40,847 nucleotides of DNA from Dehalococcoidia bacterium (GTDB lineage: Bacteria > Chloroflexota > Dehalococcoidia > DSTF01 > WHTK01). Location of the stretch: positions 1 through 40,847 of the forward strand of contig DATLYJ010000016.1 of the NCBI GenBank assembly GCA_035574915.1, written 5' to 3'. Positions 1 to 40,847 of this stretch are shown here, in pieces. The translations under genes were made by a program, and so were the position numbers. Numbering within the stretch: position 1 is the first letter of the stretch; each line of letters starts with the position of its first letter. The notes under the pieces are model-generated. The model worked only from the letters and a program-made list of their open reading frames with translations. It made no database searches and was not told the origin of the DNA.

Positions 1-601
1 TGCGTCTTCAGCACCTGTCGCAGCAGCAGGAAGTAGCCCTGAGCGTCCTCCTGCTCCCGGAAGAGGGCCGCGACGACCTTGCCAGTGGCGTCATCGATGG
101 CGGCCAAGAGGGTGCAGGCAGGGTGGTCGAGGCCGAACCAGGGGTGGGGGCTGCCGTCAACCTGGAGCAGGATGCCTTCCTGGGGCCGGCGGTCGCGGCG
201 CTGGCGATGCTTAGGAGGCCGGTGGGTACGCTTGGGCTTTTGGCCCGCCTGCGGCGCAGACGCTGGACGCTAGCGCGGCTAAGGGCGATGCCCTCGTCGC
301 GGATGAGCAGGTCCTGGAAGTGGCTGTCGTTGCAGGCGGCGTAGCGGCCAGCACCCAGCTCCACCACTCTGGCGCGTACCTCATCACTGATGCGATGGGG
401 CGACGGCTGGCCGCGGTTGCCGTGCATGAAAGCCCTAGCGCCTCTCTCCGCGAAGCCTCTGCGCAAGCGCCGGACCTGTCGCTCCGACAGCTTCAGCGTC
501 CGGGCGGCCTCCGCCGCCGACCACCTCCCTGCTGCTACTTCAGCGATCACTCGCAAGCGTGTCTGCTCCTTCTGGCTCAAGATGACCGGGTCCTCTCTCA
601 T
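1..601 (-). pseudogene. ISNCY/IS1202-like transposase, frameshifted and partial
   Basis: Translation starts at ATG 599-601. The first ~110 residues form a helix-turn-helix region (WSAAEAARTLKLSERQVRRL) typical of these transposases. The reading frame is then lost at about 246-259: downstream homology continues in the -1 frame, where the minus strand encodes KPKRTHRPPKHRQRR, then LLQVDGSPHPWFG and LLAAIDDATGKVVAALFREQ, the start of the DDE/integrase-like catalytic core. I see no good slippery heptamer at the shift, so a single-base indel (or sequencing error) is more likely than programmed frameshifting. The catalytic domain continues beyond position 1. There is no clear ribosome binding site before the start. 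Confidence 0.75.
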
Positions 602-605
602 GAAA

Positions 606-676
606 GGACAGAATCATCGCTAGCGTCTCAACGGACAAATCTACTGAGCAGAACCAGCGGACAGATTCTCGGAGCA
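606..676. repeat. Three GGACA iterons at the IS end
   Basis: The pentamer GGACA followed by A or G recurs at 606, 633 and 659, a spacing of 27 and 26 bases. The last two belong to a 19-base imperfect direct repeat (632-650 and 658-676) sharing CGGACA at one end and GAGCA at the other, 14 of 19 positions identical. Repeats of this kind at an IS end are likely transposase binding sites. The role is inferred. Confidence 0.5.
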
Positions 677-699
677 ACGACACCTTAATGCGCTTCTGA

Positions 700-728
700 T
701 AGACGGGTCTGATGCGTCTCCCTATAAT
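700..728 (+). promoter_or_regulatory. Sigma70-type promoter of the mreB operon
   Basis: A perfect -10 hexamer TATAAT lies at 723-728, with TAGACG (4 of 6 matches to TTGACA) at 700-705 and a 17 bp spacer. Transcription would start near 735, leaving a leader of about 33 bases before mreB. The IS end lies directly upstream, so any older upstream control element may have been displaced. Confidence 0.7.
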
Positions 729-739
729 GTCTGGGGTCT

Positions 740-754
740 CCCGCCTGAGGCGGG
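740..754 (+). promoter_or_regulatory. Leader hairpin next to the mreB ribosome binding site
   Basis: CCCGCC at 740-745 pairs perfectly with GGCGGG at 749-754 around a TGA loop. The following bases GGAAGGA (755-761) are the Shine-Dalgarno sequence, six bases before ATG 768. A stable stem this close to the ribosome binding site may affect initiation. Regulation is inferred. Confidence 0.4.
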
Positions 755-767
755 GGAAGGAATCTCT

Positions 768-1832
768 ATGGCCTTCAACCCGATCAGCGCCTTCCTGGGC
801 CTGTTTTCACACGACATAGGCATAGACCTGGGCACGGCCAACACCCTGGTGATGGTCAAGGGCCGCGGCATCGTAATCGACGAGCCGTCGGTGGTGGCGA
901 TCGACCGCATCTCCAAGAAGGTGCTGGCTATCGGCGCCGAGGCGAAGCGCATGGTTGGGCGGACGCCGGCGAACATCGTTGCCGTGCGGCCGCTCAAGGA
1001 CGGGGTGATCTCGGACTTCCACGTGACGGAGCGGATGCTGCACTACTTCATCCGGGCCGTCCATGAGCGCTTCGGTTTCGGTGTCCCCCGCCCCCGGGTC
1101 GTCATCGGCATACCGTCCGGCGTGACGGAGGTCGAGAAGCGGGCGGTCCACGACGCGGCGCTCAACGCCGGGGCGCGCGAGTGCTACCTGATCGAGGAGC
1201 CGATGGCGGCGGCGATCGGCGCCGGGCTTCCGATACTGGACCCTTCGGGCTGCATGATCGTCGACATCGGCGGTGGCACCACGGAGGTGGCGGTGATAGC
1301 GCTCGGCGGCACCGTGGTGTGGCACTCGAGCCGGATCGCCGGCGACGAGATGGACCAGGAGATCATCGCCTACGCGCGCCAGGTGCACAACATGATCATC
1401 GGCGAGCGTTCGGCGGAGGAGATCAAGATCCAGGCCGGCTCCGCCTTTCCCCTCGACGAAGAGGAGACGACGGAGATACGCGGCCGTGACCTCGCGACCG
1501 GGCTCCCGAAGCAGGTCGAGGTGAGCACGGTCGAAATCCGGGACGCGCTCTCCGGGCCCGTGAGCGCGATCGTCGACGTCGTGCGGGCCGCGATCGAGAT
1601 CACGCCGCCGGAGCTGGTAGCGGACCTGATGTACAAGGGGATATGCCTGGCGGGCGGCGGCGCGTTGCTCCGCGGCCTGGACCGGCGGCTGCAGCAGGAG
1701 ACTCGCTTCCCCGTGTATGTTGCCGAGGACCCGCTGACCTGCGTGGTGCGGGGTTGCGGCGAGGTGCTGGAGGAGGCAAGGATCCTCGCCAAGGTCCAGG
1801 CGTCGCTCGCTGCGCGAAAGCCGCCGCGATAG
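768..1832 (+). CDS. mreB: Rod shape-determining protein MreB
   Basis: Actin-like ATPase of 354 residues that forms membrane-associated filaments and guides lateral cell-wall synthesis in rod-shaped cells. The actin-fold nucleotide motifs are present: phosphate loop 1 at residues 16-26 (DIGIDLGTANT), the second loop IVDIGGGTTEVAV, and the adenosine motif LAGGGALLRGL near the C terminus. An N-terminal amphipathic stretch (MAFNPISAFLGLF) fits membrane binding. Length is normal for the family, with a slightly basic tail. It is the first gene of a classical mreBCD-mrdA-rodA cluster and has its own promoter. Identification is secure. Confidence 0.97.
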   Translation: MAFNPISAFLGLFSHDIGIDLGTANTLVMVKGRGIVIDEPSVVAIDRISKKVLAIGAEAKRMVGRTPANIVAVRPLKDGVISDFHVTERMLHYFIRAVHERFGFGVPRPRVVIGIPSGVTEVEKRAVHDAALNAGARECYLIEEPMAAAIGAGLPILDPSGCMIVDIGGGTTEVAVIALGGTVVWHSSRIAGDEMDQEIIAYARQVHNMIIGERSAEEIKIQAGSAFPLDEEETTEIRGRDLATGLPKQVEVSTVEIRDALSGPVSAIVDVVRAAIEITPPELVADLMYKGICLAGGGALLRGLDRRLQQETRFPVYVAEDPLTCVVRGCGEVLEEARILAKVQASLAARKPPR

Positions 1833-1909
1833 CGCCAGCCACGCTCTGCCCGGCGGCAGCCGCGCCGGCCGGCCTCGTTTCATCGAGACAGAGAAAGGAG
1901 CGCCCCACC

Positions 1910-1987
1910 ATGACAAGCTCCTCACTCCCTGAACCTGAGCCGACCGCCGAAGCCAGGGGCCACGGGCTGCAGTCACCGGCCTTATGA
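1910..1987 (+). CDS. 25-codon ORF coupled to mreC
   Basis: A short ORF between mreB and mreC starts at ATG 1910 behind the best ribosome binding site in this interval (AAAGGAG at 1894-1900). It encodes a proline- and glutamate-rich peptide beginning MTSSSLPEPEPTAEA. Its stop codon TGA (1985-1987) overlaps the mreC start in the sequence ATGA. mreC has no Shine-Dalgarno sequence of its own, so ribosomes finishing this ORF probably reinitiate at mreC. It may be a coupling leader rather than a functional peptide. I recognise no homologue. Confidence 0.45.
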   Translation: MTSSSLPEPEPTAEARGHGLQSPAL

Positions 1988-2808
1988 CCGCCCGCACCAG
2001 CCTCTGGTTTGCCAGCATGATGGCCACGGGCCTCTTGCTGATCGCTATGTCCACCGTCGGGGTGCTGCGCCCCATCGAGAACGTCTCGTACAAGGTGCTG
2101 GCGCCAGTGGAGGGCGTCCTGCGGGCCATCGCGCGGCCAATCGCGAACACGGTCACTAACTACAACGACATCCGCGACCTCACGCGGGAGAACGAGGCCC
2201 TGCGCACCGAGAACGAGCGCCTCAACGCCGTCATCGCCCGGCTGCAGGAAGAGGCAACGCAACGAGAGGCGTTGGAACGCCTGGTGGAAGTGAAGCAGGG
2301 CCTGTCCGAACACACATTCCTGGGGGCGACCGTAATTGCCCGCGACCCGACGAACCTGCGGCAGATGATCGCCATCGACCGCGGGCGCGACGACGGCATC
2401 AAGGTGGGGATGCCGGTGATCACCGAAGGCAGCGCGCTGGTCGGCACCATCTCCAAGGTGGAGAGCGACCACGCCTGGGTCACGCTGGTCACGGACGTGA
2501 ACAGCGCCGTGAGCAGCCGCACCCTGGAGTCGCGCGCGGACGGCGTTGTCTCCGGCGGCTACGACCGGCGCCTGTCGATGGAGTTCGTGACCCAAGACGC
2601 GCCGGTAAAGGAGGGTGACACCGTCGTGACCTCGGGCCTGGGCGGGAGCTATCCGCGCGGCCTCGTGATCGGGCGCGTGACGGGCATCGCCGGCAGCAGG
2701 CAGGAGGTGTTCCGTAAGGTAACGGTCGAACCGCTGGCGAGCCTCGCGCGGATCGAGACCGTGCTGGTGATGACCAGCTTCGTGCCCGTGAGGCTTGCCG
2801 CGCCGTGA
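1984..2808 (+). CDS. mreC: Rod shape-determining protein MreC
   Basis: Bitopic membrane scaffold of 274 residues that links MreB filaments to the periplasmic peptidoglycan synthases PBP2 and RodA. An N-terminal membrane helix (about residues 8-28, rich in A, L and M) is followed by a coiled coil (about 60-100, with heptads such as LTRENEALRTENERLNAVI). Then comes the beta-barrel MreC core, with the family-typical segments AIDRGRDDGIKVGMPVI and VTSGLGGSYPRGLVIGRV. The start lies inside an ATGA overlap with the preceding 25-codon ORF. The end overlaps mreD by GTGA, so the genes are probably translated as a coupled unit. Confidence 0.93.
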   Translation: MTARTSLWFASMMATGLLLIAMSTVGVLRPIENVSYKVLAPVEGVLRAIARPIANTVTNYNDIRDLTRENEALRTENERLNAVIARLQEEATQREALERLVEVKQGLSEHTFLGATVIARDPTNLRQMIAIDRGRDDGIKVGMPVITEGSALVGTISKVESDHAWVTLVTDVNSAVSSRTLESRADGVVSGGYDRRLSMEFVTQDAPVKEGDTVVTSGLGGSYPRGLVIGRVTGIAGSRQEVFRKVTVEPLASLARIETVLVMTSFVPVRLAAP

Positions 2809-3302
2809 GCTACTACATCGGCATCCCCCTCGTGATCACGGTCGCGCTTTCCGAGGTGGCGTTCCTGCCTTACTTCAGGGTCTTCGGCCTCCAGCCGAAC
2901 CTGCTCCTGGTGGTGCTCCTGGCCTGGCTCATGGTACGGGGCCAGGAGGAAGCCCTGTACCTGATCCCTACCGGCGCCATCGTCCTGGGCCTCGTCGACG
3001 GCGCGCCGCTGGGCGTCGCCCTCCTGGCCCTGGCGCCGCTGGCGATCCTGCACGACCTTCGCGGCTCCCATCTCAGCGAGGGGCAGTTCCTGAACGCCGT
3101 CGTCTTCACGATTGCCGCCACGGTCGTTTACCAGACCGCTTACCTGGTGGCGTTTGGGGCGGCGGGCGAAGGAGGAAACATCCTGGTGGCGGTCACCCGG
3201 GTCGTGGTGCCTGTCGCGCTCCTGAACGTGGCCGTAATGCTGCCGGTGTACTGGGCTACGTGGGTCTGTAGTCCTGATGTGCGCCGCACCATGTTTGCGT
3301 GA
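2805..3302 (+). CDS. mreD: Rod shape-determining membrane protein MreD
   Basis: Small polytopic membrane protein of 165 residues, the third member of the Mre complex. It is almost entirely hydrophobic, with about five predicted membrane helices, for example LLLVVLLAWLMV and FTIAATVVYQTAYLVAF. MreD proteins are poorly conserved, so the call rests on length, topology and position between mreC and mrdA. The GTG start overlaps the mreC stop (GTGA), indicating translational coupling. The following 136 bases before mrdA hold no gene that I can recognise. Confidence 0.85.
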   Translation: MSYYIGIPLVITVALSEVAFLPYFRVFGLQPNLLLVVLLAWLMVRGQEEALYLIPTGAIVLGLVDGAPLGVALLALAPLAILHDLRGSHLSEGQFLNAVVFTIAATVVYQTAYLVAFGAAGEGGNILVAVTRVVVPVALLNVAVMLPVYWATWVCSPDVRRTMFA

Positions 3303-3438
3303 AGCCATGACGGTAGCGCGGAGATCCGGGAGCAGAGAGGAAAGGGTACGGGGCCGCTGTCCGGCGCCTCTGCGCGCCTCCGCGCCCCGGGCAGCGTCCA
3401 CGGCCACAGGCCTTCATTTCGTGACAAGGGGGCTCTGA

Positions 3439-5355
3439 GTGGGCTACAGCACGGGCCGAAAGCCGTGGCGCTCCGATCCGCCCCGCGAGCTCACGGACGA
3501 AGCGGAAGCGGCGAAGCGGAAGGTCTTCTACCTCGGCCTGGTAGTGCTGGCGGTCTTCGGCGTCCTCACCGTACAGCTGGCGCGCCTGCAACTCATTTCC
3601 GGCGAGAAGTACGCCCTGCGCGCGGAAAACAACCGCCTGCGCCAGGTGTCGATCACGCCGCCCCGCGGCCTGATCTACGACCGTCATGGCGTACCCCTGG
3701 TCGAGAACCGGGCGAGCTTCTCGGCGGCGATCGTGGCCGCCGACCTTCCGCCGGAGCAGGAGACCGCGATCACGGTGACCCTCCAGGAGCTTCTCGGGGT
3801 GCCCGCGGGAGAAATCGCCGCGCGCGTCCAGGAGCGGCGCCGCTCGAATGACCCCTTCAGCCCCGTGGCGATCAAGGAGAACCTCAGCCAGGAGACGGCC
3901 TTCCGGTTGCGGGAACGCCTGCCGGAACTGCCGGGAGTCCGGGTCATCGTCGAGCCGCGGCGGGAGTACATCAACGGTCCTCTCTTGTCGCATGTCATCG
4001 GGTTCCTCGGGCCGATCGACGATACGGAGTACGCGGCCCTGAGGTCGCGTGGCTATCAACTCAACGACGACATCGGCAAGACCGGCGTCGAGTACACGTA
4101 CGAGAGCGCGCTACGCGGTATCCCGGGCGTGAAAGTCGTGGAGGCCGACGCCTCCGGGCGCGAAGTGCGCACGATCCTCGAACAGCCAGCGACTCCGGGC
4201 GCGAGCATCGTCCTCTCGCTGGACCTGGACCTGCAGCAGAAGGTCACCGAGTTCGTCCAGGCCGGGATGGGACGCTCGCGCAATGCCGCCGCCGTGGTAA
4301 TGGACGTACGCACCGGCGAGATACTGGCCCTCGTCTCGCTCCCCACTTACGACAACAACGTCTTCGCGCGCGGCGTCGACCAGCGGGAGATCGAGCGGCT
4401 GCTCACCGACCCCGGCAAGCCGCTGGTGAACCATGCGATCGCGGAGATGTATCCGCCAGGGTCGACCTTCAAGCAGATCACCGGCATAGCGGCGCTCCAG
4501 GAAGGCATCGCGAACGCCAGTACGCGCATCACCAGCCTGGGCTCGATCCAGGTGCGGAACCAGTACAACCCCAGCATCTCCTACACATTCAAGGACTGGG
4601 CGGCGCTGGGCACGATGGACTTTTACCGCGGCGTCGCCATGTCGTCTGACGTGTACTTCTACTACCTGGCCGGCGGCTACGTGGACTTCAACTCCGGCCG
4701 CGATGTCTTCCAGGGGCTTGGCGCGGCGCGGCTGGCCTCGTGGGCGCGCAAGTTCGGCCTGGGCGCGGCGACGGGCATCGACCTCCCGGGCGAGTCCGAG
4801 GGCCTTGTCCCTGACCCGGCCTGGAAGGAGAGGGCGCTCGGCGAGGTCTGGACGGTGGGCGACACCTACAACATGGGGATCGGCCAGGGCTACGTGGCCA
4901 CGACGCCGTTGCAGATGCTGCTGGTGACTGCGGCCATCGCCAACGGCGGCGACGTGCTCGTGCCGCACGTCGTGCGCGAGATCCGGGACGCGGCGGGCGG
5001 AGTCATAGTCCCGCCGTGGCGACGCGTGAAGAACAACCTCAACGTCGACCCGCGAAACATAAACATCATGCGCGAGGCCATGCGACAGGCGGTCGACACC
5101 GGGACGGCGACGACGGCGAAAGTGCGCAGCGTGGCGGTTGCCGGCAAGACGGGGACGGCAGAGTTCGGCGAGCGGCGGCCCGATGGCTCCTACCTGGAGC
5201 ACGGCTGGTTCACGGGCTTCGCACCCTACGACAACCCGGAGATCGCGGTGGTGGTGTTCCTGGAGCAGGGCGGTGGCGCGCTCACCGCCGCCCCGGTCGC
5301 CGCCAAGATCTTCGACTACTACTTCCAGCGCAAGAACCTCGCCGAGGCCCGCTAA
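3439..5355 (+). CDS. mrdA: Penicillin-binding protein 2, elongasome transpeptidase
   Basis: Class B penicillin-binding protein of 638 residues that cross-links peptidoglycan during cell elongation together with RodA. It has a cytoplasmic N terminus, one membrane anchor (about 30-48), a PBP dimerisation domain (about 60-230) and a C-terminal transpeptidase domain. The catalytic motifs are clear: SxxK at 342-345 (PPGSTFK), the SxN-type motif as SSD at 402-404, and KTG at 570-572 (AGKTGTAEF). The SSD variant occurs in the PBP2 branch. The GTG start at 3439 follows a weak purine-rich site (AGGGGGC). The rodA start codon follows the stop directly, with no gap. Confidence 0.95.
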   Translation: MGYSTGRKPWRSDPPRELTDEAEAAKRKVFYLGLVVLAVFGVLTVQLARLQLISGEKYALRAENNRLRQVSITPPRGLIYDRHGVPLVENRASFSAAIVAADLPPEQETAITVTLQELLGVPAGEIAARVQERRRSNDPFSPVAIKENLSQETAFRLRERLPELPGVRVIVEPRREYINGPLLSHVIGFLGPIDDTEYAALRSRGYQLNDDIGKTGVEYTYESALRGIPGVKVVEADASGREVRTILEQPATPGASIVLSLDLDLQQKVTEFVQAGMGRSRNAAAVVMDVRTGEILALVSLPTYDNNVFARGVDQREIERLLTDPGKPLVNHAIAEMYPPGSTFKQITGIAALQEGIANASTRITSLGSIQVRNQYNPSISYTFKDWAALGTMDFYRGVAMSSDVYFYYLAGGYVDFNSGRDVFQGLGAARLASWARKFGLGAATGIDLPGESEGLVPDPAWKERALGEVWTVGDTYNMGIGQGYVATTPLQMLLVTAAIANGGDVLVPHVVREIRDAAGGVIVPPWRRVKNNLNVDPRNINIMREAMRQAVDTGTATTAKVRSVAVAGKTGTAEFGERRPDGSYLEHGWFTGFAPYDNPEIAVVVFLEQGGGALTAAPVAAKIFDYYFQRKNLAEAR

Positions 5356-6480
5356 ATGCGCAAGCGCGATACCGGCAACTTCGACCTCGTCCTCTTCGGC
5401 CTAGCCCTGGCCTTGACTGCCTACGGGCTCGTCCTGATCTACAGCGGCAGCCTAACCTCGTCCGGGGGCGTGCGGGAGTCGCTTAGCGGGCCGGTAGGGC
5501 GCCAGCTTGTCTTCGCGGCGATCGGGATCGGCGCGTTCCTGGCGGTCTCGCAGGTCGACTATCGCTTCCTCGCCCAGGGGTCGCTCGGGATGTACGTCGG
5601 GCTGATCGCGGCGCTCACGTTCGTGCTGGTGTTCGGGGCGCAGGCGTTCGGGTCGCGGCGCTGGATCGACATTGGCGGCACCCACGTCCAGCCCTCTGAG
5701 ATCGGCAAGATCGTCGTCATCCTGACTCTGGCCAAGTACCTCTCGGACCAGGGCGAGCGCGTCAAGGAGCTGCGCGTCTTCCTGACGTCGCTTGCCATCG
5801 CGGCGCTGCCGGCGCTGCTGGTCTTTGCCGAACCGGACCTTGGCTCGGCGGTGATCTTCCTCCTCATCTGGCTGGGCATGGTGGTGATGGCCGGTTGCGA
5901 CATGCGCCACATCATGGGGGCGATGGGCATGGTCATCGCCATGCTGCCCTTCGCGCTCATCGCCGTGGTCACCGACTATCAGCGCGAACGCGTCAGCCTC
6001 TTCCTGGACCCGAGCCAGGACCCGCTCGGCTCCGGTTTCAACATCTTGCAGGCGGAGATTTCGATTGGGTCGGGCGGTCTCCTCGGCAAAGGGCTGACGC
6101 AGGGCACTCAGACGCAGCTCGATTACCTGCGCACGCAGACGACGGACTACATCTTCAGCGTGCTGGGCGAGGAGCTTGGCTTCGTCGGCGCGATGCTCTT
6201 GTTCGCGCTTTTCATCCTGCTCCTCTGGCGCGGACTGCGCGCCGCGGCGCTCTGCCGGGACGACTTCGGGCGCTCGATCGCCGTCGGGGTCGTGATCTTC
6301 ATCCTCTTCCAGGCGTTCATCAACATCGGCGTGAACATCCGCCTGTTCCCGGTCACGGGAATTCCGCTGCCCTTCATCAGCCAGGGCGGAAGCTCTTTGG
6401 TCACCGTGTTCATAGCAATCGGATTGCTCGAGAGCGTGCTCATCCGGCACCGGCAGATGTCGCCCTATGGCCTCACCTGA
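5356..6480 (+). CDS. rodA: Rod shape-determining protein RodA, SEDS glycosyltransferase
   Basis: SEDS-family integral membrane peptidoglycan glycosyltransferase (374 residues) that polymerises lipid II for PBP2. About ten membrane helices are visible. Family signatures include QPSEIGK near 112-118, the FAEPDLGSA segment near 158-165, the region around D264 (TTDYIFSVLGEELG), which contains the essential aspartate, and the C-terminal IPLPFISQGGSSLV. The ATG follows the mrdA stop directly. The 3' end overlaps the NUDIX gene by 14 bases. Assignment to RodA rather than FtsW rests on the mre/mrdA neighbours. Confidence 0.95.
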   Translation: MRKRDTGNFDLVLFGLALALTAYGLVLIYSGSLTSSGGVRESLSGPVGRQLVFAAIGIGAFLAVSQVDYRFLAQGSLGMYVGLIAALTFVLVFGAQAFGSRRWIDIGGTHVQPSEIGKIVVILTLAKYLSDQGERVKELRVFLTSLAIAALPALLVFAEPDLGSAVIFLLIWLGMVVMAGCDMRHIMGAMGMVIAMLPFALIAVVTDYQRERVSLFLDPSQDPLGSGFNILQAEISIGSGGLLGKGLTQGTQTQLDYLRTQTTDYIFSVLGEELGFVGAMLLFALFILLLWRGLRAAALCRDDFGRSIAVGVVIFILFQAFINIGVNIRLFPVTGIPLPFISQGGSSLVTVFIAIGLLESVLIRHRQMSPYGLT

Positions 6481-6979
6481 GGCCAGGGCCGGAGCGATCG
6501 TCCGGCCAGCCGCGCGCGTACTGCTGCTTGACCCGCTCGGGCGCGTCCTCCTGCTGCGTGTCGAAAGACCCTACGGCCTGCCGTACGCCGCCTGGCTCAC
6601 GCCCGGTGGCGGCCTGGAGCCGGGCGAATCCCATGAGGAAGCGGCCCTCCGCGAGCTCCGCGAGGAGACGGGGATCACCGGAGTCGAGCTGGGGCCCTGG
6701 GTCTGGGAGCGACGCTTCCACTTCAGCCGCGGTGTCGTCTACTGCAACCTGGAGCGCTACTACGTCGCCCGGATCGCCTTCGAGCCGCGCGTCCAGACCC
6801 AGGGTGACGATGGGGAGGGGCCGCCCGGGCACCGCTGGTGGGGAGTCAGGGAGCTGGCCAGCCTCCGCGAGCCGCTGCTACCGCCGCGCCTTCCGGAGTT
6901 CCTGCCGGAGATCATCGCGGGGCACTATCCGGCAAGAGTGCTGGACATAACCGAGGAAGGCGAATTGCAGACCTGCTGA
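6467..6979 (+). CDS. NUDIX hydrolase
   Basis: Pyrophosphohydrolase of 170 residues that would cleave a nucleoside diphosphate linked to another moiety. A complete Nudix box is present: G48, E54, then REL (62-64) and REETG (65-69), matching GX5EX7REUXEEXGU. The substrate cannot be told from sequence. It starts inside the end of rodA (14-base overlap), so it belongs to the cell-elongation transcript, though a link to wall metabolism is only suggested by position. A short GC hairpin follows its stop codon. Confidence 0.88.
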   Translation: MASPEARAGAIVRPAARVLLLDPLGRVLLLRVERPYGLPYAAWLTPGGGLEPGESHEEAALRELREETGITGVELGPWVWERRFHFSRGVVYCNLERYYVARIAFEPRVQTQGDDGEGPPGHRWWGVRELASLREPLLPPRLPEFLPEIIAGHYPARVLDITEEGELQTC

Positions 6980-6997
6980 ACGCCCCCCTGCGGGCGT
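6980..6997 (+). terminator. Hairpin after the NUDIX gene, possible weak terminator
   Basis: ACGCCC at 6980-6985 pairs perfectly with GGGCGT at 6992-6997 around a six-base loop, directly after the stop codon. No T-run follows, so intrinsic termination would be weak. It could instead be an mRNA 3' end structure or attenuate expression of the peptidase gene starting at 7004. Confidence 0.35.
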
Positions 6998-7003
6998 CCG
7001 ATA

Positions 7004-7705
7004 ATGGAGACGATGACGCCGCTCCTCTTTTTCCTGGCCGGTATACCGGCCGCCCTGGTGCTAAACCACGGCATCGCCGTGTTGGGCCGCGAGCAGGACC
7101 CCGCAGAAGACGGGCTGGAGGCGAATGAGCCGGGGCCAGGCCCCGTGGTGCGCAAGCTGCCCTGGCAGGTACAGCCCTGGCGCGACCGGGTGCGAGTGCT
7201 GGTCGTCGCTGCCGCGCCCTTCCTCATGGCGGGCGCGGGGTGGCGCTTCGAGCCGCTTGAGGCGGTGGCAGTCTCGGCGCTGATCCTGGCGCTGCTCCTC
7301 TGCACGGGCACAGACTTGATCGAGTACCGCGTGCCGAATGTCGTGACCTACCCGGGCATCGTGCTGGCGCTGGCGGCCGCGGCCTTGTTTCCGGATGGCG
7401 ACCCCGTCAACGCCCTCGTCGCGGGCGTCGTGGGCGGCCTGATATTCCTCGTGCTTGCGATCGTTACGCGGGGCGGCCTGGGCCTCGGGGACGTGAAGCT
7501 CGCGGTGCTGATCGGCGTCGCCCTGGGCTTCCCAGCGAGCTACCAGGCGCTCGTCATCGGCGTCCTCACCGGCGGCGTGGTCATCCTGGCGCTGTTCCTG
7601 GCCGGCATCGTGTCGCGCAAGCAGGCCGTGCCCTACGCGCCATTCCTGGCGCTTGCGGCGGTCGGGATAGTGCTCACGCAGGGCGCCGTGTTCGCGCCGT
7701 TGTAG
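7004..7705 (+). CDS. A24-family prepilin peptidase
   Basis: Integral membrane aspartic peptidase of 233 residues that cleaves class III signal peptides of type IV pilin-like proteins. The two catalytic aspartates are visible: D104 in TGTDLIEYRVPN and D163 in GLGLGDVK (GxGDxK motif). The N-terminal half has a first membrane helix but lacks the cysteine-containing methyltransferase domain of long PilD enzymes, so it probably does not methylate its substrates. Two ATG codons (7004 and 7013) compete; the second has GGAG close upstream. No pilin gene lies nearby. The only other pilus-like gene in the window is the small secretion-type ATPase at 15979. Confidence 0.85.
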   Translation: METMTPLLFFLAGIPAALVLNHGIAVLGREQDPAEDGLEANEPGPGPVVRKLPWQVQPWRDRVRVLVVAAAPFLMAGAGWRFEPLEAVAVSALILALLLCTGTDLIEYRVPNVVTYPGIVLALAAAALFPDGDPVNALVAGVVGGLIFLVLAIVTRGGLGLGDVKLAVLIGVALGFPASYQALVIGVLTGGVVILALFLAGIVSRKQAVPYAPFLALAAVGIVLTQGAVFAPL

Positions 7706-7792
7706 CGGCGCCGGGAGTGGGGCGTCAGAGCAGGGTCTCGGACACTCACGGCATGCTCTGCCCTCGACCCTCTCCGTCGCCTTGCCCGTAGC

Positions 7793-7817
7793 TTGACACC
7801 TTCCCTTACCATATACA
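7793..7817 (+). promoter_or_regulatory. Possible promoter of the CoA-transferase operon
   Basis: A perfect TTGACA (7793-7798) is followed by TATACA (7812-7817, 5 of 6 matches). The spacer is only 13 bp, too short for ordinary sigma70 use, so one of the two boxes may be fortuitous. The interval 7706-7859 holds no other recognisable element. Confidence 0.35.
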
Positions 7818-7859
7818 GCGACCCTCGCCTTAGCCTGCACTGCTAGACAGGACCTACGG

Positions 7860-9074
7860 ATGCCCGGCGCCCTGCAAGGCCTTCGCGTGCTCGACCTCAC
7901 GAACGAGCGGGGCGTGTACTGCACCAAGGTCCTGGCAGACCTCGGCGCCGACGTCATACGCATCGAGCACCCGAAGGGCGGCGGGATCCGCGACTTCCCG
8001 CCCTACTACCATGGCGAGCGCGACGCGAACCGGAGCCTCTACTTCTGGCACTACAACACGAGCAAGCGGTCGGTCACGCTCGACATAACCAAGCCCCGGG
8101 CGCGGGAAGCCTTTCTGAAGCTCGTGGACGGCGCCGACGTGCTCGTCGAGAGCTTCGACCCCGGCTACATGGCGTCCCTCGGCCTCGGCTACGCTGACCT
8201 TGCGCTGCGCAACCCGAAGCTCATTTACACCTCGATCACGCCGTTCGGGCAGGACGGGCCGCTGGCCAAGAACCCGGCCAATGACATCGTCCTCTGCGCC
8301 CTGGGCGGCATGATGAACGTGAACGGTGACCCGGACTTGCCGCCGCTGGCCGCGTTCGGAGAGCAGTCCTATCACGTGGCGTCGAACTACGGCGTGGTGA
8401 GCACGCTCGCGGCGAACCAGTACCGGCGGCGCAGCGGCAGGGGCCAGCACATCGACGTCTCGACGGAGGCCTGCATCGCCGGCTTCATCGAGCACGTCGG
8501 CTACTTCTACTGGTACAACGACATGATCGCGATGCGGCAGGGGAGCCTGCACTGGAGCCTGGCCTTCGCTGTCGTGCGCTGCAAGGACGGCTACAGCATG
8601 GTGAGCATCGCCCACAATTGGGAGGACCATCTGGCGTGGATGCTCTCTGACGGCTTCGGCGAAGAGCTTGCCGGCCAGCCGGCCCGGCCCACGCAGATAC
8701 CCGACTACGCGACGCGCCGCGCGAATGCGCAGCGCCGCACCGCGATCGTCGAGCAGTGGGCGGCGACCAAGAGCGTCGACGACTTCGCGCGGGAGGGGCA
8801 GGAGAGGCGGTTACCGTTCGGCAAGGTCCTGAACGTCGACGAAGTCTTCGTGAACCCGCAGCTTCGGACCCGGGGGTTCTTCGTGGATGTTCAGCATCCT
8901 GAGCTGGGCGAGACCGTCACCTATCCAGGCGCCCCGTTCGTGATGCACGCGAGCCCCTACGCCATCCATCGTCGCCCGCCGCTACTGGGCGAGCACACCC
9001 ATGAGGTGCTCGCCGGCGAACTCGGCATGTCGGAGGCCGAGCTGGCGCAGCTCGAGCAGGAGGACGTGATTTGA
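7860..9074 (+). CDS. CaiB/BaiF (class III) CoA-transferase, first of a pair
   Basis: Family III CoA-transferase of 404 residues that would move CoA between an acyl-CoA and a free acid. It opens with the family signature LQGLRVLDLT and ADLGADVIRIE, followed by the conserved SGRGQHIDVS segment (192-201). The acidic residue after it, catalytic Asp in Frc and CaiB, aligns with E203. It overlaps by TTGA with a second, distinct 404-residue member, an arrangement seen for heterodimeric family III enzymes such as SmtAB and BbsEF. Substrate cannot be predicted. Confidence 0.88.
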   Translation: MPGALQGLRVLDLTNERGVYCTKVLADLGADVIRIEHPKGGGIRDFPPYYHGERDANRSLYFWHYNTSKRSVTLDITKPRAREAFLKLVDGADVLVESFDPGYMASLGLGYADLALRNPKLIYTSITPFGQDGPLAKNPANDIVLCALGGMMNVNGDPDLPPLAAFGEQSYHVASNYGVVSTLAANQYRRRSGRGQHIDVSTEACIAGFIEHVGYFYWYNDMIAMRQGSLHWSLAFAVVRCKDGYSMVSIAHNWEDHLAWMLSDGFGEELAGQPARPTQIPDYATRRANAQRRTAIVEQWAATKSVDDFAREGQERRLPFGKVLNVDEVFVNPQLRTRGFFVDVQHPELGETVTYPGAPFVMHASPYAIHRRPPLLGEHTHEVLAGELGMSEAELAQLEQEDVI

Positions 9075-10285
9075 CCGACCGAGCGCTGGAGGGCGTCCGC
9101 ATCCTCGACTTCACGTGGGTGGTCGCGGGGCCGTTCGCGACGCGCATGCTCGCCGACCTCGGGGCCGAGGTCATCAAGGTGCAGTCGGCTGCGACCTCGC
9201 GGGGCGCGGACTCGAACGGGGCGGCGGCGTTCAGCACCTTCAACCGCAACAAGTACGGGATCGTGCTCAACATGCGGCAACCGAAGGCCGTCGAGCTGGC
9301 GAGGCGGCTGGCCGCTTTGTCCGACGTGGTGGTCGACAACTTCAGCGCGCGGGTGATGAAGAACTGGGGCATGGACTACGAGAGCCTGAAGGCGGTGAAG
9401 CCGGACATCATCTGCGTCTCCATGTCCGGACCAGGCCACAGCGGCCCCTGGCGCGACTACGTGAGCTACGGCCCCACGCTGCAGGCGCTCTCGGGGATGA
9501 CCTACCTCATGGGCTTCCCCGGGCGGGCGCCGCAGGGGTTTGGCTACTCTTACGCCGACCACGCCGGCGGCGTGACGGGGGCGATCGCGGTGCTGGCGGC
9601 GCTGGAGCACCGCGCGAACACGGGCGAGGGACAGTGGGTGGACCTGGGGCAGCTGGAGGCGATGACGGCGCTCATCGGGCCGGCATTCCTCGACTACGCC
9701 GTCAACGGCACGGTGCCCCAGCCGAAAGGCAACCTCCTCCAATCGCGGCCCTGCGGCCCCTATGGCGCCTATCGCTGCAAGGACGACGAGTCCGGCAGGC
9801 TCCCGGCGGTCGACCGCTGGATCGCCATCGGCGTCACGAACGACGACGAGTGGCGGGCCTTCGTGAAGGCCATTGGCTCGCCGGCGTGGACGCAGGACGC
9901 GAGGTTCGCGACGCAGGAAGGCCGCTACAAGCACGCCGAGGAGCTCGACCGCCTGGTCGAGACGTGGACGCGCGACAAAGAGCCCTACGAGGCCATGGAA
10001 GCCCTAACCCGCGCTGGCGTCCCGGCCGGGGTCGTCCAGAACGCCTATGACCTCGTACACAACGACCCGCAGCTCAAGCACCTGGACTTCTGGTGGGTGG
10101 CAGAGCGCACGAACATGGCGCCGAACCACTTCGACGCCTACCCGGCGCGCCTCTCGGAAACGCCGGCGACGCTCTGGGGCCCTGCGCCCTGGCTGGGCGA
10201 GCACAACGAGAAGGTGTTCGGCGAACTCCTCGGCCTCAGCGCCGAGGAGATAAAGCGGCTACAGGAGGAAGAGGTCATCTGGTGA
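9071..10285 (+). CDS. CaiB/BaiF (class III) CoA-transferase, second of a pair
   Basis: Second family III CoA-transferase, again 404 residues, with LEGVRILDFTWVVAGPFATR and LADLGAEVIKV at the N terminus and TGEGQWVDLGQLEA around the active-site position. That position is E196 rather than Asp. The TTG start overlaps the preceding stop (TTGA), and its own stop overlaps the next gene (GTGA). The two proteins are clearly different in sequence, so this is not a recent duplication. A heterodimer is the most economical reading. The alternative is two enzymes acting on successive substrates. Confidence 0.88.
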   Translation: MTDRALEGVRILDFTWVVAGPFATRMLADLGAEVIKVQSAATSRGADSNGAAAFSTFNRNKYGIVLNMRQPKAVELARRLAALSDVVVDNFSARVMKNWGMDYESLKAVKPDIICVSMSGPGHSGPWRDYVSYGPTLQALSGMTYLMGFPGRAPQGFGYSYADHAGGVTGAIAVLAALEHRANTGEGQWVDLGQLEAMTALIGPAFLDYAVNGTVPQPKGNLLQSRPCGPYGAYRCKDDESGRLPAVDRWIAIGVTNDDEWRAFVKAIGSPAWTQDARFATQEGRYKHAEELDRLVETWTRDKEPYEAMEALTRAGVPAGVVQNAYDLVHNDPQLKHLDFWWVAERTNMAPNHFDAYPARLSETPATLWGPAPWLGEHNEKVFGELLGLSAEEIKRLQEEEVIW

Positions 10286-10722
10286 CCGCAGCGATCGAGT
10301 ATCGGCGAAAGCCCGCGATCTCCAATGCCGAGCTGGATGACCTCTATGCTGCCGCCTGGCCGGCCCATCAGCGGGGGCAGGAGCTGCAGCCGGTGCTCCA
10401 GCGCTCCCTGACCTGGATTGGCGCCTACGCCGGCGCCCGCCTCGTGGGATTCGTCTACGGCGCCTGGGACGGCGCACAGCACGCCTTCCTGCTCGACACG
10501 ACGGTCCATCCAGACTATCGGCATCTCGGCGTGGGCACGCGGCTGGTGCGTGAGCTGGCGGCCGCGGCGATCGAAGCGGAGCCCCGGCTCGAATGGCTGC
10601 ACGTGGACAGCGATGAGGCGCTGATGGAGTCCTTCTATCTGCCGGCCGGCTTCCGGCCGACCGCCGCCGGGCTCATGAGCGCAGAAGACATGCGCGGCAT
10701 CGGGGAGGCGCTGCGGCCGTGA
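10282..10722 (+). CDS. GNAT-family N-acetyltransferase
   Basis: Small GNAT acetyltransferase of 146 residues using acetyl-CoA or another acyl-CoA. Motif A is clear in LLDTTVHPDYRHLGVGTRLV, which holds the RxxGxG pyrophosphate loop, and a C-terminal motif B region contains ESFYLPAGFRP. The GTG at 10282 is chosen because it overlaps the preceding stop as GTGA and begins where family homology begins. A longer frame upstream lies inside the CoA-transferase and is not supported. AGGAGGA at 10263-10269 is a possible though distant ribosome binding site. The substrate is unknown. Confidence 0.82.
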   Translation: MTAAIEYRRKPAISNAELDDLYAAAWPAHQRGQELQPVLQRSLTWIGAYAGARLVGFVYGAWDGAQHAFLLDTTVHPDYRHLGVGTRLVRELAAAAIEAEPRLEWLHVDSDEALMESFYLPAGFRPTAAGLMSAEDMRGIGEALRP

Positions 10723-11120
10723 CCGCTGACGCCTCGGCGCCCAGGGCTCGCTTCCCAGCGGTGCCGCCGCCAGCGTCGAAGTACTACCCGCCGCTGCGCG
10801 ACCTGTGCCTGTCGATGCCTGGCGCCTGGGAGGACTATCCCTGGGGCGAGACGGTATTCAAGGGCCCGAACAACAAGATCTTCGCCAGTTTCTACCAACG
10901 CGAGGATGGCGCGCTGGGCGTCGGCATGCGAGTCTCTCTTGCCGAGCAGGGCGCGGTGACTCAGATCCCCGGCATTTCCGTGGCCGCCTACTCCGGCAAG
11001 TACGGCGGCATCACCGCCATCGTCAGTGACGAGGCCTCGTACGAGCTGGTACGCGACCTCATACTGATCAGCTACCATCACGTGAACCCGCGGAAGAAGG
11101 CGCGGGCAAGGAGAGGCTGA
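10719..11120 (+). CDS. MmcQ/YjbR-like protein
   Basis: Protein of 133 residues resembling the MmcQ/YjbR family, a CyaY-like fold of unclear function sometimes proposed to bind DNA. The typical pattern is the helix LRDLCLSMPGAWEDYPWGETVF, then KIFASFYQRED, a central strand region, and the C-terminal segment ELVRDLILISYHHV. The GTG start overlaps the previous stop (GTGA). Its stop shares one base with the ATG of the following hydrolase (TGATG), so it sits within a five-gene coupled unit. Confidence 0.7.
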   Translation: MTADASAPRARFPAVPPPASKYYPPLRDLCLSMPGAWEDYPWGETVFKGPNNKIFASFYQREDGALGVGMRVSLAEQGAVTQIPGISVAAYSGKYGGITAIVSDEASYELVRDLILISYHHVNPRKKARARRG

Positions 11121-11932
11121 TGCGGATCAAGGCCGGTGACTTGCACCTGAATTACGAGATTTACGGCGAGAGCGGCGACTGGCTGGTGATGTGCCACGGC
11201 CTGGGCGCCGGCCTGCGCTCGCTGCGCAATGCGGCCGAGAGGCTGTCGGACAAGTTCCGGGTCCTCATCTGGGACAACCGGGGCATCGGCGAGTCCGACA
11301 CGGCGCCGCCAGGGAGCGACTACAGCATAAAGACCCATGCTCGCGACCTAGCGAACCTCATGGACGCCCTCGGCATCGAAAAGGCCATCGTCCACGGCGT
11401 CTCCTGGGGCGGCGTCCTCGGCCTTCGCTTCGTCATCGATTATCCGGAGAAGGTGCGCGCCTTCATCTGCGACTCCTCCTCTGCCGAGGTCAACGAACGG
11501 GCGGCGCAGAACTGGATCGCCCGCGGCGAGGCCTATGTCCGCGAAGGCCCGGCCGGCATCCGAAACGCCCCCGGCGGCCTCAACGATGGCAACAGACAGG
11601 CGCCTTCAGCGCAGCCGGCGCCCTCACTGGCCCAGGCCAGCGGCGGTCCCCAGGCAGACCCGACGGCTTATCTGGAGACCTGCAAAGCCGTCGCCTCGCT
11701 CTACGAGCACCCCATGAACCAGGACCTGCCCGGCATCCGCGTGCCGATGCTGGCGATCGTTGGGGAGGACGACCAGACCGCGGGCGTTGGCGGGACGGTG
11801 AAGATCGCGCGCGCGGTGCCGGACTGCAAGCTCGTGATCGTGCCGGCCACGGGTCACGGCGTCTACAGCCAGAACTTCGAGGTGTTCCGCAAGGAGCTCG
11901 AGGAGTTAGCGGCGCGGGTGGCCGTCGCCTGA
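11120..11932 (+). CDS. Alpha/beta hydrolase
   Basis: Alpha/beta-hydrolase-fold enzyme of 270 residues with an intact catalytic triad: nucleophile S95 in GVSWGG, acid D217 or D218 in VGEDDQT, and H246 in TGHGVYS. The oxyanion region is CHGLGAG. An alanine-, proline- and glutamine-rich low-complexity stretch (about 150-182) interrupts the cap region, longer than in typical 3-oxoadipate enol-lactonase-like proteins. As last gene of the CoA-transferase operon it may act on an ester or lactone in the same pathway. Substrate not predictable. Unlike the two hydrolase-fold proteins that follow, this one looks catalytically competent. Confidence 0.82.
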   Translation: MRIKAGDLHLNYEIYGESGDWLVMCHGLGAGLRSLRNAAERLSDKFRVLIWDNRGIGESDTAPPGSDYSIKTHARDLANLMDALGIEKAIVHGVSWGGVLGLRFVIDYPEKVRAFICDSSSAEVNERAAQNWIARGEAYVREGPAGIRNAPGGLNDGNRQAPSAQPAPSLAQASGGPQADPTAYLETCKAVASLYEHPMNQDLPGIRVPMLAIVGEDDQTAGVGGTVKIARAVPDCKLVIVPATGHGVYSQNFEVFRKELEELAARVAVA

Positions 11933-11985
11933 GCCCAATCCGGCGCCGCCCGCGCTGCCTGGAAAAATCGCAGCCAGGTGCCCGG

Positions 11986-12010
11986 ATGCATGGCCGGCTA
12001 ACGGCTGCAT
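11986..12010 (+). other. Imperfect hairpin upstream of the cyclase-fusion gene
   Basis: ATGCA (11986-11990) and GCCG (11993-11996) pair with CGGC (12002-12005) and TGCAT (12006-12010), with a two-base bulge and a five-base loop. It ends five bases before the -10-like box of the next gene and 54 bases after the previous operon. It may be an operator or the 3' end structure of the upstream transcript; no T-run follows. Confidence 0.3.
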
Positions 12011-12015
12011 GATCC

Positions 12016-12021
12016 TACAAT
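12016..12021 (+). promoter_or_regulatory. -10 box TACAAT, probable leaderless promoter
   Basis: TACAAT (5 of 6 matches to TATAAT) ends eight bases before the GTG start at 12030. Transcription would start at or beside the start codon. No TTGACA-like box is seen 16-18 bp upstream, where the hairpin at 11986-12010 lies instead. Confidence 0.5.
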
Positions 12022-12029
12022 AGGAATCC

Positions 12030-13364
12030 GTGGACCCGCCGCGCATTCAGTATGCCCGCACCAAGGACGGCGTCAGCATCGCCTACTACTCCTCGGGGAC
12101 GGGTTTCCCGCTCGTCGTCATGCCCTCGCTCCCGGTCAGCCATATCGAGCAGGAGCTGGGCATCCCGGAGTGGAGGGCATGGTACGAGAAGCTGGGACGC
12201 GGCCGGCGCGTCATTCGCTACGACGCGCGCGGCACCGGACTGTCCGACCGCGGTCGCATCGAGCGCGACGTGGACGCCATGGTGGCGGACCTCGAAGCGG
12301 TGGTCGACCGCCTTGGCCTTGAGCGCTTTGGCCTCCTCTCGATCTTCTACGCCGTGCCGCCGGCGATCGCCTATGCCGCGCGCCATCCGGAGAGGCTTTC
12401 CCATCTGCTCCTGTTCTGTGGCTTCGCCCGCTTCGCCGACCTGCGGTCGCCCCAGTTGGCGGCGGTGCGCAGCCTCCTCGACCGGGACTGGGAGCTTTAC
12501 ACGGAGACGGCCGCGCACCTGGTCCTGGGCTGGTCGCTAGGCGAGCCGTCGCGGCGGTTCGCCAGGTTCATTCGCGAAAGCGTCTCGCCTGAAGCGATGG
12601 CAGCGATCTACGCCGCGGGCTACGACGTCACGGACCTGCTGGCCGGGGTGCAGGCGCCGACTCTGGTGCAGCACCGCAGGGAAATAAGCTGGCTGCCCCT
12701 GGACCTTGGACGGCGGCTGGCGGCCGCGATCCCGGACGCACGCCTTGAGGTGCTCGAGGGCAGTTCCATCGCGCACTACCTCGGCGACAGCGACGCGATG
12801 CTGCGCGGCATCGACTCCTTCCTCGGCGACCGCGGCGAAGAGCGGCCGCTGGACTCGGTCGGAGGCCTGCAGACCATAGTCTTTACGGACCTGCGCAACC
12901 ACGCCGAGATCCTGCGGCGCCTGGGCGATGAGCGCGGGAGCCAGGTGCTTCGTGAGCACGAGCGCATCACGCGCGAATCACTGCGTGCCCACGGTGGCCG
13001 TGAGGTCAAGTCGCTGGGGGACGGGTTCATGGCCTCGTTCTCCTCGGCGCAAAGGGCCCTGGAGTGCGCGATCGACATCCAGCGGCAGTTCGACGCTTGG
13101 AACCGCGAGCACGAGGAAGCGCTCCTCGTGCGCATTGGCGTCAACGCTGGCGAACCGATCGCGGAAGACGACGACCTCTTCGGCGAGTCCGTGATCGCGG
13201 CCTCGCGTATCGCTTCGAGGGCGGCGGGCGGCGAGATCCTGGTCTCGAACGTCGTGCGGGAACTCGTCGCGGGCAAGGGCTTCGCGTTCGCGAGCCGGGG
13301 CGAGGAAGTGCTGCGCGGCTTCGACGACCCGGGGCGCATCTGGGAGCTGAACTGGCATCAGTAG
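12030..13364 (+). CDS. Alpha/beta-hydrolase-like domain fused to class III adenylate cyclase domain
   Basis: Two-domain protein of 444 residues. Residues 1-265 have the alpha/beta-hydrolase fold (YDARGTGLSDR, AIAYAARHPERL), but the nucleophile elbow usually reading GISQGG is SIFYAV, with F106 at the serine position. The acid is also lost (RREI), while H249 remains. Residues 280-410 form a class III nucleotidyl cyclase domain: metal ligands D287 (VFTD) and D331 (LGDG), adenine-specifying K327 and D382, and R393. The transition-state asparagine (VNxAAR) is I389. The first domain is probably a ligand sensor. Output cAMP is plausible but may be low. A paralogue of the first domain follows at 13468. 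Confidence 0.82.
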   Translation: MDPPRIQYARTKDGVSIAYYSSGTGFPLVVMPSLPVSHIEQELGIPEWRAWYEKLGRGRRVIRYDARGTGLSDRGRIERDVDAMVADLEAVVDRLGLERFGLLSIFYAVPPAIAYAARHPERLSHLLLFCGFARFADLRSPQLAAVRSLLDRDWELYTETAAHLVLGWSLGEPSRRFARFIRESVSPEAMAAIYAAGYDVTDLLAGVQAPTLVQHRREISWLPLDLGRRLAAAIPDARLEVLEGSSIAHYLGDSDAMLRGIDSFLGDRGEERPLDSVGGLQTIVFTDLRNHAEILRRLGDERGSQVLREHERITRESLRAHGGREVKSLGDGFMASFSSAQRALECAIDIQRQFDAWNREHEEALLVRIGVNAGEPIAEDDDLFGESVIAASRIASRAAGGEILVSNVVRELVAGKGFAFASRGEEVLRGFDDPGRIWELNWHQ

Positions 13365-13455
13365 GCCCCCCACACGGCCGGCGCAGGGCTGACGACGAGG
13401 GACGACGACCGCGCCCGCGCCGCGCGGCTGGGGGCTCGCCCGGGCGCGAATCCCG

Positions 13456-13461
13456 TAAGAT
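13456..13461 (+). promoter_or_regulatory. -10 box TAAGAT, probable leaderless promoter
   Basis: TAAGAT (5 of 6) ends six bases before GTG 13468, with no Shine-Dalgarno sequence between. An inverted repeat with an 8 bp stem (13410-13417 with 13441-13448) lies just upstream. Position suggests a transcript starting at the start codon. Confidence 0.5.
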
Positions 13462-13467
13462 CGCCTC

Positions 13468-14286
13468 GTGGACCCGCCAACCGTCCGATACGCGCGCTCC
13501 TCCGATGGCCGCGCGCTGGCCTGGGTGATGCTGGGCACAGGGCCGCCGAACGTGTATGTCAGCCCCGTGCCCTGGAGCCACGTCACGGCGTTCTGGCGCA
13601 TACCCGGCTATCCTCAGATGTACGAGGCCGTCGCGGCCCGCCGCACGCTCGTCATGTACGACGCGCGCGGCACCGGCCTCTCCGACCGCGACCCGGACTT
13701 CGGCCTGGAGGCGCGGCTGCGCGACCTGGAAGCGGTCATCGACGCGGCGGGGTTCGATACCGTCGACCTGGCCGGGGCCGCGATAGAGGCCGGTGTGGCC
13801 TGCGCCTTTGCCGTACGCCACCCGGCGCGCGTCCGGCGCCTCGTGCTGCTCGACCCGGTAGCCCGCGGCAGCGATTACATGCAGCAGCCGGCGATCCGCG
13901 CGCTCTCGAGTTACCGCGAGATGCTAGACGAAGACTGGCTGGGGTACCTGGCGACGCTCAGCGCCAGGATCGTCGGCTTCGAACACACGGACCGAGCGCG
14001 GGCGCTGGCCGGCGTCATGGCCGAGGCCAGCTCGCCGGAGGCGATCCGGGTGCACGTGCGGACCCTGCCGGAGTTCGACGTTTCGGACTGCCTGGCCCAG
14101 GTGTCCTGCCCCACGCTCATACTCTGCTTCCCGCAACAGACTGCCTCCTTTCCACACCTGTCACGCGAGTTTGCGGACAAGGTACCGGGCGCCCGGGTAG
14201 CTACGCTGGACGTGCCCCACCGCTTCCCGCTGCAGCCCAGGGCGATAGAGGTGATGGAGGCCTTCCTCTCGGAGACAGACCCTTAG
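13468..14286 (+). CDS. Alpha/beta-hydrolase-like protein lacking the nucleophile
   Basis: Protein of 272 residues clearly paralogous to the N-terminal domain of the preceding gene: both begin MDPP, then YAR and DG, and share YDARGTGLSDR at residues 64-74. The nucleophile elbow reads AGAAIEAG, putting A105 where the catalytic serine belongs. The acid position is FPQQ, and only a histidine (VPHRFPL) remains. It should not be an ordinary serine hydrolase. A ligand-binding or partner role for the cyclase fusion next door is an inference from paralogy and adjacency. It has no cyclase domain of its own. Confidence 0.75.
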   Translation: MDPPTVRYARSSDGRALAWVMLGTGPPNVYVSPVPWSHVTAFWRIPGYPQMYEAVAARRTLVMYDARGTGLSDRDPDFGLEARLRDLEAVIDAAGFDTVDLAGAAIEAGVACAFAVRHPARVRRLVLLDPVARGSDYMQQPAIRALSSYREMLDEDWLGYLATLSARIVGFEHTDRARALAGVMAEASSPEAIRVHVRTLPEFDVSDCLAQVSCPTLILCFPQQTASFPHLSREFADKVPGARVATLDVPHRFPLQPRAIEVMEAFLSETDP

Positions 14287-14541
14287 TCTTCATCGGGGTC
14301 AGGGCGGCCGAGCCCCCGGCCGGTCGAGGCCCAGCGCCCTCCTCGGCGCGCGGGTCTGGGTCCGCAACGTGCGCAGGGGCCTGCCGTGCCGCCGCGGGCG
14401 CCAGCGCGACGGCGATCTGTGAGCCGCGCGAAGTTGGCTTGGCCTGGACGCCCCACTGCGCCAGTACGCAGCCCTCCGTGTCCGGCATAGCAGCGTCTTA
14501 TCCAGAAATGGCCTCATCACAGGGCCGGCAGCGCCGATACC

Positions 14542-14547
14542 TAATAT
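14542..14547 (+). promoter_or_regulatory. -10 box TAATAT, probable leaderless promoter
   Basis: TAATAT lies seven bases before ATG 14555. It overlaps the alternative upstream ATG at 14546, which argues for the downstream start. The 250 bases before it (14287-14541) are GC-rich and hold no gene or other element I can support. Confidence 0.5.
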
Positions 14548-14554
14548 GCGACCC

Positions 14555-15496
14555 ATGGACTTTGAAGCGTCTCCCGCCATGGAACCGCGCGAGGGCCTTG
14601 CCCGGTTGCTGGACCGGCGCTACATGGTACTGCCCGCAGCGGCCGCGGCAGCGCTTGGCCTGAGCGCCTACGGCGCGGCCCTGATCCTCGGTGCCGCTGC
14701 GGCGCCGCTGGCAGCGGTCGCCGGCATCGCTGCCGGCGCTGGTTGGAGCTGGACCCGTGCGCACCAGCATCGTCACGACGGCTCGCGGGCCAGCCTCGCC
14801 AGGGCCCTGGAGCGCCAGGTCGACAACGGCCGCAAGATATCGATCCAGGACCGCGCGACCGGGCTCCTCCAGAAGTGGTACTTCGATCTCCGCGTCGCTG
14901 AGGAGGTGAGCCGCTGCAAGCGCTACGGTACGCCCATGGCGCTGCTCAGGCTGAGCGCCGGGTCCGGCGCCGAGGAGGACACCTGGGGGACGGAGACCGA
15001 GTGGCGGCTGGCCCAGGAGCTTGCCCACCACCTGAGGGCAGTCGACATCGCGACGCGGGCCGGGCCTCTGGAGTTCCTCGTCTGCCTGCCGCACACGGAC
15101 CTGCGCGGCGTCCAGGCCGCGGCCAGGCGCCTCCTGGCCAGCCTCGAGAGCTGGTCTCCCGGCGTCAGTTACGCGACTTATCCCGAGGACGGCGACGAGT
15201 CCGAAGCGCTGATGCAAGCAGCCCTCGGCCGCCAGTCCCCGCCCGAGGGAGGACCGCCTCCGCACGAAGACGATGCCGCCCCGGCCAGCTACGACGAGGT
15301 CCTTGCGGCGCTGGCGGAGGGGGAGACAGCCGCCGTTGCGGTCGAAGCTCCTGACACGGCCCGGCTCGTGAAGCAGCGGCTGCGGCATGCTGGCAGACGC
15401 CTCGGCCTCAGGGTGAGGGTCTGGGAAGAAGACGGGCGCGTCCTCGTCCGCCGCGAGACAGCCGCCGACTCCGGGCGCTCGACCAACGCTGCCTGA
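14555..15496 (+). CDS. Membrane protein with degenerate GGDEF domain
   Basis: Protein of 313 residues with two alanine-rich membrane helices (about 24-62), a basic linker, a GGDEF-type domain (about 98-205) and a C-terminal 70-residue region of unknown fold. Family hallmarks are DRATGLLQKWYFDLR near 99-113 and LVCLPHTDLRGVQAAARRL near 175-193. The signature GGDEF motif is replaced by GPLEF (170-174), so diguanylate cyclase activity is not expected. However the inhibitory-site RxxD is kept exactly five residues before it (R161-A-V-D164). It may therefore be a c-di-GMP receptor. The start at 14555 is chosen over 14546 because the latter lies inside the -10 box. Confidence 0.72.
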   Translation: MDFEASPAMEPREGLARLLDRRYMVLPAAAAAALGLSAYGAALILGAAAAPLAAVAGIAAGAGWSWTRAHQHRHDGSRASLARALERQVDNGRKISIQDRATGLLQKWYFDLRVAEEVSRCKRYGTPMALLRLSAGSGAEEDTWGTETEWRLAQELAHHLRAVDIATRAGPLEFLVCLPHTDLRGVQAAARRLLASLESWSPGVSYATYPEDGDESEALMQAALGRQSPPEGGPPPHEDDAAPASYDEVLAALAEGETAAVAVEAPDTARLVKQRLRHAGRRLGLRVRVWEEDGRVLVRRETAADSGRSTNAA

Positions 15497-15639
15497 GCCA
15501 GCTGTAACGCTATCGCGCCAGCGACGTTTCCTCTGTTGAAGGAACGCCCGAAGGTCAGGGACTGGACCAGCAGGCCGCGACGCACTGGCCGGCGCCCAAA
15601 TCCCACGCCCGGGCTCCGCTCAGTGCTCAGCCCGATGCC
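15497..15639 (+). other. Gene-free stretch before a terminator; possible untranslated RNA
   Basis: This 143-base stretch separates the degenerate GGDEF gene from a strong terminator hairpin. I see no convincing ORF, tRNA or riboswitch consensus in it. It may be a long 3' UTR or hold a small RNA ending at the terminator. Confidence 0.3.
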
Positions 15640-15666
15640 GGCCTGCCAGGAATGGCAGGCCTCTTT
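15640..15666 (+). terminator. Rho-independent terminator
   Basis: A perfect 9 bp stem (GGCCTGCCA at 15640-15648 with TGGCAGGCC at 15653-15661) closed by a GGAA tetraloop is followed by TCTTT (15662-15666). This is the most convincing intrinsic terminator in the window. The T-tract is interrupted and short. Confidence 0.6.
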
Positions 15667-15724
15667 GCGTCAGGGCTGCTTCCCACAGCGGAAGCCGGCC
15701 GCGGGGAGACAGGCAAGGTTAGTG

Positions 15725-15913
15725 ATGACAGGGAAGAGTAGGGAAGCTGGTCAGAAGCCACTTTCGTGTCCGTACTGCGGGCTGGACTTGATGGTTACGA
15801 GGCCCGTAACCCACGGCCCCGGCGCGCCCAGCCGTCCGCTGGGCCAGCTTTACCAGCGCCCGCGGCTGGTATTGCCGACGCAGACCCAGACGCTGCCCCC
15901 CGCCGCGGCCTGA
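15725..15913 (+). CDS. Small CxxC protein
   Basis: A 62-codon ORF starting at ATG 15725 (or GTG 15722), encoding one CPYCGLDLMV zinc-knuckle-like motif at residues 15-24 in an otherwise proline- and threonine-rich sequence. A single CxxC pair suggests half of a zinc ribbon or a metal site formed on dimerisation. There is no strong Shine-Dalgarno sequence. It lies alone between a terminator and the ATPase gene. It could be spurious in this GC-rich DNA, though the motif is reminiscent of short zinc-ribbon proteins. Confidence 0.35.
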   Translation: MTGKSREAGQKPLSCPYCGLDLMVTRPVTHGPGAPSRPLGQLYQRPRLVLPTQTQTLPPAAA

Positions 15914-15978
15914 GCGCACCCTAAGGCCGCCCCCTCGCCCCTTAGCAGGGCTCGGCCTGTGTCTCGGATGATGGGCGG

Positions 15979-16785
15979 GTGCGCGTGTCCGCCGTGCTCC
16001 TCTCCGCCGATAGGCTGCCCTTATACTGGGCCGGCGGAGGGAGGTGCTCGATAGCCGGCGAGATTACGATCGCGGAGCTCGTTCGCAACGGCACCATGAG
16101 CGCCGAAGTCGCGGCGGTGCTATGGGCTGCCGTGGACGAAGAGGTCTCGTTCCTGACGGTCGCGGTGCCACGCTTCGCCGGCAAGTCTACGACCTCCGAG
16201 GCGGTCCTCGCCCTCCGGCGCCCGGAGGTGCCCCTGCACCGCTTTCATGGCGAGCCCGGCGTCCTCGACCGGCTGCGGCATGAGCGGCTCGGCGGCTACA
16301 TCGTCGTGCCCGAGTTCAGCCAGGCGCCAGTCCCGGGCTACATCTGGGGCGAGCCCGTGCGCCAGGTATTCGACACCCTCAAGGCCGGCTATTCGCTCCA
16401 GGCCTCGCTCCACGCCCCATCACCGCAGGACGCCGTCCTCGAGGTGACCGCGGGCTGCGGCGTGGACGACGAGGATGCGTCGGCGATCGGTCTCATCATC
16501 TATATCGAGCGCTTCGGCCACGACCTGGCCGACTTCTGGCGGCGCATCGCCGAGGTATACGAGGTCGATTACGTCGAGGGCGGCCAGGCCGTTGGCCGCA
16601 CCCTGTACCGCTGGTCCCCGGAGACCGACCGCTTCGACGCCGAGGAAGAGCCGCGCAACTTCGCGCGGGACACGGACCTGCTGCTTGCCCGCGCCGAGCT
16701 CCTGGGGGACCTTGCGCGCTCCGGCCATACCGCTGCGGCGGACGTGGCGGCAGCCCTGGAGCGCTTCCGCGCCGCCCACGGCTGA
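15979..16785 (+). CDS. Small TadA/PilT-like secretion ATPase with altered Walker A
   Basis: Protein of 268 residues resembling only the ATPase core of the CpaF/TadA/VirB11 and PilT families. TIAELVRNGTMSAEVAAVL (30-48) matches the segment before the P-loop. AVPRFAGKSTT (62-72) takes the place of GGTGSGKTT. The Walker B-like IVVPEF carries E112, and AGYSLQASLHAPSPQDAV (136-153) matches the conserved histidine box (STIHANSPRDA), with H145. The glycine-rich part of Walker A is unusual, but GKST is intact. The usual N-terminal domains are missing. The GTG start at 15979 is uncertain. No other secretion genes are adjacent. Confidence 0.6.
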   Translation: MRVSAVLLSADRLPLYWAGGGRCSIAGEITIAELVRNGTMSAEVAAVLWAAVDEEVSFLTVAVPRFAGKSTTSEAVLALRRPEVPLHRFHGEPGVLDRLRHERLGGYIVVPEFSQAPVPGYIWGEPVRQVFDTLKAGYSLQASLHAPSPQDAVLEVTAGCGVDDEDASAIGLIIYIERFGHDLADFWRRIAEVYEVDYVEGGQAVGRTLYRWSPETDRFDAEEEPRNFARDTDLLLARAELLGDLARSGHTAAADVAAALERFRAAHG

Positions 16786-16840
16786 CGCGTGCTTGCCAGC
16801 CTCGCGCTGACGGCACTGCCGACGGAGGCAGATCGCATCT

Positions 16841-16893
16841 TTGGGCGTAGGGAAGGCTGCTTGATATACTCGATTGGGCCGCTGGAAGCGGCC
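16841..16893 (+). promoter_or_regulatory. Promoter and leader hairpin of the cyclophilin gene
   Basis: TTGGGC (16841-16846) and TATACT (16865-16870) are separated by 18 bp. The transcribed leader contains a perfect 7 bp hairpin, GGCCGCT (16877-16883) with AGCGGCC (16887-16893) around a GGA loop. It is followed by AGGGGAA, a likely ribosome binding site, before ATG 16911. Confidence 0.55.
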
Positions 16894-16910
16894 AGGGGAA
16901 TGCCTCGCCG

Positions 16911-17741
16911 ATGATGAACCGTCAGCCCGCCAACCGCCGCGCCCGGCGCCGCGCACCGCGCTCCTACACCGACGTCCGCCGCGCCGAGCTACCCGGCCTG
17001 CTGGGCGTGATCACCAATCCCAAAGTCTTCGTAGTGGCAATGGTCGTAATGGGCCTCTCGATGCTGCTGAGCGTGCTACCGCTTGGCATTGGAGGGGCGC
17101 AGCCGACAGACGATGGCCAGATCCACCAGGCTGGCGAACTGGAAGACAAGCCGATCGTGAGCGCTGACGAGACGCCGCAGCCGCAAGTCAGCACGACGCC
17201 GACCGTGAAGCGCTACGACTCGCCGCCGAGCCTGCATATCGACCCTTCCAAGCGCTACGTGGCGACCGTGAAGACCTCGAAGGGCGACTTCCAGATCGAG
17301 CTGGACCCGAGCCAGGCGCCCGAGACCGTGAACAGCTTCGTCTTCCTGGCCCGCGAGGGCTACTACAACAACACGCCCTTCATGCAGCTGGCCCGGGACC
17401 AGAGCGGCGGCAAGTTCGTCGCCCAGGCGGGCGACCCGACCTGCAAGCCGGGTGTCCTGTGCCAGGCCCTGGGCACGCCGGGATACTCGATCCGGAAGGA
17501 GACTACGAGCCTGCCCTTCAGCCGCGGCGCGGTGGGCATGGGAGGCAGCTCGCCGACCAGCAATGGCGGGCAGTTCTTCATCTCCTTCGGCGACTACCCC
17601 GCTCTCAACGGCAAGTACACCATCTTTGGCCGGGTTATCTCCGGCATGGACGTCGTCGACCGCTTGACCCTGCTCGACCTCACGCAGGGCGAACCCGGCC
17701 CCGCGGACACGATCATCTCCGTGGAGATCGCGGAGAGCTAA
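16911..17741 (+). CDS. Membrane-anchored cyclophilin-type peptidyl-prolyl isomerase
   Basis: Peptidyl-prolyl cis-trans isomerase of 276 residues that would assist folding of exported proteins outside the cytoplasmic membrane. A basic N terminus and one membrane helix (about 38-60) are followed by a threonine/proline-rich linker and the cyclophilin domain (about 118-275). That domain contains TSKGDFQIELDPSQAPETV, the substrate-site segment GAVGMGGSSPTSNGGQFFI, and NGKYTIFGRVISGMDVV. Some canonical active-site residues of human cyclophilin A differ, as in many bacterial members. Start at 16911 or the adjacent ATG 16914. Confidence 0.87.
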   Translation: MMNRQPANRRARRRAPRSYTDVRRAELPGLLGVITNPKVFVVAMVVMGLSMLLSVLPLGIGGAQPTDDGQIHQAGELEDKPIVSADETPQPQVSTTPTVKRYDSPPSLHIDPSKRYVATVKTSKGDFQIELDPSQAPETVNSFVFLAREGYYNNTPFMQLARDQSGGKFVAQAGDPTCKPGVLCQALGTPGYSIRKETTSLPFSRGAVGMGGSSPTSNGGQFFISFGDYPALNGKYTIFGRVISGMDVVDRLTLLDLTQGEPGPADTIISVEIAES

Positions 17742-17760
17742 GCCAGGCCTCCCTCGGTCC

Positions 17761-17810
17761 GAAGGGCTCAGGACGGAGGGAGCCCTTCGACAGGCTCAGG
17801 ACGGAGCCCT
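17761..17810. repeat. REP-like repeat between the cyclophilin gene and alaS
   Basis: GGCTCAGGACGGAG occurs twice (17765-17778 and 17793-17806). GAAGGGCT (17761-17768) and AGCCCTTC (17781-17788) form an 8 bp stem with a 12-base loop. GGCTC (17793-17797) and GAGCC (17804-17808) form a second, shorter stem. The core CCTTCGACAGGCTCAGG resembles a dispersed intergenic element I recall from many environmental genomes. It may act as a transcript-end structure before alaS. Confidence 0.6.
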
Positions 17811-17826
17811 AGACTGGAGCGAGGCC

Positions 17827-20574
17827 ATGAGCAGCAGCCGGGACATTCGCGACCTCTGGACGTCCTTCTTCGAGGCGCGCGGCCACAAGCGCATCCCTTC
17901 CTCCTCCCTGATCCCGGTGGGCGACCCGACGCTGCTCTTCACGACGGCGGGCATGGTGCAGCTCAAACCCTGGTTCATGGGCCTCGCCGAGCCGCCGGCA
18001 AGGCGCCTCATCTCGATCCAGAAGGTCCTTCGCACCTCTGACATCGAAGCGGTGGGGAACGAGCGGAACCAGACGTTCTTCGAGATGCTGGGCAACTTCA
18101 GCGTCGGGGACTACTTCAAGGACGAGGTCATCCCGTGGGCCTGGGAGCTGGCGACTACGCCCTGGCCGAATGGACTCGGCCTGGAGCCGGAGAGAGTCTG
18201 GGCCACCATCTACCTCGACGACGAAGAGTCGTTCGACCTGTGGCGCAAGGTTGGCATCCCGGCGGAGCGCATCGTCCGCTTCGGCGAGAAAGAGAACTAC
18301 TGGTTCGCCGGCCCCGTCGGGCCCTGCGGCCCGAATACGGAGATCAACTACGATTTCGGGGAGGGTTTCGGTTGCCGGCGCCCTGATTGCGGCCCGAACT
18401 GCGAGAACCCCAAGCCGGACGGCAGCGGCGAGTGCGACCGCTTCCTGGAGTTCTGGAACCTTGTCTTCATGACGCTGTACCAGGCCGAGGACGGCAGCCG
18501 GACGCCCTTGCCCCAGAGGAACGTGGACACGGGCGCCGGTTTCGAGCGCTGGGCCACGCTGCGCCTCTGGCTGGAGGGCGTCGACTGGCGGGGGAAGCCG
18601 AAGGACTGGCGCGCGCTGGGCGTCCGGCCCACGAACTACGACACGGACCTTTTCGGCCCCCTGCTGGACACCATCGGCGGGATCGTTGGCAAGTCGTACG
18701 AGGAGGCCTCGCCCCAAGAGCAGCGGGCGATGCGCATCATCGCCGACCACTCCCGGGCCGCCACCTTTCTCATCGCCGAGGGCCTGACGCCCAGCAATGA
18801 GGGCCGCGGTTACGTCCTCCGCCGCCTCATCCGCCGGGCGACGACGTACGGGCAACGCTTGAAGCAGGGCGAGCAGTACCTGGCCCGGACGGCGGCGACG
18901 ATCGTCGACATAATGTCGCACGCTTACGAGCAGCTGGAGCAGCAGCGCGAATTCGTCCTCAAAGTGCTCCGAGGCGAAGAGGCGCGCTTCTTCGAGACGC
19001 TGGGGTCGGGCCGGGCCCAGATCGCCGACTTCCTCCGGGCCCGTCCGGACCGCAAGCTGACGGGGCGCGAGCTCTTCTACCTCTGGGACACGCACGGCTT
19101 CCCGCCCGAGCTGACGCTGGAGCTGCTGGCCGAAGAGGGCGCCGGCGTCTCGGACATGGACGAGTTCGAGCGCGAACTCGAGGCCCAGCGCGAGCGCTCC
19201 CGCTCCGCGTCACGCTTCGAGGGCGAAGCCGAGCGTATCCAGGCCTACGCCACCCTCGGCCTCGAACCAACGACGTTCCTCGGCTATGACACCCTGACGG
19301 CGACCGCAGCCGTGCGCGGCCTCGTTACCGAAGGCCGCGTCGCTACCGCCCTCGAGGCTACGGAGACGCATGGCGCCCGGGTCGAGGTCGTGCTCGACCG
19401 GACGCCCTTTTACGCCGAAGGCGGAGGCCAGGTGGGCGACAAGGGTGACCTGGTCTGGGACGGCGGCCGGTTCGTGGTCGAGGACACGCAGGCGGTGGGT
19501 GAGGGCGGCGTCATCGCCCACGTCGGCCGGCTCGTGGAAGGCCGCCTTGCGGCCGGCATGCAGGTCGAAGCCCGCGTCGACCCCGAGTTGCGCGCCGACA
19601 CGATGCGCAACCATACGGCCACGCACATCCTCCACGCGGCCCTGCGCCAGACGCTGGGCTCCCACGTCCGCCAGGCGGGCTCCTACGTCGGCCCGGACCG
19701 GCTTCGCTTCGACTTCACGCACCTGGAAGCGCTGACGCCGGAGCAAATCGCCGAAGTCGAGGCACTGGCGAACCGTGTCGTGCGCCAGAACATCGAGGTG
19801 CACGTGAGCATGGAGCCTTACGAAGAGGCGATCGCCGGCGGCGCGCTCGCCTTCTTCGGTGAGAAGTACGCGGAAACGGTGCGCGTGGTGGGGATCTGCG
19901 AGCCCGAAGCTGACCGCTGCTTCAGCAAGGAGCTTTGCGGCGGTACTCACTGCCACGCCTCCGGTGAGGTGGGCGTCATCATCATCGTGCACGAGACTTC
20001 GATCGGCGCGGGGATGCGGCGCATCGAAGCCGTGACCGGGCGCGCGGCCGTGGAGCGCATCCGCCGCAACGAGGACGCCCTCGCCGGGGTGGCGGCCCTC
20101 CTCCGTGCCCAGCCGGGCGAGATCGGCGCCCGCATCCAGGCGCTTCAGGAGGAGGTGGAGGCGCTACGGCGCAAGGTGCAGGCCCTGGAACGCGCCGCCG
20201 CCCGCGACGAGGCCGAGGAGCTCATCGCCCGTGCCCGGAACGTCGACGGCGTCTCCGTGCTAGCCGCACGGGTGACGGCCAGCAGCACGGACTACCTGCG
20301 CGAGCTCGGCGACGGCCTGAAGGCGAAGCTGGGCAGCGCCGTCATCCTCCTCGGCGCGGACATCGGCGGCAGGCCGGCCTTCGTGGCGATGTCGACGCCG
20401 GACGTCGCCAGTCGGGTCCCGGCAGGCGACGTCGTGCGCGCCGCCTCGCAGGCGTCCGGCGGCGGCGGCGGTGGCAGGCCGGAGCTGGCCCAGGGTGGCG
20501 GGACGGACGTCTCGAAGCTCGACGAGGCCCTGGCGGCCGGGGCGAAGCTCGCGGAACAGAAGCTCATGACCTGA
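17827..20574 (+). CDS. alaS: Alanyl-tRNA synthetase
   Basis: Class II aminoacyl-tRNA synthetase of 915 residues, charging tRNA-Ala and correcting Ser and Gly mischarging. The catalytic domain shows motif 1 (GDPTLLFTTAGMVQ) and GPVGPCGPNTEI. The editing domain has the zinc ligands in HTATHILH and CGGTHCHASGE. A coiled coil (IQALQEEVEALRRKVQALER) and the C-terminal C-Ala domain with a glycine-rich GGGGGGRPELAQGGG segment complete the protein. A cysteine-containing insertion (GCRRPDCGPNC) in the catalytic domain is common in some bacterial lineages. ruvX and mltG follow, a synteny also found in Firmicutes. Confidence 0.97.
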   Translation: MSSSRDIRDLWTSFFEARGHKRIPSSSLIPVGDPTLLFTTAGMVQLKPWFMGLAEPPARRLISIQKVLRTSDIEAVGNERNQTFFEMLGNFSVGDYFKDEVIPWAWELATTPWPNGLGLEPERVWATIYLDDEESFDLWRKVGIPAERIVRFGEKENYWFAGPVGPCGPNTEINYDFGEGFGCRRPDCGPNCENPKPDGSGECDRFLEFWNLVFMTLYQAEDGSRTPLPQRNVDTGAGFERWATLRLWLEGVDWRGKPKDWRALGVRPTNYDTDLFGPLLDTIGGIVGKSYEEASPQEQRAMRIIADHSRAATFLIAEGLTPSNEGRGYVLRRLIRRATTYGQRLKQGEQYLARTAATIVDIMSHAYEQLEQQREFVLKVLRGEEARFFETLGSGRAQIADFLRARPDRKLTGRELFYLWDTHGFPPELTLELLAEEGAGVSDMDEFERELEAQRERSRSASRFEGEAERIQAYATLGLEPTTFLGYDTLTATAAVRGLVTEGRVATALEATETHGARVEVVLDRTPFYAEGGGQVGDKGDLVWDGGRFVVEDTQAVGEGGVIAHVGRLVEGRLAAGMQVEARVDPELRADTMRNHTATHILHAALRQTLGSHVRQAGSYVGPDRLRFDFTHLEALTPEQIAEVEALANRVVRQNIEVHVSMEPYEEAIAGGALAFFGEKYAETVRVVGICEPEADRCFSKELCGGTHCHASGEVGVIIIVHETSIGAGMRRIEAVTGRAAVERIRRNEDALAGVAALLRAQPGEIGARIQALQEEVEALRRKVQALERAAARDEAEELIARARNVDGVSVLAARVTASSTDYLRELGDGLKAKLGSAVILLGADIGGRPAFVAMSTPDVASRVPAGDVVRAASQASGGGGGGRPELAQGGGTDVSKLDEALAAGAKLAEQKLMT

Positions 20575-20654
20575 CGCTTTCACCCGCGGGGCGTCGATCG
20601 CTGGTTAATCTCTCCTTCAGGGGTGTGCCCTGGCTCTCAACAGTAGGAATCACG

Positions 20655-21212
20655 GTGGGGCTCAGTATCGCCGACTACGCGCACGGGCAGGCCTCTGTCC
20701 GGACTCCCGGGACGGGCAGTGGGGTGGCTGAGGGCAGCCTCCCCCGGGAGGGCCGGCTCCTCGGCCTCGACGCCGGCGAGCGCCGGATCGGCGTGGCAAT
20801 CTCGGACCCGGAGCAGCGGCTCGCGGTGCCCCTCAAGACGGTCGAGCGTCGCGGGGCCGAATTTGCCGAACTCAGGGATATCGCCCGGGCGGAGGAGGTC
20901 GTCGGCCTGGTCGTGGGGCTGCCGCTATCGCTGAGCGGGGAGGCCCGGGCTCAGGCTGAGCTGGCGCGAGAGTTCGCGCGGCAGGCCGCGGACAGGCTAA
21001 ACTTGCCCGTCGCCTTCTGGGACGAGAGGCTGTCGAGCCAGGAGGCGGACCGGATGCTGGCGGGGGGCCGCTCCCAGCGGCGGGAGCAGGGCAGGCGCTC
21101 CTCTCGCGGGCCCCAGGGCCGGCCTGGGAAAGGCGCGACGGACGTCGTCGCGGCTACCATCATCCTGCAGGCATACCTCGACAGCATTCGCGGCTCGCGA
21201 TTTGACGACTAG
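20655..21212 (+). CDS. ruvX: Putative Holliday junction resolvase RuvX/YqgF
   Basis: RNase H-fold nuclease of the YqgF/RuvX family, thought to act in pre-16S rRNA processing or recombination. Conserved motifs are LGLDAGERRIGVAISD (first acidic residue), VVGLPLSLSG, FWDERLSSQEADRML and the C-terminal ATDVVAATIILQAYLD. The start is uncertain: GTG 20655 has AGGAA five bases upstream, GTG 20625 is longer, and GTG 20724 would begin nearest to the family start. The segment before the first motif is therefore unusually long or not translated. A basic, serine- and glycine-rich insertion lies before the last motif. The 3' end overlaps mltG by 11 bases. Confidence 0.83.
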   Translation: MGLSIADYAHGQASVRTPGTGSGVAEGSLPREGRLLGLDAGERRIGVAISDPEQRLAVPLKTVERRGAEFAELRDIARAEEVVGLVVGLPLSLSGEARAQAELAREFARQAADRLNLPVAFWDERLSSQEADRMLAGGRSQRREQGRRSSRGPQGRPGKGATDVVAATIILQAYLDSIRGSRFDD

Positions 21213-22275
21213 CGCACTCAACTCCGCCTTTTTCGGCATTGGCCTGGCCGCCGTTATCGTCCTTGCCGGCTGGGTGATCAAAGACTCGCCGTCTTCGATC
21301 TCGAAGCGGGCGGCCCCGGTCCGCGTCCTCGAGAACGCGGAGACCGTGTTCATCGAGGTGAAGCCGGGTGACAATGCAGCCGACATCGGGCGGCGCCTCG
21401 AGGCGGCCGGGGTCATCCAGGACGCCTCCTCCTTCAGCCTCCTCGCCCGGGCGACAGGCGCCGAGCGCGGCCTAGCGGCCGGCGAGTACGAATTCGAGCA
21501 GGGCACGAGCGTGGTGGACGCGCTGTCGCGCATACGCAAGGGCCTCACGGCGGCGCGCGTGGTGACCATCCCCGAAGGCCTGCGCATCGAGGAGGTCGCG
21601 GGCCTCCTCGAGCGCCGCGGCATCGTCAGGGGAGGCGACTTCCTTGCCGCCCTCGGGCTGCTGCAGGCAACCCCCGCGAACGGCTCCAGCCTTCTGGCGG
21701 CGAGGCCACCCGGCGCCGGTCTCGAAGGCTACGTCTATCCCGCGACCTACAGCTTCTCGCGCCGCGCGACCGCGGGCGAGGTCGCAGCGGCAATGCTGAG
21801 AGCGCTCGAAGAGCGGTTCACTCCGGAGATGCGCGAGAAGGCGCGGCAGCTCGGCCTCACGCCGCACGAGGTGATCACGCTGGCCTCCATCATCGAGCGC
21901 GAGATTGTCGTGCCCGGGGAGCGGCCACTGGTCGCGAGCGTGTACCTGAACCGGTTGCGCATGGGGATCGCGCTCCAGGCCGACCCGACTGTCCAATACG
22001 CGGTGGGGCCGCCACCGGGCACTCTGGGGCTACTCAGCTACTGGAAGCGAGAGCTAACGGCGCAGGACCTGCAGTCGCAGTCGCCATATAATACCTACGC
22101 GAGGCCGGGACTGCCGCCGGGACCGATCGCGAACCCTGGGATCGACTCGATCCTCGCGGTCCTCAATCCTGCCCAGACGAGCTTCCTCTACTTTGTCGCC
22201 AAACCGGACGGGAGCCATGCTTTCTCGGCCACCTTCGAAGAGCACCAGCGCAACGTCCAGCTCTACCAGCGCTGA
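21202..22275 (+). CDS. mltG: Endolytic murein transglycosylase MltG
   Basis: Membrane-bound lytic transglycosylase (357 residues) that cuts nascent glycan strands and may terminate their elongation. It has one N-terminal membrane helix (about 9-26), a LysM-like region (FIEVKPGDNAADIGRRLEAA, about 50-70) and a YceG catalytic domain. The catalytic glutamate is E232 in TLASIIERE. Further signatures are LQADPTVQYAVG, SPYNTYARPGLPPGPIANPG and FVAKPDGSHAFS. The start is TTG inside the end of ruvX. Together with the mre cluster at 768-6480 the window carries two wall-synthesis loci. Confidence 0.94.
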   Translation: MTTSALNSAFFGIGLAAVIVLAGWVIKDSPSSISKRAAPVRVLENAETVFIEVKPGDNAADIGRRLEAAGVIQDASSFSLLARATGAERGLAAGEYEFEQGTSVVDALSRIRKGLTAARVVTIPEGLRIEEVAGLLERRGIVRGGDFLAALGLLQATPANGSSLLAARPPGAGLEGYVYPATYSFSRRATAGEVAAAMLRALEERFTPEMREKARQLGLTPHEVITLASIIEREIVVPGERPLVASVYLNRLRMGIALQADPTVQYAVGPPPGTLGLLSYWKRELTAQDLQSQSPYNTYARPGLPPGPIANPGIDSILAVLNPAQTSFLYFVAKPDGSHAFSATFEEHQRNVQLYQR

Positions 22276-22308
22276 CAGCTCCTGGCCGTGCGGCCAGCGA
22301 GGGCGGCA

Positions 22309-23175
22309 GTGAAGCTCGCCGCCCTGATCGGCTACCCGCTTGCGCACTCCGTGACTCCGGCGATGCACGCCGCCGCCTTCGGCGCGCTGGGCATCGACGC
22401 CCGTTGCGAGAAGTGGGTGACGCCTCCCGACGAGCTGCCGGCGACGGTCGCCAAGCTGAGGGCGCCGGAGATGCTGGGGGCGAACGTGACCGTGCCTCAC
22501 AAGGAGGCCGTGATCCCGCTGCTCGACAGGCTTGATGAATCGGCAAGGCTGATCGGGGCCGTCAACTGCATCGCTCGCGCCGGCGACGGCGCCCTGAGCG
22601 GCCACAACACCGACAAGTACGGGTTCCTGCGGTCCCTGCGCGAGTCCGGCTTCGACCCGGCCGGGCGGCCTGTGCTGGTGCTGGGAGCCGGCGGCGCAGC
22701 GCGGGCCGTGGTCGCCGGGCTGATCGAAGCCGGCGCCGGCTCCGTGCGCATCGCCAACAGGACGCCGGAGCGTGCCCACGCCCTGGCGCGGGCATTTGGC
22801 CGCCCCGTCGAGGCAATCGAGTGGCAGGAGGAGTCGCTGGCCGCGGCCTGCGCGGCCGTGGACCTGATCGTGAACACGACTCCCATGGGCACGGCGCGTA
22901 CGGCGCTGGCGGCAGAGTCGCCGCTCGACGAGCGGCACTTCCGGCCCGGGGTCTACGCATTCGACCTCGTGTACAACCCGGCGGAGACGCCCTTCCTCGC
23001 CGCGGCAAGGAGCGCGGGGGCGGTTGCGGTAGGCGGACTCGACATGCTCGTCTACCAGGGAGCGGAGTCTATCCGCCTCTGGACCGGGCGCGAGCCCCCC
23101 GTCGACCTCATGCGCGAGGCGGCGCGCGAAGCGCTGCAGGCGCCCGGCGCCGCCGTGATCGCAGGAGAAGGCTAA
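22309..23175 (+). CDS. aroE: Shikimate 5-dehydrogenase
   Basis: NADPH-dependent reduction of 3-dehydroshikimate to shikimate. The protein has 288 residues from GTG 22309. The N-terminal substrate domain shows LIGYPLAHSVTPAMHAAAF and NVTVPHKE with the catalytic lysine. GHNTDKYGF holds the catalytic aspartate. The NADP-binding domain has VLGAGGAARAVVAGL and a basic residue pair (NRTPERA) suited to NADP. GTG 22309 is preferred to GTG 22288 because GAGGG lies five bases upstream and the family start fits; 22288 lies within a small inverted repeat. It leads the shikimate group here. Confidence 0.93.
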   Translation: MKLAALIGYPLAHSVTPAMHAAAFGALGIDARCEKWVTPPDELPATVAKLRAPEMLGANVTVPHKEAVIPLLDRLDESARLIGAVNCIARAGDGALSGHNTDKYGFLRSLRESGFDPAGRPVLVLGAGGAARAVVAGLIEAGAGSVRIANRTPERAHALARAFGRPVEAIEWQEESLAAACAAVDLIVNTTPMGTARTALAAESPLDERHFRPGVYAFDLVYNPAETPFLAAARSAGAVAVGGLDMLVYQGAESIRLWTGREPPVDLMREAAREALQAPGAAVIAGEG

Positions 23176-23176
23176 G

Positions 23177-23824
23177 GTGGAGTACGGCATCGCGATCGTT
23201 GCTGTGTTCCTCCTCCTGATCGCCTACGTGATCCTGCAGGAGACCCGGGCGCAGATGCACTGGCGGAAGCTCGTGGCGGAGGGCAACGTCGACGCCGTGC
23301 GGCAGCTCCTCGAAGACGAGGTCGAGCGCTGGCACACGGAGCGGGTGCCAAAAGGCGTGCCGGCGTTGCTCTGGCACGGCATCCAGACCGTGGAGTTGAT
23401 CGACGTCAGGCCGGACGCCGCGCGCCTCAACTGCAGCGCCGAAGCGGAGTACCAGCTTGTCCAGGGCCGTCGCGTCGAGACCAGCAGCCCGCTCGCCGAG
23501 GCCAAGAAGATCACGATGAAGCTCGCCGACATGGTCCTGTACGAGGTCCCGAACGTGAAGCTCGCGCGCGTGCAGATCGACGTGTACACGTCGTTCCGCG
23601 ACGAGGTCGGGCACTCTGAGCCGCGGTGTATCCTGAGCACGATCGTCGAGCGGAAGGACGTGGAGGATCTGGACTGGGAGGGGATTACGCCCGAGGAGTT
23701 CGTAGCGCGCACCCGCGGCCGCTTCGCGGTCTCCGGGAACGGCGCGGTCCACCCCGTCGAGCCGTTGCCCTGGGAGGGCGGCGCCACCGCGGCTGACACG
23801 AGCCCGGGGAAGCAAGAAGGATGA
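23177..23824 (+). CDS. Membrane-anchored protein of unknown function
   Basis: Protein of 215 residues with one N-terminal membrane helix (about 4-21, [16 protein letters not shown]) and a soluble domain rich in charged residues ([20 protein letters not shown], then alternating strands). I do not recognise a family. The helix-then-sheet pattern is loosely reminiscent of NTF2/Tim44-like domains, which I cannot confirm. GTG 23177 has an excellent ribosome binding site (AGGAGAAGG, 23163-23171). It sits one base after aroE and one base before aroC, so it is co-transcribed with the shikimate genes. No metabolic role is evident. Confidence 0.75.
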
Positions 23825-23825
23825 A

Positions 23826-25013
23826 ATGGGCCACCTGCGCTTTCTGACCGCCGGCGAGTCCCACGGCAAGGGCCTCCTCGTGATCGTCGAGGGCGTGCCC
23901 GCCGGGCTCCCGCTGAACGAGGGGTACATAGCCGCCCACATGCGCCGCAGGCAGCTTGGCTACGGCCGAGGCAAGCGGCAGCAGATCGAGCAGGACGCGG
24001 CGGAGATCGTCAGCGGCGTGCGCCACGGCCTGACGATGGGCAGCCCCATTGGCCTGCGCATCGAAAACAAGGACTGGAATAACGCCAACTGGCAGAAGCG
24101 CATGGCCGTCGAGCCCATCGAGGACGAGATCGAGAAGCTGACGCAGATGCGCCCCGGCCATGCCGACCTCGCTGGCTCGGTGAAGTACGGCCTCGACGAC
24201 GTCCGCCCCGTCCTGGAGCGCGCCAGCGCCCGCGAGACGGCGGCGCGAGTCGCCGCCGGGGCGGTCGCGCGCAGGCTGCTCGAGGAGATGGGGGTGCGCA
24301 TCCACAGCCAGGTGCTGGCGGTCGGCGAGGTCGAAGCGTCCCCGCCTGAGCCGCCGGACTGGGAGGCGGTCGAGGCCTCGCCGGTCCACTGCGCCGACGC
24401 CGCGGCAGAGAAACTCATGATCGAGCGCATCGACCGCGCCAGGGAGGAATTCGACACGCTTGGCGGCATCTTCGAGGTGCGCGCCACGGGTGCGCCGATT
24501 GGCCTGGGGAGCCACGTGCAGTGGGACCGCAAGCTCGATGGCCGCCTCGCCCAGGCGATCATGAGCATCCAGGCGGTAAAGGGAGTCGAGATCGGCACGG
24601 GTTTCGCAAACGCGCGCAGCCCCGGCTCGCAGGTGCAGGACGTTATCCTGCCCCGCGAGCAATGGTCGGACCGCCCCTGGGTGCACGCCTCCAACCGCGC
24701 CGGCGGCCTCGAGGGTGGCATCACGAACGGCGAGGACATAGTCGTGCGCGGCGCCCTCAAGCCGATATCGACGCTGCCGCGCCCCCTGGCTACGGCAGAC
24801 CTGCACACCGGCGACTCCACGCCGGCGTTCTACGAGCGCTCGGACGTCTGCGTCGTGCCCGCGGCCGGGGTAATAGGCGAGGCGATGGTGGCCCTGGTGC
24901 TGGCCGACGCCGCGCTGGAGAAATTCGGCGGCGATCACGTCGAAGAGACGCTGCGCAACTTCCGCGCCTACCAGAAGACGACGGGCCCACGCGGTCGCGA
25001 TAGACCGGATTAG
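23826..25013 (+). CDS. aroC: Chorismate synthase
   Basis: FMN-dependent enzyme converting 5-enolpyruvylshikimate 3-phosphate to chorismate (395 residues). Signatures include [21 protein letters not shown] at the N terminus, [18 protein letters not shown] (FMN and phosphate binding), [30 protein letters not shown], and [18 protein letters not shown] with the following LKPISTL. Length is normal. AGAAGGA precedes the ATG. The preceding unknown gene ends next to it. The start of aroKB lies 33 bases after the stop, with its own -10-like box. Confidence 0.97.
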
Positions 25014-25034
25014 AGCCGCGAGGCATTGCCGGTC

Positions 25035-25040
25035 TACACT
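25035..25040 (+). promoter_or_regulatory. -10 box TACACT before aroKB, possible leaderless promoter
   Basis: TACACT ends six bases before ATG 25047. There is no Shine-Dalgarno sequence in the interval, and no clear -35 box. It may supply internal transcription of aroKB within the shikimate group. Confidence 0.4.
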
Positions 25041-25046
25041 TCTTCC

Positions 25047-26741
25047 ATGTCCGCCTGCAGGCGATTGACCATTACCGGCTTCATGGGCACGGGCAAGTCC
25101 ACGGTGGCGCGCCTGGTGGCGAAGAGGCTTGGTTGGGACGCAGTCGACAGCGATGACCTCGTTACGCAGGCCGCTGGCAAAGGGATGGATCGCATCTTTC
25201 ATGAAGAGGGCGAGGCGGCGATGCGCGGCCGCGAGTTGGAGGTCTTCCGAGCGCTTGCTTCGCGCCAGGATGTCGTGGTCTCCGCAGGGGGCGGCGCGAT
25301 GCTCCTGGAGGAGACCCGCCGCCTGATAGTCGAATCCGGGCTCGTCGTTTGTCTGACCGCTTCACCGGACACAATTACGGTCCGTCTCGACGCAGAGCAG
25401 GCCAGCGCCCGCCCGATGATTGCCACTTGGGAGCGCGGCGCGCGCGTCCGGCGGCTCCTGGACCAGAGAGCGGCTGTTTACGACCTTGCTGACTTCACGA
25501 TTGCCACGGATGTCCTCTCGCCGGAGGAGGTCGCGGAGGAAGTCGTCCGGTTGTTCAGGACATACGGTGAGCGAGCCTGGCGCCGGCCGGGCCGCGTTGA
25601 GGAGCTAACGCGGACTCCTTCCATCCTGCCGCCTATCGTCGACGCTCCCGGCGCCGCCGTCATCGTCCGCACGCCGTCCGCCGACTACCCCGTATACGTT
25701 GGCTGGGGTGAGCTCGAGCGGCTCGGCGAACATGTCCGGCGCGCGACCGGCTCCCGGCGCGCTTTCCTGGTGAGCGACCAGTCGGTGATGCGCCATTGGG
25801 GCGAGGTCGCGCTCGCGGGCCTGCGGGCCGCCGGCCTGGAGACGGTGGCCTCGGCGTTGCCGCCCGGGGACGGGACCAAGAGCCTCGCCTCGGCGGGCAA
25901 GTTGTACGGTTGGCTCGCCGAACATCGCGCCGAGCGCAAGGACTCGATCGTCGCCCTCGGCGGCGGCATGGTGGGCGACCTTGCCGGCTTCGTCGCCGCG
26001 ACCTACATGCGCGGCGTGCCCGTGGTGCAGGTGCCCACGACGCTGCTCGGCATGGTCGACGCCTCGATTGGAGGCAAGACCGCCGTCAACCACGCCGGCA
26101 TCAAGAACATCGTCGGCGCCTTCTATCAGCCGCGGGCGGTAGTGGCGGACGCCGCAACCCTCAAGACCCTGCCGCGGCGCGAGCTCGTCGAAGGCATGGG
26201 CGAGGTCATCAAGCACGCCCTCATTGCCGATGCGTCGCTCCCGGACCTCCTGGAGGCGCGCCTTGAGGACCTCCTTGCGCTCGACCAGGCGCTTACCACC
26301 GATGTCGTCTCGCGCAATATCCAGATCAAGGCGTCCATCGTGAGCAGGGACGAGCGCGAGACCGGCGGCGTGCGCGAGTTCCTCAACTACGGGCACACGC
26401 TTGGCCACGCCTTCGAGGCCGCGGGCGACTACCAGGCCCTCTTGCATGGCGAGGCTGTCGCCGCCGGCATGATGGCCGCCGCGACGATCGGTGTGCGCAT
26501 GGGCGTAACTCCTTCAGGGCTCCTGGAACGCCAGAGGCGCCTGATCGAGCGCGCGGGCCTGCCCTTGCGGCCGCCGCCTGGCCTGGACGCCGGCCGCGTG
26601 CGCGAGGCACTGGCCCTGGACAAGAAGGTCGTCAGCGGGACTCAGCGCTGGGTGTTGCTGGAGGACGTGGGTCGCCCCGTAATCCGCGATGACGTGCCCA
26701 CGGGGCTCGTCGAAGAGGTGCTGCGCCAGCTTAACGGCTGA
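25047..26741 (+). CDS. aroKB: Bifunctional shikimate kinase / 3-dehydroquinate synthase
   Basis: Fusion of 564 residues carrying two shikimate-pathway steps that are not consecutive. Residues 1-170 are shikimate kinase: Walker A GFMGTGKST (11-19), a substrate-binding SDD, AGGGA and a lid with SARPM. Residues about 190-564 are 3-dehydroquinate synthase: DGTKS, LGGGMVGDLAGFVAATYMRG (NAD binding), PTTLLGMVDASIGGKTAVN, and zinc ligands in GEVIKHAL, NYGHTLGHAFE and LLHGEAVAAGM. ATG 25047 is chosen because kinase homology starts there and the -10-like box lies just before. Both halves look active. Confidence 0.95.
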   Translation: MSACRRLTITGFMGTGKSTVARLVAKRLGWDAVDSDDLVTQAAGKGMDRIFHEEGEAAMRGRELEVFRALASRQDVVVSAGGGAMLLEETRRLIVESGLVVCLTASPDTITVRLDAEQASARPMIATWERGARVRRLLDQRAAVYDLADFTIATDVLSPEEVAEEVVRLFRTYGERAWRRPGRVEELTRTPSILPPIVDAPGAAVIVRTPSADYPVYVGWGELERLGEHVRRATGSRRAFLVSDQSVMRHWGEVALAGLRAAGLETVASALPPGDGTKSLASAGKLYGWLAEHRAERKDSIVALGGGMVGDLAGFVAATYMRGVPVVQVPTTLLGMVDASIGGKTAVNHAGIKNIVGAFYQPRAVVADAATLKTLPRRELVEGMGEVIKHALIADASLPDLLEARLEDLLALDQALTTDVVSRNIQIKASIVSRDERETGGVREFLNYGHTLGHAFEAAGDYQALLHGEAVAAGMMAAATIGVRMGVTPSGLLERQRRLIERAGLPLRPPPGLDAGRVREALALDKKVVSGTQRWVLLEDVGRPVIRDDVPTGLVEEVLRQLNG

Positions 26742-26756
26742 GTCCGTCCCTGAAGC

Positions 26757-28691
26757 CTACTTCCAGTTCGCGATGATCGCGTCGGCGATGAGGCCTGCGT
26801 AGAGCCGCACGCCCGCGCCTGTAAGGTGCACGCCGTCGTTGCCGAAGAGCTCCGGGTGCCCCTCGCTCGCGGCGTACCAGTCGACCAGCACAGCGTTCCG
26901 GTAGGAGGCTACGCCGCGGGCGATCACGCTGTTGTTGGCCTCCTCCCAGGGGCGAGGGACGCGCACGTTCACGAACACTACCAGTCGCACGTCCGCAAGG
27001 ACGTCCATTACCTGGGCGAATTCCTTCGCGCTGAACGAGCCGTTGCTGCCGAAGGCAATGACGACGACGTCACCCAGGCGGCCTTCGTCCCTGCGTTGCC
27101 GCAGCAACCCGATGCCGGCCCAGACCTGCCGGCCGACCTCGGCGTCGACCTCGATGTCGCCGATGACGTAGGCAAGCTGGCGGGCCGCGCCGAGGAGCAC
27201 CGAGTCGCCGATCGCGGTCACGCTGAGTCCGTCGGGCATAGGGACGGCGCCAACGGCCGGGAGCGGGCGGGCCGGCGGCGCGGCGGCAGGCGCGGGTGGC
27301 GGCGGCTGCGGGGCAGGTGCAGGTCTCGCCGCTGGCAGTGGCGCCCACTCTTCGGCCAGCACCGAAGCGTCGTCGCTCTTGTAGACATAAGGAACGAGAG
27401 GCTGGGGGACGGCGTCGCTGTGACTGGCCCGCGCCGAAGAAGGGCTCGCGGCCGTGAAGGACACCGCGACGGCGACGACGCCAACGACGCCGGTCAGCGT
27501 CCCCAGGGTGCGTCTATAGCCCCACGTATCGGCCGCCGGCGAGACGAGGCCGGCCCAGAGCCGCGAGAGCGCACCGCGCCGGCACGGCATCTCTACGAGC
27601 CGGAACGAGGCCTCGGACACGGTGGCGATGAGGGCGAGCTGGGCCGGAAGGAGCCACCAGGCCCCTTCTGCCAGGGGTGCGGTGAGGAGCAACAGGGGCC
27701 AGTGCCAGAGGTAGACGCCGTAGGAACGCAGCCCCAGCCAGCGCAGGGGCGGGATGCCGAGTGGCTTCGAGATCAGGTCTGACGGCAGGGAGACGGCCAG
27801 GATTACGCCCGCCGTCCCGAGGCCTGTGACGAGGAACCCGCCCCTGTACAGAAAGGGTTCGTACTGGCCGATCAGCAGCATGGCCCCAAGGAGTGTCGCC
27901 AGTCCGGCCGCGCCGGCTACTCCTGCGAGCGCCCGCATCCCGGGTGAAGTCTGGCCCCCCGGCGGGGCGAAGCAGGCAAGCGCGGCGCCGAGCAGGAGCC
28001 CGGCCGCGCGAGTGTCGGTGCCGTAGTAGATGCGCGAGGCGTCGTACACGTCCTCGTACAGCGTCGCCATCAGGACCGCCGAGGCGCAGGCCGCGAGGAG
28101 GAGTGCCGCCGCCGCTAGGCGCGGCCTCAGCAGGCGCAGCATCAACGCGAGGACGACAGGCCAGACGATGTAGAACTGTTCCTCGACCGCGAGCGACCAG
28201 AGGTGCTGCAGCAGCGGCGGACGGCCGAAGCTCTCGAAGTAATCGACTCTCGAGAAGATCAGGTCCCAGTTTGTGACGTAGAAGAAGGCGGCGAGGGCGT
28301 CAGAGCGCAGCGCTGGCAGCTCTCCGGGAGAAGCCAGCGCCGCGCCCGCCAGTAGCGCCAGCAACAACACGAACAACGCCGGCAGGAGCCGCCTCGCCCG
28401 CCGGCCCCAGAAGTCGACCACAGCAAGGCTCCCCGTCTCGCGCCATTCCGCCAGGAGGCCGGCGGTGATGATGTAGCCGCTGATCACGAGGAAGACTTCG
28501 ACGCCGAGGAAGCCGCCCGGAAGCCATGACTGTCCGGCGTGATAGAGGACAACGGCAATGACGGAGAGCGCGCGGAGGCCGTCGAGGCCGGGCAGGTAAG
28601 GCGTGCGCTTGCCTTCCTGCACGCCGCTATATCCCGGCAGCGCGCGGAGAGGTCCTCCTGCCGGCCCCGAGGGCCGGCTCCGTGCGGCCAT
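26757..28691 (-). CDS. OafA/YrhL-type membrane acyltransferase with SGNH domain
   Basis: Protein of 644 residues with an N-terminal acyltransferase-3 domain (about 30-390, ten or more membrane helices) and a C-terminal extracytoplasmic SGNH hydrolase-like domain (about 470-644), joined by a proline/alanine-rich linker. Family signatures are YLPGLDGLRALSVIAVVLYH, FLGVEVFLVISGYIIT and QHLWSLAVEEQFYIVWP. The SGNH blocks are present: GDSVLLGA, a glycine and asparagine (FGSNGS), and NDGVHLTGAG. Such proteins O-acetylate cell-surface polysaccharide or peptidoglycan. It converges on aroKB with only 15 bases between stop codons. No clear ribosome binding site precedes the ATG. Confidence 0.9.
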   Translation of the reverse strand: MAARSRPSGPAGGPLRALPGYSGVQEGKRTPYLPGLDGLRALSVIAVVLYHAGQSWLPGGFLGVEVFLVISGYIITAGLLAEWRETGSLAVVDFWGRRARRLLPALFVLLLALLAGAALASPGELPALRSDALAAFFYVTNWDLIFSRVDYFESFGRPPLLQHLWSLAVEEQFYIVWPVVLALMLRLLRPRLAAAALLLAACASAVLMATLYEDVYDASRIYYGTDTRAAGLLLGAALACFAPPGGQTSPGMRALAGVAGAAGLATLLGAMLLIGQYEPFLYRGGFLVTGLGTAGVILAVSLPSDLISKPLGIPPLRWLGLRSYGVYLWHWPLLLLTAPLAEGAWWLLPAQLALIATVSEASFRLVEMPCRRGALSRLWAGLVSPAADTWGYRRTLGTLTGVVGVVAVAVSFTAASPSSARASHSDAVPQPLVPYVYKSDDASVLAEEWAPLPAARPAPAPQPPPPAPAAAPPARPLPAVGAVPMPDGLSVTAIGDSVLLGAARQLAYVIGDIEVDAEVGRQVWAGIGLLRQRRDEGRLGDVVVIAFGSNGSFSAKEFAQVMDVLADVRLVVFVNVRVPRPWEEANNSVIARGVASYRNAVLVDWYAASEGHPELFGNDGVHLTGAGVRLYAGLIADAIIANWK

Positions 28692-28761
28692 GCAGAGCCC
28701 CGGAGGGAGTAGCTCCAGCGCGATATCTTTCGCGGGCGAGGTGAGTGGAGCTCACGTCCGA

Positions 28762-28767
28762 AGTATA
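28762..28767 (-). promoter_or_regulatory. -10 box TATACT for the acyltransferase gene
   Basis: On the minus strand TATACT (5 of 6) lies about 70 bases before the acyltransferase ATG. I do not find a good -35 at 16-18 bp. A small inverted repeat GTGAG/CTCAC (28741-28755) lies between it and the gene. Confidence 0.35.
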
Positions 28768-28840
28768 GTCCTCGCTCTAACGCCGCGGCCATAAGGGATT
28801 ACAGCACTGTGAGCGATGACAGACAGATGATAGATGGCAG

Positions 28841-28870
28841 TTGACCCACGGCGATTGCGGGACTAATGAT
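28841..28870 (+). promoter_or_regulatory. Possible promoter of the PEP carboxykinase gene
   Basis: TTGACC (5 of 6) at 28841-28846 is followed after 18 bp by AATGAT (28865-28870, 4 of 6). If this is the real -10, the ATG at 28866 lies inside it and translation would begin further down, for example at ATG 28875. Confidence 0.35.
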
Positions 28871-30737
28871 GGGCATGCGGCGCCGGCTTGTAGGCGCCGC
28901 TTCCTGTCCCGGCCCCTGGCCGGCATTCGGAACGGACGATGAAGTGACGAAAGCTGTCGAGGCCTTTGCCGCTGAGTGGGCGGCCCTAACCGGAGCCTCG
29001 CGCATCGAGCTCGTCGGCCCGGAGGACGAGGCCAGGCTTACCGAAGAGGCGCTGAGCGCGGGCGAGGTCCAGCCTGTGTTCGGCCACCGCTACTACGCGC
29101 GCTCATACGTCAAAGACACGGCACGTTCGGAAGAGCGCACCTTCGTATCGACGTCGTCAGAGCGCGACCGCGGCGTCTACAACAACTGGCGCTTCGCGGC
29201 CGACCTCAAACCCAGGGTGATGTCACTGATGGAGGGCGCCTCACGGGGCAAGACCATGTACGTGATCCCGTACCTGATGTCGAACCCGGGGTCACCCCTG
29301 GCGCCGTGGGCCGCGGGCGTCGAACTGACGGACAGCCGCCTGGTGGTCCTCCACATGCTGCGCATGACGCGCGTCGGCCTGAGTTATCTCGGCGGCGGAG
29401 GCGGCTTCGTCAAGGGCGTGCACGTCACGGGTGACCTCGAACACCTCGGGCAGGGGACGCCGGACGACCGCCGTCACTTCGTGACCGTGGCAGACGAGCG
29501 CTTGATCATCCACTTCGGCTCCTCCTACGGTGGCAATGCCCTGCTCGCGAAGATCGCCCACGGCCTGCGCCAGGCCTCCTACGACGGCTGGCGCAGCGGG
29601 CGCTTTCTCGCCGAGCAGTTCATGCTGATCGGCGTCCACGACAGGCTCACCGGCGAGACGTCCTACATTGCCGGGGGTTTCCCCAGCGCTTCCGGCAAGA
29701 CCAACCTGGCGATGCTGGTGCCGCCGCCACCGCTGGACCAGCGATACGAGGTCCAGTTCCTGGGTGACGACATAGCCTGGATGTATGTCGATGAGGCGGA
29801 TGGCCGTCTTTACGCCATGAACCCGGAGTATGGAGTCTTCGGGGTGGCCAAAGACACTAACGAGCGCACTAATCCCAACGCGATGCGTGCCATCGGACCG
29901 GACACCGGTACCCTCTTCACCAACACCGCCTACAACCCGGCGACGCAGGACGTGTGGTGGGAGGGTAAGACGGAGGTACCGCCTCGCGGTGGCGGCTGGC
30001 TCGACTGGCGGGGACAGGCGATCCCGGAAGCGCCACTGGGCGGCCGCGACGGCGCTACCCAGGAAGAATGGTCTCACCCGAACAGCCGCTTCACCACTGC
30101 CCTGAAGAACGTACCCAACCTCAGCCCGCGCTGGCAGGACCCGAAGGGCGTGCCGTTGGACGCGATAATATTCGGCGGGCGCGTGCGCCGGCGCGAACCG
30201 CTGGTCCGCGCCATTCTCGACCTCGCCGACGGGGTCTACGACGGCCTCACGCTCGGGGCAGAGGCGACGGCGGCGGCCGAAGGCAAGGCCGGCGTCCTGC
30301 GATACGACCCCATGTCGATGCGGCCGTTCCTCAGCTATGGCGAGGGAGACTACGCCCGGCACTGGCTGGATGTGCTCGGACGCGCGCGGGAGCGGCCCAT
30401 CTTCGCCCACGTCAACTGGTTTCAGCGCGACGAGTCTGGCGCTTATCTGTGGCCCGGCTACGGCGAGAACCTGCGCGCTCTCCTCTGGCTCCTTGACCTC
30501 AAGGCCGGGCGGGTAAAGGGATGTGAGACGCCGGTCGGCGTGATTCCGGCGCCGGGTGAGCTCAACCTCGAAGGGCTGGACATCCCGGCGTCCCGCCTCG
30601 AGCGCCTGCTGCGCTACGACCCCGAAGAATGGCGTCCTGAGGTCGAGAGCCGGCGCGAGCACCTCCGCCAGTTCGAGCGGCTCCCCGAAGAGATCTGGAA
30701 GGCGCACGAACGGCTCGCCGAAGCCGTCGGCGCCTAG
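28866..30737 (+). CDS. pckG: GTP-type phosphoenolpyruvate carboxykinase, divergent active site
   Basis: Protein of 623 residues aligning over its length with GTP-dependent PEPCK, which interconverts oxaloacetate and PEP. Conserved blocks include GSPLAPWAAGVELTDSR, SSYGGNALLAK (metal-ligand lysine), the P-loop FPSASGKTN (272-280), GDDIAWM and HPNSRF. Several hallmark residues differ. The reactive P-loop cysteine is S276. The Mn-ligand histidine of the LAEHML motif is Q251 in LAEQFML. The guanine-clamp region normally FGYNFG is LSYGEG. Phosphoryl donor or metal preference may therefore differ. Start 28866 is tentative; 28875 is possible. The stop overlaps that of the convergent dehydrogenase. 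Confidence 0.85.
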   Translation: MMGMRRRLVGAASCPGPWPAFGTDDEVTKAVEAFAAEWAALTGASRIELVGPEDEARLTEEALSAGEVQPVFGHRYYARSYVKDTARSEERTFVSTSSERDRGVYNNWRFAADLKPRVMSLMEGASRGKTMYVIPYLMSNPGSPLAPWAAGVELTDSRLVVLHMLRMTRVGLSYLGGGGGFVKGVHVTGDLEHLGQGTPDDRRHFVTVADERLIIHFGSSYGGNALLAKIAHGLRQASYDGWRSGRFLAEQFMLIGVHDRLTGETSYIAGGFPSASGKTNLAMLVPPPPLDQRYEVQFLGDDIAWMYVDEADGRLYAMNPEYGVFGVAKDTNERTNPNAMRAIGPDTGTLFTNTAYNPATQDVWWEGKTEVPPRGGGWLDWRGQAIPEAPLGGRDGATQEEWSHPNSRFTTALKNVPNLSPRWQDPKGVPLDAIIFGGRVRRREPLVRAILDLADGVYDGLTLGAEATAAAEGKAGVLRYDPMSMRPFLSYGEGDYARHWLDVLGRARERPIFAHVNWFQRDESGAYLWPGYGENLRALLWLLDLKAGRVKGCETPVGVIPAPGELNLEGLDIPASRLERLLRYDPEEWRPEVESRREHLRQFERLPEEIWKAHERLAEAVGA

Positions 30738-31735
30738 CCCACTCGCAGCACCGCGGCGCCTTCGACGCGCCCTTCGGCCAGATCGACCAGCGCTTCGTTT
30801 GCCTCCTCCAACGCAAAGGTGCGCACGGTGGTGCGGACGCCAGCTTCTGCCGCCAGCGCCATGAACTCGGCCGCATCCGCCCGCGTGTAATTCGCCACGC
30901 TGACGATATTGCGCTCGAGCCAGAGCAGCTCGTAAGGGAAGGAAGGCATCTGGTCGAGGTGAATGGCATTGATTGCTACCGTGGCGCCCCTCGCCAATGC
31001 CTTCAGGGCGGCGACGACGACGCTCCCCGTGGGCGCAAACGTCACGGCAGCGTCCAGAGGCGCGGGCGGGAGATCGTCGTAGAGGCCGTACCAGTCCGCG
31101 CCGGCCTCGAGCGCGCGGACCCGGTCCTTCTCGCTCCGGCTACAGACGAAGACCTCACAGCCCCAGTGCTTCGCGACCTGCAGCGCCAGCAGGGCCGAGG
31201 CGCCGAAGCCGTACAGGCCGAGGCGCCCTCCCGGCTGGATGCCCGACCGCTTGAGAGACCGGTAGCCGATGATCCCGCCGCAGAGGAGCGGCGCCGCCGC
31301 GACGTCGTCGGCGAAGGACTCAGGGAGGCGCAGGGTGAAGGCGGCCCGCACCACCATGCGCTCCGCGAAGCCGCCGTCGCGGTCCCAGCCCGTGAACTCG
31401 GCCTGCTCGCACAGGTTCTCGCGCCCGCCGGTACAGAAGCCGCAGGCGCCGCAGGCCCCGGCCAGCCAGCCGATGCCCGCCCTCTCCCCGACACGCCAGC
31501 CTTCGACGCCCTCACCGACGGCTTCGACCCGCCCGACTGCCTGGTGTCCGGGCACGACCGGCAGCCGGCGCGGCGCGATGTCCCCTTCGCACAACTGCAG
31601 GTCCGTGCGGCAGACGGCACAGGCGGACAGCCTCAGCAGCAACTCGCCCGGGCCGGGGAGGGGAGCCTCGTAGTCCTCGAGTCCCAGCGGTCGGGCCGCG
31701 GCCCTCCGGGGCGACCTGAGCACCATCGCGCGCAT
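30734..31735 (-). CDS. Zinc-dependent alcohol dehydrogenase family protein
   Basis: Medium-chain dehydrogenase/reductase of 333 residues, oxidising an alcohol or reducing an aldehyde with NAD(P). Catalytic-zinc ligands appear as C42 (CAVCRTD) and H64 (PGHQ, with Gln instead of the usual Glu), plus a later cysteine in PLLCGG. Four structural-zinc cysteines lie at 95, 98, 101 and 109. The nucleotide site is LYGFGASALLALQVA. The GHQ variant fits the AdhA-like subgroup that I recall as favouring primary alcohols. The internal ATG 31735 is chosen because homology begins there (MRAMVLRSP); a 25-residue N-terminal extension is not supported. Confidence 0.9.
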   Translation of the reverse strand: MRAMVLRSPRRAAARPLGLEDYEAPLPGPGELLLRLSACAVCRTDLQLCEGDIAPRRLPVVPGHQAVGRVEAVGEGVEGWRVGERAGIGWLAGACGACGFCTGGRENLCEQAEFTGWDRDGGFAERMVVRAAFTLRLPESFADDVAAAPLLCGGIIGYRSLKRSGIQPGGRLGLYGFGASALLALQVAKHWGCEVFVCSRSEKDRVRALEAGADWYGLYDDLPPAPLDAAVTFAPTGSVVVAALKALARGATVAINAIHLDQMPSFPYELLWLERNIVSVANYTRADAAEFMALAAEAGVRTTVRTFALEEANEALVDLAEGRVEGAAVLRVG

Positions 31736-31790
31736 CGCTACTAGTGTGCCCCAACGGCCTGGCAGCGTCGCGCTAGCGTCATCGGGGACG

Positions 31791-31796
31791 TAACCT
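31791..31796 (+). promoter_or_regulatory. -10-like box TAACCT, possible leaderless promoter
   Basis: TAACCT lies seven bases before GTG 31804, the same geometry as other genes in this window. The purines directly before the GTG (GGGAAG) are too close to act as a normal Shine-Dalgarno sequence. Confidence 0.35.
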
Positions 31797-31803
31797 TGGG
31801 AAG

Positions 31804-32463
31804 GTGGCAAAGCGTCGCTCCGTCCTCTACCGGCATTTCTCGCCGGAGAGCAACAGGCTCTACCTGCTTTTCCAGGAGCCGGGCGACCTCCCGAACCTCG
31901 AGATCGCGGGCATCAAAATGAAAAGCGCGGCGCCCACCATCAGCGCCGTACTCGAGGCGTCTCTGGAGGCGTTGCGGCCCCTGGAAGGCGTCTGCCTCGA
32001 TACCTGCGGCGGGCTGGGCTACAGCGCCATCGCGATGGCCCGGGCGCCCGGCGTCATCCGCGTCGTCTGCTTCGAGGCGGACCCAGAGGTCCTCGAGGCC
32101 GCTCGACATAACCCCGAGTCACGCGACCTGTTCGAGAGCCCGAAGATCGAGCTGAGGATGGAGGACGTCTTCACAGGCATCGATTCACTTCCGGAGGCTT
32201 CGTTCGACCGGATCTTTCACGACCCGCCTCGCCTGAGCATGGCCGGGGAGCTCTACTCGCTGGACTTCTACAGGAAGCTCTTCCGCGTCCTCAAGCCCGG
32301 TGGCCGCCTGTTCCACTACACCGGCGCGCCGGGCGAGAAGCAGGGCAAGCGCATCCGCGAGGGGATAGTCCGGCGTCTCTACGAGGCGGGCTTCGACCGG
32401 GTGCGCGCCGTCCCTGCCGCGCAGGGTGTCTCCGCGGTCAGACCCGGGCCGCGGCGCGGGTGA
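31804..32463 (+). CDS. Class I SAM-dependent methyltransferase, COG2521-like
   Basis: Methyltransferase of 219 residues with motif I DTCGGLGYSAIAMA and motif IV HDPPRLSMAGELYS, followed by RVLKPGGRLFHYTGAPGEK and a C-terminal REGIVRRLYEAGF. This combination, especially HDPPR with AGELYS and FHYTG, matches my memory of COG2521, a group described mainly from archaea. The N-terminal region includes GIKMKSAAP, also typical. The DPP motif suggests methylation of an amino nitrogen. The substrate is unknown. The last 26 bases overlap the convergent FAD gene. Confidence 0.78.
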   Translation: MAKRRSVLYRHFSPESNRLYLLFQEPGDLPNLEIAGIKMKSAAPTISAVLEASLEALRPLEGVCLDTCGGLGYSAIAMARAPGVIRVVCFEADPEVLEAARHNPESRDLFESPKIELRMEDVFTGIDSLPEASFDRIFHDPPRLSMAGELYSLDFYRKLFRVLKPGGRLFHYTGAPGEKQGKRIREGIVRRLYEAGFDRVRAVPAAQGVSAVRPGPRRG

Positions 32464-33757
32464 GGACCGGGGCGTCCTGCATGACCATCCGTGCCGCCCG
32501 GCGCCCGATCTCGACGGCGAAGTTCGTGCCCCTGTCCCAGGGGTAGACCTGGCTCATGGAGGCGAAGTACACGCCCGGGATGGGCGTGCGGATTGGGGGG
32601 ATGTGGCGCGAGTGGTTCAGGGGCGGCACCGGCTGCGCGTACGGCGTCCTCCACAGCCAGGTCTCCCGCACCCAGGAAGGCTCGAAGGCCGGGTTGAAGC
32701 GGCGCAGCGCCGGGATGAAGCGCTCCAGGAGTTGCTCCTTGGTCAGGCTGAAGTATTCGTGTTCCGGCGGCAGGTAATCGCCGCAGTAGACCAGGTGGTC
32801 GCCGCCGTAGTGGGCCGGGTCCATGTAGTTCGTATGCTCTACCAACGCCAGGAACGGGAAGCCGGCTTCCTTGGGGATGTTGTGCCAGTAGTAGGGGGTC
32901 AGTTGCCGGTCCAGCGCTAGCACGAGCACGACAGCGCCCATGGACTTCATCTCCAGCAACTTGCCGGCGTACTCGGGCGGCAGCTCCGGCGTCATGCGCG
33001 CCATCAGCGCCGGCGACGAGGTCGAGAGCACGGCCGCGAACTCATCGACTCCGCCCGCGCTTTCGACCACGACCGAATCGGCGCGGCGTTCGATCTTGCT
33101 TACCGGGGAGTTCAGGCGGATGTCGGCGCCCTGTCCTGCGACAACGCCCGCGAACCTGTCCAGGAAGCTCTGGAACCCGCCCTTGAACGTCCCGAGCCGG
33201 GTGGTGCGCACGTGCAGGCGCGCCCACATCCACGCCATGTTTACCGTCCCCAGGTTCTCCTCGCCGAACTTGCCGACCAACAGGGGCTTCCACAGCGCCT
33301 GATAGACCCGCTCGCCGAACCAGCGGCGCATCCAGGCGTCCGCCGTGACGCGCTCCAGCGGCTGCCAGCGGGGCGTGAAGCGCAGATACGCCGCCACGGC
33401 GGCAAACCGGGCCGTCTCCAGGGGCCCGAAGTGTCTGAGCAGGAACTTCAGGATGGAGGCGGGCGAGTCAAAGGGCTCCCATTTGCCCTCGTAGTAGACG
33501 ACCGTGTACGGCCGTGGAAAGAGCACATCGTCCCGCCAGCCGAGCTCGTCGATCAGGCCGAGAATCGCCTTATCGGAGGCGAACCAGTGGTGGTAGAACT
33601 TCTCCAGCGTCCACTCCCAGTGGTCCGCCTTGAAGCCAGAGGCCAGCCCGCCGACGCTCCCGCTCGCCTCAAAGACCGTAACGCTGTGCCCGGCCCTGGT
33701 CAGGTCGTAGGCGGCGGCCAGGCCCGACGCGCCTGCGCCAATGATCCCGACTCTCAC
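32438..33757 (-). CDS. FAD-dependent oxidoreductase, protoporphyrinogen/amine oxidase-like
   Basis: Flavoprotein of 439 residues with an N-terminal dinucleotide fold GIIGAGASGLAAAYDL (4-19), an acidic residue at the end of beta-2 (VFEAS), a GG doublet (VGGLASGF) and a C-terminal FAD motif near PGVYFASMSQVYPWDRGTN. The internal pattern (HHWFASDKAILGLIDELGW, WKPLLVGKFG) fits the branch of amine oxidase-like or UDP-galactopyranose-mutase-like proteins found in polysaccharide and lipid clusters. Substrate is unknown. The GTG start overlaps the stop of the upstream flippase-like gene (GTGA), so the pair is translationally coupled and probably functions on a lipid-linked or membrane substrate. Confidence 0.8.
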   Translation of the reverse strand: MRVGIIGAGASGLAAAYDLTRAGHSVTVFEASGSVGGLASGFKADHWEWTLEKFYHHWFASDKAILGLIDELGWRDDVLFPRPYTVVYYEGKWEPFDSPASILKFLLRHFGPLETARFAAVAAYLRFTPRWQPLERVTADAWMRRWFGERVYQALWKPLLVGKFGEENLGTVNMAWMWARLHVRTTRLGTFKGGFQSFLDRFAGVVAGQGADIRLNSPVSKIERRADSVVVESAGGVDEFAAVLSTSSPALMARMTPELPPEYAGKLLEMKSMGAVVLVLALDRQLTPYYWHNIPKEAGFPFLALVEHTNYMDPAHYGGDHLVYCGDYLPPEHEYFSLTKEQLLERFIPALRRFNPAFEPSWVRETWLWRTPYAQPVPPLNHSRHIPPIRTPIPGVYFASMSQVYPWDRGTNFAVEIGRRAARMVMQDAPVLTRAAARV

Positions 33758-34824
33758 TCGCCCGCTCGCGGCGCCGATGGGCGCGGACCGGCGACCACCT
33801 TCGGCGCGCTAAGGTCATGTCCCTCGCCGGCCGGCGGCCGCCCGTTGTCGTTGCCGATGCCCATGATCTGGCTGAGCGAGAACTGCATCTGCCAGAGCAG
33901 GACGAAGCCCACCACGGTGACCGGCCCCAGGAGCAAGGCGTGCAGCCCGATGGCATAGGCCGCTGCCGCTTCCGCGTCCGACATGAAGGCGAGCAGGATC
34001 GTCTTCGTGGTCGCTTCGAAGGGCCCCACGCCGCCGGGCGAGGCGAGGATCGATAGGGCCAGGTTCGCGCCCGCCGCTATCAGGTAGTACACGTGCAGGC
34101 CCACATCGAGATCGAAAGCCACCCCGACGACGACGTACATCGAGGTCTCGACGGACCAGGAGGCGAAGGTCAGGACGGCAGCGCTAACCATCACGGCCGG
34201 GTTGCGCAGCGACTGCACGCCCGTCAGGAAGTTATCGAGGAGCCCTTCGACCTTCTCTTCCAGCCCGTGCGGCAGCAGGTTCAGCACCCGCAGGGCGAGA
34301 GCCCGCGCCCGGTTCGGCGAAAAGGCCAGCGTCACGAGGACAGAGGAGGCGCCGATGAAGACGAGCGCGGTCCCCACGCCCACGGTCTTCACGCCGGCGC
34401 TTGTGCCCGAGAAAATCGTGACTGCCGCCAGGATAGCCACGAGCACAAGGCCGTCGAATGTGCGGTCCACGGCGATTGTGCCGAGGGCGGCCGACTTGCT
34501 CACCTTCTCGCGCTCGCCGATGAGGTAGGCGCGCACCAGTTCCCCGACCCGCGCCGGCATGACGTTGTTGGCCGTCAGCCCGACCAGCACCACCGGGTAA
34601 AGCCGGCGGGTGCTGACGCGCCGGACGGGGTCCAGGAGTATCCGCCAGCGAATGGCGCGGATCCAAAAGCCGACGAAGTAGAGCGGCACAGCGGCGAGTG
34701 CCAGCACGTAATCCGCCTGCCGCAAGTTCTGGACTATCTCGCCCAGGTCTATCCGGTAGAGGAAGTACGCGAGGAAGGCCAGGCTGATTATCAGCCCGAA
34801 CCAGAAGCGCTTACGCTTGAGCAA
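33754..34824 (-). CDS. Flippase-like membrane protein (LPG synthase TM domain, UPF0104)
   Basis: Polytopic membrane protein of 356 residues with about eight helices, of the lysylphosphatidylglycerol-synthase TM/UPF0104 family and without the soluble aminoacyltransferase domain of MprF. Family signatures are RAIRWRILL, ANNVMPARVGELVRAYLI and ASPGGVGPFEATT. These stand-alone members are generally assumed to move lipids or glycolipids across the membrane. TTG 34824 is taken as the start. A good promoter lies 60-90 bases upstream. It is co-transcribed with the FAD oxidoreductase. The hydrophilic C-terminal tail (about 335-356) is poorly conserved. Confidence 0.85.
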   Translation of the reverse strand: MLKRKRFWFGLIISLAFLAYFLYRIDLGEIVQNLRQADYVLALAAVPLYFVGFWIRAIRWRILLDPVRRVSTRRLYPVVLVGLTANNVMPARVGELVRAYLIGEREKVSKSAALGTIAVDRTFDGLVLVAILAAVTIFSGTSAGVKTVGVGTALVFIGASSVLVTLAFSPNRARALALRVLNLLPHGLEEKVEGLLDNFLTGVQSLRNPAVMVSAAVLTFASWSVETSMYVVVGVAFDLDVGLHVYYLIAAGANLALSILASPGGVGPFEATTKTILLAFMSDAEAAAAYAIGLHALLLGPVTVVGFVLLWQMQFSLSQIMGIGNDNGRPPAGEGHDLSAPKVVAGPRPSAPRAGE

Positions 34825-34885
34825 CGGCCCGGGACCCGTGTGAAATGATTGCTCTCACAAAAGATATTCGGCCTGACGCAGATCG

Positions 34886-34915
34886 AGTATAGGAACGGCG
34901 CGAAAGGCGGGTCAA
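34886..34915 (-). promoter_or_regulatory. Promoter of the flippase/oxidoreductase operon
   Basis: On the minus strand TTGACC (34915-34910) and TATACT (34891-34886) are separated by 18 bp, each matching 5 of 6 consensus bases. It stands back to back with the promoter at 34951-34979. Confidence 0.7.
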
Positions 34916-34950
34916 CGCGCATCGCCTCGCCCTGTCCGGGCATCACGATG

Positions 34951-34979
34951 TTGACACTCCCGCGCTTGAAGATCATGAT
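34951..34979 (+). promoter_or_regulatory. Promoter of the Lrp-like gene
   Basis: A perfect TTGACA (34951-34956) is followed after 17 bp by CATGAT (34974-34979, 4 of 6). Transcription would start near 34986, giving a 35-base leader with AAGGAGG (35005-35011) before ATG 35021. Confidence 0.65.
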
Positions 34980-35020
34980 TGGCCCACCACGCCGCCAAAT
35001 CTGCAAGGAGGCGCCGTTAG

Positions 35021-35272
35021 ATGGCCGTCCGCGGATACGTCCTCATCGAAGCCGAAGTTGGCAGGTCGAAGAGCGTCGCCGAGGCGCTCGCTGCCCTCAA
35101 GCACCCAGACGCCAACGTAACAGGTGTCGATACTGTCACCGGCCCCTATGACGTTATCGTGCAGATGGAGGCCGAGGACCTCGACAAGCTGGGTAACTGC
35201 ATCACCGAGGGCATCCAGCACATCGACGGCGTGCAGCGCACAACCACCTGCCTGGCGGTGCGGCTGAGCTAG
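35021..35272 (+). CDS. Stand-alone Lrp/AsnC ligand-binding (RAM) domain protein
   Basis: Protein of 83 residues consisting only of the effector-binding/oligomerisation domain of Lrp/AsnC regulators, with no DNA-binding helix-turn-helix. The beta-alpha-beta-beta-alpha-beta pattern is clear: RGYVLIEAEVGRSKSVAEAL, VTGVDTVTGPYDVIVQME, DKLGNCITEGIQHIDGV, then RTTTCLAVRL. Such proteins bind amino acids or other small molecules and may modulate full-length Lrp proteins. It has the strongest ribosome binding site in this part of the window and its own promoter, so it is probably well expressed. It is transcribed away from the flippase operon. Confidence 0.88.
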   Translation: MAVRGYVLIEAEVGRSKSVAEALAALKHPDANVTGVDTVTGPYDVIVQMEAEDLDKLGNCITEGIQHIDGVQRTTTCLAVRLS

Positions 35273-35357
35273 CCGCCCTCACTGCCCCTCGGATACAAGG
35301 CGCGCACCGGAGCGTGGGCACGCTCATGCTGACGCGCGCTGCGCCGCATCTGCCGGG

Positions 35358-36698
35358 CTAGACCAGCGCTGCCGGCGCCTCCGCGCCTCCGGCCCGGGCG
35401 CGGACGGCCGGACGCCGGATCGTCAGGACCAGGCCGGCGCCGATGGTCCACAGCGCCGCCAGGGCCAGGAAGGCCCCGTAGTAGTTCCCGACCTCGTCGA
35501 AGTACCAGGAGACCACCTGCGGCCCGCCGGCCCCGAGGAAGAGGGAGAAGGGCAGGGCCACGCTGCGCACCTGTCCCAGGTAGCGCCGCCCGAAATAGGT
35601 CGCCCAGATGGTCTCCTGGATCGGTATCTGGCCGCCGATGCCTGTCCCGACGAGAAGGAAGCCCAACACCAGGATGGGCAAGGACTGTTCCGCGGCCCCG
35701 AAGCAGATCAACACCATTGCCGCGGCGGCGATGAGAAAGCTCAGCGCCGCGGCCGTCTTCTCGGACGCGAGGTCCATGAAGGCGCCCCACAAGGGCTTCG
35801 TGAATGCCGCGGGCATCGCCAGCAGCGTGACCATGAGCGAAGCCGTGCCGCGACTGAAGCCTGAGTCGGTCATGAACGGGATGGTCTGGAGGAGCATGGT
35901 CCCGAGGCCAATGCCGGAGAAGCCGAAAGCGAGCACGATCTGGTAGAAGGCCCTTGTCCGGAGCGCCTGGGCTCGCGTCAGGGAGTTGTCGAAGTCGGCG
36001 CGCAGGCGGTCTCCCCGCGACGATGCCATCTCTTCGTCCGTCTTGTTGTCGGGGTTCAGGCCGTAGGCCTCGGGCGCGTTACGCATGAGCATGGCGGCCG
36101 GGTAGATGAGCGCCCAGGTCATGACGCCCAGGATGCGCCACCCGTCCCGCCAGCCGTAGTCGTCCACCAGGGAGGTCATCAATGGCGGCAGGATCACGCC
36201 GGCGAGCGAGACCCCCATCGACGAGATGCCGATGACGCGGCCTCGCTTTTCGACCCACCACTTCGACAGGGTGACGTTCACTACCAGGTTCCCGATAAGC
36301 GCCGCGCCGATGGTCGTGGCCACGCCGCGCAGCAGGACCCACTGCCAGAGCTCGGTTACTTCTGCCGTGAGCATGAGGGTGGCCCCGAGGACCGTTGCGC
36401 CCAGGAGCATCACGCGGCGAGCGTGGCCGCGGTCAACCTGGGCGCCGATGAAGAAGCCGGCGAACGCTGAGACGAACCGGCCGACCGTCTGTCCGGCCGT
36501 GAAGTCGCCGCGGCTCCAGTCCAGCGCCTCTGTCATTGGGCCGAGAAACACGCCGGCGACATAGGCCTGGGTGCCGGCCGAGACGAACTGAGCCACCAGC
36601 GCGACGCCTATCAGGTAGTAGCCGTAGTAGATGCGGGGCTTCGCCTTAGTTGTCGCCAGCGAAGGCGCCTGTTCGACGGAGGCCGGTGTTATTGCCAT
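35358..36698 (-). CDS. MFS transporter, monocarboxylate/oxalate-formate antiporter-like
   Basis: Major facilitator superfamily permease of 446 residues with twelve predicted helices and a central hydrophilic loop (about 205-240). The N-terminal part (YYGYYLIGVALVAQFVSAGTQ, and LDWSRGDFTAGQTVGRFVSAF) is typical of the OFA/MCT branch that moves organic anions. The segment between helices 2 and 3 has DRGHARRVML. The substrate is unknown; a carboxylate would fit the organic-acid genes in this genome. It stands alone, divergent from moeA, and ends 85 bases from the convergent Lrp-like gene. That 85-base interval shows no element I recognise. Confidence 0.85.
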   Translation of the reverse strand: MAITPASVEQAPSLATTKAKPRIYYGYYLIGVALVAQFVSAGTQAYVAGVFLGPMTEALDWSRGDFTAGQTVGRFVSAFAGFFIGAQVDRGHARRVMLLGATVLGATLMLTAEVTELWQWVLLRGVATTIGAALIGNLVVNVTLSKWWVEKRGRVIGISSMGVSLAGVILPPLMTSLVDDYGWRDGWRILGVMTWALIYPAAMLMRNAPEAYGLNPDNKTDEEMASSRGDRLRADFDNSLTRAQALRTRAFYQIVLAFGFSGIGLGTMLLQTIPFMTDSGFSRGTASLMVTLLAMPAAFTKPLWGAFMDLASEKTAAALSFLIAAAAMVLICFGAAEQSLPILVLGFLLVGTGIGGQIPIQETIWATYFGRRYLGQVRSVALPFSLFLGAGGPQVVSWYFDEVGNYYGAFLALAALWTIGAGLVLTIRRPAVRARAGGAEAPAALV

Positions 36699-36729
36699 GA
36701 AGCAAGGACGCGGTTAGGCCGCTGGCCGC

Positions 36730-36735
36730 ACTATA
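36730..36735 (-). promoter_or_regulatory. -10 box TATAGT of the MFS gene
   Basis: On the minus strand TATAGT (5 of 6) lies about 32 bases before ATG 36698, with TTCCAA (36758-36753) 17 bp upstream as a weak -35. The leader has no evident Shine-Dalgarno sequence. Confidence 0.5.
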
Positions 36736-36830
36736 GACGTCCAGGCCGCCGGTTGGAATCCATACTTCTTCGGCGCCTGCGCCGCCATCGCTCCGGCAGG
36801 CTTACGCCCTTGCCTTTGCCTGACCCCTGC

Positions 36831-36836
36831 TAAGAT
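36831..36836 (+). promoter_or_regulatory. -10 box TAAGAT of moeA
   Basis: TAAGAT lies nine bases before ATG 36846 (12 before the second ATG at 36849). TTGCCT at 36810-36815 is a possible -35 with a short 15 bp spacer. There is no Shine-Dalgarno sequence, so the transcript is probably leaderless or nearly so. Confidence 0.45.
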
Positions 36837-36845
36837 CGGTCTGCA

Positions 36846-38126
36846 ATGATGGACCCTCGCGACATGATGAGCATCGAGGAAGCGCGAGAGCGGATCCTCG
36901 CCGTGATCTCACGCCTGGAGCCGGAGGAAAAGCCGATATCGGACGCGCTCGGCCAGGTGTTGGCAGAGGACGTCGTCTCCCCGCTCACTATCCCGCCGCT
37001 CGACAACACAGCGATGGATGGCTACGCGGTCATCGCCGCCGACACGGCCGGGGCGTCGCCGGACGCGCCCGTACGCCTTCGCATCGTCGGGGAGGTGGCT
37101 GCAGGCTACATCTTCCCAGGGCGCCTGGAGCGCGGACAGGCCGTCAGGATCATGACCGGGGCGCCAATTCCCGAAGGGGCGGACGCCATCGTCCCCTTCG
37201 AAGAAACGGATGAGCCGCCGGGGAGGAACTTTGGCGCCTTCGCGAAGTCGGCCGAGTCGGTCGGCGTGTTCAAGGCCGCGCTGCCGGGCGCGAACATCCG
37301 CCGTGCCGGCGAAGACATCCGTGCCGGCGAGACGGTGCTCCGCGCGGGCACGGAGCTGCGCGCCGCCCAGATCGGCGTGCTCGCTTCCGTGGGCATGTCG
37401 CGGGTCAGGGTTTACCGGCGCCCCGTCGTCGCCATCCTCTCGACGGGCGACGAGGTGCTCGAGCCGGGCATGCCGCACGAGCCCGGCAAGATCTATGACG
37501 CCAACTCCTACAGCATCGCCGCCCTGGTCGCTGAGGCCGGCGGCATCGCCAGGCGCCTCGGGATCGCGCGCGACACGGTCGAGGACCTTACGGCCAAGGT
37601 CCGCGCTGGCCTCGACGCCGACTTGCTCATTACGTCGGCCGGCGTCTCGCGCGGCGACTACGACGTCGTGAAGGACGTGCTCATGCGGGAGGGCGAGATT
37701 GGCTTCTGGACGGTGCGCATGCGCCCCGGCAAGCCGCTCGCCTTCGGCACCTTCCGCTCCGGCGGGCGCTCGGTGCCTCACCTGGGCCTTCCCGGCAATC
37801 CCGTGAGCTCGATGGTGACCTTCGAGTTGTTTGGCCGCCCCGCCGTCTACAAGATGATGGGCCGCTCCGGCTGGGAGCGCCCCGTGCTGCGCGTGACGCT
37901 CGAGGAGCGGGTGGTGAATACGGACCCGCGGCGTTTCCTGGCTCGAGCCATCGTCCGCGAGCGTGACGGGCGCTACGTCGCTACCCTGACGGGCCCGCAG
38001 GGCAGCGGCATCCTCACCTCGATGGCGCTCGCGAATGCGCTCGTGGTCTGTCCCGAAGACCGCACTTCGCTGGAGCCGGGCGACGAGGCCGATGCCATGA
38101 TGCTCGGGCCGGCGCTGCGCGACTAA
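36846..38126 (+). CDS. moeA: Molybdopterin molybdenumtransferase MoeA
   Basis: Enzyme of 426 residues that inserts molybdate into adenylated molybdopterin, the last step of molybdenum cofactor synthesis. Conserved blocks are PPLDNTAMDGYAV, EVAAGYIFPGRLERGQAVRIMTG with the following APIPEGADAIV, ILSTGDEVLEPG, YDANSYSIAALV, SAGVSRGDYDVVKDVL, PGKPLAFGTF and LGLPGNPVSSMVTFE. Domains I to IV are all present and length is normal. Starts at 36846, 36849 and 36864 are possible. No other cofactor genes or molybdoenzymes lie in the window. The stop overlaps that of the convergent fusion gene in CTAA. Confidence 0.95.
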   Translation: MMDPRDMMSIEEARERILAVISRLEPEEKPISDALGQVLAEDVVSPLTIPPLDNTAMDGYAVIAADTAGASPDAPVRLRIVGEVAAGYIFPGRLERGQAVRIMTGAPIPEGADAIVPFEETDEPPGRNFGAFAKSAESVGVFKAALPGANIRRAGEDIRAGETVLRAGTELRAAQIGVLASVGMSRVRVYRRPVVAILSTGDEVLEPGMPHEPGKIYDANSYSIAALVAEAGGIARRLGIARDTVEDLTAKVRAGLDADLLITSAGVSRGDYDVVKDVLMREGEIGFWTVRMRPGKPLAFGTFRSGGRSVPHLGLPGNPVSSMVTFELFGRPAVYKMMGRSGWERPVLRVTLEERVVNTDPRRFLARAIVRERDGRYVATLTGPQGSGILTSMALANALVVCPEDRTSLEPGDEADAMMLGPALRD

Positions 38127-39055
38127 GCCCTGACCGCGAACCCGCGAAGTCTGCCTTCGGCCCGCGACCAGGCCGCGTCCACGCTGTCTACCGCGGCATG
38201 GCGCGGCCCGCGATGGACGTCTGCGAGGAGCCTGTCGAGCTTCGCGGGCTCACCCTCGGCGAGGACTTCCACGGAACCGTCCGGGAGGTTGCGCACCCAG
38301 CCCGATAGCCCGAGCGCGTTCGCCTGCCGCTCGACGAAGAACCTGAAGCCGACGCCTTGCACGCGCCCCTTGATGGCGGCGTGGAGCCGGGTGGCGCCGT
38401 CCGGCGAGGCGCGCGCCAGCGCGAATGTCGTGAGCCAGGGCGTATTGGGCCGCTGCGCCTGCGCGTCGAAGGTGTGCTGCTCCTGCGGCTCGAAGCCGGC
38501 CACCCGCAGGTGTCCGAGCCACTCCGCCGGGTCGTAGTGGGCGAAGTAGCGGTCCCCGCGCACGGCGCCGCCGCCTCCGCGCTCCTCCTGCGTCATGATC
38601 CCGTCCCAGTCGCCCATCTTCATGAAGGTGCAGATTAAGCCGCCGTCTCTGAGGACTCGCCTCGCCTCGCGCAGGGCGGCATCGACCTGGGCCTTCGGCA
38701 GGTGAAGGAGGCTGGCGCTGGCCCAGACGCCGTCGAACAGGTGGCCTCGAAAAGGCAGATGGCGGCAGTCGCCTTCGACCAGGGCCCGGACTTTGCCCCG
38801 CCCGCGCGCGACCAGGAGCATGGAGCGCGTGAGGTCGAGGCCAGTGACTTCGAGGCCCAGGTCCGTGAGGGAACCCGCATCGATGCCAGGCCCGCAGCCC
38901 AGGTCGAGCACGCGCGCCCCGGGCTCGAGGAGGTCGCGGAAGCGCTGGTAGCGCCAGGGCAGGAAGCCGCCGTCGCGCCTGCGCTCCGCCCAGGCGGAGG
39001 CGTCCGCCTCGTACGCCGCCTTCGTCACCAGCACGGCATGGTCGTCAGACGTCAC
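38123..39055 (-). CDS. SAM-dependent methyltransferase fused to acylphosphatase
   Basis: Fusion of 310 residues. Residues 1-215 are a class I methyltransferase with motif I VLDLGCGPGIDAG (49-61), an acidic residue ending beta-2 (TGLDLT) and the region LREARRVLRDGGLICTFMKM (128-147). Residues 222-310 form a complete acylphosphatase: GRVQGVGFRFF with catalytic R238, and WVRNLPDGSVEVLAEG with N256, 18 residues apart as in AcyP. GTG 39055 is chosen because AGGAGGG lies nine bases before it; ATG 39118 is weaker. It shares a bidirectional promoter with the next gene. Substrates are unknown. Confidence 0.85.
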   Translation of the reverse strand: MTSDDHAVLVTKAAYEADASAWAERRRDGGFLPWRYQRFRDLLEPGARVLDLGCGPGIDAGSLTDLGLEVTGLDLTRSMLLVARGRGKVRALVEGDCRHLPFRGHLFDGVWASASLLHLPKAQVDAALREARRVLRDGGLICTFMKMGDWDGIMTQEERGGGGAVRGDRYFAHYDPAEWLGHLRVAGFEPQEQHTFDAQAQRPNTPWLTTFALARASPDGATRLHAAIKGRVQGVGFRFFVERQANALGLSGWVRNLPDGSVEVLAEGEPAKLDRLLADVHRGPRHAAVDSVDAAWSRAEGRLRGFAVRA

Positions 39056-39071
39056 AGAACCGGCCCTCCTG

Positions 39072-39123
39072 TTCGACTCCCGGCCGCCGGCCTTAGAATA
39101 CGCCAGCCCCGCCCGCATCTCAG
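39072..39123. promoter_or_regulatory. Bidirectional promoter with overlapping -10 boxes
   Basis: On the plus strand TTCGAC (39072-39077), 16 bp, and TAGAAT (39094-39099) face the metallo-hydrolase gene. On the minus strand CTGAGA (39123-39118), 17 bp, and TATTCT (39100-39095) face the fusion gene. The two -10 boxes share five bases in TTAGAATA. Both genes have strong ribosome binding sites. Confidence 0.6.
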
Positions 39124-39132
39124 GAGGACTCC

Positions 39133-40029
39133 ATGGCCATCACGCTCGACTGGCTCGGCTGCGCGACCTTCCGCCTCACGATCAACGACGTCGTCGTCTT
39201 CCTCGATGCTTTCATGGACTTGCCGCCGGGAGCGCCGGATACAGGGATGAACACGTCGAAGGTCGACAAGGCGGACTTCATCGTCGTCGGCCACTCCCAC
39301 TTCGACCATCTCTGGGGCGCCGAGCGCATCGCCCGCAACACGGGGGCCACCGTGATCGGCTCACACGAGAGCATCCGCCTGATGCGGGACGAAGAGGTGC
39401 CAGAGGAGCAGTGCATAGCCGTGGCCGGCGGCGAGCGGATCAAGCTCTCGGATGAGGTCTCGGTGCGCGTGTTCCCGAGTCAGCACTCCTGCATCTGGGC
39501 GCGCATGTCGGCCCCAGACGAGCCCTGCCTCGGCGACATGGGACTCACCCTCCAGGAGCGTCAGGCGAACCTGGCGCAGCGCTTCGCCCGCCGCGACCAA
39601 CCGGCGGACGAGGCGCAGCGCGCCTATCGCGCCCAGAACCGCCAGCGGCCGCGCGGCGAGGGCGGCGCCTTGGCCTACCTCTTCGAGACGCCTGAAGGCT
39701 CGATCCTGTACAAGGACACTTCCGGCCACTGGACCGGCATCATGCGAGACCTCCGTCCCGACGTCGCCCTGCTCGCTGCCGCCGGCCGCGGCAACATCGA
39801 CGGCGAGCCGATACAGGGTTCCCTGGCGCAGTTTGTCGCCCGGGAGGTCGACCTCCTCCGCCCGCGCCGGGTCATCATCAGCCACCACGACGACTGGAAC
39901 GCCACCGGCGTCGACCCGGAGCGCACCTTCCTGCCCGTGCAGGAGGAGCTGAAGCGCCAGCACCCCCGCGTTGAGCTTGTGAAGCAGACGTACCAGGAAC
40001 ACTACCCCCTGCTCGCGGGCATCCGCTGA
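39133..40029 (+). CDS. Metallo-beta-lactamase-fold hydrolase, UlaG-like
   Basis: Protein of 298 residues of the MBL fold. The metal-binding motif GHSHFDHLWGAE (HxHxDH) is at about residues 54-65. Further metal-site candidates are the histidine in PSQHSCIW, the aspartate in YKDTSGHW and the histidine pair in VIISHHDDWN. The early LDWLGCATFRL segment is typical of UlaG-like proteins and related lactonases. Substrate is unknown. The ATG follows AGGAGG (39122-39127). It is divergent from the methyltransferase-acylphosphatase fusion and shares its promoter, suggesting a linked but undefined function. Confidence 0.85.
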   Translation: MAITLDWLGCATFRLTINDVVVFLDAFMDLPPGAPDTGMNTSKVDKADFIVVGHSHFDHLWGAERIARNTGATVIGSHESIRLMRDEEVPEEQCIAVAGGERIKLSDEVSVRVFPSQHSCIWARMSAPDEPCLGDMGLTLQERQANLAQRFARRDQPADEAQRAYRAQNRQRPRGEGGALAYLFETPEGSILYKDTSGHWTGIMRDLRPDVALLAAAGRGNIDGEPIQGSLAQFVAREVDLLRPRRVIISHHDDWNATGVDPERTFLPVQEELKRQHPRVELVKQTYQEHYPLLAGIR

Positions 40030-40370
40030 CGCATGGAGGCCTTGATGGCCTGCGCAAGCATCCTGCGAGACGAGGGGGCGATCGCAGGCATCACCCTGAT
40101 CCGGCCCGAGCGGGTTGAACATCGTCGGTGGCACGATGCTGCCTGACCTGGTCGCCGGCATGCACGAGGCCAGCGCGAAAGCGGCGCGCGCTGCCGCGGC
40201 TGAAGACGCCGCCCGACATCGCGAGAGGCCTTCCGGGGCTTTCTGCCCCTTGGCCACGAAGGCCCTGTATGCTCTGGCCACCGGCAGTGCGCCACGTGTT
40301 AGAATCGCCGCCGATCCCCCGCCGCTTTTCCGCCGTCCTCCATTCCTAGCCGAACCTTCAGGAGGTGTGC
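40030..40370 (+). other. 341-base stretch without a confident gene
   Basis: The interval between the metallo-hydrolase and the thiolase-like gene holds only doubtful ORFs, for example a 37-codon frame at 40033-40146 and an alanine-rich frame after 40130. Read together across a frameshift they might be a decayed gene, but I recognise no family. The promoter of the thiolase-like gene lies at its right side. Confidence 0.3.
40297..40305 (+). promoter_or_regulatory. Extended -10 promoter of the thiolase-like gene
   Basis: TGTTAGAAT (40297-40305) combines an extended -10 TG with TAGAAT (5 of 6). TGGCCA (40275-40280) is a weak -35 at 19 bp. The leader of about 60 bases ends in AGGAGG (40360-40365), five bases before ATG 40371. 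Confidence 0.5.
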
Positions 40371-40847
40371 ATGGCCACGCAGAAGCGCGACGCGGCGATC
40401 GTCGGCATCCACGAGTATCCGTCCCGAGCCGTCGGTCCCGGTGTCACGGAGATGCAGATACGGGTCGACAGCATCAGGGCAGCGCTGGAGGACGCCGGCC
40501 TCGGTTGGCAGGACATCGACGGCCTCTTCGACTACGGCGGTGGCGGCCTCAGCATGGCCGAGTACCTCGGCATAAGGCCCACGATCATCGACACGACCAG
40601 CGTGGGCGGGTCGAGCTTCGAGTTTCAGGCGGCCCACGCCCTCTACGCTATCCGCTCCGGCAAGTGCAACGTCGCGGTGCTCTCCTACGGCTCAACTGCC
40701 CACACACAGTCGCGCAACATCGGCACGGGCGGCTTTGCCGGCGGCGGCATGCCGACGCTGACCGGCAACATGGAGAACCCCTGGGGTAGCGTTCTCATCT
40801 CCAACTACGCGCTCGTCGCCCACCGGCACATGTACCAGTACGGCACG
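40371..40847 (+). CDS. Thiolase-like (SCP2-type) protein, N-terminal part
   Basis: The first 159 residues of a thiolase-fold protein, cut by the window end. It begins RDAAIVGIHEYPSRAVGPG, then a helix ending ALEDAGLGWQDIDGLFDYG and the segment TTSVGGSSFEFQAAHAL (75-91), then CNVAVLSYGSTA. This matches the SCP2-type or lipid-transfer thiolase branch often paired with a DUF35 OB-fold protein. The nucleophilic cysteine expected near residue 81 is a serine, so ordinary thiolysis is doubtful. A strong ribosome binding site (AGGAGG) supports the start. The C-terminal half and neighbours are not visible. Confidence 0.82.
   Translation, partial: MATQKRDAAIVGIHEYPSRAVGPGVTEMQIRVDSIRAALEDAGLGWQDIDGLFDYGGGGLSMAEYLGIRPTIIDTTSVGGSSFEFQAAHALYAIRSGKCNVAVLSYGSTAHTQSRNIGTGGFAGGGMPTLTGNMENPWGSVLISNYALVAHRHMYQYGT

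Follow-up and report, generated by a model that had tools for sequence, protein, structure and literature searches.

A degenerate alpha/beta-hydrolase module, fused to a class III cyclase and standing alone beside it, as a candidate ligand-sensing input domain in Dehalococcoidia

What becomes of an alpha/beta-hydrolase fold once its nucleophile is gone, and why would such a fold precede a nucleotide cyclase in one gene and stand alone in the next? These questions are raised by P0001 and P0002, two adjacent genes on the forward strand of a Dehalococcoidia contig (the window, i.e. the whole analysed stretch of 40,847 nucleotides). It has been known for two decades that some bacterial proteins join a hydrolase to a cyclase (Rv1900c); to our knowledge, there is no agreed role for the hydrolase part. 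The reading that we regard as reasonably probable is that P0001 couples a ligand sensor to a cyclase and that P0002 is a free input module. The open reading frames, their starts and the motifs shared by the two proteins (the MDPP start and YDARGTGLSDR) match an earlier note made from the sequence alone, and the features of the locus are as follows.

12016-12021 (+): TACAAT, -10-like box lying 14 bases upstream of the P0001 start codon (read directly)
12030-13364 (+): P0001, GTG start, 444-residue fusion of a degenerate alpha/beta-hydrolase fold and a class III nucleotide cyclase
12030-12830 (+): hydrolase-fold domain of P0001, residues 1-267 (Pfam PF00561, 2.3e-7; AF2; Foldseek to esterases)
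12345-12347 (+): codon of Phe106, nucleophile elbow of P0001, Ser in intact relatives (alignment column; beta5/alphaC turn in the model)
12684-12686 (+): codon of Ile219, catalytic-acid column of P0001 (alignment)
12768-12770 (+): codon of Ile247, catalytic His column of P0001 (alignment)
12831-12860 (+): linker of P0001, residues 268-277 (low confidence, pLDDT <50)
12861-13349 (+): class III cyclase domain of P0001, residues 278-440 (Pfam PF00211, 3.6e-17; Ma1120, 2e-29; Foldseek TMt 0.94 to 4wpa)
13456-13461 (+): TAAGAT, -10-like box lying 12 bases upstream of the P0002 start codon (read directly)
13468-14286 (+): P0002, GTG start, 272-residue stand-alone degenerate hydrolase fold
13780-13782 (+): codon of Ala105, nucleophile elbow of P0002 (alignment, model)
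14137-14139 (+): codon of Gln224, acid column of P0002 (alignment)
14218-14220 (+): codon of His251, probably the triad His that P0002 retains (phmmer to Est1, 6eb3; MAFFT has R252 in the column)

Both proteins are alpha/beta-hydrolase folds by their alpha/beta core and nucleophile-elbow topology in the AF2 models, which Foldseek aligns to esterases with a TMt of about 0.8. The models are confident within domains (pLDDT of 91.7 for P0001 and 94.8 for P0002), while the placement of the two domains of P0001, separated by a linker of only about 10 residues, is uncertain (pTM 0.64). The P0001 model retrieved esterases (TMt up to 0.85) and Ma1120, and that of P0002 retrieved esterases together with D14, KAI2 and RsbQ. 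The two proteins share 33% identity over the N-terminal 270 residues (E=1e-37). Upstream lies P0003 (11120-11932), an ordinary hydrolase whose elbow, GVSWGG, is intact; downstream of P0002, a gene at 14546-15496 (+) of the window has a weak GGDEF match (26.6 bits).

The earlier note held that both folds had lost the nucleophile and the acid, and both losses are borne out. A 184-row MAFFT alignment that included intact references has F106, I219 and I247 of P0001, and A105, Q224 and R252 of P0002, in the columns of the catalytic Ser, Asp and His. The structure predictions, which the note had proposed as a check, place F106 and A105 at the turn between beta5 and alphaC (strand 100-105 and helix 106-118 in P0001, strand 99-104 and helix 106-117 in P0002). 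Neither protein displays the Ser-Asp-His triad of a serine hydrolase, and no intact triad was seen elsewhere in the fold of P0001, where His249 lies two residues past Ile247 (Pro at that place in the sister fusion) and the alternative acid site is Cys130. P0002 has neither Ser nor acid and probably keeps a His, since phmmer aligns His251 with the catalytic His of Est1 (6eb3); this residue and Asp129 at the end of beta6 may form a His-Asp pair lacking a Ser.

How general is this loss? Relatives were gathered from the source genome, from 400 genomes of its phylum and about 200 of its class, and from a genome collection; they comprise 182 distinct hydrolase domains, including a small number of other hydrolases encoded in the same genomes. 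A cyclase follows 114 of these domains and a LuxR HTH 22, the rest including stand-alone and unscored cases. When a gap in a triad column is scored as lost, all three residues are lost in about 104 domains and kept in 51, the remainder being mixed. The family-wide comparison that had been suggested for the loss of the Ser was made on a first tree of 160 rows, from which the triad columns were left out: an 82-row clade (SH-aLRT 94) holds 75 lost, seven partial and no intact members, and the intact rows all fall in the other part of the tree, where further losses also occur. A tree with actinobacterial rows contains a 70-row clade (SH-aLRT 88) with 62 lost, eight partial and no intact members, and at least 13 changes are needed on it at the nucleophile column, the number of losses being approximate because the trees were built quickly and many of their branches are weak. 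Judged from these alignments, triad loss is not peculiar to P0001 and P0002 but general in a large clade.

The former active site has also changed in a particular manner. Among 94 non-redundant triad-less rows, apolar or small residues make up 83% at the Ser, 66% at the Asp and 80% at the His column versus 59% over all columns, a pattern that, on this comparison, is not due to chance. When the samples are matched in size, the three columns come 4th, 7th and 15th among 267 in order of variability in the rows that have lost the triad. With the same matching, pocket loops supply 11 of the 25 columns that gained most in variability in those rows (p=2e-5), and lid residues 153-183 supply 10 of the 25 that gained most in conservation (p=5e-5); these p values are descriptive because boundaries were picked after inspection of the data and triad columns are variable by construction. 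Relaxed constraint, too, would be expected to make a former active site highly variable. The cyclase has been maintained in the triad-less fusions, with both metal Asp kept in 71 of 75 and the transition-state Arg in 68 of 75, at least two of the exceptions being gaps at sequence ends.

In P0001 itself, the metal and adenine-specifying residues named by the earlier note (D287 and D331, K327 and D382) and the Ile in place of the transition-state Asn (I389) were all found again, and R393 supplies the transition-state Arg. The Pfam match and the two metal Asp make the domain a class III nucleotide cyclase; the Lys/Asp pair and the Arg are those of a class III adenylyl cyclase, from which it departs at the transition-state Asn. 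This last position is variable across the family (N 31, Q 28, I 21, H 20), is a His in Rv1900c (PMC4886424) and is an Ala (Ala164) in Ma1120, which is an active adenylyl cyclase despite this replacement (PMC4215837). By that precedent, Ile389 is not disabling and gives little information on activity. The genome encodes eight class III cyclase domains above the Pfam cut-off and six cNMP-binding domains, which could be effectors.

Input domains are usually recognised by their re-use on several outputs. Here, class III cyclases, LuxR GerE HTH domains (including a tandem pair on contig C20 of the source genome), Ser/Thr kinases and a kinase-cyclase-AAA_16 assembly all carry the degenerate hydrolase module, and this presence of the same module on different outputs is the pattern of an input domain. 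The fusions with kinases are the following.

L189, 1832-5407 (-): Ser/Thr kinase fusion, three module copies per protein
L185, 2951-6307 (-): Ser/Thr kinase fusion, three module copies per protein
L054, 178-2310 (-): Ser/Thr kinase fusion
L184, 373-5352 (+): kinase, cyclase and AAA_16 fusion

A UvrD helicase fusion in L096 was discarded, as its joined frame spans masked bases. Copy number is high and lineage-specific, with about seven copies in the source genome and 20, 12 and 10 in genomes G344, G291 and G508, respectively, and this is a lineage expansion. Tandem arrangement is seen for 36 of 104 triad-less members versus five of 51 intact ones, an excess that serves as a lead only because the fetched regions were partly selected for tandem copies. 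Two unusual copies were met along the way. An 896-residue frame (L163, 1694-4381, minus strand) reads hydrolase-cyclase-hydrolase-cyclase with full catalytic residues in both cyclases, and is possibly a single-chain cyclase dimer or two genes merged by a lost stop. On contig C179 (L009), a family copy is split over two reading frames, and is likely a pseudogene or an assembly error.

How, then, does P0002 relate to P0001? The earlier description of the two as adjacent paralogues stands as regards paralogy, and they are neither sisters nor recent duplicates. In two trees, P0001 groups with a fusion on contig C14, elsewhere in the genome (SH-aLRT 96 and 95), and P0002 with a fusion on contig C165 (SH-aLRT 95 and 93). 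In the C165 fusion (L004, 1498-2775, minus strand), the hydrolase and cyclase active sites are both lost: the cyclase positions read K, G, E, S, Q, L, so that the metal ligands and the transition-state Arg are missing, and there is no PF00211 match. No cyclase remnant was found downstream of P0002. Since its nearest relative carries a dead cyclase, a series from active fusion through dead-cyclase fusion to free module is suggested by these sequences, and P0002 is more likely to derive from a fusion that lost its cyclase through decay than to have arisen as a partner of P0001. The latter proposal, also made in the earlier note, is unsupported, as the two are not sisters, no conserved instance of the pair was found and a separate -10-like box precedes P0002; a dedicated partnership was dropped as the leading idea, the sisters being different and the same-family genome G465 yielding only one member of the protein family. 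The two boxes belong to a wider trend, TANNNT occurring at -16 to -12 from family starts with maxima at -15 (34 of 158) and -12 (18 of 158), counts that are descriptive because the rows are related. This spacing suggests that P0001, P0002 and family members are transcribed as leaderless messages.

Among known systems, the bifunctional lipase/adenylate cyclase Rv1900c/LipJ has the same domain order as P0001, which is a LipJ-like fusion in the broad sense of an N-terminal hydrolase fold and a C-terminal class III cyclase. The LipJ model (NF058673) is the best NCBIfam match of both proteins, yet the scores of 208.9 bits for P0001 and 67 bits for P0002 stand against a curated cut-off of 800, and P0001 is far from being a LipJ equivalog. 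It differs from LipJ orthologues by Lys327 (Asn in them), by Ile instead of His and by the Phe at its elbow. Four LipJ orthologues above the cut-off (L204-L207) also have a degraded triad, with S/G, S/P and T/A/V in the three columns: acid and His are absent from all and the Ser from two of the four. The closest solved cyclase domain is that of Ma1120 from Mycobacterium avium (4wp8, 4wp9, 4wpa), followed by Rv1900c; Ma1120 likewise lacks the transition-state Asn, its solved constructs comprise the cyclase domain only, and its regulation is not known to depend on a hydrolase fold. Pycsar was rejected: PycC has a class III cyclase domain as in P0001, but the PADLOC match is weak (21 bits) and covers the shared cyclase core only, P0002 has no match, and neither Pfam nor PADLOC finds a cNMP-sensing effector in the adjacent genes that were scanned.

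The nearest parallels for sensing come from the plant receptors GID1, D14 and KAI2 and from RsbQ, in which a hydrolase fold with a lidded pocket senses a small molecule. D14 and KAI2 keep their triad, and we know of none of the four being fused to a cyclase, an HTH or a kinase. The likeness of the P0002 model to D14, KAI2 and RsbQ lies at the level of the general fold. GID1 is a non-catalytic hormone receptor derived from a hydrolase that has lost the catalytic His (PMC3531792).

On the reading that we prefer, P0001 would be a one-component signalling protein whose N-terminal fold descends from an active hydrolase and has ceased to catalyse. The old substrate pocket would take up a ligand, probably an apolar one, whose binding would move the lid and alter the C-terminal class III cyclase homodimer, and the changed output of cAMP (or cGMP) would act on CRP-type effectors. 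P0002 would be the same kind of input module devoid of an output domain, probably after decay of the cyclase in a C165-like fusion; it might serve as a free receptor or a sink for ligand, or be a remnant. The earlier idea of a hydrolase fold turned into a sensor controlling the cyclase holds in kind and indirectly, because triad loss is clade-wide, the cyclase has kept its catalytic residues, conservation of the lid is higher than where the triad is intact, and the module also serves HTH and kinase outputs; lineage expansion, the six cNMP-binding domains and the GID1 precedent back it further. Its mechanism, from ligand binding and lid coupling to the direction of regulation and the identity of the effectors in P0001, is what we infer.

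Could the same observations be accounted for without a ligand? The degenerate fold might be a structural or dimerisation module, or a docking surface for other proteins, that controls the cyclase. Class III cyclases are textbook dimers, the more conserved lid could be an interface, and hydrolase folds of the NDRG family are well-established non-enzymatic regulators (PMC7022630 describes NDRG3). This remains an unlikely explanation, as it does not say why pocket loops gained variability while the rest was kept, nor why the module is used with HTH and kinase outputs.

An improbable reading is that these proteins are divergent enzymes performing chemistry with other residues, for instance a His-Asp dyad. 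P0002 has Asp129 and probably His251, and a review counts LipJ among characterised esterases (PMC10865251) although its orthologues are deprived of acid and His, so that triad loss deduced from sequence may not mean loss of esterase activity, which is the chief caution on the preferred reading as well. However, the pocket loops of triad-less rows show no newly fixed polar residue, the triad positions have become mostly apolar and hypervariable, and in P0001 the elbow residue is Phe and the alternative acid site is occupied by Cys130. The chance that the hydrolase parts are functionless remnants riding on a useful cyclase, with P0002 as a pseudogene-like leftover, appears slighter still. The isolation of P0002 from any recognisable cyclase, the dead cyclase of its C165 relative and the split copy on contig C179 would fit such decay, whereas YDxRGxGxS, D87, W154, R182 and lid positions are conserved across the 94 diverse triad-less rows, and the copies are numerous, often tandem and open, with the module re-used on new outputs.

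To conclude, the ligand-sensor reading of P0001 may extend to a broader picture, to which we would give slightly less than an even chance: in this class of Chloroflexota, a dead hydrolase would be a general input domain whose pocket has diversified and whose lid is conserved, placed on cyclases, LuxR-type regulators and Ser/Thr kinases in up to about 20 copies per genome, related losses being found in actinobacterial fusions including LipJ orthologues. Our literature search found no paper describing this degenerate module and, as far as it shows, what is new compared with known fusions is the expanded, triad-less input module. Annotations as 'lipase' or 'hydrolase' in this hydrolase-cyclase family call for caution. 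A triad-less clade with intact cyclases, and the same module on other outputs, make the sensor hypothesis directly testable and, if true, it would provide a bacterial case of evolution from enzyme to receptor beside that of GID1.
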